In this document: positions 1 through 64,000 of the stretch, piece by piece
Layout of the letters: each line of letters starts with the position of its first letter
Position numbering within the stretch: position 1 is the stretch's first letter
Origin: a bacterium
GTDB lineage: Bacteria; Myxococcota_A; Bradymonadia; UBA7976; UBA1532
Direction of reading: 5' to 3'
Assembly: GCA_030426085.1 (NCBI GenBank)
Contig: JAUHYW010000034.1
Coordinates: forward strand, 1 to 64,000
Length of the DNA stretch: 64,000 nt
Notes under the pieces: model-generated
The model's input: only the letters and a program-made list of their open reading frames with translations
Databases searched by the model: none
What the model was told of the DNA's origin: nothing
Program-made: the position numbers and the translations under genes

Positions 1-627
1 GAGGGCGTAGAGCCCCACGAAGGTGGTCGGCTCTTCGGGGTTGTCGCCCTCGTCGAACTCCCACAGCGTCTTGGGGGCCCCGACGCTGGTGGCGCCGAAG
101 TCGTTGCCCAGGCCGCCGTCGCCGAAGTACAGGTCGCCGTCCATGTAGTGGGTCAGCGCGACCGTGGGCATCACCTCGTTCGTGACGTTGGTCAGCACGT
201 AGCACCGCTCGAGCACGGTGCAGTTGAGGCGGTAGCGCAGCTCGACCTGGACGCCGTCGGTGGTGAAGTCCGAGACGACGTCCTCCCCGTCCCGCCGGCT
301 GTTCACCGCCGCGTTGATCCGGGTGCTGTCGAGCCAGCTCCCGCTGGTATTGCCCCCGGCGCTGGTGCGGCAGACGAAGCTCATCAGCTCGAAGATCGTC
401 GACACCGCGCCCTGGTCGGGCAGGTCGTCGGCCGGGTTGAAGTTGGCGTCGTCCCCCCCGCTGAATGCGCCCGTCGCGCCGTAGGCGTCGACCGTCAGGT
501 CGACCACGCCCAGCTCGGGATCACAGGTCGGATCGGTCCGGAACTGGTACTGCTGGGCGGCGGCCGGGGTGGCGAGCAGCCCGGCGAGGGCCAGGGCCGG
601 CCCGAGGCGGTGGGTGAGGCTGCGCAC
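1..627 (-). CDS. Secreted protein of unknown function (N-terminal part; runs off window)
   Basis: The reading frame stays open to base 1, so only the first 209 residues are seen. The GTG start at 627 has a GGAGA Shine-Dalgarno six bases upstream and gives a clean signal peptide (MRSLTHRLGPALALAGLL then ATPAAAQQ). The nearby ATG at 640 is in another frame. The mature part starts with YQFRTDPTCDPELGVV and is beta-rich, with Cys-containing segments (FVCRTS, LNCTVLERCYVLTN) and a THYMDGDLYFGDGG motif. It resembles extracytoplasmic repeat proteins common in myxobacteria, but I do not recognise the family. The missing C-terminus might carry a sorting tail. Product certain as exported protein, function unknown. 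Confidence 0.75.
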   Translation of the reverse strand, partial: MRSLTHRLGPALALAGLLATPAAAQQYQFRTDPTCDPELGVVDLTVDAYGATGAFSGGDDANFNPADDLPDQGAVSTIFELMSFVCRTSAGGNTSGSWLDSTRINAAVNSRRDGEDVVSDFTTDGVQVELRYRLNCTVLERCYVLTNVTNEVMPTVALTHYMDGDLYFGDGGLGNDFGATSVGAPKTLWEFDEGDNPEEPTTFVGLYAL

Positions 628-875
628 AGGCGTTCTCCATGTCGAGGCGGGGCGGTGACCAGCGTCCACCGCGGGACGACGCACAGTACAAGTGAGGAGA
701 ACGACGGCTGAAGTGTAACTTGTTGCCCCTGCGGCGGTGACGGAGAACGGTGCTGGCGCCGGCTCGATCCCCGGGGTCGGCCCGGGGCACCGCGAGCCGG
801 CACCCCGAAGATGAGCCGCGTGGCGAGGCGCGTCTCCAGCGTCGGCCCGGTCGCCCGATCGGCCGAGCCCGCCGC
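628..875. other. Intergenic region between two minus-strand genes
   Basis: No gene is supported here. The only compositional break is a lower-GC patch around 700-725 (minus strand AACAAGTTACACTTC), which could hold the promoter of the secreted protein that starts at 627. No clear -35/-10 pair could be fixed. Confidence 0.4.
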
Positions 876-2912
876 TCAGTAGGCGAGCAGGCCCTCGAGG
901 GCTTCGCGCACGTCGTCCTCCGACGGCAGCGTCGCCCGCTCCAGGACCCGGGAGAACGCGATCGGGATGTCGAGCGCCCCGATGCGCTTGACCGGCGCGT
1001 CGAGCCACTCGAAGCAGTGGTCGGCGATCCACGCCGCGATCTCGGCCCCGAAGCCGTTGGTGATGTGGTCCTCGTGCACCACGACCACCTTGCCGGTCTT
1101 CTTGACCGACTCGGCCACCGCGTCTTGATCCCACGGCTTGATCGAGCGCAGGTCGATGACCTCGACCTCGTGCCCCTGCTTGGCCAGCTTGTTGGCCGCC
1201 CGGATGCTCCAGTGCACCGGCGTGCCCCACGCGATCACCGTCGCGTCGCTGCCCGCGCGGCGCACCCGGGCCTTGCCGAACGGCACCGCGTGGTCGTCAC
1301 CCGGCTTCGGCGTCGCGGCGAACGGCTGGTTGTAGAGGAACTTCGGCTCGAGGAAGAAGCTCATGCCCCGGCTGCGGATGCAGGTGCGCAAGAGGCCCGC
1401 CGCGTCGTCGGCGAAGGCCGGCACCACGACCCGCACCCCGGGCAGGTGGCCGAAGATCGCCTCGGTGTTCTGCGAGTGGTACAGCCCGCCGCCGATGTAG
1501 CCCCCGCTCGACAGGCGCAGGGTCACGTTGGGCGAGAACTGGCCCGCGGTGCGCCAGAACTCGTGGCTCATCTCGACGATCTGCTCCATGGCCGGCCACA
1601 CGTAGTCGGCGAACTGCGCCGCCTCGATGACCACCCGGATGTCGTCGTCGTAGCGGCACAGGCCGTTGGCGGTGCCGACGATGAAATCCTCGGCGATGGG
1701 CGCGTTGAAGACCCGCCCCCGGCCGAACTTCTGCTGCATGCCCTTGGTGACGAGGAAGACGCCGCCCTTCTCCTTGCTGGCGACGTCCTGCCCCCACAAG
1801 AAGGTCTTGTCGTTGCGCTCGAACTCGGCGTGCAGCGTGCTGTTGATCGCCTCCCGGATCTTCCACTTGTCGCCGTCTTCGGGGGTCTGGCCCTCGTCGG
1901 GCTGCCACGCGTCGGGCATGATGAACCGGGTGACGGTGTCCGGGTCGGGGTCGGCCGCGTTCTCGGCCTTCTCGGCGTCGGCCTCGAGCCGCTCTTCGTT
2001 CTCGACCTCGATCTCGCCGAGGGCGCCCTCGTCGGCGAAGCCGGCGTCGAGGATCTGCTGCCGCAGCTTCGCGAGCGGGTCGCGCTTCTCGGCCTCGGCG
2101 ACCTCCTCCGCGCTGCGGTACAGGCTCTGGTTGTCGCTGTTCGAGTGGGCCCCGATGCGCACGCACTGCGCGTGCACCATCGCCGCGCCCTCGCCCGACT
2201 TCGCATACTCGATCGCCTTCTGCATGCCCCGCCAGCAGTCGACGAAGTCGGTGCCGTCGACGTTGACGATCTCGAAGTCGGCCAGCCCCCGGTAGTTGTC
2301 CGAGACCCGGGCGTTGGCGCTCTGCTCGCTGACCGGCACCGAGATGCCGAAGCCGTTGTTCTGGATGACGAAGACGACCGGCAGCTTCTCCCGGCTGGCG
2401 CCGTTGTACGCCTCGTAGCAGTACCCCTCGCTGGTGCTCGCCTCGCCCTGGCTCGAGAACGCCACCCCGTCCCCGCCGAAGTGCTTGATGGCCCGGGCCA
2501 CGCCCACCGCGTGCAGGGTGTGGTTGCCGGTGCACGACGAGACGTTCTGGATGCCGATCGACGGCTTGGCGAGGTGGTTCGACATGTGCCGCCCGCCGCC
2601 GGCCGGGTCGTCGGCCTTCGACAGCCCGTTGAGGATGATCTCCTCGGGGGTCATGCCCGCCGCCAGCGCGGTCAGCAGGTCGCGGTAGTAGGGGAAGAGG
2701 AAGTCGGTGTTGGCCCGAAAAGCCTTGCCCAGCGCGAGCTGGATGCCGTCGTGGCCGGCGAACGGCGCGTGATAGCCCCAGCCCTTGGCCTTGCGGATGT
2801 AGCCGACGGCCTTCTTCTCGATGAGCCGCCCGAGGTGCACCGTGCGGAACCAGTCGAGCACGGTGTCGGGTTCGATGCCTTCGAAGATCTGGGCTGCGTC
2901 CTTGTCGGCCAC
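876..2912 (-). CDS. 2-oxoacid dehydrogenase E1 component, alpha-beta fusion
   Basis: A 678-residue fusion of both E1 subunits of a thiamine-diphosphate-dependent 2-oxoacid (probably branched-chain or pyruvate) dehydrogenase, which decarboxylates the 2-oxoacid and passes the acyl group to lipoyl-E2. The alpha half has the ThDP/Mg signature GDG (GGDGVAFSSQGEASTSEG) followed about 30 residues later by the NN pair in VIQNNGFGISVP. The beta half starts near residue 360 (KWKIREAINSTLHAEF) and has NAPIAEDFIVGTANG and VVHEDHITNGFGAEI typical of E1 beta. GTG at 2912 is chosen because GGAGG lies six bases upstream; the frame is open 43 codons further but that extension is Arg-rich and unlike the family. 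No E2 or E3 gene is nearby. An acidic linker (about residues 315-355) joins the halves. Confidence 0.9.
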   Translation of the reverse strand: MADKDAAQIFEGIEPDTVLDWFRTVHLGRLIEKKAVGYIRKAKGWGYHAPFAGHDGIQLALGKAFRANTDFLFPYYRDLLTALAAGMTPEEIILNGLSKADDPAGGGRHMSNHLAKPSIGIQNVSSCTGNHTLHAVGVARAIKHFGGDGVAFSSQGEASTSEGYCYEAYNGASREKLPVVFVIQNNGFGISVPVSEQSANARVSDNYRGLADFEIVNVDGTDFVDCWRGMQKAIEYAKSGEGAAMVHAQCVRIGAHSNSDNQSLYRSAEEVAEAEKRDPLAKLRQQILDAGFADEGALGEIEVENEERLEADAEKAENAADPDPDTVTRFIMPDAWQPDEGQTPEDGDKWKIREAINSTLHAEFERNDKTFLWGQDVASKEKGGVFLVTKGMQQKFGRGRVFNAPIAEDFIVGTANGLCRYDDDIRVVIEAAQFADYVWPAMEQIVEMSHEFWRTAGQFSPNVTLRLSSGGYIGGGLYHSQNTEAIFGHLPGVRVVVPAFADDAAGLLRTCIRSRGMSFFLEPKFLYNQPFAATPKPGDDHAVPFGKARVRRAGSDATVIAWGTPVHWSIRAANKLAKQGHEVEVIDLRSIKPWDQDAVAESVKKTGKVVVVHEDHITNGFGAEIAAWIADHCFEWLDAPVKRIGALDIPIAFSRVLERATLPSEDDVREALEGLLAY

Positions 2913-3062
2913 GCGCGCCTCCGGGGGTCGGGGATCTCTGGATCGGGTCGATGTCGCCTGCGAGCGCCTGCGACGATCCGATCGTCGCCCGCCGCCGTCA
3001 AGCCCCGGGCGACGAAACCGGCGCCGGGCGGCGCTCGCCACCGGGCCGGGGGCCGGCGACGC

Positions 3063-3461
3063 TCAGCCGAGCGCCGCGAGCACCCGGCGCAGCTTCTCGT
3101 CGGCCTCGGCCATCACCGGCTCGAGCTTCGGGTTGTCGACGACCCCGAACATCGCGCTCGGGTTGGCGATCGACACCGCCGCGCCGTCTCCGTCGGCCTG
3201 CACCACGACGTTGCACGGCAGCATCAGCCCGATCTGCGGCTCGGCGAGCAGCGCCCGGTGGGCCAGCGACGGGTTGCAGGCGCCGAGGATGACATAGGGC
3301 CGGAAGTCGACCCCCAGCTTGCGTTCGAGGGTGGCGCCGACGTCGATCTCGCTCAGCACGCCGAACCCCTCGGCGGCCAGCGCCGCGGTCACCCGCTCAC
3401 GGGCCGCGGCGACGTCCTGCCCGGGCAGGCGGGTCCCGTATCCATACTGCGCGCTCTTCAT
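3063..3461 (-). CDS. DUF302 family protein
   Basis: 132 residues matching the DUF302 pattern: an N-terminal KSAQYGYGTRLPGQDV segment, a two-layer alpha/beta core, the LGACNPSLAHRALLAEPQIGLMLPC block and IANPSAMFGVVDNPKL near the end. DUF302 proteins are small soluble proteins of unknown biochemical role, sometimes next to thiol or sulfur genes. The ATG at 3461 has GGAGG eight bases upstream; the 16-codon upstream extension is rejected. It is separated from the E1 gene (start 2912) by about 150 bp and reads away from the ATPase operon that starts at 3587. Confidence 0.88.
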   Translation of the reverse strand: MKSAQYGYGTRLPGQDVAAARERVTAALAAEGFGVLSEIDVGATLERKLGVDFRPYVILGACNPSLAHRALLAEPQIGLMLPCNVVVQADGDGAAVSIANPSAMFGVVDNPKLEPVMAEADEKLRRVLAALG

Positions 3462-3550
3462 CCGACATCCTCCATCGTTGGGGCCGCGGCGCGGCCGTCG
3501 CGGCGGCACGATAGCCCGATCGACGACACGGGTCGAGGGGCCGCGCCGGC

Positions 3551-3579
3551 TTCACCCGTCGGGGTGCGGGTGCTACAGT
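3551..3579 (+). promoter_or_regulatory. Sigma70-like promoter, probably giving a leaderless transcript
   Basis: A -35-like TTCACC (3551-3556) is followed by a 17-bp spacer and an extended -10, TGC-TACAGT (TACAGT at 3574-3579). The expected start point, about seven bases after the -10, falls on the ATG at 3587, and no Shine-Dalgarno precedes that ATG. Seen directly as sequence; activity is inferred. Confidence 0.5.
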
Positions 3580-3586
3580 CCGCCCG

Positions 3587-4039
3587 ATGACTGGCCCCCG
3601 CCGCGCTGCCGACCTCGCCTCTGCCGCCCTGCGCCATGTGCGCGACGCGGACCACCTGCTCGAACCCGGCCCCCACCGCTCCGTCGATCAAGCGCTGCAC
3701 CTCGCCGGCTTCGGGCCGGAGTGCGTCCGCAAGGCTGCGCTGACGAGCGGGTGGAGCGACCGGATCCTGGGGCACGAGCTCGGCCCCGAAGCCGCCGAGC
3801 GGTTCGACCTCCTCATCGCCCTCGACGCCCACGCCGGCCGGGCGGGGGTCGCCGACTTCGACCGGCGATTCCCGGCGCTCGCCGGCTGGCGGGTCGAGCG
3901 GCGCTACGACCCCACCGGCGCGGCCGACGAGGCCGAAGCCCGGGCCGTCGTCGAGCAGGCCCGGGCGGCGGTCGGGCAGACCTTCGTCACGCTCTGGCTG
4001 GACGGCCGCCTGGACGACGCGCCGGGGGGCGAGTGGTGA
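3587..4039 (+). CDS. HEPN-like helical protein, first gene of an ATPase operon
   Basis: 150 residues, mainly helical. The stretch ADHLLEPGPHRSVDQALHLA followed by GFGPECVRKAAL (residues about 21-52) fits the second and third helices of uncharacterised HEPN proteins, whose typical form is 'A-x-HLAGY-A-x-ECALKA'. The later WRVERRYDP followed by a helix with EARAVVEQARAAV fits the C-terminal half of that fold. No convincing RxxxxH ribonuclease motif is visible, so it may be a non-catalytic HEPN or use other residues. Its stop codon overlaps the GTG of the next gene (GTGA). Context, with two ATPases downstream, suggests a conflict or stress-response module. Family assignment is by pattern only and could be wrong. 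Confidence 0.6.
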   Translation: MTGPRRAADLASAALRHVRDADHLLEPGPHRSVDQALHLAGFGPECVRKAALTSGWSDRILGHELGPEAAERFDLLIALDAHAGRAGVADFDRRFPALAGWRVERRYDPTGAADEAEARAVVEQARAAVGQTFVTLWLDGRLDDAPGGEW

Positions 4040-5388
4040 AGGCCCGCTACGACGACGCGCTGCCCCGGCTCGTGCAGATCGTGCACGGCTGGCCCGGCTT
4101 CGCCGCCGCGGTCGACACGGTGGCGGTGGTGCGCGATCTCAAGGGGCGGCTGCACCTCGTCGGCCAGCCGCGGGCGGGGCATGCACTGGCCGACGCCGAC
4201 GCCCTCGAGGCGCGGTTGAGCGACGCCCTGGGGCTTTGGTTCCGCTCGCCCATCCGGTGGACCACCGATCCCGGCCCGCGCGGCGGGCTGGCCCGGGGGC
4301 TGCTCGAACGCGCCGGCCGCCGCTGGCCGAAGAGCTGGCCGTCGACCTTCGATGACGGCCTCGGCGGGGTGATCGCCCTGCGCCCGGCCGACGCGCCGCC
4401 CGGGCCCGCGCTGCGCTGGGCCGGCACCCAGCGCCTGCTGGCGAAGGAGGAGTGGCTCTCGGACCAGCAGGCGACGCCGCCCTGGCCGGCCCGGGCCGAC
4501 ACGCCCCTCGTCGCGTCGTTCTTCTCGTACAAGGGCGGCGTCGGCCGGTCGACGCTCGTCGCGGTGCTCGCCTCGCGGCTGGTCCGCGAGGGCCGGCACG
4601 TCGTCATCGTCGACCTCGATCTGGAGGCGCCGGGGCAGTCGTCCATCTTCGGGCAGGCGCCGGCCGAGGGGGTCGTCGACTATCTGCTCGAAGCGGCGCT
4701 GGGCGCCGCCGAGTTGAGCGGCATCCCCCGCGATGTCACCGCCGATCGCATCGGCGGGGGCGCCCGGACGGTCGGCAGCCTGCGGCTGGTGCCGGCCGGC
4801 GGGGCCGGGTGGAGCCTGCTCGAGAAGCTGGCCCGCCTCGACTACCTGAGCGCGGGGGACGGCAGCCGCTCGCCGGTGGCTGCGGGGTTGCGCGCGCTCT
4901 TGAAGGCGATCCGGAAGCTCGATCCGGCGCCGGACTACATCCTGCTCGACGCCCGCTCCGGGCTGCACGACCTGGGCGGGCTGTCGCTGCACGCCCTGGC
5001 CCACGTCGACGTGCTGGTGATGCGGGACGACGCCCAGAGCCGGGAGGGCATGGCCATCGCGCTGCGCGCGCTCTGGCAGCGCACCCCGCCCGAAGAGCTG
5101 CGGGTGCTGGTGGTCGAGGGCATGGCCCGGCCGAGCCCGACCGAGGCTGCGGCGGCGACCGGGAAGCTGCGGGACGATCTGCACCCGGTCTTCGCCGAGA
5201 CGGTCTATTCGACGCTGGACGCACCGCCGCAGCCGGAGGACACCGAGGTGCCCCACGACCCGCTGGCGATCCCCCGCAATACGCGGCTGGAGCACCTGGA
5301 GCGGGCGGTGGATGTCTATCCGGCGCTGCTCGACGAGCCATGGGTCGGCGCGCTCCTGGATCGGCTGCACGCGCTGGTGGGCCGCTGA
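4036..5388 (+). CDS. KGGVGR-variant ParA/MinD-like P-loop ATPase
   Basis: 450 residues. Residues 1-155 form a conserved accessory domain (VAVVRDLKGRLHLVGQ; RWAGTQRLLAKEEWL). Residues 156-450 are a ParA/MinD/SIMIBI NTPase with the deviant Walker A SFFSYKGGVGRST (signature Lys at about 166; the second P-loop Lys is Arg at about 171), Walker A' VIVDLDLEAPG and a DYILLDARSGLHDLGG Walker B region. This is the known but uncharacterised 'KGGVGR-motif variant' class, which is not a chromosome partitioning ParA. The GTG at 4036 overlaps the previous stop by four bases, and the gene's own TGA overlaps the ATG of the next (TGATG), so the three proteins are translationally coupled. No parB or parS is present. 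Confidence 0.85.
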   Translation: MKARYDDALPRLVQIVHGWPGFAAAVDTVAVVRDLKGRLHLVGQPRAGHALADADALEARLSDALGLWFRSPIRWTTDPGPRGGLARGLLERAGRRWPKSWPSTFDDGLGGVIALRPADAPPGPALRWAGTQRLLAKEEWLSDQQATPPWPARADTPLVASFFSYKGGVGRSTLVAVLASRLVREGRHVVIVDLDLEAPGQSSIFGQAPAEGVVDYLLEAALGAAELSGIPRDVTADRIGGGARTVGSLRLVPAGGAGWSLLEKLARLDYLSAGDGSRSPVAAGLRALLKAIRKLDPAPDYILLDARSGLHDLGGLSLHALAHVDVLVMRDDAQSREGMAIALRALWQRTPPEELRVLVVEGMARPSPTEAAAATGKLRDDLHPVFAETVYSTLDAPPQPEDTEVPHDPLAIPRNTRLEHLERAVDVYPALLDEPWVGALLDRLHALVGR

Positions 5389-6875
5389 TGGGCGAGGCGC
5401 TGAGCGCCGACGAGCGGCGGGGGCTGCTGGGCGACTTGCAGTCGATGGCCACCGACGCCGACGCGCTGTGGGGCGGCGAGGCCGTGCTGCGCCGCTTCGT
5501 CGCGCTGCCGCTGCACGCGCGTATGTTCGATCCCCAGATCATGGTGATCCGGGGGGCGCGGGGGACCGGCAAGTCGATGGTCTTCCACGCGCTGCGCGCG
5601 CTGCGGGAGAGGGGGTTGCCGGTCCGGGCGCTCTTCCCCGGGGTGGCGGTGGACGATCCCACCTGGATCGAGGGCTTCGCCGAGACCGGGACCGCGCACC
5701 CTGCGGTCCCGGTGGTCGAAGAGTTCGTCCGCGGGGCGAGCGATGACGACCTGCGCATCTTCTGGGTGGTGCATCTGATCGCGCGGACCATCGAGAACCA
5801 GAACCCGCGTGGCTTCGATCAGGCGCGGGGGAGAGCGGGGGATCCGTACGGGGCCTGGCTCGCCAATCGAAACGACGTCCCGGCCTGGGTCGGCGCCGCC
5901 CGGGGCAGCCTCGCGATGGCGACATCCTGGCTCGACGGCCAGGAGCGGCTCCTGGCCGGGCAGGGCCGCACGGTCTTCGTCACCTACGACCACCTCGACA
6001 AGATCGGCCTCGACGACCCGCGGATCCGCACCCGCGCCACCCGGGCGCTGTTGGCGCTGTGGACCTCGCTCGCCAATCGCTATCGCTTTCTGCGGCCCAA
6101 GATCTTCGTGCGGGAGGATCTGTTTCAGCAGTCGACCCATCGCAGCGCGGATGCCAGCAAGCTGCGCGGTCGATCGCTGAGCCTCGAGTGGGACACCCAG
6201 GATCTCTATCGGCTGCTCATCCGTCATATGGCCGCCGAGAGCCACGCCCTCGCCGGTTGGATCCAGCGCCCGCCCGGCGCGGTGCCGCTGAACCGGACAC
6301 CTCACTTCGGCTTGCTGCCCCCGGACTTCCTGCCCGAGACGGGTCCGGTCTCGCAGCAGGGCTTCATCGAGCACCTCGTCGGGGAGCACATGGGCCGGGG
6401 GGTCAAGGCCGGCCGCCCCCATCGCTGGATCCCGGGTCGCCTCCAGGATGCCCACCGCCGCATCGCGCCCCGCTCGCTGCTGACCTTCGTCGCCGCCGCC
6501 GCCGAGCGCGCCCTGCGCGATGGCCCGCAGGCCAAGGGGAGCCGTCTGCTGCACCCCGACGAGCTGCGGCACGCCATCGATGAGGCGTCGCGGCAGAATG
6601 TGGATCAGATGGCCGAAGAGCACCGGGTCATCTGGCGCTTGGAGAACCTGCGCGGCGCGGTGCTGTTGCTCGATCCCGATGAGACCGCCGACACGCTGGC
6701 CGCGCCCCGCCCCAACGTGGTGGACGGCTTCGGCGAGGACGGGCGGTGGGTGGTGGACGAGCTGCTGCGCATCGGCGTGCTGCGGCGGCGCCACGACGGT
6801 CGGCTCGACGTGCCGGACATCTATCGCTTCGCGTTCGGCATCAAGCGCAAGGGCGGGGTCGCGACGCCGCGGTGA
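5388..6875 (+). CDS. P-loop ATPase partner of the KGGVGR ATPase
   Basis: 495 residues. The Walker A is MVIRGARGTGKSMVFHALRA (GxxxxGKS at about 56-63), followed by an AAA/STAND-like region with a Walker B-like VFVTYDHLDKIGLDD segment near residue 200 and FRPK/REDLF motifs (LRPKIFVREDLF) typical of sensor strands in such ATPases. The C-terminal third (from about residue 330) is helical and ends in a winged-helix-like segment (VVDELLRIGVLRRRHDGRLDVPDIYRFAFGI). It may be the regulatory or target-recognising partner for the HEPN-like and KGGVGR proteins. ATG at 5388 overlaps the upstream stop. Not a DNA helicase or transporter by any motif I can see. Confidence 0.7.
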   Translation: MGEALSADERRGLLGDLQSMATDADALWGGEAVLRRFVALPLHARMFDPQIMVIRGARGTGKSMVFHALRALRERGLPVRALFPGVAVDDPTWIEGFAETGTAHPAVPVVEEFVRGASDDDLRIFWVVHLIARTIENQNPRGFDQARGRAGDPYGAWLANRNDVPAWVGAARGSLAMATSWLDGQERLLAGQGRTVFVTYDHLDKIGLDDPRIRTRATRALLALWTSLANRYRFLRPKIFVREDLFQQSTHRSADASKLRGRSLSLEWDTQDLYRLLIRHMAAESHALAGWIQRPPGAVPLNRTPHFGLLPPDFLPETGPVSQQGFIEHLVGEHMGRGVKAGRPHRWIPGRLQDAHRRIAPRSLLTFVAAAAERALRDGPQAKGSRLLHPDELRHAIDEASRQNVDQMAEEHRVIWRLENLRGAVLLLDPDETADTLAAPRPNVVDGFGEDGRWVVDELLRIGVLRRRHDGRLDVPDIYRFAFGIKRKGGVATPR

Positions 6876-7126
6876 GGGCCCGGCTCGCGGGGGGCTGATC
6901 CAGCGCCGGCCCGCACACCCATTGACCCATCCACTCTCGGCAACGCGTCTCGGGTGACGAGGCGCCCCACGAGCCGGGTGCCGCAGGTGGCCCCATCGGG
7001 TGGTGCGGCAGTTGGCTGACGGTGGCCTGGGGAGCCGTCCCGAGGCTACAGCGCGTCAGGGGCGTTTCGCCCGATCGCCCGGTCTGATAAGGTCGCGCGG
7101 ATCATGTGCCGAACGGGAGGATCACC
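6876..7126. other. Intergenic region after the ATPase operon
   Basis: 251 bp without a gene. It contains a short inverted repeat, TGCCGCA at 6979-6985 and TGCGGCA at 7004-7010, which might be a weak terminator hairpin for the ATPase operon but lacks a T tract. TCTGATAAGG near 7081-7090 could be the -10 region for the lipoprotein gene. Confidence 0.35.
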
Positions 7127-7564
7127 ATGCGCGTCGTGTACTTGTCGGCCGCGACCCTCGCCCTGGCCCTCGCCGGATGCGGCGGCGGCCCGCCCCCCGC
7201 GCCGAAGGCCGAAGAGGCCCCGCCCGAGGCGCCCGCGCCGGACGAGGCCAACCCGTGCGACAGCGTGAGCATCGATCCCACCGAGAACCCCTGCGCCGGG
7301 CCGGCGGCCGACGCGGCGAAGGCCGAGGCCGAGGCGGCGGGCGCCGGTGAAGCCGGGGGCGAGGCGGCGGGGGTCGGCAGCGAGGGTGAGAGCGGCGACG
7401 CCGCGGGCAGCGAGGGCGAGAGCGGCGACGCCGCGGGCAGCGACGCCGCGGGCAGCGACGACGGGGCCGGCGCCGACGAGGGCAGCGCCGACGAGGGTGA
7501 CGCGGACGGCGACGACGCGACGGGCGAGGGCGGGGACGCCGAGCCCGGGGCCGGCAGCGACTGA
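7127..7564 (+). CDS. Low-complexity acidic lipoprotein
   Basis: 145 residues. The N-terminus MRVVYLSAATLALALAGC is a lipoprotein signal with lipobox LAGC (Cys at 18), so the protein should be lipid-anchored. After Pro/Ala-rich residues (PPPAPKAEEAPPEAPAPDE) there is one short Cys-containing motif (NPCDSVSIDPTENPCAG), then the rest is Ala/Gly/Asp/Glu/Ser low complexity with an imperfect repeat (EGESGDAAGS). The ATG at 7127 has GGAGG seven bases upstream. It ends 17 bp before the giant TPR gene and is probably co-transcribed with it. No enzymatic domain is visible. Confidence 0.82.
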   Translation: MRVVYLSAATLALALAGCGGGPPPAPKAEEAPPEAPAPDEANPCDSVSIDPTENPCAGPAADAAKAEAEAAGAGEAGGEAAGVGSEGESGDAAGSEGESGDAAGSDAAGSDDGAGADEGSADEGDADGDDATGEGGDAEPGAGSD

Positions 7565-7581
7565 GGCGGGGAGCGGGGACG

Positions 7582-10500
7582 ATGGCCACCGCCGAGCAGC
7601 GTCGACGCAGCCACTTCTCGCTGCGGCTCGAACAGGGCCTGGGCCGGCTCGTGCTCAGCGAGCGCCCGGTCGGTCGCCTGTTCTGCGTCGAAGATCTGCA
7701 GCTGGCGCTGCCCGAGGTGCCCTCCCGCATCGACATGAGCGGCGGCGTCGAGCGCTTCCGCCACCAGCGGTCGCGGCTCGAGCGCATGGTGCTCTACGCC
7801 GAGGATCAAGACATCGGCCGCGCCCTGCGGGCTCGCCTGCGGGGCGGCCCGGTCACCGACGTCGAGGTCCGCGCGCTCGACGGTGAGCTGGTCTTCCTGG
7901 GCGAGCTGTCCGAGGCGGCGACGCCGTTCATCGCCCGGGCCCGCATCGAGCCGGCGAGCGTGGCCGACGAGCGGGTGCTGCTGGTCAGCGTCTACGCCCT
8001 CCGCATCTTCGGCCCGGCTCGCATCGCGGCGCCCCTGGTGGCCGCCGAGCTGCTGCGGGGCCTGGGGCTGGGCGAGCGGCTGAGCGGGCCGAGCCTCGCG
8101 ACGGTCGATCCGGTCGACATCCTGCTGTTGGAGATCTGCGCCGAGCTGGGGTGGAAGGCGCCCGACCGGCGCGATGTGCGGCTGGTCGAGAGCCAGTGCA
8201 CCGCGGGGCGCATCCGGCTGACGACGGCCCGCCAGCAGAAGGGGCGGGTCGGGCCCCGGGGGCTGGCGCTCGAGAACACCTCGCGCTCGCGGCGGTTTCT
8301 GGCGGACTACGAGGCCAAGACGCTCTACGCCTCGACCGAGGCGCTCATCGAAGAGGGGCAGATCGAGCGGGCGATCACCGCCTACGACCGCCAGCACGAG
8401 GTGCACCCCGATCATCCCTTCCTGGTCAACCGGCTGCTCCAGCTCAACGTGACCCCCGCCGGCAACCTGGCCGACGCCGCCGCGCTGGCCAAGGCCCGGC
8501 TGGCCCGCTACCCCGACGACCTCGACGCGCTGTGCGCCCTGGCGGTGGTGCAGCAGCGGCAGGGGCAGCCCAATTCGGCGGCGGCGACGCTGAGCCGGCT
8601 GGCCGAGGTGGCCGAGCAGACGGGCGATACGCTCGAGGCGGCCCAGGCCCGCTGCGCGATGGCTGGCGCGCTGGCCGAGAGCGACCCCCCGGCGGCGGTC
8701 CGGGCGCTGGAGGCGGCCCTGGCCCTGCGGCGGCGGCTGCCCGGGGCGCTGCGGGCGCTGGCCGACTTGCAGTCGCGCACCGGCGATTGGGCGGCGGCGC
8801 TGCGCACCCGGGAGCGGCTGCTGGCCCGGGAGGAGGATCCCGACGCCCGGCAGGCGCTGTTCCACTCGCTGGGTCAGGTGGCGCTGGAGCAGGCCGGTGA
8901 TCTGGACGCGGCGGTGGGCTACTTCGAGCGGGCGCTCGAGGCCCAGCCGGAGGACGTCGAGGCGCTGATCGGGCTGGCGACGGCCCAGGAGCGCGCCGGG
9001 CGGGTGCTGCCGGCGGTGCGCACGCTCGACCGGGCGGCGCGCATCCTCCAGGAGCGGGGCGATCACGTCGCCGCGGCCGACGCGATGGTCCGCCTGGGTG
9101 ATCTGTGGCGCCGCGATCCGGCCGAGGGGTCGGCCACGGCGGCCCTGCGCTATCGGCAGGCGCTGATGCTGGTGCCGGGTCACCCGGGCGCGCTCTTCGG
9201 GCTGGCCGAGGCGGCGCTGGCCGACGGCGAGCCGGCCCGGGCCCGCAACGCGCTCGAGGAGCTCCTGCGGGTCATCGACGAGGGCCGGGTCGACGTCGAT
9301 CGCAACGCGGTCTACCTGCGGCTGGGCGAGGTGCTCGCCGGCCCCAACGGCGACCCCCCGCTGGCGGTGGCCTACTACCAGAAGGCGCTGAGCGGCACCG
9401 AGGCCCAGGCCGAGCGGGCGCTGGCGGCCCTCGAGGAGCTGCACGCCCGCGCCGAGCGGTGGGACGACGTCACCCGGGTGCTGGAGATGGCCGTCGAGCG
9501 GGCGCCCGATCCGGTGGCGAAGGGCCAGCGGCTGGCCCGGCTGGCGGGGGTGGTGCGCGCCCGCCACGACGATGAGCTGCGGGCGGTGAAGCTGCTCGAA
9601 GAGGCGGCGACGCTGCGGCGGGACGACCCCGCGGTGCTCGAGTCGCTGGCCACCATCCACCGCGAGGGCGGGCGGCACGCGGCGCTCGAGGCGGTGCTGG
9701 GGCGAATCTGCGATCGGCTGGAGGCCCCCGAGCGGCTGGCGGCGACCTACGCCGAGCGGGGCGATCTGCTGCGGCTGCACCTCAACCGCACCGACGACGC
9801 GGCGCAGTGCTACTCGCTGGCCCTGGGCTGCGCGCCCGACCACCGCGAGGCGCTGGAGGGGCTGGCCGACATCTACCGCGAGCGGGAGCGCTTCGGCGAG
9901 CTGGCGACGCTGCTGGAGCGGCTGGCGTTGGTGCTGCCGGCGAGCGAGTCGGGGCTGATCTGGCTCGAGCTGGGGCGCTTGCAGGCCCGGGTGCTCGACC
10001 GCCCGCGGCCGGCGGTCGACAGCTACGAGAAGGCCCGGGTGCGCCGCCCGGACGACCCCGAGGTGCTGCGCCCGCTGGGTGATCTGCTGTTCGAGCAGGG
10101 GCGGCCGGCGGTGGCCCTGCCCCACTACGAGGCGCTGTACGGCATCTACGAGGCCGAGGGCTACGACGAGCCCCAGGCGCCGTTCCTGCTGCGCATCGCC
10201 GAGGTGCTCGACGCGCTCGACCGGGGGGCCGACGCGCTGGCGTACCTGCAGAAGGCGGCCGAGGCCGACCCCGATCGCATGGCGGTCTACGAGCAGGCGC
10301 AGGATACGCTGCTGCGCCAGGGCGACGTCGAAGGCATCGTGCAGTTCTTCGAGGCCGGGTTGAAAGAGGCCCTGCGCCCCAGCGTGCGGCGGTTCCTGGC
10401 CAAGCGCGCCGGGCGGCTGGCGTGGCGCGAGCTGCGCCGGCCGGAGCAGGCGGCGCCGCTGCTCGACGAGGTGCTGCGGGGCGACCCCGAGGACACCGAC

Positions 10501-13500
10501 GTGCGCCGCATGCGGCTCGAGGTGGCGACCGCCCTGGCCGACTGGCCCCGAGTGGCCGAGCTGCTGCGGGCCCAGCTCGAGCGGGCCGAGGCCCGGGAGC
10601 GGCCGGCGCTGCTGACGAGCCTGGCCAAGCTGGCCTACACCGCGCTGGAGCGCCCCGACGAGGGCACCCAGCTCGCGCTGGCGGCGCTGGGCGAGCAGCC
10701 CGACTATCAGCCGGCGCTGACCCTGCTCGGCGAGCGCAGCTTCGCGGCGAGCGACTGGGTCAACGTGCGTCGGGCCTACGCCGGGCTGGCCGAGGCCGAG
10801 GGTCGGGGCGCCCGCCCGGAGGACGTCTATCGGCTGGCGCTGGCCGAGCGGGCGCTGGGCGAGGAGGACGCGGCCCGGGTCCGTCTGGCGCGGCTGCACG
10901 CCGACGGCCGCATCCCGCCCGACGGGCTCGATCTGCTGGTGGCGCTCTTGATCGAGGCCGATGACGCCGAGGCGCTGGCGGCGGTGCTCGACGACCGGCT
11001 GGCCCTGGGCGAGCCGCTGGCCGATCGGCGGGCGGTGCTGCGGGCGGTGGCCCGGGTGCTCGGGCGGCACGAGGCGCAGCGTCAGCGGGCCCTCGACTGC
11101 TGGGAGGCTCTGCTCGATACGCTGCCCGACGACCCCGAGGCGCTGGCCGCGCTGCGGGCCGGGGGGCGGCTGCCCGAAGAGGAAGAGCCCCAGCCGCTGG
11201 AGATGCCCGGCCTGCCCGAGCCGACGGCGCCCGAGGGGGCCCGGCGGCCGGGTCGGGCGCTGCATACGCCCCGGGTCGATCCTCCCGAGGCGACCCCGTC
11301 CGCTGGGCCCACGCCCGATGCACCGACCCCCGATGCCCCCACCTCCGACGCGCCCGCCGCGAGCCCGTCCGAGCCCCCGCCCGACGCGGCCGAGGTCATC
11401 GAGCGGCTCGCGGCCCGGGGCGGGGCGGGCGAGCCCGATCAGCGGCCCTTCGTCGAGCGGGAGGCGTCCGAAGGGCCCGACGACGAGCTGCCGCCGCTGG
11501 AGATCGACCCCGACGCGAGCGCCCGCGAGGCGGCCCACGGGCGGGCCGCGGCGCTGGAGGCCGAGCTGGCCGAGACGGTCGAGCCCGACGCCCGGGCCCG
11601 GCTGTTCCTGGAGCTGGCCGAGCTGCGCCGCGATCGGCTGCACGACCCCGACGGCTCGGTGCCGGCCTTGATCGGGGTGCTGGACAACGCCGAGCCCGCC
11701 GGGCCGCTGTGGGTCGAGGCGCTCGAAGCCCTCGAAGATCTGCACGCGCTGCGCGAGGAGTGGGACGCCCTGCTGGCGCTCTACGACCGCCGGGAGCAGG
11801 CCGGCATGGGCACCGCGGCCGAGCTGAACCTGCTGCGGGCGTCCATCCTGCGCACCGCGGGGCGGCTCGACGAGGCGATCGCGGCCGCCGAGCGGGCCGC
11901 GCCGACCGGCGGGCGGGCGCTCGATCTGCTGGTGTCGCTGCTGCGGTCGGCCGGTCGGGTCGAGGAGGCCGCCGCCCGGGTGCTGAAGGGGCTCGATCGC
12001 CTGTCGCCGGTCGAGGCGGCCCACCGCCGCTGGCGGGCGGCCGAGCTGCTCACCGAGGGCGACCCGCCCCGGGCGCTGGCGCTGCTGGCCGAGGCCCACG
12101 CCGAGATCGACGATCCCGAGGTGGTGGAGCAGTGGATCGCGCTCGCCCGCCGGGTGGACGACGCCCGGGCGCTGCTCGACGCGCTCGAGGCGCAGGCGGC
12201 GACGCTGGGTGACTCGGGCCCCGACGCGGTCCGCCGCTCGTCGGCGCTGGCCGAGGCCGGCGCGCTGGCGGCCGATCAGGGCGCGCCGACCCGCGCCCGG
12301 CGGCTGTTCGAGGCCAGCCTGTCGGCGTGGCCGGACAACGTCGAGGCGATGGAGCACCTGGCCGGCGTGCTGAGCGGCGTGAGCGATCACGAGGCCCTGG
12401 CCGATCTGCGGGCCCGCCAGATCGAGGCGGCCTTGCCCGGCCCCCACCGGGGCGAGCTGGCGCTCGATCTGGCCCGGCTGTTCATCGACGCGCTGGGCGA
12501 CGTCGACGGCGCCGAGCGGTGGCTCGACATGGCCGCGGCCGATCTGGAGGGCACCGACGCCTTCTCCGCGGTGGTCGGGCTGCGCGGCCGGCGGGCGGCG
12601 CCGCCGCTCGACTGGAATACGCTGGCCGAGCGGGCCCCGGACGAGGTCGTCGACGCGCTGGTCGAGCGGGCCGAGGCGCTGGCGGCCGATCCCCGGGCCC
12701 GTATGGAGGCCGCCCGCCTGCTCGAGGAGGCGCTGGGCCTCGCCCCCCACGTCCAGCGGGCCTACGCGCTGCTGGAGAGCATCTACGCCGGCGAGCAGCG
12801 CTGGGGCGAGCTGTGCGGGGTCATCGAGCGCCACGTCGCGACCATCGGCGCCCGCCCCGAGCGGGCCGAGCTGCTGCTGCGGCGGGCCCGCATCACCGAG
12901 CGGGCCCTGGGCGACGACGAGGGCGCGGCGGGGGCCTACGAGCGGGCGCTGATCGATCCGGCGGGCACGGCGCAGGTGGTGGCGGCGGCGGTCGACGCCC
13001 TGGTCGTGCTGCGCCCCCGGCGGCTCGATCTGGAGCGGGTGCGGCGGCTGCTCGACGAGCGCATCGATCACGCGGCCGACGACCGGGTCCGGGCCGGGCT
13101 GCACACGGTGCGGGGCGTGCTGTGGCAGAGCCGGCTGGGCCACATCGGTCGGGCCCGGGCCGATCTCGAGGCGGCGGTCCGCCTCGACCCGCGCCACGGC
13201 CGGGCCCACCTCGCGCTGGGGTTGATGGCGCTCGACCGGGGCGACGCCTCCGACGCGACGGTGCACCTCGACCGGGCGCTGCTGAGCGACGGCGGCACGC
13301 TGACCCCAGCCCAGATCGACGAGGCGTTCGAGGGCCTGCGCCGGGCGCTGGAGAAGCTGGGGCGGGCCGACGAGGTGCCGATGCTGGCCGAAGAGGTGCT
13401 CGCTCGCCACCCGGACGCGCGGGCGCCGCGGGCCGTCGCCGGGGACGACTCGGTCGAGACCGCGCCGCTGCCCGAGCTGCCCCCGCCGGACACCACCGAC

Positions 13501-13509
13501 GTCGACTGA
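7582..13509 (+). CDS. Giant tetratricopeptide-repeat protein
   Basis: 1975 residues, almost entirely helical. Residues 1-230 are a non-TPR N-terminal domain (starts MATAEQRRRSHFSLRLEQ; motif RMVLYAEDQDIG). From about 240 TPR motifs run to about 1190 (e.g. AVGYFERALEAQPEDVEALI, GLATAQERAGR), then a Pro/Thr/Ala-rich linker at about 1195-1300 (TPDAPTPDAPTSDAP), then a second TPR block to about 1955. No signal peptide or transmembrane helix, so it is probably a cytoplasmic scaffold. Such very long TPR proteins are frequent in myxobacteria. The start at 7582 follows GGGAGCGGGGACG. A 2102-codon open frame on the opposite strand is an artefact of GC-rich codon usage. Confidence 0.85.
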   Translation: MATAEQRRRSHFSLRLEQGLGRLVLSERPVGRLFCVEDLQLALPEVPSRIDMSGGVERFRHQRSRLERMVLYAEDQDIGRALRARLRGGPVTDVEVRALDGELVFLGELSEAATPFIARARIEPASVADERVLLVSVYALRIFGPARIAAPLVAAELLRGLGLGERLSGPSLATVDPVDILLLEICAELGWKAPDRRDVRLVESQCTAGRIRLTTARQQKGRVGPRGLALENTSRSRRFLADYEAKTLYASTEALIEEGQIERAITAYDRQHEVHPDHPFLVNRLLQLNVTPAGNLADAAALAKARLARYPDDLDALCALAVVQQRQGQPNSAAATLSRLAEVAEQTGDTLEAAQARCAMAGALAESDPPAAVRALEAALALRRRLPGALRALADLQSRTGDWAAALRTRERLLAREEDPDARQALFHSLGQVALEQAGDLDAAVGYFERALEAQPEDVEALIGLATAQERAGRVLPAVRTLDRAARILQERGDHVAAADAMVRLGDLWRRDPAEGSATAALRYRQALMLVPGHPGALFGLAEAALADGEPARARNALEELLRVIDEGRVDVDRNAVYLRLGEVLAGPNGDPPLAVAYYQKALSGTEAQAERALAALEELHARAERWDDVTRVLEMAVERAPDPVAKGQRLARLAGVVRARHDDELRAVKLLEEAATLRRDDPAVLESLATIHREGGRHAALEAVLGRICDRLEAPERLAATYAERGDLLRLHLNRTDDAAQCYSLALGCAPDHREALEGLADIYRERERFGELATLLERLALVLPASESGLIWLELGRLQARVLDRPRPAVDSYEKARVRRPDDPEVLRPLGDLLFEQGRPAVALPHYEALYGIYEAEGYDEPQAPFLLRIAEVLDALDRGADALAYLQKAAEADPDRMAVYEQAQDTLLRQGDVEGIVQFFEAGLKEALRPSVRRFLAKRAGRLAWRELRRPEQAAPLLDEVLRGDPEDTDVRRMRLEVATALADWPRVAELLRAQLERAEARERPALLTSLAKLAYTALERPDEGTQLALAALGEQPDYQPALTLLGERSFAASDWVNVRRAYAGLAEAEGRGARPEDVYRLALAERALGEEDAARVRLARLHADGRIPPDGLDLLVALLIEADDAEALAAVLDDRLALGEPLADRRAVLRAVARVLGRHEAQRQRALDCWEALLDTLPDDPEALAALRAGGRLPEEEEPQPLEMPGLPEPTAPEGARRPGRALHTPRVDPPEATPSAGPTPDAPTPDAPTSDAPAASPSEPPPDAAEVIERLAARGGAGEPDQRPFVEREASEGPDDELPPLEIDPDASAREAAHGRAAALEAELAETVEPDARARLFLELAELRRDRLHDPDGSVPALIGVLDNAEPAGPLWVEALEALEDLHALREEWDALLALYDRREQAGMGTAAELNLLRASILRTAGRLDEAIAAAERAAPTGGRALDLLVSLLRSAGRVEEAAARVLKGLDRLSPVEAAHRRWRAAELLTEGDPPRALALLAEAHAEIDDPEVVEQWIALARRVDDARALLDALEAQAATLGDSGPDAVRRSSALAEAGALAADQGAPTRARRLFEASLSAWPDNVEAMEHLAGVLSGVSDHEALADLRARQIEAALPGPHRGELALDLARLFIDALGDVDGAERWLDMAAADLEGTDAFSAVVGLRGRRAAPPLDWNTLAERAPDEVVDALVERAEALAADPRARMEAARLLEEALGLAPHVQRAYALLESIYAGEQRWGELCGVIERHVATIGARPERAELLLRRARITERALGDDEGAAGAYERALIDPAGTAQVVAAAVDALVVLRPRRLDLERVRRLLDERIDHAADDRVRAGLHTVRGVLWQSRLGHIGRARADLEAAVRLDPRHGRAHLALGLMALDRGDASDATVHLDRALLSDGGTLTPAQIDEAFEGLRRALEKLGRADEVPMLAEEVLARHPDARAPRAVAGDDSVETAPLPELPPPDTTDVD

Positions 13510-13530
13510 TCCGGTCGGGCCGAACGCCGA

Positions 13531-15534
13531 TCAGAACGTGTAGTCCAGCCCCAGCCCGCCGGCGATGCCCCACACCACGTACGCCGGGCCCTGCTCGAAG
13601 CCGCTGAGCATCTGCGCGACCTCCTCGGTCGAGTTGTTCATGAGCTCCTCGCGGGTGGCCTCCGCCCGCGCCACCGGGACCGACTGGTTGGCGCGGCTGG
13701 CCGTGAACTCGAGGTGGAGCGACCAGTCGGACAGCCGCCCGCCGAGCTTTCGGCGGACGCCGAGCGAGGCCACGAACATGCGGATGAAGCCGACATCGGC
13801 CCCCAGCCCGGCGGCGTCCAGCGCGTAGGCTCCGCCGACGCCGGCCCCGAGATAGGCCTCCGAGACCCCACCGAGCAGGTCGCCGACGTAGCCCCCGAGC
13901 AGCTCGGCGGTGGCCGCGGCGAGCGTCTGGTCCTGCGAGATGAGGACCCGCTCGCCGTCCGTCGTGCGGGCGCCGCCGACCCCCAGCCAGTTGGGCACGA
14001 CCCGGACCCCCATGCGGCTGGCGACGAACCATCGGCTGCCGAAGTCCCGGTAGCGCAGCGCGACGGCGCCCCGCAGCTCGACGAGCTCGTCGGTCGCCCG
14101 GTCGAGGGTCACCCCGTCGAGGTCGCTGAGCTTGCCGCCGATGATCATCGTCAGGCTGCCCATCACCTGGAGCCGCTGAGCCGACGTGTCGGGGTGGGGC
14201 AGCTCGACGCGGGCTCCCGGTTGCACCCGGGCGGTCTCCACGGCGAACTGACGGTCGCCCTCGTAGGTGATGCTCAGCGGCGTGTCGCATTGCAGATCGG
14301 GCATCGGCAGGTACAGCGCGTCGGCGCCGTCGAGCAGCAGCCGGTTCGTCTGGATGCCTTGACGGCTCACGACGACCGCCTGGATCGCGTCGCCGGGCAC
14401 ATCGAGCGGCGCGTCGGGCACCTGCGCCGTCAGGACCCGCCGGTCGGCGGGCAGCTCGCCCCGCAGCCGAAGGCCGGGCGCGTCGAGCGACTGCTGCCAC
14501 GTCACCTCGGGGGTCTCGAGCCGCAGGTCGAGGGCCACCGGCGGCTCCAGGGTCGCGGTGGGGTCGACCCGACAGGTGTAGCGGCAGACGCCCTCGTCCG
14601 GTTCGGGGCGGTCACAGGCGGTGAACCGGGCGCCGACCGCGGGGCAGGTCGAGCGGGCCGGCAGGGTGCACGCCAGGGCCAGTTCGAAGTCGAAGCGGGA
14701 CAGCCGGGCCGGCTGGTCGAGGCTCGGCCAGCGCCCGGTCCACCGGGCCACCGCCTCGCTGTGCGCCGTCTCGATGGTCGCCGTGCGCACCCCGCCGCTG
14801 GGGGTCGCCGGCACCTCGATGCGCAGCGTGCCGTCGGGGTGGGCCTCTCCGTGACAGGTGGCCCCGCCGTCGACCCGGGCCCGCGCGACCGTCGCCCGCC
14901 CCGTCGGCTTGCGGATGCCCAGGCAGCGGCAGCGGCGGCGGATGGGGACCGTCACCCACGCCGGCGCCTCGCGGCCCCGGGGCCAGCTCAGCCGGGACGC
15001 CTCGAAGTCGCCGCCGATGACCCGATAGCTGGGGTGGGAGAGGCGGTTCGTCGGGCTCCAGCGCACCCGGCCGCCGCTGACCTCGACGCTGTACAGCGCG
15101 GGCGGGCTCTCGGCCTCGACCGACTCGACGGCGATGTAGACCGTGCCCCCGTCGGCGGGCCAGGTGTCGTCGTCGGCGCAGATCGCGGTGAAGTCGGCCA
15201 CCGGGAAGCGGCCGGTCTCGATCCGCGCCCGGCAGTCGGGGTGGGGCTCGGCGGGGCAGCGGATGCAGTGGGCCGAGGGCGGGCCCCGGCGGATCGTGCA
15301 GGCGCCGGGGCTCTCGGGCGGGCACTCGGCGCCCGCCGCGAGGGGTGAGACGCCCGGGACCTCGACCCCGCGCAGGGCCGGGGCCCGGGTGACGAGGCAC
15401 ACCCGGGCCGGGGGCGAGGCGCCGGGCTCCGGCTCGAGCACCAGCTTGAACTCCTCGGCGGCGGCCGGCCCGGCGATCGAGAGGCCGAGCGCGAGGCTGG
15501 CGACGAGCGGATACGGGCGGGGCAGGGCGCGCAT
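13531..15534 (-). CDS. Secreted protein with predicted outer-membrane beta-barrel C-terminus
   Basis: 667 residues from the ATG at 15534, which gives a good signal peptide (MRALPRPYPLVASLALGL, cleavage after GPAAA). An ATG 16 codons upstream (15582) is an alternative. The first half is Cys-rich (pairs such as CIRCPAEPHPDCRARI and RRRCRCLG) and may be a stack of disulfide-linked domains. The second half has alternating strands and the chain ends in GLDYTF, a terminal Phe typical of outer-membrane barrels. It reads convergently with the TPR gene (21 bp apart). Family not recognised. Confidence 0.75.
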   Translation of the reverse strand: MRALPRPYPLVASLALGLSIAGPAAAEEFKLVLEPEPGASPPARVCLVTRAPALRGVEVPGVSPLAAGAECPPESPGACTIRRGPPSAHCIRCPAEPHPDCRARIETGRFPVADFTAICADDDTWPADGGTVYIAVESVEAESPPALYSVEVSGGRVRWSPTNRLSHPSYRVIGGDFEASRLSWPRGREAPAWVTVPIRRRCRCLGIRKPTGRATVARARVDGGATCHGEAHPDGTLRIEVPATPSGGVRTATIETAHSEAVARWTGRWPSLDQPARLSRFDFELALACTLPARSTCPAVGARFTACDRPEPDEGVCRYTCRVDPTATLEPPVALDLRLETPEVTWQQSLDAPGLRLRGELPADRRVLTAQVPDAPLDVPGDAIQAVVVSRQGIQTNRLLLDGADALYLPMPDLQCDTPLSITYEGDRQFAVETARVQPGARVELPHPDTSAQRLQVMGSLTMIIGGKLSDLDGVTLDRATDELVELRGAVALRYRDFGSRWFVASRMGVRVVPNWLGVGGARTTDGERVLISQDQTLAAATAELLGGYVGDLLGGVSEAYLGAGVGGAYALDAAGLGADVGFIRMFVASLGVRRKLGGRLSDWSLHLEFTASRANQSVPVARAEATREELMNNSTEEVAQMLSGFEQGPAYVVWGIAGGLGLDYTF

Positions 15535-15593
15535 CTCTCGAATGTATACCGAATAGGGAGTCCGTGCGCCTCGATCGGCCATGGCAGCCCCCC

Positions 15594-15626
15594 GGTTCAC
15601 GGCTGTTCACGCTCGGGGTGTGAACA
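15594..15626. promoter_or_regulatory. Repeated TTCAC / GTGAA elements between divergent genes
   Basis: GGTTCACGG (from 15594), TGTTCAC (15604-15610) and the inverted copy GTGAACA (15620-15626) lie in the 248-bp divergent region between the genes starting at 15534 and 15783. The last two form a dyad with centres 16 bp apart, a layout typical of an operator. A second short hairpin, GGAGCA/TGCTCC, lies at 15641-15656. No regulator can be named. Confidence 0.35.
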
Positions 15627-15782
15627 CCGGCCACTCCACCGGAGCAGCGTTGCTCCACCCCCCCGCGGGCCGCGGCCGCCCGATCCCGCGCCCCGCCCGG
15701 CGTTCGGGCGGCGCAGCGCCCACCAGCGGCGCTGGCCCGGGGTTTGCTTCGCCACCGGTCGACCCCACCCGGAGGAAGCCCC

Positions 15783-16583
15783 ATGCACCGCAAGTCCCTG
15801 CGCCGCCGCTGGCTGCTGCTCGCCGCCTTCATGTCCATCCACTGCGGCCGGGTCGAGCGGCGCACCCAGACCACCGTCGAGGTCGACGGCCGCTACGGGC
15901 AGGCCATCGAGCAGGCCTACGGGTGCGAGGGGCAGCCGGTCGACGCCTGGGAGCATCGCCAGATCGGCGGCTCGGCGGCGGTGCGGCACGAGTCGTCCAG
16001 CGGCGCGGTCGCCGGCGCCCGGCTGCGCATCCTCCAGAGCGAGATCACCCGGTCGACGACCTATGTCGCCCCCGATGAGCAGACCTACCAGCTCGGCGCG
16101 TTCAGCGCCTACGGGGGCTACGAGCGACGGCGGTTCGGCTTCGCCGCCGGGGGTTCGATCATCACGCTCAACGACGCCCTCGACCCCGACTCGCTGGAGC
16201 TGCTGCCGTTCATCCAGATCAAGACCGGCGATCTGGACAACGTGTGGTTCGAGGCGACCTTCGGCACCAACGACCCGCTCTACTTCGCCCAGTACTTCGG
16301 CGCCGGGATCGGCGTGCGGGGCGAGAACCACCGCTTCCGGGCCGGGGGCACCTTCTACGGGCACTACATGTTCGACGTGGAGTACGACCCCATCGACGAC
16401 GTCGACTACGACGAGCCGCTGATGGTCGGCTCCCGGGCCGAGCTGATCGACCTCGGGCTCTACGTGGACGCCGAGTGGCGGCCGTTCGGCGGCCTGGGCC
16501 TCATCGGCGGGTTCGTCTTCGGCCCCGCGCCTGCCGCCCGGGTCGGGCTCACCTGGACCTTCGGCGGCGATGACGGCCCCTGA
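15783..16583 (+). CDS. Predicted outer-membrane or surface beta-barrel protein
   Basis: 266 residues. The N-terminus MHRKSLRRRWLLLAAF then MSIHC could be a lipoprotein signal (Cys at 21) or a plain signal peptide. The rest is short alternating strands rich in Gly and aromatic residues (GAFSAYGGYERRRFGFAAGG; FAQYFGAGIGVRGENHRF; GLGLIGGFVFGPAPAARVGL then TWTFGG), as in eight- to twelve-strand barrels. An acidic loop DPIDDVDYDEP lies near residue 205. GGAGGAA seven bases upstream sets the start. Function unknown. Confidence 0.72.
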   Translation: MHRKSLRRRWLLLAAFMSIHCGRVERRTQTTVEVDGRYGQAIEQAYGCEGQPVDAWEHRQIGGSAAVRHESSSGAVAGARLRILQSEITRSTTYVAPDEQTYQLGAFSAYGGYERRRFGFAAGGSIITLNDALDPDSLELLPFIQIKTGDLDNVWFEATFGTNDPLYFAQYFGAGIGVRGENHRFRAGGTFYGHYMFDVEYDPIDDVDYDEPLMVGSRAELIDLGLYVDAEWRPFGGLGLIGGFVFGPAPAARVGLTWTFGGDDGP

Positions 16584-16595
16584 CCGGCCGGGCGC

Positions 16596-17363
16596 TCACC
16601 GGGCGGGGCCCAGGGTCATCTCGTCGAGCGTCCACTCGTGGATCGGCGGGCCCCCCGGCTCGTTGGCCACCTTCGCCGCCGCCGGCAGCCGCAGCCCCTC
16701 CCGCTCGATCCAGCCTTCGAACGCCGCGTCGGCCACGACGAACGGCGCCACCGCCCGCACCGTCGCCTGGAAGCGGTCCACCCGGTCGTCGCCGTCGAGC
16801 CACAGGATGTACTGGTCGGTCTCCATCTGGGGCGCCGCTTCGCCCCACGACATGAAGACCCGGGGCGCGCCGTCGACCGGCGGCATGCTGTGCACGACGT
16901 CGGCGGTCGTCATGGCGAACGGCAGCTCGAACAGGTGCCGGATGGACGCCGCCAGCATGCGCAGGCCGGGCGGCTGCTCGGCCACCGGGCCCTCGACCGT
17001 CTGATCGCCCGATACGAGGCGCAGCGTCATCGGGGTCCGATCGCGGGGATCGAAGCGCAGCGTCAGATCGACCGCTTCGGCCTCGACCCCGAACGTGCCC
17101 CGGGCGAGGGTCGAGTGGACCCGCCCCGACCACCGCAGCTCGACCCAGGCCCGCGCCCGCCATCGATCGAGCCCGCCGTGAGCCGCCTCGAACCGGCCCC
17201 GCAGCGCCTCGCCCTCGGCCGGCGTGCCCAGCGGCTCGTCGGCCAGATCGCTCATGAACAGAGACGTCTCGAAGGCGGCCCAGGCGAGGCTGGCGCCGAT
17301 CGCGGCGACGACGGTCAGGGCCACGGCGATCAGGCGCAGGCGGCGGCGTCCGGTGGCGGTCAT
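16596..17363 (-). CDS. Membrane-anchored protein of unknown function
   Basis: 255 residues with one N-terminal membrane segment (LIAVALTVVAAIGASLAWAA, about residues 11-30) after a short Arg-rich cytoplasmic end, then an extracytoplasmic domain of beta strands (FEAAHGGLDRWRARAWVEL; SGRVHSTLARGTFGVEAEA). The 'AHGG-x-RW' opening followed by strands resembles LolA/VioE-like lipid-handling folds seen in other secreted bacterial proteins, which is only a suggestion. It converges on the preceding gene with a 12-bp gap. Upstream is a 196-bp divergent region shared with moaA. Confidence 0.7.
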   Translation of the reverse strand: MTATGRRRLRLIAVALTVVAAIGASLAWAAFETSLFMSDLADEPLGTPAEGEALRGRFEAAHGGLDRWRARAWVELRWSGRVHSTLARGTFGVEAEAVDLTLRFDPRDRTPMTLRLVSGDQTVEGPVAEQPPGLRMLAASIRHLFELPFAMTTADVVHSMPPVDGAPRVFMSWGEAAPQMETDQYILWLDGDDRVDRFQATVRAVAPFVVADAAFEGWIEREGLRLPAAAKVANEPGGPPIHEWTLDEMTLGPAR

Positions 17364-17559
17364 CGGCCCTCCTCGGTCGGCGGGGCGGCCGTTCGGGGGC
17401 CGCCGCTCGGGGCATCTTCCCCCCCGGCCCGCCCGCCGCGCCAGCGCCCGTCCGATTTTGGTGGCGACCCTCTTCGCCCCCGCCGCATCGAACGCCCTCG
17501 CCCCCCGCTGCGGGCCGTCGCGCTTGCCCGACGGGGGCCAGACACGCTACGAGACAGCG

Positions 17560-18642
17560 GTGAACCCGAGCCGTCCCCCCATCGCCCCCGACCCGCGCCG
17601 GGCGCGCGAGTCGCTGCCCGTCGTCGATCCCGCGCTCACCGATCGCACGCGGCGCCGCATCCGCTATCTGCGCGTCTCGGTGACCGATCGCTGCAACTAC
17701 CGCTGCAGCTACTGCATGCCGGCCGAGGGCTTCGCCCAGACCGCCCGATCGGAGCTGCTGACCCTCGAAGAGACGGCAGCCTTCGTGCGCATCATGGCCG
17801 AGCTGGGGGTCGAGCGGGTGCGCATCACCGGCGGCGAGCCGCTGGTGCGCAAGGGCGTGGTGCAGCTCGTGCGGTGGATCGCCGAGACCCCCGGCGTGCG
17901 CGAGGTGGCGATGACCACCAACGGGCACCTGCTCGACCGCCACGCCGAGGCGCTGTACGCCGCCGGGCTGCGCACGCTCAACGTCAGCATCGACACCTTC
18001 GACCGGGCCCGCTTCGCGGCGATCACCCGGGGCGGTGATCTGGATCGGGTGCTGGCCGGGCTGGCCGCGGCCCGCGCCGCCGGCTTCGAAGGCACCCGCA
18101 TCAACGCGGTCGGCATCCGGGGGGTCAACGACGGCGAGCTGGTCGACATCGCCCGCCGCTGCTGGGCCGAGGGCTGGCTGCCCCGCTTCATCGAGCTGAT
18201 GCCCATCGGCGGGCTCGGCTTCCAGAGCGAGGCCCGCCGGCTGAGCACCGCCGAGATGCTCGCCGAGCTCGAGGCCGCGCTGCCCCTGCGGCATCGGGGC
18301 CGGCCCCGCGGCGATCGACCGCGGGGGCCCGCGGCGTATTGGGTGGTGACCGATGGCCCCAGCGCGGGGCGCGAGGTGGGGATCATCAGCCCCATGTCGG
18401 ACGACGGCTTCTGCGCCGCGTGCAACCGGGCCCGCCTCACCGCGCGGGGCGGGCTGCGGGCGTGCCTCGCCGACGATCACGAGGTCTCGATCTTGCACGC
18501 GATGCGGTCCGGTGCCCCCCGGGACGCGATCGTGGAGAAGGTGCGGGCGGCGGTGCTCGGCAAGCGCCCGGCCCACCGGATGAGCGACGCCGCCGATTCG
18601 ATCACGGTGCCGCTCGCCGTGATGACCGGCATCGGGGGTTGA
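17560..18642 (+). CDS. moaA: GTP 3',8-cyclase MoaA (molybdenum cofactor biosynthesis)
   Basis: 360 residues. A radical-SAM enzyme that converts GTP to 3',8-cyclo-GTP, the first step of molybdopterin synthesis. The N-terminal cluster motif is CNYRCSYC in a RVSVTDRCNYRCSYCMP context, followed by RITGGEPLVRKG. The C-terminal cluster cysteines are in FCAACNRARLTARGGLRAC. The chain ends in the double glycine (TGIGG) that MoaA needs for activity. The GTG at 17560 is preferred over a much longer open frame that would run into the divergent promoter. No other moa/moe gene lies in the window, so the rest of the pathway must be elsewhere. Confidence 0.95.
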   Translation: MNPSRPPIAPDPRRARESLPVVDPALTDRTRRRIRYLRVSVTDRCNYRCSYCMPAEGFAQTARSELLTLEETAAFVRIMAELGVERVRITGGEPLVRKGVVQLVRWIAETPGVREVAMTTNGHLLDRHAEALYAAGLRTLNVSIDTFDRARFAAITRGGDLDRVLAGLAAARAAGFEGTRINAVGIRGVNDGELVDIARRCWAEGWLPRFIELMPIGGLGFQSEARRLSTAEMLAELEAALPLRHRGRPRGDRPRGPAAYWVVTDGPSAGREVGIISPMSDDGFCAACNRARLTARGGLRACLADDHEVSILHAMRSGAPRDAIVEKVRAAVLGKRPAHRMSDAADSITVPLAVMTGIGG

Positions 18643-18653
18643 GAAGACGAAAT

Positions 18654-18673
18654 GCCCGGGCAATGCCCCGGGC
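18654..18673 (+). terminator. GC-rich hairpin downstream of moaA
   Basis: GCCCGGG (18654-18660) and CCCGGGC (18667-18673) form a 7-bp stem with a 6-base loop, 12 bp after the moaA stop and just ahead of the ccm promoter. There is no T tract, so termination may be weak or Rho-assisted. Confidence 0.4.
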
Positions 18674-18688
18674 CCGGCCGCCGCTGAT

Positions 18689-18717
18689 ATGAACCGGGGC
18701 GCCGGGCGCGCTATACT
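18689..18717 (+). promoter_or_regulatory. Probable promoter of the ccm operon
   Basis: The -10 hexamer TATACT (18712-18717, five of six consensus bases) stands out in GC-rich surroundings; 17 bp upstream is a weak -35, ATGAAC (18689-18694). The start of ccmE is about 60 bp downstream of the -10. Confidence 0.55.
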
Positions 18718-18776
18718 GGTCGACCGCCGCCGGGACGGCGGATCGAGGCGGTCGAAGCAGACAGGGAGAGGTCGAC

Positions 18777-19292
18777 ATGAGCGAAGACACTGCGGCGCAG
18801 GACGCGGCCCGAGAGCAGGCCGCGAAGCGCGAGATGTTCAAGCGGGTCCGGCTGGTGGTCGCGCTGCTGGCCGTCGTCGGGCTGTTCTACGTCTTCATGG
18901 GCAGCGCCACCGAGGGCGGGCAGTGGTTCATGGAGGTCGACGAGGCGGTCGCCTCGACCACCATCCCCACCGACCGCCCGATCCGGGTCAAGGGCAACGT
19001 GGCCCCGGGCAGCTACCGCACCACCGAGGGCAGCACGGTCCACCGCTTCGCGATCATCGGCAAGGCCGAGGCGGCGATGCCGGTGGTCTACGATGGGGCG
19101 ATGCCCGACGTCTTCGCCGAGGGCCGGGAGGTCGTCGTCGAGGGCACCCGCAAGGCGGACGGCACGCTGGTGGCCACCGAGGTCATCGCCAAGTGCCCCT
19201 CGAAGTACGAAGGCGGCCTCTCGCCCGAGGCCCGCAAGCACCTGGAAGCCACCGGCCAGAAGCCGGCGGGCGACCACGCCGGCGGCTATTGA
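18777..19292 (+). CDS. ccmE: Cytochrome c maturation haem chaperone CcmE, CxxxY variant
   Basis: 171 residues: a cytoplasmic N-terminus, one membrane helix (VRLVVALLAVVGLFYVFMG, about 24-42) and a periplasmic OB-fold domain. CcmE carries haem covalently and hands it to CcmF for attachment to apocytochrome c. In the usual protein the haem-binding motif is HxxxY; here it is AKCPSKYEGG, with Cys140 and Tyr144, the CxxxY form known from some delta-type bacteria and archaea (System I*). The VVYDGAMPDVFAEGREVVVEG stretch is split by the family's conserved DxF-EG pattern. GGGAGAGG upstream sets the ATG at 18777. First gene of the operon. Confidence 0.93.
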   Translation: MSEDTAAQDAAREQAAKREMFKRVRLVVALLAVVGLFYVFMGSATEGGQWFMEVDEAVASTTIPTDRPIRVKGNVAPGSYRTTEGSTVHRFAIIGKAEAAMPVVYDGAMPDVFAEGREVVVEGTRKADGTLVATEVIAKCPSKYEGGLSPEARKHLEATGQKPAGDHAGGY

Positions 19293-19361
19293 GCCGCCCG
19301 GCCCGATCCGAGTCCCCGATCCGGACGACCGGCGCCCGCGGGCGCCCTCGGGAGTGAACGC

Positions 19362-21791
19362 ATGATCGACACCAACGCCATCGGCAGCTTCCTGCTGCAC
19401 GCGGGCATCGTCGTCGCCGTCTTCGCCGTCCTCGCCAGCCTCGTCGGCAAGCGGCGGGAGGACGGCCGGCTGATGATCGCCGGCGAGCGGGCGGGCTACG
19501 CGCTCACCGGCATCCTCGTCTGCGCGTCGTTCCTGCTGGCCAACGCCTTCATCACCCACGACTACGCAAACAAGTACGTCGCCCGGTACAGCGACAACAA
19601 CATGCCCTGGTACTACCTGATCGCCGCCTTCTGGGGCGGTCAGGCGGGCTCGTTGATGTTCTGGTCGCTGGTGCTCGCGGTGTGTACCGCGATCGTCATC
19701 TACCAGAACCGGGAGAAGAACCGGGACATCCTGCCCACGGTGCTGACGGTGCTGATGGGCATGCAGGCGTTCTTCCTGGTGCTGATGGTCGTCGAGGCCA
19801 ACCCCTTCGAGCGCTTCCTCATCAACGAGCCGCCGATCAACGGCCGGGGCCTCGAGCCGCTGCTGCAGAACCCGGCGATGACGTTCCACCCGCCGAGCAT
19901 CCTCAGCGGCTACGTCTGGTTCACCGTGCCCTTCGCCTTCGCCGTCGCCGCGCTCATCCACAAGCGGCGGGACGACGCCTGGATCAAGACCACCCGGGGC
20001 TACGCGGTCATCTCGTGGGGCCTCTTGTCGGTGGGCAACCTCTTCGGCGGCATGTGGGCCTATCAGGAGCTGGGCTGGGGCGGCTTCTGGGGCTGGGATC
20101 CGGTCGAGAACGCCTCGTTCATGCCGTGGATCGTGGCCACCGCCTACCTGCACTCGGTCATGATCCAGGAGCGCCGGGGGCTCCTGCGCACCTGGAACTT
20201 CTTCCTGGTGCTGTTCACCTTCTTCCTCACGATCTTCGGCACCTTCCTCACCCGCTCGGGCCTCATCGACTCGGTGCACACCTTCGCCCAGAGCGACGTG
20301 GGCGGGTACTTCGTCGTGCTGCTCGGCGGGCTGACCATCGGCTCGCTGATGCTGCTGGCGTGGCGGGTGCTCGACGGCACCCTGCGCGGCGGGCGGGACA
20401 ACGCGACCATCGACGACCCCCAGGCGAAGGCGCTGTTCGAGGGCCCCGGCAAGTGGAAGGGCTGGACCCTGGCCTTCCTCTGCTCGGTCGCCGCGATCGT
20501 GCTGTGGCCGGCGATGGCCTTCGTGCGGGCCGACGGCAGCCTGCCGATGGATCTGTTCGTGGTGGTGCTGCTGTGCCTCTTCGCCTGGATCATCGGCCCG
20601 GCGGTGGCGGTGGCCCTGCGCTGGCGCATGGACGCCAAGGCGGGCATCACCGACGGCGGCGGCGTCGACAGCCTCGCCAGCCGGGAGGGTGTCTTCCTGC
20701 TCAACAACCTGCTGCTGCTCGGCCTCGTCGGCGTGGTGATGTTCGGCACCATCGGCGAGAAGATCAGCGCCTTCTTGTGGCAGGAGACCAAGTACACCGC
20801 GCCGTGGTTCAACGCGTGGATGGTGCCCGGCGGGCTGGCCCTGCTGCTGCTGATGGGCGTCGGCCCGCTCATCCCCTGGCGCAAGATGACCCGCAAGAGC
20901 TTCATGCGGAACTTCCTGGTGCCCACCGTCATCGCCACCATCGGCACCGCGGCGCTCTACTTCGGCGACGTCTACCACCTCAAGACGCACGTCGCGAACA
21001 CCGACATCCCGATCGGCGAGGTGCCGCTCGGCCGGCTGCCGCTGGTGGCCGAGCTGACCGGCATCTACGCGCTGCTCGGCTTCTGGGGGGCGTTCTTCGT
21101 CTTCTACACGATGGTCTGGGAGTTCCTGCGCGGGGCCCGGGTACGCTCGCGCTCCACCGGTGAGGGCTACTTCACCGCGCTGACCCGGCTGACGGCCAAG
21201 CAGAAGCGGCGCTACGGGGGCTACCTGACCCACATCGGCTTCGCCGGGTTGTTCCTCGGCTTCATCGGCACCGGGCTCAAGACCGAGCAGGATCTGACGT
21301 TCAACGCGGTCGGTGAGACCCACGTCCTCGAAGACAAGGTGCTCGAGTTCACCGGCTTCGAGACCGAGGAGAACCGCGAGTACAGCGAGTGGTTCGCCAA
21401 GTTCAACGTCTACCAGCGCAACGACGACGGCTCGCAGGGCGAGTTCATCGCCGAGCTGTGGCCCAGCCGGCGCAACTACCACGGCGCCAACGTCAAGATG
21501 AGCCGGGTGACCTCGGAGAAGGACGAGATCTTCCTGTGGAAGGGCAACGTCTACGCGACGCTCATCGCGATGAAGCCCCGGTTCAATCAGGCCGAGATCA
21601 TGGCCCACTACAACCCGATGATCCTGCACATGTGGATCGGCGGGGCGATCCTGCTCTTCGGGGTGGTGTTCGCGGTGTGGCCCGAGCAGGCGAAGTACCC
21701 GGTCTTCGCCGCGGCCCGCCGCCGACGGCGCAAGTCGGTGGTCGAAGGGGCGCCGGCGGCCCAGCCGCTCGCCCGGGCCCGCCTCGATTGA
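19362..21791 (+). CDS. ccmF: Haem lyase CcmF
   Basis: 809 residues, polytopic membrane protein that attaches haem to the CxxCH cysteines of cytochromes c in the periplasm. The WWD haem-handling motif is visible near residue 240 (GWGGFWGWDPVENASFMPW), as are the conserved segment NPAMTFHPPSILSGY and repeated hydrophobic helices. The large C-terminal periplasmic region (from about 660) contains GTGLKTEQDLTFNAVGET before the last helix. Start codon ATG follows GGGAGTGAACGC. It is longer than typical E. coli CcmF (about 650 residues); the extra length lies in the C-terminal soluble region. Second gene of the operon. Confidence 0.95.
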   Translation: MIDTNAIGSFLLHAGIVVAVFAVLASLVGKRREDGRLMIAGERAGYALTGILVCASFLLANAFITHDYANKYVARYSDNNMPWYYLIAAFWGGQAGSLMFWSLVLAVCTAIVIYQNREKNRDILPTVLTVLMGMQAFFLVLMVVEANPFERFLINEPPINGRGLEPLLQNPAMTFHPPSILSGYVWFTVPFAFAVAALIHKRRDDAWIKTTRGYAVISWGLLSVGNLFGGMWAYQELGWGGFWGWDPVENASFMPWIVATAYLHSVMIQERRGLLRTWNFFLVLFTFFLTIFGTFLTRSGLIDSVHTFAQSDVGGYFVVLLGGLTIGSLMLLAWRVLDGTLRGGRDNATIDDPQAKALFEGPGKWKGWTLAFLCSVAAIVLWPAMAFVRADGSLPMDLFVVVLLCLFAWIIGPAVAVALRWRMDAKAGITDGGGVDSLASREGVFLLNNLLLLGLVGVVMFGTIGEKISAFLWQETKYTAPWFNAWMVPGGLALLLLMGVGPLIPWRKMTRKSFMRNFLVPTVIATIGTAALYFGDVYHLKTHVANTDIPIGEVPLGRLPLVAELTGIYALLGFWGAFFVFYTMVWEFLRGARVRSRSTGEGYFTALTRLTAKQKRRYGGYLTHIGFAGLFLGFIGTGLKTEQDLTFNAVGETHVLEDKVLEFTGFETEENREYSEWFAKFNVYQRNDDGSQGEFIAELWPSRRNYHGANVKMSRVTSEKDEIFLWKGNVYATLIAMKPRFNQAEIMAHYNPMILHMWIGGAILLFGVVFAVWPEQAKYPVFAAARRRRRKSVVEGAPAAQPLARARLD

Positions 21792-21879
21792 CCGCCCCCG
21801 CGCCCCGGCTGGACGGATCGCTCCCCTCGACGCACACTGCCCGAGACTGCTGACCGACTGCGCACCGAGACTGCTGCCC

Positions 21880-22677
21880 ATGTTGTTGTTCTTCGCCATC
21901 GCGGCCGGCCTGGTCGCTCTCTATCTGCTCGCCCAGACGGTGCGGCCCCTGCTCGAGAGCGGGGTGGTCACCGCCGCCGAGTGGCAGCGGGTCGAGGACG
22001 AGTCGTTGCAGCTCCTCGAGCGCCGCGACCAGCTCCTCGCCGAGCTGCAGGAGCTGGAGTTCGAGGCCGCCCTGCACAAGATCGACGCCCGCGACCTCGA
22101 GGCGCTGCGCACCCGCTACGCCCTCGAGGCGGTCGAGCTCGACAAGCGGATCGACGCCCGCCGGGAGCAGTACGACGGGCGCATCGAGGCCCAGGTCGAG
22201 GAGACGCTGGCCGACGCCGCCGCCCGCCGCCGGAGCAAGGCCCAGGCCTCGGCGGCCTCGACCGACGCGGCCGGCGGGGCACGGGTGACGCGGGAGGAGT
22301 CGACGGTGCGCGCCGAGCCGCCCGCTCCCGAGCCGCCCGCCGCCGAGCCGGCCGCTCCCGAGCCCGCCTCTGCGAAGGCGGCCCCCGCCGCGGGCCGCGA
22401 CGTGCCTGCCGACGGCGGCGGGCCCGCCGACGACGCGGGTGGCCACGGTGATGACGACGGCCCCCGGGCGGCCCTGATCCTGGCCCCCGGCGAAGCCTGG
22501 GACGATCCCGCTCACTGCGCCCGGTGCGACAACCGCATGGCGCCCGGCTCGGCCTTCTGCGACGGCTGCGGCGCCCCGGTGATGCGGGCCTGCGCGAGCT
22601 GCGGGGCCGCCAACCGGATGCAGGCCCGGTTCTGCAAGTCCTGCGGCAACCCGGTCTCGGGGGAGGTGGCCTCGTGA
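21880..22677 (+). CDS. CcmI-like membrane protein with double zinc ribbon
   Basis: 265 residues. An N-terminal membrane helix (LLFFAIAAGLVALYLLAQTV) is followed by a coiled coil (about 35-110) resembling the N-terminal part of CcmI (LQLLERRDQLLAELQELEFE), then a Pro/Ala/Glu-rich linker, and at 205-262 two zinc ribbons with four CxxC knuckles (CARC, CDGC, CASC, CKSC). CcmI normally presents apocytochrome c through TPRs; here the TPR part is replaced by zinc ribbons, presumably cytoplasmic or periplasmic depending on topology. Its stop overlaps the GTG of the next gene. Role in cytochrome c maturation is inferred from position. Confidence 0.75.
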   Translation: MLLFFAIAAGLVALYLLAQTVRPLLESGVVTAAEWQRVEDESLQLLERRDQLLAELQELEFEAALHKIDARDLEALRTRYALEAVELDKRIDARREQYDGRIEAQVEETLADAAARRRSKAQASAASTDAAGGARVTREESTVRAEPPAPEPPAAEPAAPEPASAKAAPAAGRDVPADGGGPADDAGGHGDDDGPRAALILAPGEAWDDPAHCARCDNRMAPGSAFCDGCGAPVMRACASCGAANRMQARFCKSCGNPVSGEVAS

Positions 22678-23968
22678 GCTGCGCTCGTTCGGCGCTCGTC
22701 GCCCTCTCGACTCTCGCTCTCCCGATCCTCTGCGCGCTGGTGGCCCTGGCGCTGCCGACGAGCGCGCTGGCCCAGTACGGCGGGGGGGACGCGAAGCCCC
22801 CGGCGGCGGCTGGTGGGCTGCCGCCCTTCCTGGCGGCGATGAAGCGCCACGACGTGAAGCTGAAGGTGGCCATCCGCGGGGCCGACGGCACCATGCGGCC
22901 GGCCCCGGCCGGCCTCGGCGTGGGCATGAGCATCATCGCCGGCGGCTCGAAGGTGAAGGACTACCACGCCACCACCGGCGAGGGCGGCGCGGCGATCTTG
23001 CAGGGCATCCCGTCCAACCCCGAAGTCCAGGGCATGATCAGCTACAGCACCTGGGCCGACTTCCAGGGGGTGCGCTTCCCGCACGCCTTCGCCGGGGTGC
23101 CCCAGGACGGCACCGAGATCGAGCTGACGGTGCACGACGTCACCACCTCGACCGAGTCGATCGCCGCCGAGACCCACATCGAGATGTTCCCCGACGAAGA
23201 GTCGCTGGTCGTGCGGCAGGACATCCGGCTGTACAACGGCGGCCCGCTGGCGGTGAACTGCGCCGCTCTGCCCGGCGGCGGCCTCGAGCTGCCGATGCCC
23301 GAGGGGGCCAAGCACCCCGAGGTGCACGACGAGCACGACCCGACCATGGAGGTCCGGGGCACGAGCGTCTGGTACAAGGGCGCGCTGCTGCCGGCCGGCG
23401 TCGGCCAGCCGGCGTCGGTGCAGGTGGTCTACACCCTGCCTTATGGCCCCGAGACCTACGAGTGGTCCCAGGCCCTGCCGGTGCGCACCCAGGGGGTGAT
23501 GGCGGTGGTGCCTCAGCACAAGCAGCCCCGGGCCCGCGAGGCCATCCCGCTGACGCTGGTCACCCGGGGCGCGTTCGGCGGGACCCGCCCGGTGGAGCAG
23601 CCCGACGACCGCCGCTTCGAGGTGCTCGACAGCGAGGGCGCGACGCTGGCCGCGGGCGAGCCCATCCGCTTCGCGGTGAGCAACCTGCCCGCCCGGGGCA
23701 AGGGCGGGCTGTGGCTGATGGTGGTGGCCATCCTGGCGGTCATCGGGCTGGTGATCTTCGGCTTCCGCCGGCCGGCCGACGCCGAGGGGGCGGTGCTCTC
23801 GCGGACCCACCTCGTCGCCGAGCGCGATCGGCTGGTCCGGGCGCTGGCCCGCATGCGGCGGGCGGTGGAGAAGGGGCGCATGTCCCAGACCCGCTTCGAG
23901 CGCGAGCGGGAGGCGATCACCGCCCGGCTGGTCTCGCTGTACAAGGCGCTCGACCGGCTGGAGGGCCG

Positions 23969-23972
<4 letters not shown>
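22674..23972 (+). CDS. Membrane-anchored protein with carboxypeptidase-regulatory-like domain in the ccm operon
   Basis: 432 residues. Signal peptide (about 1-34, ending PTSALAQ), then a periplasmic beta-sandwich region (SIIAGGSKVKDYHATTGEGG resembles carboxypeptidase-regulatory or Cna-B-like repeats), a membrane helix near residue 345 (GGLWLMVVAILAVIGLVIFG) and a C-terminal cytoplasmic coiled coil (RLVRALARMRRAVEKGRM). The GTG at 22674 overlaps the previous stop and has GGGGGAGG upstream; the last bases overlap ccmA (GTGA). Proteins of this shape appear in ccm clusters of related bacteria, but no function is known. It could couple periplasmic apocytochrome handling to the CcmAB complex. Confidence 0.72.
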
Positions 23973-24678
<706 letters not shown>

Positions 24679-24682
<4 letters not shown>

Positions 24683-25404
24683 CCGAGGCCCGCCCGCCGG
24701 CCCCACGCCCGCCGCGGACGCGGGCCCCGGGCTACACCCGCACCGTGCTCATCGTGCTGGCCAAGGACGCCCGCACCGAGCTGCGCTCCAAGCAGACCCT
24801 GGCGACGATGCTGCTCTTCGGCCTCGTGCTGACCTTCGTCTACGCCTTTGGCTTCGTCAGCGACCCGGCGACCAACAAGAAGGTCATGCCCGGCGCGATG
24901 TGGGGCGCGCTGCTCTTCGCCGGCACCCTCGGCGTCGGCCGCACCTTCGCCCGCGAGGCCGAGGACGGCGCGTTCGGCGCGTTGGTCTTGTCTCCCGCCG
25001 AGCGCAGCGCCATCCTGCTGGCCAAGATCGCGGTCAACGTCGCGCTCTCGGCGCTGGTGATGGTCGTGGTCGTGCCGCTGCTGGCGGTGATGCTGCGGGT
25101 CGATCTGACCGACTGCGCCGGCCTGATCGCGCTGCAACTGCTGCTGGGCGCCATCGGCTTCGCCGCGGTGGGCACCCCGCTGGCGGTGATGGCCGTCTCG
25201 GCCCGCTTCGCCGAGGTGCTGCTGCCGATCGTGGTCTTCCCCATGGTGACCCCGGTGCTCATCGCCGGGGTCAAGGGGGCCTCGGTGGCGCTGGGCACGG
25301 CGATCGAGACCGACCCCTGGCCCTGGCTGCAGTTCACCGCGGCCTATGGGCTGGTCTTCGGCGCCGGGGGCCTGTTCCTGTTCGAGAGGATGGTGACCGA
25401 ATGA
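24679..25404 (+). CDS. ccmB: Cytochrome c maturation permease CcmB
   Basis: 241 residues with six predicted membrane helices. CcmB pairs with CcmA as the membrane part of the ABC complex. The N-terminal KDARTELRSKQTLATMLLFG and the GALLFAGTLGVGRTFAREAE segment with DGAFGALVLSP are typical of the family, as is the PLAVMAVSARFAEVLLPIVV stretch. GTG start at 24679 overlaps ccmA; TGA overlaps the ATG of ccmC. Confidence 0.93.
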
Positions 25405-26078
25405 GACTGCTGTTCCCCGCCGCCACCGCGCTCGGCGCCGTCGCCATCGGGGTGGCCCACTACCTCGCCTTCGTGCATGTGCCCATGGAGTCCACCATGG
25501 GCGCGGTGCAGCGCATCTTCTACTTCCACGTGCCCAGCGCCTGGCTCTTCTATCTCGGCGCGCTGCTGTGCTTCGGGGCCAGCCTGGGCTACCTGATCAA
25601 CCGCAAGGCGCGGTGGGACGCCTTCGCCCACGCCTCGGCCGAGACCGGGCTCGTCTTCGGGCTCATCGTCGTGGTCACCGGCCCGCTGTGGGCCCGCCCG
25701 GTGTGGGGCGTGTGGTGGAACTGGGAGCCCCGGCTGACGACCATGTCGCTGGTGCTCTTGATGTTCGCCGCCTACTGGGTCGTGCGGGCCTTCGGCGGCC
25801 CGGGGCAGGGCGTGCGCCGCTTCGCCGCGGTGCTGGCGGTCTTCGCCGGGCCGAGCATCTACTTCGTGCGGGTCGCGGTGAACAGGTGGGGCGGGGTGCA
25901 CCCCCCGGCCGAGACCGCCAGCCGCTCGGACGACGTCATCAAGCTGACGATGTACACCTGCTTCTTCCTGCTGTTGTTCGTCTTCGGCCTGCTTCTGCGC
26001 ATCCGCTATCGCGCGCACCGCGACGCGCTCACCGTGCGCGCCGTGCGCCGCCGCCTCGCCCGCCTGGGAGGGATCTGA
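25401..26078 (+). CDS. ccmC: Haem transporter/handler CcmC
   Basis: 225 residues, six membrane helices. CcmC binds haem in the outer leaflet and loads it on CcmE. The WWD motif is GPLWARPVWGVWWNWEPRLT (about residues 93-112). The His ligands expected on either side are in YFHVPSAW (near residue 40) and GVHPPAET (near 168). ATG overlaps the ccmB stop, with GGATGGTGACCGA just upstream, and the stop overlaps the ATG of the ccmD-like gene. Confidence 0.94.
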   Translation: MRLLFPAATALGAVAIGVAHYLAFVHVPMESTMGAVQRIFYFHVPSAWLFYLGALLCFGASLGYLINRKARWDAFAHASAETGLVFGLIVVVTGPLWARPVWGVWWNWEPRLTTMSLVLLMFAAYWVVRAFGGPGQGVRRFAAVLAVFAGPSIYFVRVAVNRWGGVHPPAETASRSDDVIKLTMYTCFFLLLFVFGLLLRIRYRAHRDALTVRAVRRRLARLGGI

Positions 26079-26410
26079 TGGACCGTCCGCTGCGCACCCT
26101 GCGCGCCCTGGCCTTCGCCGCGACCCTGTCCGCCGCCGGCCTCGCCCTCGCCCAGACGCCGGCGGCCGATGCGCCGGCCTCGGCCGCGGGGGACGAGGTG
26201 CCCAACGCGGGCGAGGTCGTCGACACCTTCGAGACCTCGCCCGATCTCGAGCCGATGCGCTATCGCCACCTGTGGATCGCCTACTCGGCGATCTGGCTGC
26301 TCGTCTTCGGCTTCATGTTCCGCACCTACAAGAAGAGCGAGGCGACCCAGGCCGAGCTCGAGCTGCTCAAGCGACGCCTCGCCGACCTGGAGGGCAAGAA
26401 TGGAGACTGA
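26078..26410 (+). CDS. ccmD: CcmD-like small membrane protein with signal peptide
   Basis: 110 residues, longer than E. coli CcmD (about 70). A cleavable-looking signal (RTLRALAFAATLSAAGLALA) and an acidic stretch precede one membrane helix (LWIAYSAIWLLVFGFMF) with a C-terminal charged coiled coil (SEATQAELELLKRRLADLEG). The 'YxAIWLLVFGF-x-R' helix matches the CcmD-family proteins of delta-type bacteria. CcmD stabilises CcmC-CcmE and helps holo-CcmE release. GGGAGGGATCTG precedes the ATG, which overlaps the ccmC stop. Confidence 0.8.
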   Translation: MDRPLRTLRALAFAATLSAAGLALAQTPAADAPASAAGDEVPNAGEVVDTFETSPDLEPMRYRHLWIAYSAIWLLVFGFMFRTYKKSEATQAELELLKRRLADLEGKNGD

Positions 26411-26567
26411 GCTGCTCGCGACGCCCCCGGCGACGCATGTGGTCTACATCCCGTTCGTGATCCTGATCGGGGTCGTCATCGGCTTCGTGATCGGTCGCAA
26501 GGCGGGGCTCAAAGAGGGCAAGGCCGAGTACCTCGGCGGCGGGGACGACGACGACGACCTGCTCTGA
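26400..26567 (+). CDS. 55-residue single-helix membrane peptide ending the ccm operon
   Basis: A short frame starting with ATG at 26400, inside the end of the ccmD-like gene (11-bp overlap). It encodes METELLATPPATHVVYIPF, then one strong membrane helix (VILIGVVIGFVIGRKAG), a Lys-rich KEGKAEYLGGG and a DDDDDLL tail. Codon position bias fits real coding and the overlap suggests translational coupling. It may be an extra subunit of the Ccm complex. Too short to assign to a family. Confidence 0.65.
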   Translation: METELLATPPATHVVYIPFVILIGVVIGFVIGRKAGLKEGKAEYLGGGDDDDDLL

Positions 26568-26575
26568 CGCCCGGC

Positions 26576-26609
26576 GTCACTCGCCGTACAGAGTCACTCG
26601 CCGTACAGA
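26576..26609. repeat. Tandem 17-bp duplication at a stop codon
   Basis: The 17-mer GTCACTCGCCGTACAGA occurs twice back to back (26576-26592, 26593-26609). The second copy contains the stop and last codons (YGE) of the minus-strand lipoprotein gene; the first copy lies just past the stop. It looks like a recent replication-slippage duplication. Confidence 0.85.
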
Positions 26610-27679
26610 TCTTCGGCGGCCCATCGGTGGCAGGCGCCGTCCGCGTCGCGCTCGAACGGGCACAGCTCGCCGCTCTCGGTGAGCCAGAACGCCCGGCGGC
26701 TGGTGCCGAGGCTCACGTCGGGCGCGAACACATCCTGGAAGCCCGCCCCGTTCGTCCTCAGCCGCACCCGGTAGGTGCCGGGGTACATCCGGGCGAAGAA
26801 GTCCCGGCCGTCGGCGCTGCGCACCGGCGCGATGTGCACCCGATCGGTGTTCGACGGCTCGAAGACCACCGCCGCCGCCGCGCCGCCCTCCGCGACCCCG
26901 TTGCGGGGCAGCGGTCGATCCGGATCGTCGCGCTCGAGGCGCCCCCACACGTCGATGACGGGCACGTCGAAGACCTCGTCCCGCTCGACCTCCCGGTACA
27001 GCAGCAGCAGATCCAGCTCGGCCATACCCGGCGGGATGGCGCTCGCCGGCTGCACCCACGGGCAGCCGTCGAGGCACGGGGCGTCGTGCGTCGGCTGGTA
27101 GAACACCCGGAACGCCTCGGCGGGCAGGTTCATGTGGAACCGGGCCGGCCCCGTCGGGGGCAGCGCCACCCGATGCCGGCGCTCGGTGTGCATGTGCTCC
27201 AGCAGCAGATACCCCCGCCGGACCGCCGCTTCCGGGGTGTCCTCGGGCAGCGGCTGGCCGTCGAGGGTGACCTCGCCCCGCACGGCGGTGACCCCGATGG
27301 TGTAGGTCAGGGCGACGTCCGATCGGATGCGGACCGCGTCTCGGGTCACACGTGCGCCCAGCGGGGGGCCCGGCTCCCCGGCCGGGGCGTGGCAGTGACG
27401 GATCCAGTAGCTCCCCGGGGGCACCTCGATCTCGAAGTCGAACGGCCCCGGGCCGGGCGGCAGCGCCGCGGTGGTGAAGCGGTCGCGGCTGACAGACTGA
27501 GTCAGCACCAGCCACCGGCGCTCGTCGAGGACGGGGCCCGGGGTCTCGAGGCGGATGCGGACGGTGACCGGGCAGCCCTCACCTTCACAGGGGGGCTCGA
27601 CGATGTCTTCGGGCAGGGGCTCGCCGCACCCGAAGGCGAGGGCGAGGGCGAGCAGGCAGGCGGCGCAGCGGGCGGGCAT
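26594..27679 (-). CDS. Lipoprotein of unknown function
   Basis: 361 residues. MPARCAACLLALALAFGC carries a lipobox (AFGC, Cys at 18), so it should be lipid-anchored. The body is mostly beta: FDFEIEVPPGSYWIRHCHAP and GVTAVRGEVTLDGQPLPED look like carboxypeptidase-regulatory or transthyretin-like strands, and a similar block, YPGTYRVRLRTNGAGFQDVF, is near the C-terminus. Such repeated 'PGxYxVR' blocks suggest Ig-like domains. It converges with the ccm operon and lies 79 bp downstream of a methyltransferase on the same strand. Confidence 0.75.
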   Translation of the reverse strand: MPARCAACLLALALAFGCGEPLPEDIVEPPCEGEGCPVTVRIRLETPGPVLDERRWLVLTQSVSRDRFTTAALPPGPGPFDFEIEVPPGSYWIRHCHAPAGEPGPPLGARVTRDAVRIRSDVALTYTIGVTAVRGEVTLDGQPLPEDTPEAAVRRGYLLLEHMHTERRHRVALPPTGPARFHMNLPAEAFRVFYQPTHDAPCLDGCPWVQPASAIPPGMAELDLLLLYREVERDEVFDVPVIDVWGRLERDDPDRPLPRNGVAEGGAAAAVVFEPSNTDRVHIAPVRSADGRDFFARMYPGTYRVRLRTNGAGFQDVFAPDVSLGTSRRAFWLTESGELCPFERDADGACHRWAAEDLYGE

Positions 27680-27758
27680 GGGCGCTCCTTTCGTGGGTGC
27701 CCATGGTCGCCGGCCGCGGGGGTGGGGCCGGAGCGAAAAAGTCTTCGCCCCGGCGCGC

Positions 27759-28406
27759 TCAGCTCGCCGCCTGCGCCGCCGGGCTGTAGCCGGTGGCGAT
27801 CGAATAGACCCCCAGCATCGTCTCCTCCACCGTCACCCGCTCGAGGTGCTGCTCGACGCAGGCCCCGATGCGGTTGTCGGGGATGCCCGAGACATACGGG
27901 GCCTTGAGGTCGATCCAGGCCCGGCTGAGCCGGTGATACCACCGGCTGTGATGCTTCCAGGAGTCGGCCACCACGATCCGCCGGCCCGGCTTCACCAGGG
28001 CGGCGCAGCGGGCCAGGATCGCCTCGTAGACCGGGATGGTGCTCAGCGAGAGGCAGAAGATCGCCGCATCGGCCGGCTCGGGCCCGGTGTACGCGGTGAG
28101 GTCGGCCTGCACGATCTCGACGTTGTCCCAGCCGTGCTGCTCGACCCGCGCCCGGGCGACGTCGAGCATGCCCGCGGAGAGATCGACCCCGATGACCCGG
28201 CCGGTGGGCCCGACCGCCTCGACCAGCCGCTCGAAGAGCAGGCCGGTGCCGCAGCCGAGGTCGTAGACCGTGTCGCCGGGCCGCGCCCCGAGCGCGGCCA
28301 CCGCCTGCCGGTGGAACCGGCGCAGGATGAGCGCGGTGAGATCATAGCGGCGGGAGAAGTCATCGTAGTGGGCCTGGGTGCCCTCGGTGGTCTGCGTCCC
28401 GGGCAT
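27759..28406 (-). CDS. Class I SAM-dependent methyltransferase
   Basis: 215 residues. Motif I is DTVYDLGCGTGLLFERLVEA with motif II VIGVDLSAGMLDVARARVE, followed by EIVQADLTAY and the post-III PGRRIVVADSW strand. It resembles small-molecule methyltransferases of the UbiE/phospholipid N-methyltransferase type (YDDFSRRYDLTALILRRFHR is similar to the UbiE N-terminus), but the substrate cannot be read. ATG at 28406 has GGAGGGG upstream; a 17-codon upstream extension is discarded. The gene is divergent from the YtfJ-like gene. Confidence 0.85.
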   Translation of the reverse strand: MPGTQTTEGTQAHYDDFSRRYDLTALILRRFHRQAVAALGARPGDTVYDLGCGTGLLFERLVEAVGPTGRVIGVDLSAGMLDVARARVEQHGWDNVEIVQADLTAYTGPEPADAAIFCLSLSTIPVYEAILARCAALVKPGRRIVVADSWKHHSRWYHRLSRAWIDLKAPYVSGIPDNRIGACVEQHLERVTVEETMLGVYSIATGYSPAAQAAS

Positions 28407-28641
28407 CGGCCCCTCCTCTCGGTAGACGGGGCGCCGTCGACACCCCGGAGCGGGCACGAGCGGCGCACCCTACTCCATATACTGCGTGGTCTGCCGCCGA
28501 GAACCGCGACGGACCCCCGCGGGCCGCCGCGTCGCGGTCTCCCGGGGGGTTCCTCGCCGCCGGGAGGTTTCTCGCCGCCGCGGGGTTTCTCCCCGCTTCC
28601 CGCGTCACGTATCGTCGAGACGCCACGCTTGGAGGACCCTC
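28407..28641. other. Divergent intergenic region with local repeats
   Basis: 235 bp without a gene. An AT-rich patch at 28471-28485 reads TATACT on the plus strand (28478-28483), a possible -10 for the downstream gene. Between about 28545 and 28600 there are three imperfect copies of a GGTTTCTCGCCGCCG-like unit. No terminator seen. Confidence 0.35.
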
Positions 28642-29214
28642 ATGCGCCTGCCACTCCTGCTCGCCGCCGCCTGCACCTTGATCGCGGGCCCCGCCCTCGC
28701 CGCGCCGAAGGCCGGCGACCCGCTGCCCCGCCTCGTGCTCAGCGGCGAAGACGAGGGCCTCATGCGGCGGGTCGGCGACGACGACGTCGCCTACGCCCGG
28801 TTCGACACCGGCAAGACCCTCGCCCGGGGCAAGGTCTACCTGCTCACCTACCTCGCCGCCCGGCGCAGTGCCCAGAAGATGAGCCAGCCGCTCAAGAAGG
28901 CGCTGAAGAGCCGCCCGCCCAACGCGAAGTACCAGCCGGTCAACTTCATGAACCTCGACGACTGCATCTTCGGCACCTGCGGCTTCGCCCGGGGCCAGTT
29001 CGAAGACCACCTGCACGCCCAGCCGACGGTGGTGCACGTCGTCGACGAAGAGGGCCGCGGCCGCAAGCTGTGGGGCGCCCAGGAGGAGGGGGTGTCGGTC
29101 TACGTCGTCGACCACACCGGGGTCATCACCCACATCGCCCGGGGGCCGCTGACCGCCGCCTCGGCGCAGGCCGTCCGGGACGCGATCGACGCCGCGGTGG
29201 CCAAGGTGCCCTGA
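28642..29214 (+). CDS. YtfJ-family periplasmic protein
   Basis: 190 residues. Signal peptide (MRLPLLLAAACTLIAGPALA) and a thioredoxin-like fold without a CxxC pair. The segments KVYLLTYLAARRSAQKMSQP, YQPVNFMNLDDCIFGTCGF and VSVYVVDHTGVITHIARGPL align by eye with E. coli YtfJ (its 'IAGRTSAKEKN', 'IVNTDDAIPGSG' and 'VVVLDKDGRVQWAKDGALT' blocks). YtfJ's function is not established. GGAGG precedes the ATG at 28642. Cys residues at ADDCIFGTC-like positions (DDCIFGTC) are an addition compared with YtfJ. Confidence 0.78.
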   Translation: MRLPLLLAAACTLIAGPALAAPKAGDPLPRLVLSGEDEGLMRRVGDDDVAYARFDTGKTLARGKVYLLTYLAARRSAQKMSQPLKKALKSRPPNAKYQPVNFMNLDDCIFGTCGFARGQFEDHLHAQPTVVHVVDEEGRGRKLWGAQEEGVSVYVVDHTGVITHIARGPLTAASAQAVRDAIDAAVAKVP

Positions 29215-29349
29215 GGCCGATCGGGCCGGTGGGCGGCTGTTCGTGACCTCGCGGATACTTTCAGCTTCTTTCAGACATACCGAAAGCGGATGCCGGCTAG
29301 GCTCTGCGCGGGCGCTCGGCGCCCGACAACCCCTGCTGGAGCAACCGCC

Positions 29350-29793
29350 ATGGCCAACGTCGAGATCGTCAGCTCGTCCTTCTCCGAATCCGGGGACCAG
29401 ATCACCGGAGAGGTCACCTGCGAGATCACCTTCACCGAGACCGAGAAGACGCTCGAGATGGGCTTTCACGCCCGCACGATCCTGCGGGCGTCGAACGCCT
29501 CGACCGAGAGCGTGGTCCTGTCGAACAACCCGCGGATGGGCGGCATGATCTGCCTCGACGACCGGCGCCGCGAGAAGTGGGTCGGGCTGGGTGAGCTGGT
29601 GCATCCCGGCGGCAAGTCGACCCGGCAGATCACCATCCCCGTCTCGATGAGCCGAGCCGATCTGTTCGAGTACGGCCACCTCGTCCAGAAGTGGCTGGAG
29701 CAGTCCAACCGCGGCATCGACGTCGTGCGCGTCGAGATCGACCCCGACTTCGGTGGCTCGAAGAGCCGGACGCTCAAGGACCAGCGGCTCTGA
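29350..29793 (+). CDS. Small soluble protein of unknown function
   Basis: 147 residues, no signal or membrane segment. The N-terminal two thirds look like beta strands (ANVEIVSSSFSESGDQITGE, VTCEITFTETEK); the C-terminal part has a helix (SRADLFEYGHLVQKWLEQS) and ends in KSRTLKDQRL. Not recognised. It lies 30 bp before the methyltransferase gene and could be in one transcript with it and the carbamoyltransferase. Upstream (29258-29274) are two CTTTCAG heptamers spaced 10 bp apart, which could be a regulator site. Confidence 0.65.
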   Translation: MANVEIVSSSFSESGDQITGEVTCEITFTETEKTLEMGFHARTILRASNASTESVVLSNNPRMGGMICLDDRRREKWVGLGELVHPGGKSTRQITIPVSMSRADLFEYGHLVQKWLEQSNRGIDVVRVEIDPDFGGSKSRTLKDQRL

Positions 29794-29823
29794 TCGCCGT
29801 CCGGTGACCGGGAGGCAGGGGTG

Positions 29824-30666
29824 ATGGCGATGGCGATGCCGGCCGAGCGGGATCGACGGGTCTCGCAGCTCGCGGGATCGACCATCGTCACCGATCGCCT
29901 GGACCACACCCGGCCCGATCAGGTGCTGCCGCTGTTCGACGAGCAGCGGTTCTTCCTCGACGAACTGCCCCGGGGCACGCTCGATGGCGCCCGGGTGCTC
30001 GAGATCGGCGCCGGCAGCGGCGTGCTGTCGATCGCGCTGGCGAAGGCCGGCGCGGCCCGGGTGACGGCCCTCGAGATCAACCCCCGGGCGATGGACTTCG
30101 CCGCGTTCAACATCGAGCGCAACGGCGTCGCCGACCGGGTGGAGCTCGTGCCCGGCGACCGCTCGATCTACCGCCCCGTCTGGGGCCGACGGTTCGACTA
30201 CATCATCTCCAACCCGCCCTTCATGCCCGCGCCGCCGGGCGCGCTGTACCACCTGCACTCCGACGCCGGCTGGGTGGGCCTCGACTTCGTCGAGGCGATC
30301 CTGCGCGGCCTCGACGGACACCTCGCCGACGGGGGGCGGGCCCAGCTCGTGACCGGCGCGCCGGGGGGCGAGGACGGACCCGCCCACCTGTGCGACCTCA
30401 TCCGTCGGCGCTCGCCGGGCGCGGCGACGGTCGTCGTCAGCCCGCTGCGGGCGCTCTTCACCGACTGCGCAGTGCGGCTGAAGGGCGGCCCCGACGCGGC
30501 GGCGCGCATGCACGAGCTGCGGCGCCGCGCTGCGCAGGCCGGCGCGACCCACATGTATCTGTGCGTGGTGCACCTGCGGAAGACGCCCGGCCCGCTCGAG
30601 GTGCGAACCGCGAAGCAGCCCTACGATCTCGACCGGCTGCTGCCCGCCGTCGAGGGGCCGAGGTAG
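29824..30666 (+). CDS. SAM-dependent methyltransferase with NPPF motif
   Basis: 280 residues. Motif I is ARVLEIGAGSGVLSIALAKA, motif II VTALEINPRAMDFAAFNIER, and the catalytic NPPF is in YIISNPPFMPAPPG, the signature of N-methyltransferases such as PrmC/HemK and TrmN-like enzymes. A C-terminal domain of about 80 residues ends the protein. GGAGG at 29811 lies eight bases from the ATG at 29824 (GTG at 29821 and ATG at 29830 are possible alternatives). The stop is three bases before the carbamoyltransferase start, so the two enzymes probably act on the same substrate. Confidence 0.82.
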   Translation: MAMAMPAERDRRVSQLAGSTIVTDRLDHTRPDQVLPLFDEQRFFLDELPRGTLDGARVLEIGAGSGVLSIALAKAGAARVTALEINPRAMDFAAFNIERNGVADRVELVPGDRSIYRPVWGRRFDYIISNPPFMPAPPGALYHLHSDAGWVGLDFVEAILRGLDGHLADGGRAQLVTGAPGGEDGPAHLCDLIRRRSPGAATVVVSPLRALFTDCAVRLKGGPDAAARMHELRRRAAQAGATHMYLCVVHLRKTPGPLEVRTAKQPYDLDRLLPAVEGPR

Positions 30667-30669
30667 CCG

Positions 30670-32379
30670 GTGTACATCCTGGGCATCAACGCGGTCTTCC
30701 ACGAGTCGGCGGCGTGCCTCATCGAAGACGGGCGCCTGATCGCGGCCGCCGAGGAGGAGCGCTTCAACCGGCGGAAGCACGGGAAGCGCGCCCTCGGCCA
30801 CAACGTCGACGAGCTGCCGTGGCAGGCCATCGGATACTGCCTCGCAGAGGCCGGCATCTCGCCGGCGCAGGTCGACGCGGTGGGCTACTCCGCTTCGCCG
30901 GCCGCGTACCGCGCGGCGGACGACGAGCCCATGGGCGGGGCGGGCGATGACTTCTTCGCCGCGTTCGATCGCATCCCCCGGCGGCTCGCCGAGCGCGGCT
31001 TTCGCTGCGCGCCGACCTGGATCGAGCACCATGTGGCCCACGCGGCCTCGGCCTTCTTCGTCTCGCCCTTCGACGAGGCGGCGATCCTCGTCGTCGACGG
31101 GCGGGGCGAGGGCGACTCGGCGTGGCTGGGGCATGGGCGGGGGCGTCACCTCCGCCCGGTCGACGCGGTGCCGCTGCCGGCCTCCATCGGGTTCTTGTGG
31201 GAGCTCTTCGCGGTCTTCCTCGGCTTCGGCATCTACGAGGCGGCCAAGGTGATGGGGCTCGCCGCCTACGGCCACCCGGCGCGGTTCGCGGCGGCGCTGG
31301 AGCGCATCGCGCCGCCGCTGCCCGATGGCACGTTCGCGATCGACGACGCGATCACCCGGTTCCGGTCGATGCGGTACTACCCGCCGGGGGCCGATCTCAC
31401 GGCGCTGAGCGCGCTGGTCGGGGTGCCCCCCCGGGACCCCGACGACTCCATCGGCGTCGCTCACCGGGGCCTCGCCGCCGCCTTGCAGCACCACACCGAC
31501 ACCCTGCTCGGCGGCCTCGCCCGGCGGCTGCACGCGGCCACCGGCGCGCGGGCTCTGTGCGTCGCCGGCGGCGTCGGGCTCAACTGCGTCAGCAACCGCA
31601 AGCTGCTCGTCGACGGCCCGTTCGACCGGCTCTTCGTGCAGCCGGCGGCCCACGACGCCGGCACGGCGCTCGGCGCGGCGTATCACATCTGGCACACCGC
31701 GCTGGGCCGGACCGAGCGGCACCCGATGACCCACGCCTACCTCGGGCCGGCCTACGACGACGCCGAGATCGAGCAGCGGCTGAAGGCGCGCGGCGTGCCC
31801 TATCGCCGCTCGGACGACATCGCGGCCGACGTCGCCCGCCTGATCGCGGGCGGGGCCGTCGTCGGCGTCTTCCAGGGGCGCATGGAGCTCGGCCCCCGGG
31901 CCCTCGGCAACCGCAGCCTGCTGGCCGACCCCCGCGACCCGGGCGTGCGGGACATGCTCAACCGCAAGGTGAAGCACCGGGAGTACTTCCGGCCGTTCGC
32001 CCCGAGCGTGCTCGAAGAAGAGGCCGGGCGCTGGTTCGCCATCGAGCGGCCGACCTCGGCCACGGAATACATGCTGACGACGTGGCCGGTGCGGCCCGAG
32101 GTGCGCGACCGGATCCCAGCCGTGGTGCACATCGACGGATCGGCCCGGGTCCAGGTCGTGCGCCGGGCGGCGAACCCCCGATTCCACGCGATCCTGACGG
32201 CGTTCCACCGGCTGACCGGGGTGCCGGTGCTGCTCAACACCTCGTTCAACGACAGCGAGCCGATCGTCTGCTCGCCGGACGACGCGCTGAACACCTTCGG
32301 CAAGACCCGGATCGACCGGCTGGCCATGGGCGGCTTCATCGTCGGTGAGGCTCAGGCGACCCCGGCCGCGGGGGCCTGA
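30670..32379 (+). CDS. NodU/TobZ-family carbamoyltransferase
   Basis: 569 residues. O-carbamoyltransferases of this family make carbamoyl-AMP from carbamoyl phosphate and ATP in the Kae1-like N-terminal domain and transfer the carbamoyl group to a hydroxyl. Seen here: YILGINAVFHESAACLIEDG at the start, metal-binding EHHVAHAASAFF, GGVGLNCVSNRKL, GRMELGPRALGNRSLLADPR, KHREYFRPFAPSVL and LLNTSFNDSEPIV. GTG start three bases after the methyltransferase stop. Known members decorate nodulation factors, aminoglycosides or surface sugars; no glycosyltransferase or polyketide genes are next to it, so the acceptor is unknown. Confidence 0.92.
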   Translation: MYILGINAVFHESAACLIEDGRLIAAAEEERFNRRKHGKRALGHNVDELPWQAIGYCLAEAGISPAQVDAVGYSASPAAYRAADDEPMGGAGDDFFAAFDRIPRRLAERGFRCAPTWIEHHVAHAASAFFVSPFDEAAILVVDGRGEGDSAWLGHGRGRHLRPVDAVPLPASIGFLWELFAVFLGFGIYEAAKVMGLAAYGHPARFAAALERIAPPLPDGTFAIDDAITRFRSMRYYPPGADLTALSALVGVPPRDPDDSIGVAHRGLAAALQHHTDTLLGGLARRLHAATGARALCVAGGVGLNCVSNRKLLVDGPFDRLFVQPAAHDAGTALGAAYHIWHTALGRTERHPMTHAYLGPAYDDAEIEQRLKARGVPYRRSDDIAADVARLIAGGAVVGVFQGRMELGPRALGNRSLLADPRDPGVRDMLNRKVKHREYFRPFAPSVLEEEAGRWFAIERPTSATEYMLTTWPVRPEVRDRIPAVVHIDGSARVQVVRRAANPRFHAILTAFHRLTGVPVLLNTSFNDSEPIVCSPDDALNTFGKTRIDRLAMGGFIVGEAQATPAAGA

Positions 32380-32443
32380 TCGACCCTGGTCGTCGATGTA
32401 GGCCCATGTGTGTACATTTCCAGTGCATCCCCCGCAGGGGCCG

Positions 32444-32452
32444 TGCTATCAA
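32444..32452 (+). promoter_or_regulatory. Extended -10 element, possible leaderless promoter
   Basis: TGC-TATCAA (TATCAA at 32447-32452) lies six bases before the ATG at 32459, in an A-rich patch, with no Shine-Dalgarno between. No good -35 is seen. This supports ATG 32459, not the upstream start at 32408, for the transglycosylase gene. Confidence 0.4.
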
Positions 32453-32458
32453 AAACTC

Positions 32459-35068
32459 ATGGTGGGACGATACTTCGCTGGGTTCGGGTCGCTGATCGGG
32501 CTGCTCTTCGCGCTGTCGGCGCCGGCCGCGGCGGACGGGTGGCCGGGGGTCGCGGTGCCCGACGAGGACGCCTTCGCCCGGGGCTGGGGCCGTGACCTGA
32601 CCCCGGCCGAGTCGGCCGAGGCCGCCACGAAGATGCTGCGCGAGGCGGGCGACGGGCCGCACGCCGAGCAGACGAAGGCCACCGCCCGACTCATGCGCGG
32701 GCTGGCCCGCTATCGCCAGGGGCTCTACCGCAGCGCCGCCCGCGACCTGGGGCGCGCCGCCCGGGGCCCGATCCACAACCCCGACGTCGCCGCCTTCTTC
32801 CAGGCCGAGTCGCTGTTCCACGCCGGCGATTACGCCGCGGCCCGCAAGCAGTTCGACCGCTTCGACCGCAAGCACCCCCACTCGACGTGGCGCCACCGGG
32901 CCGCGGTGCGGGTCGCCGACTGCGACATCGCGCTGGGCGATCACGCCGACGGCATCAAGGGCCTGACCCGCGCGCTGAAGCGCTACCCCGAGTACCCCCA
33001 CCGAGCCGCCATCCGCTTCGCGCTCTCCGAGGCCTCCCGGCTCGCCGGCCGCCTGGAAGACGCCGCGCAGTGGCTCGAGCGCATCGTGTGGGAGCTGCCC
33101 GAAGATCCGATGGCCCTCACCGCCCGCCGGGCCCTGGCCGCGTTCGAGGCGCAGGGGGTGGTGCCCGAGCCGCTGTCGGTGAGCGACGCCCACGACCGGG
33201 GCTACGACCTGCGCCGGCGCAAGTACTGGCCGGCGGCGCTCGACACGCTCCAGCCGCTGATCACCGACCCCCGGGCCGGGCGGGTCGACCGGTGGAAGGC
33301 CCGCTATCAGATCGCCCGCACGCTGTACCAGATGGAGCGCTACGAAGAGGCGGCCACCTCGTTCGCCGCCCTCGTCGACGACGCGCCGAGCAGCCGCCGA
33401 CGGAGCTGGGCCCGCCACTGGAAGGCGTACAGCCTCGAGCGCCTCGGTCGGCTCGATCAGGCGGCGCAGGCGCTCTTCGAAGCCAAGGGGTCGGTGAAGA
33501 GCCCCTCCGCCGAGGCGCTGTACAAGGTCGGCTGGCTGTACTTCGACGGGGCGCAGTACCCCAAGGCCCTGGAATACTTCCAGAAGTCGGCGAAGAAGGG
33601 CCGGACGTGGCGCCGCAAGACCCACTGGCTGCGCGCGTGGCTGGCCTATCGGCTGGGCGACTACGACGTCGCCGCCAAGGCGTTCAAGGCGCTCCAGCGC
33701 TCGAGCCGCAAGCGGGCCGATCGCTATGGCTACTGGCTGGCCCGCACGCTGGTGAAGCAGGGCGAGCTGGACGCCGCCGCCGACACCTGGCGGGGCATCA
33801 TCGACCAGTCGCCGCTGTCGTATTACGCCTATCAGGCCCGGGCCCGGCTGGTCGAGATCGGCCGCCCGCTGCTCGACGAGCCGGTGGCCCACGAGCCGCC
33901 CGAAGAGACCGAGGCCCGCGACGCGCCGCCCGAGGCCGGGGTGGACTGCGCGCCGGGATCGGAGCGCCCCGGCTGCCGCCTCGTCGCCGCCGGCGAGGTC
34001 ACCCCGCCCGAGTCGCCCGAAGAGGCCGCCGCCCGCCCCGGGGCCACCGAGGGCGAGGAGGCCCCGGTCTTCATCGTGCAGAAGCCCGCCGCGCCCGACG
34101 CCGTCGAGCTGCTGCGCGAGCTGTCCCGCCGGTGGGGCGGCGCGCTGCCCGATCTGGCGAAGGCCCACGAGCTGGCGGCCATCGGCGAGGACCGCTGGGC
34201 GCTCCTGACGCTGCGCCGGGTGAGCAACGAGCTGCGGGCGTTCTACCGGGCCGGCCGCAAGACCCGCCGCAACTGGCGCTACGTCGACGTGCCCTATGTC
34301 GACTACCGCAAGCTGGACAAGCCCCGGGCCGAGTGGGGCCGGACCATCCGCGAGGAGGGCCCCCGCAGCAGCCGCAAGCGCATCCGCTACCTGAGCAAGC
34401 GGCGCGACGCCGCCTTCTGGCCGCTGCTGCGCGACGCCTACGCCGCCGTGGGCGACTTCCACTACTTCCGGCGGCACTCGCGCAAAGAGGACCGGGTCAG
34501 CGGCCGCCCCGAGGGCCCGGGCAACGCGAAGTGGCGGAGGCGCTACGCCCGCGCCTTCCAGCCGCTGGTCGAAGAGCACGCGAAGCACTACGGCCTCGAC
34601 CCGCACTTCATCTGGGCGCTGATGACGGTCGAGTCGACCTACAACCCGTGGGCCATCAGCCGGGCGAGCGCCCGGGGGCTGATGCAGGTGATGCCCCACA
34701 CCGGCGCGCTGGTGGCCGATCGCATGCACTGGCGCAACTTCGGCCCGGCGCTGCTCTTCGAGCCCGAGGTGGCCACCGAGATGGCCGCCTGGTACTTCCA
34801 CCAGCTTCTGCGCAAGTTCAACGGCCAGTTGCCCCTGGCCATCGCCGGCTACAACGCCGGCCCCCACCGCGTCGCCTACTGGCTGACCCGCAAGGGTCAC
34901 CTGCCGATGGACGAGTTCATCGAGGAGATCCCGTACACCGAGGCCCGGGAGTACACCAAGAAGGTGCTGCGCTACCTGGCCCTGTATCGGCGCACCTACC
35001 AGGGCGACGACGCGCTGCGGGTGGGGCAGGTGATCGACCCGAAGTTCAGGGACAACATCAACTTCTGA
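32459..35068 (+). CDS. Soluble lytic murein transglycosylase with TPR region
   Basis: 869 residues. Signal peptide (VGRYFAGFGSLIGLLFALSA, cleavage after PAAA). Residues about 50-470 are TPR/Sel1-type helices (RQGLYRSAARDLGRAARG; ALYKVGWLYFDGAQYPKALE). A Pro/Glu-rich linker follows (about 475-545), then the SLT catalytic domain from about 700: ALMTVESTYNPWAISRASAR (catalytic Glu), GLMQVMPHTG and PLAIAGYNAGPHRVAYWL. The enzyme cleaves peptidoglycan glycan strands to 1,6-anhydromuropeptides in the periplasm, as in E. coli Slt70, whose helical ring the TPR-like part may replace. Stands alone. Confidence 0.92.
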   Translation: MVGRYFAGFGSLIGLLFALSAPAAADGWPGVAVPDEDAFARGWGRDLTPAESAEAATKMLREAGDGPHAEQTKATARLMRGLARYRQGLYRSAARDLGRAARGPIHNPDVAAFFQAESLFHAGDYAAARKQFDRFDRKHPHSTWRHRAAVRVADCDIALGDHADGIKGLTRALKRYPEYPHRAAIRFALSEASRLAGRLEDAAQWLERIVWELPEDPMALTARRALAAFEAQGVVPEPLSVSDAHDRGYDLRRRKYWPAALDTLQPLITDPRAGRVDRWKARYQIARTLYQMERYEEAATSFAALVDDAPSSRRRSWARHWKAYSLERLGRLDQAAQALFEAKGSVKSPSAEALYKVGWLYFDGAQYPKALEYFQKSAKKGRTWRRKTHWLRAWLAYRLGDYDVAAKAFKALQRSSRKRADRYGYWLARTLVKQGELDAAADTWRGIIDQSPLSYYAYQARARLVEIGRPLLDEPVAHEPPEETEARDAPPEAGVDCAPGSERPGCRLVAAGEVTPPESPEEAAARPGATEGEEAPVFIVQKPAAPDAVELLRELSRRWGGALPDLAKAHELAAIGEDRWALLTLRRVSNELRAFYRAGRKTRRNWRYVDVPYVDYRKLDKPRAEWGRTIREEGPRSSRKRIRYLSKRRDAAFWPLLRDAYAAVGDFHYFRRHSRKEDRVSGRPEGPGNAKWRRRYARAFQPLVEEHAKHYGLDPHFIWALMTVESTYNPWAISRASARGLMQVMPHTGALVADRMHWRNFGPALLFEPEVATEMAAWYFHQLLRKFNGQLPLAIAGYNAGPHRVAYWLTRKGHLPMDEFIEEIPYTEAREYTKKVLRYLALYRRTYQGDDALRVGQVIDPKFRDNINF

Positions 35069-35902
35069 CGGCGACGGGTGGGGCGCGCGGGGCCTCGATC
35101 CCAGGCGCCCGACCGGCTTCGGGCGCAGTTGCACACTCGCAGATCCCGGTCCGAAGCCCCCCTCTGGCGCGGTTTGCCCCGGAAAATCGCCTGCGACCGG
35201 CGCGCCGCGAGCCGTTTGCTCCGACCGATGCGGTCGCAGGCGTCTTCCAGGTGTGCCCTGGTCGCAGAATCCGGTCGCAGGCGACCGCGGGGTGCCGGGC
35301 AGGCGCCGATCTCCGGTAGGGGCGGGCCCCCGGGCGTCGCCGGCCGGCCGATCCCGGCCCCGAGCGGGCGGCGGGGCGCGGGGCAGAGCGCTGGATCCGG
35401 TCGCGATCGATCCCGATGTCGACCCGGACGGCGCCGATCGGCTCGGGGCGGCCGAGCGGCCGGTGAGGCAGCCCGGAGATCGGGTCGGACCGGAATCTGC
35501 GCCTGTCGGACCCATCCCCGACCCGGTCGGACCGGGATCGACCGCCGTGGGGCGCGGCGACGTCCGGTGCCCCCGGAATCGGCGCCAGATGCACCCGTAG
35601 AGGCCGGTGCGGCCGGCCTGGATCGTGTGGCGCTCTCCGCAGACGGGTCGGACCTCACTCGGAGGGGTGATCCCGCACCTCTCCATGGGGTCGGACCTCA
35701 CTCGGCGGGGTGATCGGGCAGAATCGAGCCGGTCGGACCGGGATCTGCGCTCGACGGGAGGCTGGCGAGCCGGTCGCAGGCGATGGCGGGCAGCGGGGCT
35801 GGGCGGGGGGTCGGCCGCCGGCGGACGGGCGGCGCGCAGGGCGGGCGTCGGGGCCGGTCGGCGCCGGTCGGGGGTGAGCGGCGCGAAGTGATCGGGCGGG
35901 GC
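35069..35902. other. 834-bp non-coding convergent region full of short repeats
   Basis: No frame here shows coding bias or a start signal; it lies between two converging genes. It contains four copies of CGGTCGCAGGCG in either orientation (35188-35200 inverted, 35231-35242, 35271-35283, 35771-35782) and several copies of a GTCGGACCGGGATC-type word (inverted near 35138-35153; direct near 35490, 35527 and 35731). The inverted and direct copies at 35138 and 35732 share about 17 bases (TCGGACCGGGATCTGCG). Together with the 28-bp repeat below, this looks like an array of palindromic or protein-binding sequences. Confidence 0.65.
35645..35715. repeat. 28-bp direct repeat, two copies
   Basis: Copies at 35645-35672 and 35688-35715 differ at one position (GGGTCGGACCTCACTCGG, then A or C, then GGGGTGATC). 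They are separated by 15 bp. No open reading frame spans them convincingly. Confidence 0.8.
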
Positions 35903-37327
35903 CTACGGGTCGATGGTGATGGCCATGGCCTGCACGATCTCCCACCGCTGGTTGTCGCCGTAGTTGAGCCGGCCGTCGTTGTCGATGTCCTCGACGAACA
36001 CCTGCTGGCTCTCGAGCCCGGCCCGCTCGGCGCACAGGCCGTCGACCTGGCCATCCTGCATCGTGTCGTTGAGCACCCGGATGAACGGCCGGCCGCCCAT
36101 GACCCCGCAGGCGTGCACCCGGATGGCGTGGGCCCCGGTGTAGACCTCGTTGCCCAGCCAGTCGGTCTGGTCGTAGCGGCTGTAGGTCAGGGTGATGCCG
36201 GCCCCCTCTTCGACGCGGTCGCACAGCCAGTCGAAGGTCACCTGGGGGGCGTCCTGCACGGTGTCGACGGGCAGCCCGCCGAAGCACCCCGAGTTCTGCG
36301 ACCCCTGGACCCGGATGTTCAGCCGGTCGGCGTCGTTCCACAGCGACAGGTAGCTGGTGATCCCGGCGTAGAGGCTCGAGTCGCCGATGAAGTCGGGGCA
36401 GTAGCCGGTGCCGCTGCCGGAGCAGATGCCGTTGGCCGGGCGCAGCATGCGCTCGTCGAGCTCCTCGGCGATGGAGAACGTGCCCCCGTCGCGCACGCCC
36501 CGGGTCGCGGTGTGCGGCGCGCTGAAGCCCCGGCTCGCGCCGAAGGTCTGGCGCAGGTACATCAGCGCGTTGGCCGCCGCGATGGGCACGCACTGGTTGC
36601 GGGCCGACTCGATGTTGACCGGGTTGGGCAGCGTCACCGCCCAGTAGCCCTGGAGCGGCTCGGGCAGCGTCACGCTCGGGTTCTGCGGCGGCGGGGGCAG
36701 CGGGCCGGGGCCGGGGGCGACGATGTCGTCGGCCCCGAAGGGCAGCGTCTGGCGCACCTGGGCCACCCGGAACCGGGTGGCGGGCAGGCTGCCGAGGTTC
36801 TCGAAGTCGGCCCGGTGCATGATCGGGTCGGTGCTGAAGACCGCGGTGGCGTAGAGGCTGCGCCGCAGGCGGCTGGAGCCGAGGTCGAAGTAGGTCACGA
36901 CCGGCAGCGATCCGCCGTCGTCGACGACCTCGGCGTCGGCGATGGCCCGGGGGAAGCTGTCCCGGGGCTGAGTGTCGACCGGGACGTTGAGGGCGACCCA
37001 CTCGCCGCCGAGGCGCACGTTGACGAAGCCGGCGGGCTCGCCGAGGGTCCGCGAGATCAGGACCGGGTCGACCTCGATCCGGCCCCAGGCCGAGCGCTGC
37101 GCGTCGGCGCCGGTCTCGAAGACGACCTGCCCCAGCTCGACGCCGTCGCCCGCCTGGAGCGGGGAGACGGCGAGGCCCGCGCCGGCGACGGGCCCGCCGG
37201 TGGGCTCGGCGGCGCCGGCGATGGGTGCACCGGTGGGGTCGGATGGCATGTCGCTGCCGTCGGCCGACTGGGCCAGGGCGGTGGACGCACAGAGGGTGGA
37301 CATCAGGGCGATGTTGCGAAGGCGCAT
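35903..37327 (-). CDS. Secreted papain-like (C39-type) cysteine peptidase domain protein
   Basis: 474 residues. Signal peptide (RLRNIALMSTLCASTALAQ) and a Gly/Pro/Ala-rich segment. Residues about 60-220 are beta-rich and unknown. From about 240 the pattern NQCVPIAAANALMYLRQTFG gives a Gln-Cys nucleophile helix, GAHAIRVHACGVMGGRPFI supplies the His strand and VLNDTMQDG an Asn/Asp, matching the C39/papain-like catalytic order. An EF-hand or dockerin-like DIDNDGRLNYGDNQRW (DxDxDG) near the C-terminus suggests calcium binding. Start ATG has GGAG eight bases upstream. Catalytic activity is inferred. Confidence 0.7.
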   Translation of the reverse strand: MRLRNIALMSTLCASTALAQSADGSDMPSDPTGAPIAGAAEPTGGPVAGAGLAVSPLQAGDGVELGQVVFETGADAQRSAWGRIEVDPVLISRTLGEPAGFVNVRLGGEWVALNVPVDTQPRDSFPRAIADAEVVDDGGSLPVVTYFDLGSSRLRRSLYATAVFSTDPIMHRADFENLGSLPATRFRVAQVRQTLPFGADDIVAPGPGPLPPPPQNPSVTLPEPLQGYWAVTLPNPVNIESARNQCVPIAAANALMYLRQTFGASRGFSAPHTATRGVRDGGTFSIAEELDERMLRPANGICSGSGTGYCPDFIGDSSLYAGITSYLSLWNDADRLNIRVQGSQNSGCFGGLPVDTVQDAPQVTFDWLCDRVEEGAGITLTYSRYDQTDWLGNEVYTGAHAIRVHACGVMGGRPFIRVLNDTMQDGQVDGLCAERAGLESQQVFVEDIDNDGRLNYGDNQRWEIVQAMAITIDP

Positions 37328-37403
37328 GGCTTTGCTCCGGTGATGGCTGGCGGTCGTCGCGGCCAGCGGGTTCGGTGGAGCGGTTCGCAGGGGGCGTGGG
37401 CGG

Positions 37404-37442
37404 TTTTTTCCGGCGGGGTGATTTTTTTTCTGCCCGGCGGGG
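37404..37442. promoter_or_regulatory. T tracts and CCGGCGGGG repeats between divergent genes
   Basis: Runs of six T (37404-37409) and eight T (37422-37429) alternate with two copies of CCGGCGGGG (37410-37418, 37434-37442), a 24-bp period. Such homopolymers are exceptional in this GC-rich window. They lie upstream of the minus-strand peptidase gene and the plus-strand RAYT gene, and could be UP-element-like or terminator remnants. Confidence 0.4.
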
Positions 37443-37513
37443 CTCGCGGTGCAGAAAGTGCGCAACAATCGCCGCGGCTGATCGATGGAGCCTTCGAGAG
37501 ATCGGAGGTCGAG

Positions 37514-38455
37514 ATGGGTCGGCGGTTGAGGTACATGGCGCACGGCTTTCAGCCGGTGGAGCTGACGTGGAGGTGCGCCCAGGCGCGCTATCTGATGCGC
37601 CCGGGGCGGGAGGCCAACCGGCGCATCGTCGGCGTGATCGGGCAGGCGATGCGGTTGCACGGCGACGATGTGCGGCTGTACTTCGCGGGGGGCACCTGCA
37701 ACCACATCCACATCGTCGCGGCGTTCCGCAGCGCCGAGGTGAAGGCCGCCTGGGTCTGTCACGTGCGGACGAACCTGTCGAAGGAGCTGGGTGATCTGTT
37801 CGGCTGGTCAGGGGCGCACTGGGAGCGGCGGTCGATGGATATCCCCATCCTCGATGACGCGGCCTTGTGGTCGCGGTTCGTGTATCTCGCAGGGCAGGCG
37901 ACGGCGGCCGGGTTGGTGCGCCGGGCGGCGGATTGGCCGGGGGTGCGGTGGATCCAGGCGGTGACGGAGGGCGAGCCGCTGGTCGGCGTGTGGTACGACC
38001 GGACGCGGCTGTATCGGATGCGGAAGGCTTGGGAGGCTCGAGCGGTGGCGCGCCGCGGGCCTCGGCCGGTGCTGGCGGATGTCGCTGAGGCGCGCACGGT
38101 GGTGCTGTCCCCCCCGCCGATGTGGGCCGGGTTGGGTGATGAGGCGCTGCGCGCGCGGTGGCGGGAGGTGGTCGAGGTGGCCGAGGCGCGGTTTCCAGCG
38201 CCGCGGCAGATCCTGGGCCGGGCGAGGGTCCTCAGGGTGAGGCCGCATGATCGACCGGGTCGCAGCAAGCGCAGCCCGGCGCCCGCGGTGCACGCGGGCT
38301 GCCGCGGGCTGCGCGTGGCGTGGTGGGCCTTGTATCGCGCGTTCGTGGAGACATACCGCGCGGCGATGGAGATGCTCAGGGTGGGGGTCGAGGGCTGCGG
38401 GTTTCCGGCGGAGGGGTGTCGGCCGGCGTGCATGGCGCTCGGGCCGGGTGGGTAG
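37514..38455 (+). CDS. REP-associated tyrosine transposase (RAYT, Y1 HuH family)
   Basis: 313 residues. Single-domesticated relative of IS200/IS605 TnpA. The opening GRRLRYMAHGFQPVELTWRC is typical of these proteins in high-GC bacteria. The HuH metal site is NHIHIV (in AGGTCNHIHIVAAF, about residue 65) and the catalytic Tyr is probably in SRFVYLAGQATAAGLV (near 125), corresponding to the RYIHLNPVRAGLV form. A Lys/Arg-rich C-terminal tail of about 90 residues ends in a Cys-rich segment. GGAGG six bases upstream fixes the ATG. Hairpin repeats lie just downstream (see next entry). RAYTs nick REP hairpins rather than move a full transposon. Confidence 0.85.
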   Translation: MGRRLRYMAHGFQPVELTWRCAQARYLMRPGREANRRIVGVIGQAMRLHGDDVRLYFAGGTCNHIHIVAAFRSAEVKAAWVCHVRTNLSKELGDLFGWSGAHWERRSMDIPILDDAALWSRFVYLAGQATAAGLVRRAADWPGVRWIQAVTEGEPLVGVWYDRTRLYRMRKAWEARAVARRGPRPVLADVAEARTVVLSPPPMWAGLGDEALRARWREVVEVAEARFPAPRQILGRARVLRVRPHDRPGRSKRSPAPAVHAGCRGLRVAWWALYRAFVETYRAAMEMLRVGVEGCGFPAEGCRPACMALGPGG

Positions 38456-38627
38456 GGCAGGGCGAGGCCGCCGGGTTCGGTCGTGATTCGGTTGCTGGGG
38501 GCGCCGGGGGCGCGGGGGAGAGGTGCGCGTCGGGTTCGGGCTGCGGGGATGGGTGGGGCCGGCGGTGGCGTGGGGCATGCGGACGTGACCGTGGGATGGG
38601 GCAGATTGGCGATGGTCGAGCGGGTTT

Positions 38628-38748
38628 GTAGCCCGTAATCGGGTGCGCGCCCGTGATGCTGCTATTGTGTAGCCATCGAGTACTTCCAGGTGGTTGCCAC
38701 CTCTTGGACTCTACTCCCAGGTGGTTGCCACCTCTTGGACTGGGCTAC
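38628..38748. repeat. REP-like hairpin repeats downstream of the RAYT gene
   Basis: Two direct 25-bp copies of CCAGGTGGTTGCCACCTCTT plus GGACT (38686-38710, 38717-38741). Each has a perfect 6-bp stem AGGTGG/CCACCT with a TTG loop. Read on the minus strand, each hairpin is preceded within ten bases by GTAG (CTAC at 38711-38714 and 38745-38748), the tetranucleotide that RAYT proteins recognise in known REPs. A further GTAG followed by CCCG-TAAT-CGGG lies at 38628-38643. Spacing (six bases between copies) excludes CRISPR. Confidence 0.75.
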
Positions 38749-38754
38749 GATCGC

Positions 38755-39251
38755 TCACCCATCCCGCCGGGCCGCCGCGATCACCGCCCGGCGCACCGCG
38801 CGGTCCCGCCAATCCCGGGCGCCGTCGAACCGCAGCACCGCCCGGCCCCCGACCACCACGAAGGTCACCGGCAGATCCGACACGTCGAGGCCATCGGTGA
38901 TCACCTGAGCGTCCGCCCGGCGCAGGGCGGGGGACGGCGCACCCACGAACCGCCGGATCGCTTGCCAGTCGGGGTCGGTGGCGACCGCCAGCACCGGGAT
39001 GGGGGCCTCGGCGGCGAAGTCGAGCAGGCCGGGCAGCTCCTCGCGGCAGGGGGGGCACCACGTCGCCCAGATGTGGAGGACGAACGGGCCCTCGGGCAGC
39101 GGCGTCGGCGTATCATCCGGCCCGTAGAGCGTGAGCGTGGGCAGCGGCCGATCCAGGTGCCACCCACTTGGATCATCGACGGTCAGCGCTCGCCAGCCGA
39201 GCCACAGCGCGAGCTGCGCCGCGACCAGCAGGGCGACGATGCGCAGAGCCC

Positions 39252-39255
<4 letters not shown>
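38755..39255 (-). CDS. TlpA-like membrane-anchored thioredoxin
   Basis: 166 residues. An uncleaved N-terminal helix (LRIVALLVAAQLALWLGW) anchors a periplasmic thioredoxin fold with active site WATWCPPCREELP and the cis-Pro strand LPVTFVVVGG. TlpA/ResA-type proteins reduce disulfides or metal-site cysteines outside the membrane. The GTG at 39255 overlaps the stop of the RND pump gene, so it belongs to the metal operon, where it could keep the many cysteines of the adaptor protein reduced. Last gene of the operon. Confidence 0.88.
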
Positions 39256-42337
<3,082 letters not shown>

Positions 42338-42341
<4 letters not shown>

Positions 42342-44122
42342 TCGCCGGGCCCCTCGACCTCGCAGCAGCCGGCGCCGATGGCGTCGCGCATCAGCTCGGT
42401 GCGCAGCAGGAAGGCGCCCTCGACGACGACCGGCGCGCCGGGCGCCACGTCGCCCAGGACGTGCACCCGCCGGCCGTCGCTGCGCCCGAGGTGCACGGCC
42501 CGCGGGCTGTAGACCCCCGCGGCGGTCTGCACGAAGACCACCGACCGCTCGCCCACCTGCTGGATGGCGCCGATGGGCACGGTCAGCGCCTCGGCGCTGG
42601 CCTCGACGATGACCGAGGCCCGGGCGAAGGCCCCGGCCCGCAGGCGGCCCTCGGGGTCGGGCACGGTGGCCCGGGCGGTGACCGCCCGGGTGCGGGGGTC
42701 GATCTCGGCGGCGACGACGTCGATGGTGCCCCGCACGGCGCCCGGCTGCCCGGTGATCCGCAGCTCGACCGGCAGCCCGGGGCGCAGGGCGGCGGCGCGG
42801 GCCTCGGGCACGTCGACGAGGGCCCACTTGCGGGCGGGATCGGCGACGGTGGCCAGCGAGACGGTCTCGTCGGCGTAGGTCCCGAGCACGGCCGGGCGGT
42901 GGATGACGACCCCGTCGATGGGCGCCCGCACGACGAAGCGCCCGCTGTCGGCTTCGGCCCCGCCCAGCTCGAGCCCGGACTCGATGGCCTTCAGCGCGGC
43001 GCGGGCCTCGGCGGCCTCGCGGCGGGCGGCCTCGACCCGGCGCTCGCTGGTGATGGCGTTGGCTTTGAGCTCTCGCTGGCGGCGGACCTCGGCCCGGGCG
43101 GTCTCGAGCCGGGCCCGGGCGGCGCGGCGGCGGGCCTGGAGGTCGCCGATGCGGGCGCTCTCCAGGCCGAACAGCGGCTGGCCGGCCTCGACCCGATCGC
43201 CGAGGTCGACCTCGATCGCGCGCACGATGCCCGCGATGGGCGCCCGGATGTCGGCCAGGCGGTTGCGGTCGTGGTCCAGGCGGGCCGGGGCCTCGATCCG
43301 CTCGGCGAGGCCGCTGCGCACGGCGGGCACGGTGGTGATGCCGGCGGTGGCGGCGATGGCCGGGTCGCGGAAGCGGATGCGGGTGCCGGGCGCGAGCCCG
43401 TGCTCTTCGCCGGGGGGCCGGGCGTGGCCCGCGTGATCCGCGGCGGCGGCCTCGGCGCCCGCACGGGCGTCGTGGTCGCCGGGGGGCGGGTCGGCGTAGA
43501 CGTTCATGACCGGCGGGGGCAGGGGGTTGCACTGCGGGCAGACCGACTCGGGCAGCCGGTGCTCTTTGCAGTAGTCGCCGGCGGCTTCGAAGAGCGGCAG
43601 CAGCTCGGGGTTGCACAGGGTGCACATGGACTCGGGCACGTCGTGGGGCGGGCACCAGTCGTCGGGGTCGGCCACCGCGGGGCGCCTCGGCGCCTCGTCG
43701 CCGGGGGGTCGAGCCCGATGGGCGTGCCCGTGGTCGCCGGCGGGCGGGTCGGCGTAGATGTTCACGATCGGCGGGGGCAGGGGGTTGCACTGCGGGCAGA
43801 CCGACTCGGGCAGCCGGTGCTCTTCGCAGTAGTCGCCCGCGGCTTTGAAGAGGGGCAGCAGCTCGGGGTTGCACAGGGTGCACATGGACTCGGGCACGTC
43901 GTGGGGCATACACCAGTCGTCGGGATCGGCCACCGCGGGGCGCTTCGGCGCCGCCCGCTCGGGCTTTGCACGGGCGGGCTCGGAGGGCGCCGCGGAGGGC
44001 GTCTCGGAGGCCACCTTCTCGGGCGTCGGCGTCGCCGGCCGATCGGGCTGACAGCCGAGCGTGGCCAGCCCGAGGCACGGCGCCATCCAGCACAGCGCCA
44101 TCCAGCAGAGCGCGCGGGTCAT
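42338..44122 (-). CDS. CzcB/CusB-type adaptor lipoprotein with duplicated Cys-rich metal-binding domain
   Basis: 594 residues. Lipoprotein signal (MTRALCWMALCWMA, then LATLGC). Residues about 60-210 hold two 86-residue repeats, each with two CxxH-xx-PESxCxxCNP modules (WCMPHDVPESMCTLCNP, YCEEHRLPESVCPQCNP and near-identical second copies) separated by His-rich spacers (GDHGHAHRARP). From about 235 it is a membrane-fusion adaptor: barrel-sandwich halves (IRAPIAGIVRAIEVDLGDRV; VVRAPIDGVVIHRPAVLGTY) around a coiled coil, then a beta-barrel domain. The C-terminus ends GAGCCEVEGPGE with a CC pair. It links the RND pump to the outer membrane and may pre-bind metal. Start has GGAG eight bases upstream. 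Confidence 0.9.
43472..43684 (-). repeat. Intragenic tandem repeat, copy 2 (Cys-rich module)
   Basis: Encodes the second RPAVADPDDWCPPHDV block of the adaptor protein. It is nearly identical in DNA to copy 1 exactly 258 bp (86 codons) away, pointing to recent duplication. Confidence 0.85.
43730..43942 (-). repeat. Intragenic tandem repeat, copy 1 (Cys-rich module)
   Basis: Encodes the first RPAVADPDDWCMPHDV block. The repeat period of 258 bp keeps the reading frame. The non-conserved spacer between copies encodes the His-rich stretch GDHGHAHRARPPGDEA. Confidence 0.85.
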
Positions 44123-44154
44123 CGGAGGTCTCCTGGCAGGGCCGGGCGCAAGGC

Positions 44155-45150
44155 TCAGCCGTGCCCGGTCCAGGACTCGATCGTGTGGTGGAAGTGGTCC
44201 AGCAGCCCCTCGCCGCCGACGTGGGGCGCGATCAGAATCAGCCCGACGGCCAGCAGCGCCAGCCCCAGGCCCCGCCGGGGCGCGCTCGCCCGGTGGCCGC
44301 CGCCCACGAGCAGGGCCACCCGCAGCCGCAGCGTGGCCCGGTCGTGGGGGCACAGCGTCGCGATGCCCGGTCGGATGGGGCGCACAGCGGCCCGCACGAG
44401 GCTCTGGGCCAGGGCCAGCGGATCGGCGCCGAGGGCGACCGCCTCCCGATCGCAGGCCGCCTCCCGGGCGTCGCGCCAGCGCTCGGCGTCGGCCGTCAGC
44501 CAGCGCCCGGCCGGGTTGAGCCACAGCGCGGCCCGCAGCGCGGCGAGGCGCAGGACGTCCCGCTTCCGGGCGTGGGCCGCCTCGTGCAGCAGCGCCGCCC
44601 GCAGCCGCTCGGGGTCGCCCTCGGCGAAGGCGGCGGCGGCGAAGTCGGCCCGCACGGCCAGGATCGGGCGGCGGATCCCGAAGGTGAACGCGGCCGGCAG
44701 GTCGTCGCCGTCGACGACCCACACCGGCCACCGGCGCAGGGCGGGCAGACCGCCGGAGAGCGCGTCGACCCGGCGGCTCAGCGGGGTCCCGGTCTGGCGG
44801 CGCAGCGGGGCGGTCGAGTCGTCGCCCCGGCGGCGGGCGAGCATCACGAGGCCGGCGGTCAGCAGCACCAGCAGCAGCCCGTCGACGCAGGCCGCGCCGA
44901 CGTGCTCGAGCCGGCAGGCGGCCAGCGCCGACCAGGGCAGGAGCTGGCTCACGGCGGCGGACAGCAGCCAGCCGAGGGGCAGCGCGACCGGCAGCACCAG
45001 CCACAGCCAGGCGGTGCCGTCGCCGAAGTCGGCCCAGGCGCCCCGCCGCTTGCGATCGGCCAGGGCCCGGCGGCTGACGAGGGTCAGGATCGGGGTGATC
45101 ACCAGCAGCACGATCGCCAGCGCGCTGACCGGGAAGACGAGATCAGCCAT
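44155..45150 (-). CDS. M56 (BlaR1-like) membrane metallopeptidase with His-rich tail
   Basis: 331 residues. Three N-terminal membrane helices (about 8-25, 48-68, 88-104), a cytoplasmic peptidase domain with [12 protein letters not shown] (zinc His189 and His193, Glu190) and a distal Glu in REAACDREA, then a last helix ([20 protein letters not shown]). Unlike BlaR1 it lacks the penicillin-binding sensor; instead about 18 residues after the last helix, [14 protein letters not shown], are His-rich and would face the periplasm. By analogy it should cleave or release the BlaI-type repressor encoded just upstream when a signal, here plausibly metal, is sensed. ATG overlaps the repressor gene by eight bases. 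Confidence 0.88.
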
Positions 45151-45580
45151 CGCCGTCGCCTCCCCTGGCCGCTCGGCGGGCGCGGATGAGGGCCTCGAGC
45201 CGCTCCAGCTCGCCGTCGTCGGCCTCGGCGACCTGCTCGACGAGCAGCGCCATCGCCGCCCGCCGGCCCACCGGGGGCAGGCTGGCGAGCACGTCCCGGG
45301 TGGCCTGCTCGATGAAGCCCTCCCGGGTCATCCGGGCCCGGTAGACGTAGCGCCGGCCGTCCTTGCGCCGGTCGAGCAGCCCCTTGTCGTGCAGGCGGGA
45401 GACGGTGGTCATCACCGTGGTGTAGGCCAGCGGGCGGCACGCCTCGATGAGCCGGTGCACGTCGGCCACGGCGAACTCGTCGGCGTCCAGGCCCCAGACG
45501 ACCTCCATGATCTCGGCCTCGAGGTCGAAGAGCGAGACCCGCAGGCCGCTCTCGTCGGGGCGGAGCTTCATGCCTTTCAC
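45143..45580 (-). CDS. BlaI/MecI/CopY-family transcriptional repressor
   Basis: 145 residues. Winged-helix N-terminal domain ([34 protein letters not shown] with the recognition helix; [14 protein letters not shown] wing) and a helical dimerisation C-terminus (about 80-130). Family members bind palindromes and are inactivated by M56 peptidases or by metal (CopY). No CxC metal motif of CopY type is visible. GTG at 45580 is preferred as AGGAG is five bases upstream; ATG at 45571 is an alternative. Probably autoregulates through the palindrome at 45616-45640. Confidence 0.92.
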
Positions 45581-45615
45581 GGGTGCTCCTCGCGGCCGTC
45601 GTCGCCGTCGCCGTT

Positions 45616-45640
45616 CATCTACGACCGCCGGTCGTAGATG
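45616..45640. promoter_or_regulatory. Perfect palindromic operator for the BlaI-type repressor
   Basis: Arms CATCTACGACC and GGTCGTAGATG (11 bp each, perfect) flank GCC. The core TACGACC/GGTCGTA resembles BlaI/CopY family operators (TACA/TGTA-type dyads). It is located over the predicted start point of the promoter at 45645-45674, where binding would block transcription of the five-gene metal operon. Confidence 0.82.
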
Positions 45641-45644
45641 ATGG

Positions 45645-45674
45645 AAGCTAAGCCCGGGGGTCGGGCCGTGTCAA
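45645..45674 (-). promoter_or_regulatory. Promoter of the metal-efflux operon
   Basis: On the minus strand a consensus -35 TTGACA (45674-45669) is followed by an 18-bp spacer and a -10-like TAGCTT (45650-45645). The palindrome begins five bases further on. The repressor GTG is about 65 bp from the -10. Confidence 0.65.
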
Positions 45675-45819
45675 GTCGGGGCGGGCCCCCGGTCGGCGCC
45701 TCACAGCCCATGCAGATATGCACAGGCCGTGTGCCGGATTGGCCGCAGATGTATCAGGAGGCATGGGGTAGGGTGTCTCTGCGGCCGAGGAGAGAGCCCG
45801 GCCCCGCAGAAGCCACCGC

Positions 45820-45852
45820 GAGTCATCGCAGTCGAGTCATCGAGAGTCATCG
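45820..45852 (+). repeat. Three GAGTCATCG repeats before the oxidoreductase gene
   Basis: GAGTCATCG occurs at 45820-45828, 45834-45842 and 45844-45852, ending at the Shine-Dalgarno GGAGG of the next gene. The uneven spacing (14 and 10 bp) suits either a regulator site or chance slippage in the leader. Confidence 0.5.
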
Positions 45853-45862
45853 GAGGGATGAG

Positions 45863-46870
45863 ATGCAGAACGTGCAGTCCATGAAGGCCGTCGTGCAGAC
45901 GCAGTTCGGTTCGCCCGAGGTCCTGACCGTGCAGACCGTGCCCGTGCCGGCCATCGGCCCCCGCGACGTCCGGGTCCGGGTGCTCGCCAGCCCGGTCACC
46001 AGCGGTGATCGGCGGCTGCGGTCGGCCGACTTCCCCGGCATCTCGATGGTGCCCGGGCGCCTGCTGATGGGCATCACCCGCCCCCGCCACGCCATCCCGG
46101 GCACGATGTTCGCCGGCCGGGTCGAAGCCATCGGAGCCGAGGTGACCCGCTTCGCGGTGGGTGACGATGTCTTCGGGAGCTGCGATGGCGGGGCCCACGC
46201 CGAGTACTTGAGTGTGTCCGAGGGGGGCCCCATCGCGGCCATGCCCGAAGGCATGGACCACGCCGAGGCCGCGGCGGTGCCCTACGGGGCGGTCACGGCC
46301 CTGATGGTCCTGCGGGACGCGGGCGGGGTGGCCCCCGGCGAGCGGGTCCTCATCGTCGGCGCGGCGGGCGAGGTGGGGCGGTTCGCGGTGCAGATGGCCC
46401 GCCACCTCGGCGCCCGGGTGACCGCGGTGTGCGCCGCAGACGACTTCGATCTGGTGCGCAGCCTGGGCGCCGAGGAGGTCATCGACTACCGCGCCGAGGA
46501 CTTCACCGAGAGCGATCGGCGATGGGACGTGGTCTTCGACACCGCCGACGCCACCCGCTACGGGCGCTGCAAGCGGGTGCTGAGCGAGGGGGGGCGCTTC
46601 CTCTCGATCCACCTCACGGTGCGCACGCTGCTGGCGGTGCTGGCGACCTCGCTCTTCGGGCGGCGCAAGGCGAAGCTGGTCTTCGCGATGGGCGGGGCCG
46701 AGGGGATGGCGGCGGTGCGGGCGCTGCTGGTCTCGGGGGCGCTGCGCCCGGTCGTCGGTCGGCGGCTGCCGCTCGGTCGGATCGCCGAGGCTCACGAGAC
46801 GCGGGGCGTGCCCCGGGGCAGCGCGGTGGTCACCATGGCCGAGGCGGTGGCGCTGCGGCGGGCGGCGTAG
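45863..46870 (+). CDS. Zinc-independent quinone oxidoreductase-like MDR protein
   Basis: 335 residues. Medium-chain dehydrogenase/reductase fold: an N-terminal GroES-like domain (MKAVVQTQFGSPEVLTVQTV) and a Rossmann domain with NADPH-binding VLIVGAAGEVGRFAVQMARH. No catalytic or structural zinc cysteines are present, placing it with NADPH quinone reductases and similar enzymes. It probably reduces quinones or enals. ATG at 45863 has GGAGG six bases upstream; an internal ATG at 45881 (MKAVVQ) is the usual family start. It is divergent from the metal operon and converges with the DUF2330 gene. Confidence 0.88.
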   Translation: MQNVQSMKAVVQTQFGSPEVLTVQTVPVPAIGPRDVRVRVLASPVTSGDRRLRSADFPGISMVPGRLLMGITRPRHAIPGTMFAGRVEAIGAEVTRFAVGDDVFGSCDGGAHAEYLSVSEGGPIAAMPEGMDHAEAAAVPYGAVTALMVLRDAGGVAPGERVLIVGAAGEVGRFAVQMARHLGARVTAVCAADDFDLVRSLGAEEVIDYRAEDFTESDRRWDVVFDTADATRYGRCKRVLSEGGRFLSIHLTVRTLLAVLATSLFGRRKAKLVFAMGGAEGMAAVRALLVSGALRPVVGRRLPLGRIAEAHETRGVPRGSAVVTMAEAVALRRAA

Positions 46871-46882
46871 GTCGGGCCGGGC

Positions 46883-48538
46883 TCAGCGCCGCCGACGCAG
46901 CCCGATCAGGCCCAGCAGCGCCAGCAGCCCCAGGGTGGTCGGCGCGGCGCCGTCGCCCGCGTCGCACGCGCAGCCGCTCTCGAGCGAGCGGATGGGGTTC
47001 ATCGCCTCGATGATGTCGGTGCGATCCTCCTGCACCTCGTTGGGGCCGGCGGTCAGGGCGCGCTCGATGACCAGCGCCCCCGGCACGCCCTCGCCGCGCA
47101 CGGTCTCCCCCGCCTGCCGCCGGATGAGGTTCGGGTTCTGGCCGTCGTCGAGCCGGAAGCGGATGCCGCTCGGGGTCTCGATGACCGCCCGCTCCCACAG
47201 CCGGTTGCCGTCCACGTCGCAGCGCACCCGGCGGATGGCGGTGCGCCGGTTGGGCACGTCGCCCAGGTCGGGGTTGAACTCGAACTCGGGGTCGAGATCC
47301 ATCTCGGCCGGGCTGAGCGTCGAGTACAGCCGGGTCAGGTAGGGGTTGGCCTCGGACAGCGCGCGCAGGTGGGTCCGGGGGGCGTTGTACTCCCGCTCGA
47401 TGGCGTCGGCGAGCGCGGCCCCGTCGATCGCGATCTCGCGCTCCCGATAGCAGGTCGGGCAGTTGAGGTAGTCCTGCAGCGAGAGGTCGTCGGGCAGCAG
47501 GATGCCGAGCCGCACGAGCCGCTGGAGGTCGGGGTCGGGCGACCACGGCAGGTCCCACAGGGCCAGCGCGTCGACGATGTCCATGTCGTCCTCGGCCTGC
47601 CGCACCGCATCGAGGGTGAACTCGGGGAAGACCCGCAGCCGGATGTCGGCCGGCCCGGCGAAGTCGGTGGCGAACGCCTTGCCGTTGGCCTCGTCGGCGG
47701 CCTGGCTCACCACGTCGGCGTAGTTCTGGCCGCTGTTCTGCCAGTCGATGGCCGCCTCGTTGATCACGACGTGGCGGTAGTTGAGCGGGATGGCCCGCCG
47801 GGTGCCGAGCACATGGACGATGATGCCCATGTCGGGGTCGGCGGCGACCGCGGTGGGCACGATGGGGATCGTCGGGCGGTCGCTGGGGAAGCTCAGCCGC
47901 AGCGGGGCCACATCGCCGCTCTCCCGGTCGGGCAGCAGCTTCACCGCGACGAAGGCGGCCCCCATCTCGAGGTAGGGCCCCAGCCGGGCGTCGGTCTCTT
48001 CGGGGATCTGGTAGCCGTTCTCGTCGAGCCAGCCGCGCAGGTCGTCGATGGTCTCGGCCCGCAGGGTGGCGATGTCGAAGGGGCCCACCGGCTCCCGGGA
48101 GAGGACCTGCACTCCGCCGCCGGGCTCGCCGGGCGCGGCCCCGGCGTCGACGCTGGTGAACCCGGCGTCGGCCGCGGCGAAGGCCACTTCGTCGCGGTCG
48201 CAGCTCGAGTCGAGCTCGGTGCGCAGCGTGAAGCGGGGCGCGAACTGGTTGTCGAGCACGGTGAAGAGCTGCTCGCTCGAGAGGGAGACCTCGACGTCGG
48301 GCGAGGTGGGCAGCAGCCAGCCGAACTCGGTCGGCGGGCCCTGGTAGGTGATGCGCACGTGCATGTGCAGGCGCTCGCCGTCGTGGCCGAAGAGGATGCG
48401 CTCGGCGGCCTGGTTGACCGGCTGGCTGTTGTCGCAGAAGAGGCCGCCGCAGGCGAGGGCGGCCGAGGGGGCGAGCAGGGCGGCGCCGAGGACGGCGGCG
48501 GCGAGGGGCGTCGCGGGCAGGCGAAGGGTCGGGTTCAT
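46883..48538 (-). CDS. DUF2330 protein with MYXO-CTERM sorting tail
   Basis: 551 residues. Signal peptide ending in SAALA, followed directly by CGGLFCDNSQPVNQAAERI, the typical opening of DUF2330 proteins. The end is a tripartite tail: ESGCACDAGDG, a hydrophobic helix (TTLGLLALLGLIGL) and RRRR, matching the MYXO-CTERM signal, in which the Cys is thought to be cleaved and anchored at the surface. Function of DUF2330 is unknown. This tail is the best taxonomic marker in the window (Myxococcota). GGAGACCCCG precedes the ATG. Confidence 0.92.
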   Translation of the reverse strand: MNPTLRLPATPLAAAVLGAALLAPSAALACGGLFCDNSQPVNQAAERILFGHDGERLHMHVRITYQGPPTEFGWLLPTSPDVEVSLSSEQLFTVLDNQFAPRFTLRTELDSSCDRDEVAFAAADAGFTSVDAGAAPGEPGGGVQVLSREPVGPFDIATLRAETIDDLRGWLDENGYQIPEETDARLGPYLEMGAAFVAVKLLPDRESGDVAPLRLSFPSDRPTIPIVPTAVAADPDMGIIVHVLGTRRAIPLNYRHVVINEAAIDWQNSGQNYADVVSQAADEANGKAFATDFAGPADIRLRVFPEFTLDAVRQAEDDMDIVDALALWDLPWSPDPDLQRLVRLGILLPDDLSLQDYLNCPTCYREREIAIDGAALADAIEREYNAPRTHLRALSEANPYLTRLYSTLSPAEMDLDPEFEFNPDLGDVPNRRTAIRRVRCDVDGNRLWERAVIETPSGIRFRLDDGQNPNLIRRQAGETVRGEGVPGALVIERALTAGPNEVQEDRTDIIEAMNPIRSLESGCACDAGDGAAPTTLGLLALLGLIGLRRRR

Positions 48539-48624
48539 CGGGGTCTCCACGTCGGGGGTGCTGCGCGGGACGACGTGGGCGGGCGGCCTTACACCGGCGA
48601 TGGGATCTCTCTCGGCGCTGTCGC

Positions 48625-49974
48625 TCAGTCCTGCCCGCGGGCGGCCTCGACGTCGATGCCCAGGCGCTCGCACACCCGGCGCAGCGTGCGGCGGCTGGTG
48701 CCCAGGCGGGCGGCCGACGCCCGGATGGATCCGCCGCAGGCCTTCAGCGCGGCCTCGACGGTCTCCCGATCGAGGACCGGCGCCGGGCAGGGCTTGGAGT
48801 GCACCGGCGTCGGATCGACCACCCGGGCCCGGGCCCGGACCACCGCCACCGCGTCGGGCAGGTGCCGCGATCCGATCGGCCGGTCGCCCGCCCGGCGGTG
48901 GGCGGTGCGCGCGACGCTCTGGAGCTCGCGCAGGTTCTCCGGCCAGGGGTAGAGGGCCAGCGCCTCGAAGGCGCCGGCGGTGAAGGCGGCCGGCTCGAGC
49001 CCCGCCAGCTCGCCGATCCAGCGGCCGAGGTCTTCGATCCGGGCCCGCAGCGGCGGCAGCTCGATGGGCAGGCCGTCGCGGTAGAGCCGGGCCCGCAGGT
49101 CGCGCCGGAAGCGGCCGACGCCCACCGCCACGTCCAGGTCGACGTGGGTCGCCGCGACGATGCGCGCGGTGGAGCGCTGAGCCCGCTCGCCGCCCTCCCG
49201 GCGGTAGACGCCGGTCTCGAGCACCCGCAGCAGGATGGCCTGGGCCTCGGGCGGCATCTCGCCCAGCTCGTCGAGGAAGAGCGTGCCGTCGGCGGCCTGC
49301 TCGAAGAGGCCCGGGCGGCCCTGGACCCCGGTGAAGGCGCCCGGCGCGGTGCCGAAGAGCTTCTGGGCCGCCGCGCCGCCCCGCAGCTCGGCGCAGTTGA
49401 TCGCCACGAACGGCCCCGGGCGGCCGGCGGCGAGGGCCCGGGCGGCGAACTCCTTGCCGGTGCCGGTCTCGCCGACGATCACCACCGGCTCGGCGCCGTC
49501 GAGCCGGGCGTCGGCCTCGCGGCAGATCCGGCGGACCGCGGGGGCGCGGCCGGGCATGAACCGGTGGTCGGGGTCGTCGGCGGGCGGCCCGAAGCGGAAG
49601 ACGAGCACGGTGTCGGCTAGGCGGATGACGTCCCCATCGGCGAGCGGGCGGCGGGCGCCGGGGGCGAGGGGCGCGCCGTCGTGCCACGAGCGGCGCGCCC
49701 GGGGGGTCGACAGCGCGAGCGTGGCGCCGCCCGGCGAGCGGTGGATCTCGGCGTGGGTCCGGGACAGGGCGGGGTCGCTCAGCCGGGCGCCGTCGACCCG
49801 GCGCCCGATGCGCAGGCTGTCCTGTAGTTCGAAGGTCTGGCCGACGAGGGCCGGGTCGACGGTGTGCACGACCCGCACATGGGCCGTCCAGCCGGGGCCG
49901 GTGGGCCCGGTGGGGTGGGATTCGGCGAGCGCGCCGGTCACGTCGCCGGTCGACGGCTCGGGGAAGATGGGCAT
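48625..49974 (-). CDS. FHA-domain sigma54-type transcriptional activator
   Basis: 449 residues. N-terminal FHA domain (about 45-125; SLRIGRRVDGARLSDPALSR and THAEIH give the GR, S and H of the phosphothreonine site). The central AAA+ domain has Walker A VIVGETGTGKEFAARAL (about 165-181), the sigma54 loop as GAFTGV instead of GAFTGA (about 212-217), Walker B GTLFLDELGEMP and the R-finger region. A Fis-type HTH (ASAARLGTSRRTLRRVCERL) ends the protein. FHA activators of this kind respond to Ser/Thr kinases in myxobacteria. The kinase at 52494-56627 is a possible partner. Target promoter not seen. Confidence 0.9.
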   Translation of the reverse strand: MPIFPEPSTGDVTGALAESHPTGPTGPGWTAHVRVVHTVDPALVGQTFELQDSLRIGRRVDGARLSDPALSRTHAEIHRSPGGATLALSTPRARRSWHDGAPLAPGARRPLADGDVIRLADTVLVFRFGPPADDPDHRFMPGRAPAVRRICREADARLDGAEPVVIVGETGTGKEFAARALAAGRPGPFVAINCAELRGGAAAQKLFGTAPGAFTGVQGRPGLFEQAADGTLFLDELGEMPPEAQAILLRVLETGVYRREGGERAQRSTARIVAATHVDLDVAVGVGRFRRDLRARLYRDGLPIELPPLRARIEDLGRWIGELAGLEPAAFTAGAFEALALYPWPENLRELQSVARTAHRRAGDRPIGSRHLPDAVAVVRARARVVDPTPVHSKPCPAPVLDRETVEAALKACGGSIRASAARLGTSRRTLRRVCERLGIDVEAARGQD

Positions 49975-50093
49975 CGACGGCCTCGGGCAGCGAGCGGCCG
50001 GCGGCGACCGCGGGGTTCACGGGCGCCGTGGTTCCGATGGTCGAGCCGACCATAGGGCCCGGCCGGTGAGAAGTCGAGCGGGGGCCCGCCCGA

Positions 50094-52271
50094 TCACTCG
50101 GAGGGGCCGTCGCCGGAGACCGCCGAGGCCACCGCTTCGAGCCGGTCGGCGGCGGGGCCTTCGTCGGCGGCCCGCAGCGCGTCGACCGCCTGCCCGCTCA
50201 CCGCGCCGTACATCTCGCGCCCCAGCGTCTCGACCGCCGCGCCGGCGTCGTCGATGAGCGGCTTCAGCAGCGCCCGGGCCCGCTCGACGTCGGCCGGGGC
50301 GGCGGTGAAGGCCGGCCCGCCCCGCGGCGCGGCGAGCGCGTCGCGGGCGGCGTCGAAGTCCAGCGTGCGGAACGGCCGCAGCAGCGGCAGCCCCAGCGCG
50401 ACCCCGGCGTGCAGCGCGACCCGCCGCTCGGGCAGCCGCGCCCGGACCGCCTCGAGGGTGGCGTTGGCCCCCTCGAGGCAGCGCGAGCCGCCGAAGCGCA
50501 GCACCCGGGCGACGTCGTCGGTGAAGACGTCCTGGGCCAGCACCTGCTCGTCGTAGTGGGCCGGCGGCAGGATCCGCACCCGCACCGGGTTCGAGATGAG
50601 CAGCTCGCCGTCGACCGTGGTCACCATCCGGATGGTGTAGTCCCCCGGCTCGGTGATCTGCCAGCCGTCGGGCCCGGCCGACACCAGCCGGATCTCTTCG
50701 GCGCCGGCCATGCCCGGCTCGAGCACGTCGACCCGCCCCCGGGTGAAGTACCGGGCGAAGGGCCGCACCGGGCGCGCCGGCCCGCCCGCCCGGCGCACGA
50801 GGAGCAGCCCGTCGTCCAGCGCGTGGCCGTCGACCAGCGCCGGGGCGTCCGAGGTGTTGACCAGCGACGCCGCCACCCGCACCGGCTCGAGGAACTGGTA
50901 GGTGCGGTCGGCCCGCTCGGCCCGCAGCCGCACCCCGAGGCGCGGGGCGTGCGGCTGCTGGCGCAGGGCGTGGTCGTCGAACCAGTCGGCGTTGCCCATC
51001 TCGACGAAGGCCTCGGGCGCGTGCCGCATGAACAGCAGCTCGCTGTCGCTGAACCGGTACTCGAAGTCGGCGAAGAACGCCTCCTGGCCCCCGCTGACGA
51101 AGTAGGGGTAGTTCATGAAGCTGCGGGCCTCGGGCTCATCGGCCAGCGCCATCCACGGCGTGCCCAGGCTCTTCTGCCACGAGTGGGCCAGGTTGAAGGC
51201 GTGCCCCATCTCGTGCACCGCCGTCCACAGCTTCATCCGCCGGACCCACGCCGCCGGCGCGCTGTCGCCGGCCGGGGCCCGGGCGATGAACGAGTCGGTG
51301 AACAGCGCGGTGCCCTGGCGGTGGTTGGGCCCGATGTCGTCGAACATGATGCCGCCGAGCGAGTCGCCCGCCTGGTGGAGCTGGGCGGCGAGCACCCACA
51401 TCGACCACTGGGGCTTGTCGGCGAAGCGGGACCAGTAGACCTGCATCGCGTCGTGCATCTCGGCGTCGGTCCACCGGGCGTCGGCGCCCGCCTCGGCGAG
51501 CGGGATGGCGCCGTCGCCGCCCGAGCTCGACACCGCGAAGCCGGCCCGCTCGAAGACGTCGGCCACGCTCAGCGGCTCGTCGGCCATCGACGACGGGCGG
51601 TTGGGGTGGTCGTGGGTCCCGATCTCGTACACCGGGCTGGCCCCGGCGACCGTGTCGAACTCGAGCTCGACGTCGCGGAAGCTCTCCGACTGCCAGCGAT
51701 AGGTCCGGGTGAGGGTGCCGCCGCGGCCGACGAAGCGCACCGTCACCTGCCGGTTGGCGGGGATGAGGCTGCGCCGGGCGGTGACGGTGACCTGGGTGTA
51801 GGGCAGCGCGCCGCCGTGGGTGAACCAGATGCCGCCGCTCCAGGTGTCGGCGGCGGTCTCGGTGACGGCGGCGATCCAGTGGGTCTCGCCCTGCAGCGGG
51901 CGGTGGAAGGTGCCGCTGACGGTCATCTGGGGGTAGCGGCCGTCGACGTCGAGGCGCAGGGTCTCGCTGGGCCGCAGCCACCACGGGAGCGGCACGAGGT
52001 CGGCCTCGGCGGCCGGGCGGGGTCCCGGCGGGTCGACCGGGCTGGGGATGGGATCGAACGGGAAGGGGATCGGGATCGGGCCCGGCCCGCGCCACACCTT
52101 CGGCGCCCGCCACCGGTAGCGCCCGCTGACGCCGATGAGGATCGGCAGGGGCACCGGGGGCCAGGGGAACGGCAGCGGGCGGGGGATGGGGCCCGGCATC
52201 GGGCGAGGCACCGGGATGGCTTCGGCGGTGCCATTGGTGATGCCATCATCGGGGATGTCGTAATCGCTCAT
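50094..52271 (-). CDS. Putative zinc metalloprotease (HExxHxxxxxH) with proline-rich N-terminus
   Basis: 725 residues. No signal peptide; residues 20-90 are strikingly Pro-rich (PRPMPGPIPRPLPFPWPPVP). A beta domain follows (about 100-215). The zinc motif is AVHEMGHAFNLAHSW (His353, Glu354, His357, His363), an HExxHxxxxxH arrangement with Asn instead of the usual metzincin Gly. RSFMNYPYFV about 25 residues later could be the Met-turn. C-terminal Ig-like strands and a helical tail end the chain. AGGAGA precedes the ATG at 52271. Secretion route is unclear; it may act inside the cell or use a non-classical pathway. Confidence 0.8.
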   Translation of the reverse strand: MSDYDIPDDGITNGTAEAIPVPRPMPGPIPRPLPFPWPPVPLPILIGVSGRYRWRAPKVWRGPGPIPIPFPFDPIPSPVDPPGPRPAAEADLVPLPWWLRPSETLRLDVDGRYPQMTVSGTFHRPLQGETHWIAAVTETAADTWSGGIWFTHGGALPYTQVTVTARRSLIPANRQVTVRFVGRGGTLTRTYRWQSESFRDVELEFDTVAGASPVYEIGTHDHPNRPSSMADEPLSVADVFERAGFAVSSSGGDGAIPLAEAGADARWTDAEMHDAMQVYWSRFADKPQWSMWVLAAQLHQAGDSLGGIMFDDIGPNHRQGTALFTDSFIARAPAGDSAPAAWVRRMKLWTAVHEMGHAFNLAHSWQKSLGTPWMALADEPEARSFMNYPYFVSGGQEAFFADFEYRFSDSELLFMRHAPEAFVEMGNADWFDDHALRQQPHAPRLGVRLRAERADRTYQFLEPVRVAASLVNTSDAPALVDGHALDDGLLLVRRAGGPARPVRPFARYFTRGRVDVLEPGMAGAEEIRLVSAGPDGWQITEPGDYTIRMVTTVDGELLISNPVRVRILPPAHYDEQVLAQDVFTDDVARVLRFGGSRCLEGANATLEAVRARLPERRVALHAGVALGLPLLRPFRTLDFDAARDALAAPRGGPAFTAAPADVERARALLKPLIDDAGAAVETLGREMYGAVSGQAVDALRAADEGPAADRLEAVASAVSGDGPSE

Positions 52272-52417
52272 CTCTCGTCTCCTGACGGTCGCGGAGGGCG
52301 CTCGGGCCCTCCATCCGGGTGCCGCCCGGCGCCATACCGGGCGCGGATGGCATGAGCAGCATCCATGCCACCCGCGAGACGCCGGGAGACCGTCGGCGAT
52401 CGGTGTTTTCGGGGGCC

Positions 52418-52451
52418 TGCCCATGGGCAGCGAGCGGGGTGCCCATGGGCA
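52418..52451. promoter_or_regulatory. Two TGCCCATGGGCA palindromes 22 bp apart
   Basis: The perfect 12-bp palindrome TGCCCATGGGCA occurs at 52418-52429 and 52440-52451. The 22-bp spacing puts both on the same face of the helix. They lie in the 222-bp gap upstream of the metalloprotease gene, suggesting an operator for a dimeric regulator. Confidence 0.55.
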
Positions 52452-52476
52452 GGGGTGGGCAGATGGGTGTGATGCG

Positions 52477-52497
52477 GTGATGCCACCCGGGCATCAC
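52477..52497 (-). terminator. Hairpin overlapping the stop of the kinase gene
   Basis: GTGATGCC (52477-52484) and GGCATCAC (52490-52497) form an 8-bp stem with a 5-base loop that includes the stop codon of the kinase gene. No T tract follows, so it is a weak terminator or an mRNA-stability element. Confidence 0.4.
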
Positions 52498-55400
52498 ATC
52501 ATGCCCCACTCCAGCGCGTCGGCGTCTTCGCTGCGGCCCAGCGCCCGGTAGTGGCGGATCGCGAGCTGGCGGGCGTCCTCGGCCCGGCGGCTGCGGCCGC
52601 GCTGCTCGGCGAGGCGGGCGGCGAGGGCCCCGATGCGGGCGATGTCGGGCTCGGCGACCACCCCCGAGCGCATGGGGGCCATGCCGTGCCAGTGGTCGTC
52701 CCACGCGCCCCAGTCGTGCAGCGAGGCGGCGCACGGCAGCAGGCACGCGTGGCCCAGGGCGGCGACCATGCGGGCGTCGGCGGCGCCGCTCAGCGCGTCG
52801 AGCAGCACGGTGCGGGCGTCGCGGTATTGCTCCAGCTCGACGAGCAGCAGGCCCTGCTTCACGTCGGCCAGCGCCGGGCTGGCGCCCACCGCGCGCAGCA
52901 TGCGGGCCGCCTCCCGGTAGCGGCTGGCGGCCTCGTCGAAGCGCTTGCGGTCCCGCTCGACGTCGCCTTGCAGCAGCGCGGCCCGGGCCAGCGCCCGCCG
53001 GGCCCCGCCCCGGTAGTAGGCCCGGGCGGCCTGGGTGATGAAGCGCTCGGCCCGCTCGAGCTGCCCCCGGCGGCGGGCCATGTCGGCGAGGTTGTACAGC
53101 ACGTCGCCCCGCAGCCGGGGGCGGTCGAGGCCGCGCAGGGTCGACACGGCGACGGTCAGGGTGCGCTCGGCGGCGTCGTAGCGCCCCTGCTCGGCGAGGC
53201 AGCGGCCGGCCATGCTGCGCAGCCGGGTCGCGAGGACGGGGTCTTCGAGGCGGGGCAGGCGCTCGAGTGCCCGGGCGAACGTGCGCCAGGCGGCGTCCGG
53301 CCCCTCGGTGGTACGGAGAGCCCGCCCCAGCTCGATGAGCGCCTCGACTTGCAGCGGTGGATCCTCGCGACGACGCAGCGCCACGACGACCGCCTTGCGG
53401 GCCCGACGCAGCGCGCCCGAGGCGTCGCCCGCCAGCAGCCGGGCGTGGGCCCAGCGCAGCCCGACCTCGGTCCACACCCGGTCGCTGAGGGGGATGCGCA
53501 GGGCCCGCTGGGCCCGGATGCGCTGGCGCAGGGCCCGCTCGGCGGTCAGGAACTCGGCCCGATCGAGGTGCTGGTCGGCGGCGTCGAGCAGCGGCTCGAG
53601 GGCCGCGCTCTGGTTGCCGGCGGCGATGAGGTGCTCGGCGAGGCGCACCGGCTCCGGGCGCCCGCGGGCGGTGAGCACCGCGGCGCACAGGCCGTTCCAC
53701 CGCCGCCAGCGGCCGCCGGAGCGGGCCCGCTGCTGCAGCGCCTCGCGCAGCATGACGTGGGTGAAGGCCCACCGGCCGTCGTCTTCGGGGCGCACCAGCC
53801 GCTCGGCGAGCAGGCGGGCGAAGGCCCGCTGGGGGTGGGCCAGCCGGGCCCGCACGCAGGTGTCGCTCCACTCCTCGGGGTCGACGCTCTGCCCGAGCAC
53901 CGCCGCGATCTCGAGCGCCTGCACCGCCCGGTCCTCGGCCCCGCGCAGCGCGCTGTCCAGGCGGGTCAGCCACAGCGCCTGCTGCTCGCCGGGCAGCGAC
54001 AGCTCGAGGTCGTCGTCCCGCAGGCGGAAGCCGGTGGGGCTGCTCTCGAGCACGCCGGTCGAGATCCAGTGGCGCACCAGCTCGATGGCGAACTGGGGGC
54101 TGCCGGCGGAGCGCTCGACGAGGCGGTCGACGAGGTTGGGCGCCAGCGGCACCACCGAGCGCACGAGCTGGAACTGAAGCACCGGCGGCAGCGGGTCGAG
54201 CCGCAGGCGGGTGACGTTGCCCCGGCGGGCCAGCTCGGCCACCTGCCGCCGGGCGGGGGCGTCGTCGCGCAGGGCGTCCTCCCGGATGGTGGCGATGGCC
54301 AGCACCGGCAGGCGGGGGTGCGACTCGAGCAGGGCGTCGAGCAGTTGCAGGGTGTCGGGGCCCCACTGCACGTCGTCGCACAGGATCACGACCGGGCGGC
54401 GGGCGGTCAGCGCCTCGATCCCGGCGAGCAGGCCGGTCAGGGTCTGGTCGTCCAGCGGCGCCTCGGCCCGGGGGTCGGGCTGCGGGTCGTCGGGGTCGGG
54501 CAGCGCCGAGGCGAGGGCGGCGATGATCTCGGGGGTGCCGTGGGGCCCCAGCGCGGCCTCGACCCGGGTCACCCGCTCGGCGCCCTCGAGATCGGCGCAG
54601 CGCAGGAAGCGGGCCAGCATCGCCCCCGGCCCCGACTGGCTCGACGGCAGCCGGTCGTGCACCGCGTGCAGGTGCTCGGCGGTGCCCAGCTCGTGGGCCC
54701 GGCGGGCGAGCCACTCGGCGAGGTGGGTCTTGCCCTGGCCGGCGGGGCCCTCGATGAACACCGCCCGGGCCCGCCCCCGCACCGCCGAGCGCAGAGCCGA
54801 CCACAGGTGATCCCGCTCGGCCTCGCGGCCCACCGGCGGCGGCACCCGCATGCGGGCGAGGGCCAGGCCGACGTCGATCATCGGCGGCGGGGTCGGCTCC
54901 CGCTGGCGGCGCCACGAGGCGGGCAGGGGCGGCCGCCCGTCGGCGCTCGGGCCGCCGGCCCACGAGTCGTCGGTGATGGGCAGGAAGACCGGCGGGAGCT
55001 GAAGCGTGGCCGGGCCGGGGCGCTCGGTCGAGGCCTCCCGGCGGTCGGGCGGCGCGGTCGAGCCGGCGCCGGCGCGGGCCTCGGGCTGGACCTCCTCCGA
55101 GTCGGCGGCGAGCGGGGCCCCGGTGGACGGCAGCGCCTCGACCGTCGCCCGATCGACCAGGGCCCCCCGGGTCGCCAGCCGGACCATGGCCTCGGTCTCG
55201 GCGAAGCGGGCCTCCATCAGCGGGGTCAGCGGCGCGGTGTCGACGATGGCCGGGTCGTCGTCGTCGAAGACCTCGGGGGGCAGCTCATCGGGGATCTCGG
55301 TGTCCCGATCCATGTCGGTGATGAGCTCGGCGGTGGTCGGCGGCCGCACGCCGGGCGGGGTGGTGTCGTCGCCCAGGGTGTCGGCCGGATCACCCCCCCG

Positions 55401-56627
55401 CTCGGCCTCCGGATCACCCCGCTCGCCCGACTCGTCGGGCATGCGCAGCGCGTCGAAGGCCGCGTCGACGCTGTCGGAGAGCGCGGTCACCCGGGGGTCG
55501 CCGGGGGGGTCGGTGTCGGCCGTCTCCGGGGGCCGGGGGGCGTCGGTCTCGGCGCTCTCGGCGAACTCGTCGAAGCCCGGCAGCCGCTCGAACGGCGGGG
55601 GCATCGGCCCCGGGCGGATGTCGAGCGTGTCGTCGTCGCCCGGCGGCTCGGCGTGCCAGGCGTCCCGCTCGGCGGCGGCGGCCACCGCCAGGGCCAGCCC
55701 CGAGGGCGCGTCCATCGTCTCGGCGAACGGGATGTCGGCCGTGCGCCGCCGGATGCTCGGGTCGGACGCCGGCCCCTGCACCTCGTCGGGCAGCCCGAGC
55801 AGCGCGACGGCGGCGTCGGCCGCGAACCGGAAGCGGCTGTGCGGGGTGCGGCCCATCATGCGCACCAGCCACTGCTCGAAGGCGTGCGGCACCGGGAAGC
55901 GGGGCGCCAGCGCGGGCAGCGGCTCCTGGATGTGGGCCACCAGCAGCCCCACCGCGCTGCCCCGGTGGCGGTCGGCGTGCGGGGCGTGGCCGGTGGCCAG
56001 CTCATAGGCCATGCAGCCGACGGCGTAGAGGTCGGTCCACGGCCCGAAGGCTCGCCAGTCGTTGCGGATCTGCTCGGGGGCCATGTAGCCCGGGGTGCCC
56101 AGGCTGTCCGACCCGATCGCCTCGCCGACGACCGCCGGGTTGACCGCCAGCCCGAAGTCGGTGAGCACCGGCCCCCGGTCGCCGATGAGCACGTTGTCCG
56201 GCTTGAGGTCGCGGTGCACGACCCCGTGGGCGTGGGCGTGGGCCAGCGCGTCGAGCAGCGCCAGCAGGGTCGCCCGCAGCCGGGGCCAGTCCATGGTGCG
56301 CAGGTTGCGCAGCGATCCGCCGGCCAGCCACTCCATCGCGAGGTACGGGGCGCCGGCGGCCAGCGCGCCCCGGGTCAAGGCCGAGGTCGCGGTGTCGATC
56401 TCGCCGTAGTCGTGGATGCGCACGACCGCCGGGTGGTGCAGCCGGGCCATCGCCTGCACCTCGTGGGTGAACTGCTCGCGATACGCCTGCTCCCGGCCCT
56501 GGGGCGGGGTGACCACCTTGACCGCCACCGGCACCCGCTGCGCCCGGTGCTCGCCGCGCCAGACCTCGGCCATGCCCCCTCGGGCGACGGGCTCGATCAG
56601 ATCGAATGGGCCGATGGCGATGGTCAA
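52494..56627 (-). CDS. Ser/Thr protein kinase fused to AAA ATPase and TPR domains
   Basis: 1377 residues from a TTG start at 56627 (GAGGA nine bases upstream); a GTG at 56684 would add 19 residues. Kinase domain at about 5-270: Gly-rich loop ARGGMAEVW, VAVKVV (Lys37), VVHRDLKPDNVLIGDRG, LTDFGLA and APE in GYMAPEQI. A long acidic Pro-rich linker (about 300-620) follows, then a STAND/AAA ATPase with FIEGPAGQGKTHLAEWLARR (Walker A) and VVILCDDVQW (Walker B), then TPR-type helices to the end. It fits the family of myxobacterial PknB-like kinases with ATPase and TPR sensor regions that phosphorylate downstream regulators. Confidence 0.88.
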   Translation of the reverse strand: MTIAIGPFDLIEPVARGGMAEVWRGEHRAQRVPVAVKVVTPPQGREQAYREQFTHEVQAMARLHHPAVVRIHDYGEIDTATSALTRGALAAGAPYLAMEWLAGGSLRNLRTMDWPRLRATLLALLDALAHAHAHGVVHRDLKPDNVLIGDRGPVLTDFGLAVNPAVVGEAIGSDSLGTPGYMAPEQIRNDWRAFGPWTDLYAVGCMAYELATGHAPHADRHRGSAVGLLVAHIQEPLPALAPRFPVPHAFEQWLVRMMGRTPHSRFRFAADAAVALLGLPDEVQGPASDPSIRRRTADIPFAETMDAPSGLALAVAAAAERDAWHAEPPGDDDTLDIRPGPMPPPFERLPGFDEFAESAETDAPRPPETADTDPPGDPRVTALSDSVDAAFDALRMPDESGERGDPEAERGGDPADTLGDDTTPPGVRPPTTAELITDMDRDTEIPDELPPEVFDDDDPAIVDTAPLTPLMEARFAETEAMVRLATRGALVDRATVEALPSTGAPLAADSEEVQPEARAGAGSTAPPDRREASTERPGPATLQLPPVFLPITDDSWAGGPSADGRPPLPASWRRQREPTPPPMIDVGLALARMRVPPPVGREAERDHLWSALRSAVRGRARAVFIEGPAGQGKTHLAEWLARRAHELGTAEHLHAVHDRLPSSQSGPGAMLARFLRCADLEGAERVTRVEAALGPHGTPEIIAALASALPDPDDPQPDPRAEAPLDDQTLTGLLAGIEALTARRPVVILCDDVQWGPDTLQLLDALLESHPRLPVLAIATIREDALRDDAPARRQVAELARRGNVTRLRLDPLPPVLQFQLVRSVVPLAPNLVDRLVERSAGSPQFAIELVRHWISTGVLESSPTGFRLRDDDLELSLPGEQQALWLTRLDSALRGAEDRAVQALEIAAVLGQSVDPEEWSDTCVRARLAHPQRAFARLLAERLVRPEDDGRWAFTHVMLREALQQRARSGGRWRRWNGLCAAVLTARGRPEPVRLAEHLIAAGNQSAALEPLLDAADQHLDRAEFLTAERALRQRIRAQRALRIPLSDRVWTEVGLRWAHARLLAGDASGALRRARKAVVVALRRREDPPLQVEALIELGRALRTTEGPDAAWRTFARALERLPRLEDPVLATRLRSMAGRCLAEQGRYDAAERTLTVAVSTLRGLDRPRLRGDVLYNLADMARRRGQLERAERFITQAARAYYRGGARRALARAALLQGDVERDRKRFDEAASRYREAARMLRAVGASPALADVKQGLLLVELEQYRDARTVLLDALSGAADARMVAALGHACLLPCAASLHDWGAWDDHWHGMAPMRSGVVAEPDIARIGALAARLAEQRGRSRRAEDARQLAIRHYRALGRSEDADALEWGMM

Positions 56628-56786
56628 GCGGGCGGTCCTCGGGTGTCGACGCGCGCCCGGCGGACACGCCACCGGCGATCCCACACCGCCGGGGGGGCGG
56701 CGTCAACCTCCATGGCCCGCGGCGAATCCCCGGCGGCGGCTCGGGCGTCGATCGGTTCCACTCGGGAGGAGATCCGAGGAGGCCAG

Positions 56787-58574
56787 ATGAGCCGCACCGA
56801 GAGCCGCGCCGAGAGCTGTGAAGGGGGCGCCTGGGTCGACGCCGGGGCCCTGGAGGGCCTGCCCGAAGGCGCGCCGACGCTGCTGCGCCATGGCAAGAAG
56901 CGCCTGGCGGTCATCCGCACCGCCGACGGGGTGCACGCGATCGACGACCGCTGCCCGCACGAGGGCTACCCGCTGACCCAGGGCACCGTCGAGGGCACCG
57001 AGCTGACCTGCTGCTACCACAACTTCAAGTTCGACCTGCGCACCGGCGCCTGCGGGCGGGGCGAGTCGGTGCCCACCTTCGCGACCCGGACCCGCGACGG
57101 CCGGGTGCAGGTGTTCGTGCCGGCGCCCGATCCCGCCGCCGAGCGGGCCGCCGCCGAGAAGAGCCTGCGCGAGGGTCTGTTCGAGCGGCGGGACGGGCAG
57201 ATCGCCCGCGACCTCGTGCGGCTGCTCCAGGTGGGGGCGACCCCGGCCGAGCTGGCCGTGATCGGGGCGAGCTACGACGCCGACCGGGCCCCCTGGGGCT
57301 GCACCCACGCCCTGCCCGCGGCGGCCGACGTGGTGCCGCTGTGCGCCCGTTACCCCGGCCCGCAGGCGGTGCGCCCCCTGATGCAATGCTTCGAACTGTC
57401 GGCCGAGTCCAACGTGCGCCGTGCACCGCGCCCCCGGGTCGAGGCGATCGACCCCGGCCCCGACCCCGCCGCCGCCGAGGCCCGCTACCGGGCGGCGATG
57501 GAGGCCGAGCGGATCGACGAGGTCGAGGGCCTGCTGCGCGGCGCGCTGGGCCGCGGCTGGGGCCGGGCGGAGCTGGAGCCGTGGCTCTTCGGCCCGCCGT
57601 GCGCCCACTTCATCGGCTTCGGGCACAGCCTCATCTACGCCGGCAAGGTCTTCGATCTCATCGAGGCCGCCGGGGGCGTCGCCGCGCCGGGCGCGCAGGC
57701 CGAGTCGCTGCTGGTGGGCGTCGCGCTCGAGCAGGCCCACGCCACCCGGGACGACGTCCTGCCGGCGTGGCGCTGGTGGCGGGCGGCGATGGATGAGGCT
57801 CGGCCGCAGCTCGGGGCGTGGTGGGCCGCCTGCGCCCCGGCGCTCGACGCGACCGTATCGTCGGAGGCCGAGGGGCCGGTCGACGAGGCGCTGGTCGCCG
57901 CGCTGCTGGGATCCGACCGGCGGGCGGCGTTCGACGCGGTGGCCGGGCGGCTGGCCGAGGGCCGCCTCGACGCGGTGGTGGACGGGCTGGTGCTGGCCGC
58001 CGCCGAGCGGGTCCGCCGCTTCGATCCGGCGCTCGACCGGGACGAGTCGGTGCAGGACGGCTGGCTCGACGTCACCCACCTGTTCACCTTCGCCCAGGCC
58101 ATCCGGGTCGCGATCGATCGCCACCGCCGGCCCGAGATCCTGGCGGTGACCCTCCAGGCGGCGCGCATGATCCAGAACGCGGGCGTGCTCGACCGGGCCG
58201 AGCCGGCGCCCGTGGCGCCCGCGAAGGGCGAGCTGGCCGAGCTGAAGGCGGCGGTCGACGCCCGCGACCCCGATCGGGCCGAGGCGCTGGCCCGCGGCTG
58301 GATCGACGACGGCCGCGCGCTGGGGCCGCTGCGGGTCTTCTTCGAGGATCTGGGCCTGCACGACGCGCTGACCCGCCCGATCGTGGTGGTGCACCTGATC
58401 AAGACCACCGTGGCCGCCTTCGTCGAGCAGGCCCGCCGCCCCGCCGACCCCCGCCCGGTCGCCGCCATCGCCCGGCTCGCCGCGTCCCCCATCCGGGAGC
58501 GCTTCATCGGCCTGCGCATCCACGAGGCGGTGCGGTTCATCGTCGACGGCAAGGTGCCCAAGCTGCTGACCTGA
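56787..58574 (+). CDS. Rieske [2Fe-2S] protein with long helical C-terminal domain
   Basis: 595 residues. Residues 14-115 are a Rieske domain: CPHEGYPLTQG (Cys56, His58) and CCYHNFKFDL (Cys75, His78) give the CxH/CxxH cluster. The remaining 480 residues are helical with conserved-looking His-containing blocks (CAHFIGFGHSLIYAGKVFDL; VALEQAHATRDDVLPAWRWW; HDALTRPIVVVHLIKT), reminiscent of questin-oxidase-like (PF14027) proteins, although I am not sure. The Rieske centre could feed electrons to an oxidative reaction in the helical part. No flavoprotein reductase is nearby. GGAGG precedes the ATG. Confidence 0.78.
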   Translation: MSRTESRAESCEGGAWVDAGALEGLPEGAPTLLRHGKKRLAVIRTADGVHAIDDRCPHEGYPLTQGTVEGTELTCCYHNFKFDLRTGACGRGESVPTFATRTRDGRVQVFVPAPDPAAERAAAEKSLREGLFERRDGQIARDLVRLLQVGATPAELAVIGASYDADRAPWGCTHALPAAADVVPLCARYPGPQAVRPLMQCFELSAESNVRRAPRPRVEAIDPGPDPAAAEARYRAAMEAERIDEVEGLLRGALGRGWGRAELEPWLFGPPCAHFIGFGHSLIYAGKVFDLIEAAGGVAAPGAQAESLLVGVALEQAHATRDDVLPAWRWWRAAMDEARPQLGAWWAACAPALDATVSSEAEGPVDEALVAALLGSDRRAAFDAVAGRLAEGRLDAVVDGLVLAAAERVRRFDPALDRDESVQDGWLDVTHLFTFAQAIRVAIDRHRRPEILAVTLQAARMIQNAGVLDRAEPAPVAPAKGELAELKAAVDARDPDRAEALARGWIDDGRALGPLRVFFEDLGLHDALTRPIVVVHLIKTTVAAFVEQARRPADPRPVAAIARLAASPIRERFIGLRIHEAVRFIVDGKVPKLLT

Positions 58575-58968
58575 GCCACCCCGGGCGGGTCCGAAGCGCC
58601 TCGGCCTCTGCACCGGATCTGCACCCATCCGCGGCCCGCGTCGGGCATGCTCACCCCATGTCGTCCCGCCGCCGCCTCGCCCTCATCGCCCCCGCCTCGC
58701 TGGCCGTCTGCCTCGTCGCCCTGATCTACCGTGGCCCCGGCTGGCGCCTGCTGCGCCACACCGGCGGGGATGTCTTCGCCGCGGCGTTGCTCTACGCGCT
58801 GGTCGGCCTCGCCCTCGTCCGCTGGACCCGTATGCGGCGCGCCGCGCTGACGCTGGGCATCGCTGCGGCGATCGAGGCGGCCCAGGCGTTCGACCTCGTC
58901 GCCCCCGACGCGCCCCGCTGGGTGCACGTCCTGCTCGGCGCCACCTTCGACCCGCTCGACCTGCTGGC

Positions 58969-60768
<1,800 letters not shown>

Positions 60769-60835
60769 CGCGGGCTCCGCGGGGTGGGCACGGGCCACAG
60801 ATGCGGCGCGGTGACGCCGCGTCGCGCCGGGCGGA

Positions 60836-61276
60836 TCAGGCGGGCGGGTCGAAGCGCTGCTTGAAGGTGAACGCCTCCGGGCTCGGCCCCTCGGCCCGCA
60901 GCCGGCGCAGGCGGCGGAAGGCTTCGGCCAGGCTCGGGCGGTGGTCGGCGGGCACCCACCACAGGACGCTGTGGGCCTCCCGCGGCGGGGCGAACCACCG
61001 CTTGCGCTGCTTGAAGACCTCGGCGTGCGCGCTGCGGTAGGTGAAGTCGGCCAGCGCGTCGACCGAGCTCCACAGCGTGATGTTGATCAGCATGCGGGGG
61101 TCGAAGGTCGGCGGCGGGTCGTCGGTCCAGCGCCAGATGAAGCCCGGGCTCTGCTCGGCGAGCTGATTGATCGCGTCCAGCCGGGCGAAGAAGTCGGCCA
61201 GCAGCGGGTCGTCGAGCGGGGCGAGGGCCCGGGCGACGTTGATCTGGGCCAGGGCGTGGGTCGGGTGGTCGGTCAC
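60836..61276 (-). CDS. DUF3291 family protein
   Basis: 146 residues. Dimeric alpha+beta barrel fold with the family marks [33 protein letters not shown] and [20 protein letters not shown]. Members resemble antibiotic biosynthesis monooxygenases, but the role is unknown. GTG start at 61276 with GAGGAG nine bases upstream. It lies 67 bp upstream of the ABC exporter on the same strand, so they may be co-transcribed. Confidence 0.9.
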
Positions 61277-61312
61277 GGTGCGGCTCCTCGGCGGGTGAAA
61301 GGGCCGCGCAGT

Positions 61313-62200
61313 CTACGCTTTCGCCGACTCCGACTCCACCGCCGAGCCCGCGGGTTCGCTCAGCCCCAGGCGGTGGAAGGCCCACGGGGCCAGCGCCGCG
61401 GCCCACACGCCGACCAGCCCGTAGCGCAGGATGGCGGTCGCGGTGTTCACCGCGTCGAGCTTCACGAGCAGCAGCTTGCCCCCGCCCCAGAGGCCGACCA
61501 GCACCGCCAGACCCAGCGACGCGGCGAGGACCATCCCGCCGACGTGGGCTTTGCCCCGGCGCAGCGGCGGGATCCCCCGGCGCTCGATCCACAGCACGCC
61601 GGCCCACAGCCCGGCGATGGCCGAGGCCGACTTGAGGCCGTGCTGCTCGGGGTCGGGCAGCAGGGCGGTGAGCGCGAGCAGCACCGCGGCCGGCAGCCAG
61701 GCGAGCGCCGGGCCCCCGGCGCGGATCCGCTCGGGGCCCCCAAAGCGTACGAACGCGGCCCCGACGCCGAGCAGCAGCAGCCCGAAGCCGGCCCCGGCCA
61801 GCACGTCCCGCGGCCAGTGCACCCCGAGGTAGACCCGGGACGCCATCACGCACAGCACGATGACGATCGCCAGCGCGGTGAACCACCGTCGGCGCACCTC
61901 GAGGGCCAGCCAGCCCCAGAACACGGTCGAGATCATCGCGTGCCCGCTGGGGAAGCTGAAGCCGTCCTGCTCGATCAGCGGCTCCAGCATCGGGCGGGGC
62001 GCCTGCCACAGATCCTTGAGCGCGGCGTTGCACACCGCGGCCAGCATGAACATGAGGCCGACCCGGACCCACGGCTGGCGGCACCCGAGCCAGTAGCCCA
62101 GCGGCAGCGCTGCGAGGAAGAACACCTCGCTGCCCAGGTGGGTGATCCCGAGCATCACCGGGTTCAAGATCGGGTGGCGCCACTCCAGCACCCACTCCAT
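61313..62200 (-). CDS. PAP2-family membrane phosphatase
   Basis: 295 residues with about eight membrane helices. The three acid-phosphatase motifs are KDLWQAPRPM, FSFPSGHAM and SRVYLGVHWPRDVLAGAGFG, so it probably dephosphorylates a lipid phosphate (phosphatidic acid or undecaprenyl pyrophosphate). A C-terminal set of helices (about 170-285) exceeds the usual PAP2 size. AAGGAG upstream of the ATG overlaps the stop of the TamB gene, giving translational coupling. Confidence 0.9.
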   Translation of the reverse strand: MEWVLEWRHPILNPVMLGITHLGSEVFFLAALPLGYWLGCRQPWVRVGLMFMLAAVCNAALKDLWQAPRPMLEPLIEQDGFSFPSGHAMISTVFWGWLALEVRRRWFTALAIVIVLCVMASRVYLGVHWPRDVLAGAGFGLLLLGVGAAFVRFGGPERIRAGGPALAWLPAAVLLALTALLPDPEQHGLKSASAIAGLWAGVLWIERRGIPPLRRGKAHVGGMVLAASLGLAVLVGLWGGGKLLLVKLDAVNTATAILRYGLVGVWAAALAPWAFHRLGLSEPAGSAVESESAKA

Positions 62201-62204
62201 GGGC

Positions 62205-64000
62205 TCACTCCTTGCGATCGGCCTCGGGCGGCGGCGGGCGGCCGAACGTCGTCTGCCAGAACAGCCCCAGGCTGCCCTCGCCGGCGTCGCCGGCCACCGT
62301 GTCCACCGTCCACCGGGGCGAGAGGCGGTACTCGACCCGGGCCTCCTTCTCGTTGGCGTCCGGCGGCGCGTCGTGGTGGTAGACCGTCTCCACGTACAGC
62401 CGGCGGTTGATCTGCTTGCCGACGGTCAGGATCGGGTTGGTCACCGACGCCCCGAACTTCAGCCCCAGCTTGTCGACGCCCAGCCGGTCGTAGAGCTGCC
62501 GGGCCAGCGAGGGGTTGTGAAAACGATCGATGAGCCGGGCCGCCTGCCGTCGCACCTCGCCGTTGCGCTCGTCGATGGCGTCCACCCGCCCGGTGATGAG
62601 CAGCGTCAGGATCTGATACTCGGGCAGCGGGGGGTCGCTCTCGAGCACCAGCGACGGCCGGCGGCTGGGGCCTACGATGCGGACCCGGACGTCGGTCTCG
62701 ACGACCTGCCCGCTGGCCCGCACGTCGATGACCGGATCCAGCGTCTCGGCGGCGGGCGGGGCGTCGGCGTCGGCGAGGCGGGCGGCGCCGATGGCCACCG
62801 CCACGGCGCTGCGCGGGTCGAGCGTGCCGTCCTGGATCGAGAAGGCCCCGCCGTCCAGCGCGAACGGGTTGTCGAAGAGCTGGAAGACCCCGGACCGGGC
62901 CTCGATGCCGCCCTCGACCGCGAAGTCGTCGTCCTGGCGGCGCACGGTCAGCACCCCGCCGAAGTCCAGCGTCGTATCGGCCCCCGCGACCCGCCCCGCC
63001 GGCAGGCGCAGCGTCACGACCAGCTCGCCCGCGCCGGCCAGCCACGCCTCGGCCCGCCGCAGCCCGCCCATGCGCCGCCGGTGCACCGCGCCGTTGCGGG
63101 CGATGGGGCGGGCGCCGCCCAGGCGGAAGCCGGTCAGGTGCAGGTCGGCGGTGTCGACGTCGACCTCGACCGCCGTGCGATCGGGCTCGGCGCGGGCCGT
63201 CATGCGGGCCTCGGCGTCGAGCAGCCCGGCGGGCAGGCCGGGGCGCACCAGCGGCATGTCGTCCAGGCTCAGGGTGAAGTCGGCGTCGACCCGCCACGCG
63301 CTCCACAGGGGGCCGGCGTGCCCCGCGGGCGTCACCACCCACCGGGCCTCGCCCCCGCCTTGCATGCGCCCCCGGCCGCTGCGGGCGGTGAGCGTCTCGA
63401 GCCGGGCCGTGGCGCCGTCGACCCGCACGCCGAGGTCCAGATCGACGAGCCGGGCGTTGGCCGCGACGATCGTGGCCTGCCCGTCGGCGACCTCCAGCGC
63501 GCCTTCGAAGCGGGGGGCCCCGAGCGTGCCTGCGCCCTCGATCCGGCCGGTCAGCGCCCCCCGGGGATCGTCGATCGCCGCCGGCAGGTAGGGCATCAGC
63601 GTGCTCAGCGGCACGCCCACGACGAGGGCCGCGGTCAGCGGGATCACCTCCGGGCGGGCGTCGCCGCGGCGCAGGGCGATCAGATCGGCGGCCGTCTCGG
63701 CCTCGGCGTGCAGCAGCGGGGCGGCGCCCAGGTCGAACGCGGCGGTCTGGCGGCGGGGGCCGATATCGAGCCGGCCGACCAGCGGGCGGGGGATCTCGCC
63801 GTCGTACAGCGTGCCGTCCAGGCGGGCGGTGATCCGCAGATCGTCCAGGGCGCCGGTCGCCGAGATCACCAGCCCGGCGTCGAACTCGGCCGCCGGGTGG
63901 AACCGGTACAGCACGGCCAGCGCGGCCGGGGTGAGCTGGCGGGCGACGAGCGAGGCGGCCATCGGATCGGCGTCGCGCCAGGCCAGCGTCAGGCGCCGGG
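62205..64000 (-). CDS. TamB-like translocation and assembly module (C-terminal part; runs off window)
   Basis: The frame stays open through base 64000, so only the last 597 residues are seen. The sequence has repeating beta strands (GALEVADGQATIVAANARLV; GFRLGGARPIARNGAVHRRR; SGVFQLFDNPFALDGGAFSI) and the DUF490/TamB C-terminal pattern (LPEYQILTLLITGRVD; DKLGLKFGASVTNPILTVGK; LSPRWTVDTVAG). TamB forms a periplasmic bridge for outer-membrane protein or lipid transport. It is coupled to the PAP2 gene. A TamA partner would be sought upstream, beyond this window. Confidence 0.88.
   Translation of the reverse strand, partial: RRLTLAWRDADPMAASLVARQLTPAALAVLYRFHPAAEFDAGLVISATGALDDLRITARLDGTLYDGEIPRPLVGRLDIGPRRQTAAFDLGAAPLLHAEAETAADLIALRRGDARPEVIPLTAALVVGVPLSTLMPYLPAAIDDPRGALTGRIEGAGTLGAPRFEGALEVADGQATIVAANARLVDLDLGVRVDGATARLETLTARSGRGRMQGGGEARWVVTPAGHAGPLWSAWRVDADFTLSLDDMPLVRPGLPAGLLDAEARMTARAEPDRTAVEVDVDTADLHLTGFRLGGARPIARNGAVHRRRMGGLRRAEAWLAGAGELVVTLRLPAGRVAGADTTLDFGGVLTVRRQDDDFAVEGGIEARSGVFQLFDNPFALDGGAFSIQDGTLDPRSAVAVAIGAARLADADAPPAAETLDPVIDVRASGQVVETDVRVRIVGPSRRPSLVLESDPPLPEYQILTLLITGRVDAIDERNGEVRRQAARLIDRFHNPSLARQLYDRLGVDKLGLKFGASVTNPILTVGKQINRRLYVETVYHHDAPPDANEKEARVEYRLSPRWTVDTVAGDAGEGSLGLFWQTTFGRPPPPEADRKE

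What the first reader, a model, noticed from the sequence alone, without database searches (positions are those of the whole stretch)
3587..6875. Three-gene HEPN-like / KGGVGR-ATPase / P-loop ATPase operon, candidate conflict system
Seen: three genes overlap by stop/start codons. The first has a HEPN-like helical pattern, the second has a Walker A in which the second Lys is Arg (KGGVGRS) behind a conserved N-terminal domain, and the third has a GARGTGKS ATPase with a winged-helix-like end. Known: HEPN proteins are recurrent RNase effectors in defence and toxin systems, and KGGVGR ATPases are a named but uncharacterised class. Inference: the two ATPases sense and switch, the HEPN-like protein is effector or adaptor.
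Basis: partly seen in the sequence, partly recalled or inferred. Interest (0 to 1): 0.75.

Follow-up and report, generated by a model that had tools for sequence, protein, structure and literature searches.

The report
HEPN–ParA–AAA+ three-gene defence candidate
Three adjoining bacterial genes encode a small helical HEPN protein and two ATPases that travel together across many bacteria and sometimes sit inside known anti-virus systems; the set is already listed in a defence database as an untested candidate, so it is real and probably an immune module, but not a new discovery.

Summary
Observation confirmed. Gene A (3587-4039), gene B (4036-5388, KGGVGR) and gene C (5388-6875) overlap as an operon. 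The set is already in PADLOC-DB as phage-defence candidate PDC-M28: A, B and C match M28A, M28B and M28C (6e-8, 3e-50, 1e-59).
The HEPN call holds as a fold: AlphaFold2 (pLDDT 85) matches solved HEPN domains best, and two homologues pass Pfam HEPN. The canonical HEPN RNase motif Rx4-6H is not conserved in the family, so 'RNase effector' is unproven.
B is a ParA/MinD-like ATPase whose P-loop lysine is Arg in all 42 relatives examined. C is an ORC/Cdc6-STAND-type AAA+ ATPase (pLDDT 88; top Foldseek hit is the BREX ATPase BrxC) with a C-terminal winged-helix-like element.
The order A-B-C holds in genomes, plasmids and IMG/VR contigs from several phyla; B and C are fused in some; the three proteins co-evolve. 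In three plasmids the triad sits inside BREX-2 operons.
Best explanation: a mobile three-component immune module in which ATPases C and B sense and switch and A is effector or adaptor. Function was not tested here, and I found no published experiment in the papers I could search.

The parts
3587..4039 (+). Gene A: 150-aa HEPN-fold protein (PADLOC PDC-M28A), PF05168-like, without a conserved Rx4-6H RNase motif; has the Ex3K motif (E45-x3-K49); H17, G41, E45, K49, W101, R106, Y107 invariant and R16, H63 nearly so
   Evidence: relatives pass Pfam HEPN; invariants; AF2 model; best matches are HEPN structures; motif scan
4036..5388 (+). Gene B: 450-aa ParA/MinD-like (SIMIBI) ATPase of the KGGVGR family (NCBIfam NF047398; PADLOC PDC-M28B) with a ~155-aa N-terminal domain of unknown fold
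   Evidence: 139.8 bits, cut-off 90; 3.4e-50
4525..4554 (+). B motif SYKGGVGRST: deviant Walker A in which the P-loop Lys is Arg (R171)
   Evidence: Arg at this position in all 42 B proteins checked
5388..6875 (+). Gene C: 495-aa ORC/Cdc6-STAND-type AAA+ ATPase (NCBIfam NF047389 'Sll1717 family'; PADLOC PDC-M28C) with a C-terminal winged-helix-like element
   Evidence: 78.4 bits, cut-off 75; 1.2e-59
5553..5576 (+). C Walker A GARGTGKS
   Evidence: G56, G59, G61, K62 invariant

Best explanation
A mobile three-component immune (anti-phage or anti-element) module, a member of the candidate class PDC-M28. Shown here: gene order, folds (predicted), co-evolution, B-C fusion and occurrence inside or beside defence operons. 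Inferred: C, an ORC/Cdc6-STAND-type AAA+ ATPase resembling the ATPase core of BrxC, senses invading DNA or another infection cue and assembles. It works with B, a ParA/MinD-like protein whose Arg-substituted P-loop suggests a nucleotide-bound switch rather than a fast hydrolase. The B-C unit then releases or positions the HEPN protein A. A acts either as an RNase using non-canonical residues (H17, E45, K49, H63, R106) or as an RNA- or protein-binding adaptor.
For: All three PADLOC PDC-M28 models match. The triad is conserved: 17 of 19 IMG/VR loci found with B have A upstream, and 18 have C downstream or fused; it is also in 12 of the 17 plasmid regions opened and in most genomes of the window's phylum that have C. 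B and C are fused in one protein in ten loci. Distance matrices of A, B and C correlate (rho 0.77, 0.77, 0.87; none of 2000 permutations reaches them). The triad lies inside BREX-2 operons in Streptomyces NBC_01334, Thiodictyon and Sphaerotilus plasmids and near an HmaA-like helicase, HsdR or a TIR protein elsewhere. Integrases flank several copies. A has the HEPN fold. C's best Foldseek match is BrxC. In the sister species the triad is on another contig at 63-64% aa identity, whereas the flanking genes are 88-93% identical.
Against: No functional data here. The window copy has no PADLOC-recognised neighbour among nine flanking proteins to 24.7 kb. Six of 12 plasmid triads have no evident defence neighbour, and no matched control for neighbour enrichment was run. 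A lacks a conserved HEPN RNase motif, so an RNase effector is not demonstrated. B's Arg P-loop may abolish nucleotide binding altogether. Plasmid homologues of C exist without A and B.
Confidence: 0.65

Rival explanations
1. Toxin-antitoxin-like module: HEPN protein A is a toxin held in check by ParA-like B (with C), stabilising the mobile element that carries it. This is the model proposed in 2013 for the MAE_18760 HEPN + ParA/Soj gene pair (PMC3710099).
For: HEPN next to a ParA-like ATPase; plasmid and integrase-linked distribution. Anantharaman et al. 2013 postulate this for a similar dyad.
Against: A lacks a conserved Rx4-6H toxin motif, whereas MAE_18760 is recorded as having it. No A protein tested hit such a Pfam family. 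The obligatory large AAA+ partner and embedding inside BREX-2 fit a sensor system better than a two-gene TA pair.
Confidence: 0.15
2. BREX accessory: the module is a backup arm of BREX-2 that responds to BREX failure or shares its DNA-recognition apparatus.
For: Three plasmids of distantly related bacteria carry it inside pglW/pglX/pglZ/brxD operons. C's fold is closest to BrxC in Foldseek. HEPN proteins in Pgl/BREX operons are described as auxiliary (PMC3710099; PMC12839542).
Against: Most triads, the window included, have no BREX genes nearby. In this genome PglZ matches lie on other contigs.
Confidence: 0.12
3. Partition or cell-division role: B acts as a ParA/MinD-type positioning ATPase and C as a DNA-binding loader.
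For: B's ATPase domain matches ParA/MinD/ArsA. C resembles ORC/Cdc6 and TnsC DNA-binding AAA+ proteins. Several copies are on plasmids.
Against: Patchy presence (14 of 284 genomes have C), chromosomal copies, no ParB or centromere partner seen, loss of the P-loop Lys, and recurrence in defence operons.
Confidence: 0.04

Closest known systems
PADLOC PDC-M28 (phage defence candidate)
   Same: All three proteins match M28A, M28B and M28C. This is the same system.
   Different: The window copy is divergent, especially A (31 bits). No mechanism or experiment was found; the PADLOC name itself returns no papers.
MAE_18760 HEPN + ParA/Soj ATPase dyad (Anantharaman et al. 2013, PMC3710099)
   Same: A small HEPN gene next to a ParA/MinD-like ATPase gene.
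   Different: Different HEPN family that is recorded as keeping Rx4-6H; no AAA+ third gene described; proposed as a TA pair.
HEPN-T family (PF05168), including human sacsin HEPN and AF_0298
   Same: Best structural matches (Z 11.8 and 11.3); has the Ex3[KR] motif. The 2013 survey notes PF05168 proteins in which the motif His is replaced but a His is conserved elsewhere, and clustering with R-M operons.
   Different: Identity only 12-19% to solved members; A is a near-constant partner of B and C.
BrxC N-terminal ATPase (BREX) and archaeal ORC/Cdc6
   Same: Top Foldseek matches of C (E about 1e-5); Cdc6p Z 12.8 and PABY2304 Z 12.5.
   Different: C has 495 residues with about 12-14% identity. It is far shorter than BrxC (1200-1300 residues according to PMC12839542) and is not part of a BREX operon in the window.
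Inactive MinD/ParA-like domains of VMAP-ternary and AP-ATPase systems (Kaur et al. 2020, PMC7159879)
   Same: MinD/ParA-like domains in conflict systems that are predicted inactive; B's Arg P-loop is compatible with that.
   Different: B is a stand-alone or C-fused component with its own N-terminal domain, not an effector domain on vWA or AP-ATPase proteins. I did not test whether theirs carry KGGVGR.

Membership tests
PADLOC PDC-M28 | Homologues of M28A, M28B and M28C together in one operon | tested here: met
   6.4e-8, 3.4e-50 and 1.2e-59 for A, B, C, adjacent in that order
PADLOC PDC-M28 | Demonstrated anti-phage activity | not testable with these tools
   Candidate only; no papers found with the name
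HEPN superfamily | HEPN helical fold | tested here: met
   AF2 pLDDT 85.2, pTM 0.81. The 18 best rows are HEPN entries or nucleotidyltransferase/uncharacterised structures; top Z 11.8 over 121 residues, and unrelated helical bundles start at Z about 7.2. Z alone is not decisive for helical bundles; two A relatives also pass the PF05168 cut-off by sequence
HEPN superfamily | Rx4-6H RNase motif | tested here: not met
   The conserved Arg of W-x4-RY is followed by His at +5 to +7 in only about 3 of ~40 relatives; several A proteins have no Rx4-6H at all
HEPN superfamily | Ex3[KR] motif | tested here: met
   E45 and K49 invariant in 18 diverse sequences
HEPN RNase effectors | RNase activity or toxicity | not testable with these tools
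   Needs biochemistry
KGGVGR ATPases (NCBIfam NF047398) | Score over curated cut-off and KGGVGR motif | tested here: met
   139.8 bits against 90; motif in the sequence
Sll1717-family P-loop ATPase (NCBIfam NF047389) | Score over curated cut-off | tested here: met
   78.4 bits against 75
AAA+ ATPases, ORC/Cdc6-STAND type | AAA+ core with C-terminal winged-helix-like element and Walker motifs | tested here: met
   AF2 pLDDT 87.8; Cdc6p, PABY2304, ORC2, CED-4, NLR and BrxC matches; GxRGxGKS, D-x-L-D. Clade assignment rests on fold resemblance only
BREX type 2 | pglX, pglZ, brxC/pglY at the locus | tested here: not met
   No PADLOC family in nine neighbours to 24.7 kb; PglZ matches of the genome are on other contigs
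MAE_18760 HEPN + ParA dyad | HEPN of the MAE_18760 family with Rx4-6H | tested here: not met
   No such Pfam hit for 11 A proteins; motif not conserved

The most novel reading that the evidence does not exclude
A distinct immune machine in which an ORC/BrxC-like AAA+ sensor and a ParA-like protein with an invariant Arg P-loop (a nucleotide-locked switch) jointly control a HEPN protein that works without the Rx4-6H active site, by a new catalytic site or as a non-catalytic adaptor.
Probability: 0.35. Interest if true: 0.75.

Novelty: new member of a known kind. Interest (0 to 1): 0.45.

Why it matters
The triad is widespread, moves between genomes, recurs inside BREX-2 operons and is already flagged as a defence candidate, yet I found nothing on how it works. 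The analysis turns a database label into testable parts: an HEPN protein without the usual active site, a ParA-like ATPase whose P-loop lysine is always arginine, and a BrxC/ORC-like AAA+ partner that is sometimes fused to it. If it works as proposed it would give a function to one branch of the uncharacterised KGGVGR ATPases and another example of a stand-alone module that can be plugged into BREX.

Tried and rejected
1) A as canonical HEPN RNase: motif scan negative, so downgraded to effector or adaptor. 2) 'KGGVGR ATPases are generally HEPN-linked': rejected. In 269 genomes, 35 members pass the family cut-off; about 15 are of the triad type with C, and those of the others that were fetched have neither A nor C in their short flanks. 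3) Empty-site argument: the genes flanking the window triad are on different contigs in every relative searched, so only a synteny breakpoint can be claimed, not a clean insertion. 4) Phage genomes: no match to C. 5) PDB sequence search with A and C profiles: no convincing relatives; fold search was needed. 6) genome-contig scan gave only three loci. 7) Literature: KGGVGR, Sll1717 and PDC-M28 give no papers; the 2026 BREX survey does not mention MinD, SIMIBI or Sll proteins. The Payne et al. 2024 preprint (10.1101/2024.01.29.577857), which from memory I take to be the source of the PDC labels, was not readable here.

Full report
What is there. Three plus-strand genes follow each other with overlapping stop and start codons: A 3587-4039 (150 aa), B 4036-5388 (GTG start, 450 aa) and C 5388-6875 (495 aa). 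To the left, divergent, lies a DUF302 gene (3063-3509) and then a dehydrogenase E1 gene; to the right lie a small protein and a giant TPR protein.

What the parts are. PADLOC-DB assigns the trio to one candidate system, PDC-M28: A to M28A (6e-8), B to M28B (3e-50), C to M28C (1e-59). Sixteen of 18 A proteins from the aligned set match M28A. B also passes NCBIfam AAA_KGGVGR (139.8 bits, cut-off 90) and C passes ATPase_Sll1717 (78.4, cut-off 75).

A is HEPN by fold. AlphaFold2 on an 18-sequence alignment gave pLDDT 85 and pTM 0.81. VIA-align ranked sacsin HEPN (Z 11.8, 2.7 A, 121 residues), AF_0298 (Z 11.3), TT1696 (Z 11.1) and other HEPN entries at the top. Foldseek's own E-values were weak (0.34 at best), but its first four rows have probability 0.91 to 1.00 and two of them are titled HEPN domains. 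A helical bundle can reach Z about 13 without true kinship, so I rely on the consistency of HEPN entries and on sequence: A homologues from Calothrix and Nostoc pass the Pfam HEPN (PF05168) cut-off, and two records annotate A homologues as HEPN. Invariant or nearly invariant residues are R16, H17, G41, E45, K49, H63, W101, R106 and Y107. E45-x3-K49 is the Ex3[KR] motif described for HEPN domains in PMC3710099. The Rx4-6H RNase motif is not conserved: the conserved Arg of W-x4-RY has a His at +5 to +7 in only about three of some 40 relatives. The same survey notes PF05168 members in which the motif His is replaced while a His is conserved elsewhere and could contribute to activity. So A may be catalytic by other residues or may be a binding domain; this is open.

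B is a SIMIBI ATPase of the ParA/MinD/ArsA kind by profile, with an N-terminal domain of about 155 residues of unknown fold. The P-loop position that is Lys in ordinary ParA proteins is Arg in all 42 triad B proteins checked, including fused forms where the preceding signature Lys is also Arg (RGGAGRT, RGGSGRT). Kaur et al. 2020 describe MinD/ParA-like domains in other conflict systems as predicted inactive.

C is an AAA+ ATPase of the ORC/Cdc6-STAND type. The model has pLDDT 87.8 and pTM 0.87. Foldseek puts the BREX ATPase BrxC first (E 1e-5), then Aeropyrum ORC2. VIA-align gives Cdc6p (Z 12.8), PABY2304 (Z 12.5 over 315 residues), TnsC, CED-4 and NLR cores. These are fold resemblances of middling strength and show no function.

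Conservation. A sample of 284 genomes of the phylum has C in 14. Nearly all have B next to it in the order A-B-C; four loci have B and C fused, three of them with an A-like gene upstream and one cut by or lacking it. In IMG/VR contigs a scan with B found 19 loci, of which 17 have A upstream and 18 have C downstream or fused. In plasmids 20 records hold C; of 17 regions opened, 12 carry the triad (one as A plus a B-C fusion) and five Streptomyces plasmids carry C alone. The triad spans Cyanobacteria, Actinomycetota, alpha-, beta- and gammaproteobacteria and the window's own phylum. Pairwise distances of A, B and C correlate at rho 0.77, 0.77 and 0.87 over 36 loci, with none of 2000 permutations as high.

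Context. The triad is inserted in BREX-2 operons of a Streptomyces plasmid (pglW-[ABC]-pglX), a Thiodictyon plasmid and a Sphaerotilus plasmid. Other neighbours are an HmaA-like helicase (Calothrix), HsdR (Nostoc) and a TIR-domain protein (Enterobacter). Among 91 neighbouring ORFs, nine are phage-type integrases. I ran no matched control for these neighbours, so the enrichment is qualitative.

In the window's own genome the triad has no PADLOC-recognised neighbour among nine proteins to 24.7 kb. In the same-genus genome the three genes are on another contig with aa identities of 63.7, 62.8 and 63.8%, while the genes flanking the window copy are 88% and 93% identical and sit on two other contigs that lack the triad at that place; no DUF302 match was found in that genome. 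blastn similarity between the sister triad locus and the first 15 kb of the window covers only 3614-6876, the operon itself. The window copy therefore sits at a synteny breakpoint and the triad moves or diverges as a unit. dN/dS is about 0.4-0.55: fast but under constraint.

Limits of the KGGVGR link. Of 35 KGGVGR proteins over the family cut-off in 269 genomes, about 15 are the triad type; the others, where fetched, score far lower with the triad B profile and have neither A nor C in their short flanks. So one KGGVGR subfamily is HEPN-linked, not the class.

How it most likely works. Sensor and switch are C and B: near-constant neighbours, repeatedly fused, one an AAA+ fold with a winged-helix-like tail, the other a ParA-like protein with an altered P-loop. 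The output is probably A. This direction is inference. Rivals are a toxin-antitoxin arrangement, as proposed in 2013 for another HEPN plus ParA pair, a BREX accessory, and a partition function; see the fields above.

Verdict. Observation confirmed; interpretation partly supported; the system is a member of an already listed but, as far as I could find, uncharacterised candidate class.

Noticed in passing
window 3063-3509: DUF302 gene divergent from A with a 77-bp intergenic gap; no match in the same-genus genome, so it lies within the breakpoint segment (about 3047-7055) together with the triad.
   Followed up: partly
L055, L056, L058, L059, L060: Five Streptomyces plasmids carry a C homologue with intact P-loop but no detectable A or B, some next to replication- or transfer-type plasmid genes: a possible independent role of the C family.
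   Followed up: partly
L034 3054-5621, L036 1841-4609: Fused B-C proteins whose deviant Walker A reads RGGAGR or RGGSGR, so the signature Lys is also Arg (L035 likewise reads RGGAGR).
   Followed up: partly
L024 127-2384 (-), L031 10354-11928: Apparently decayed copies: L024 has a B lacking the P-loop part and no detectable A; in L031 C is split by an in-frame TAG.
   Followed up: no
L046 6468-6643: In the same-genus copy A and B are separated by about 175 bp instead of overlapping.
   Followed up: no
window 7106-7564 and 7582-13509: Small Gly/Asp/Glu/Ser-rich repeat protein followed by a 1975-residue TPR protein; the latter has relatives in most members of the family.
   Followed up: no
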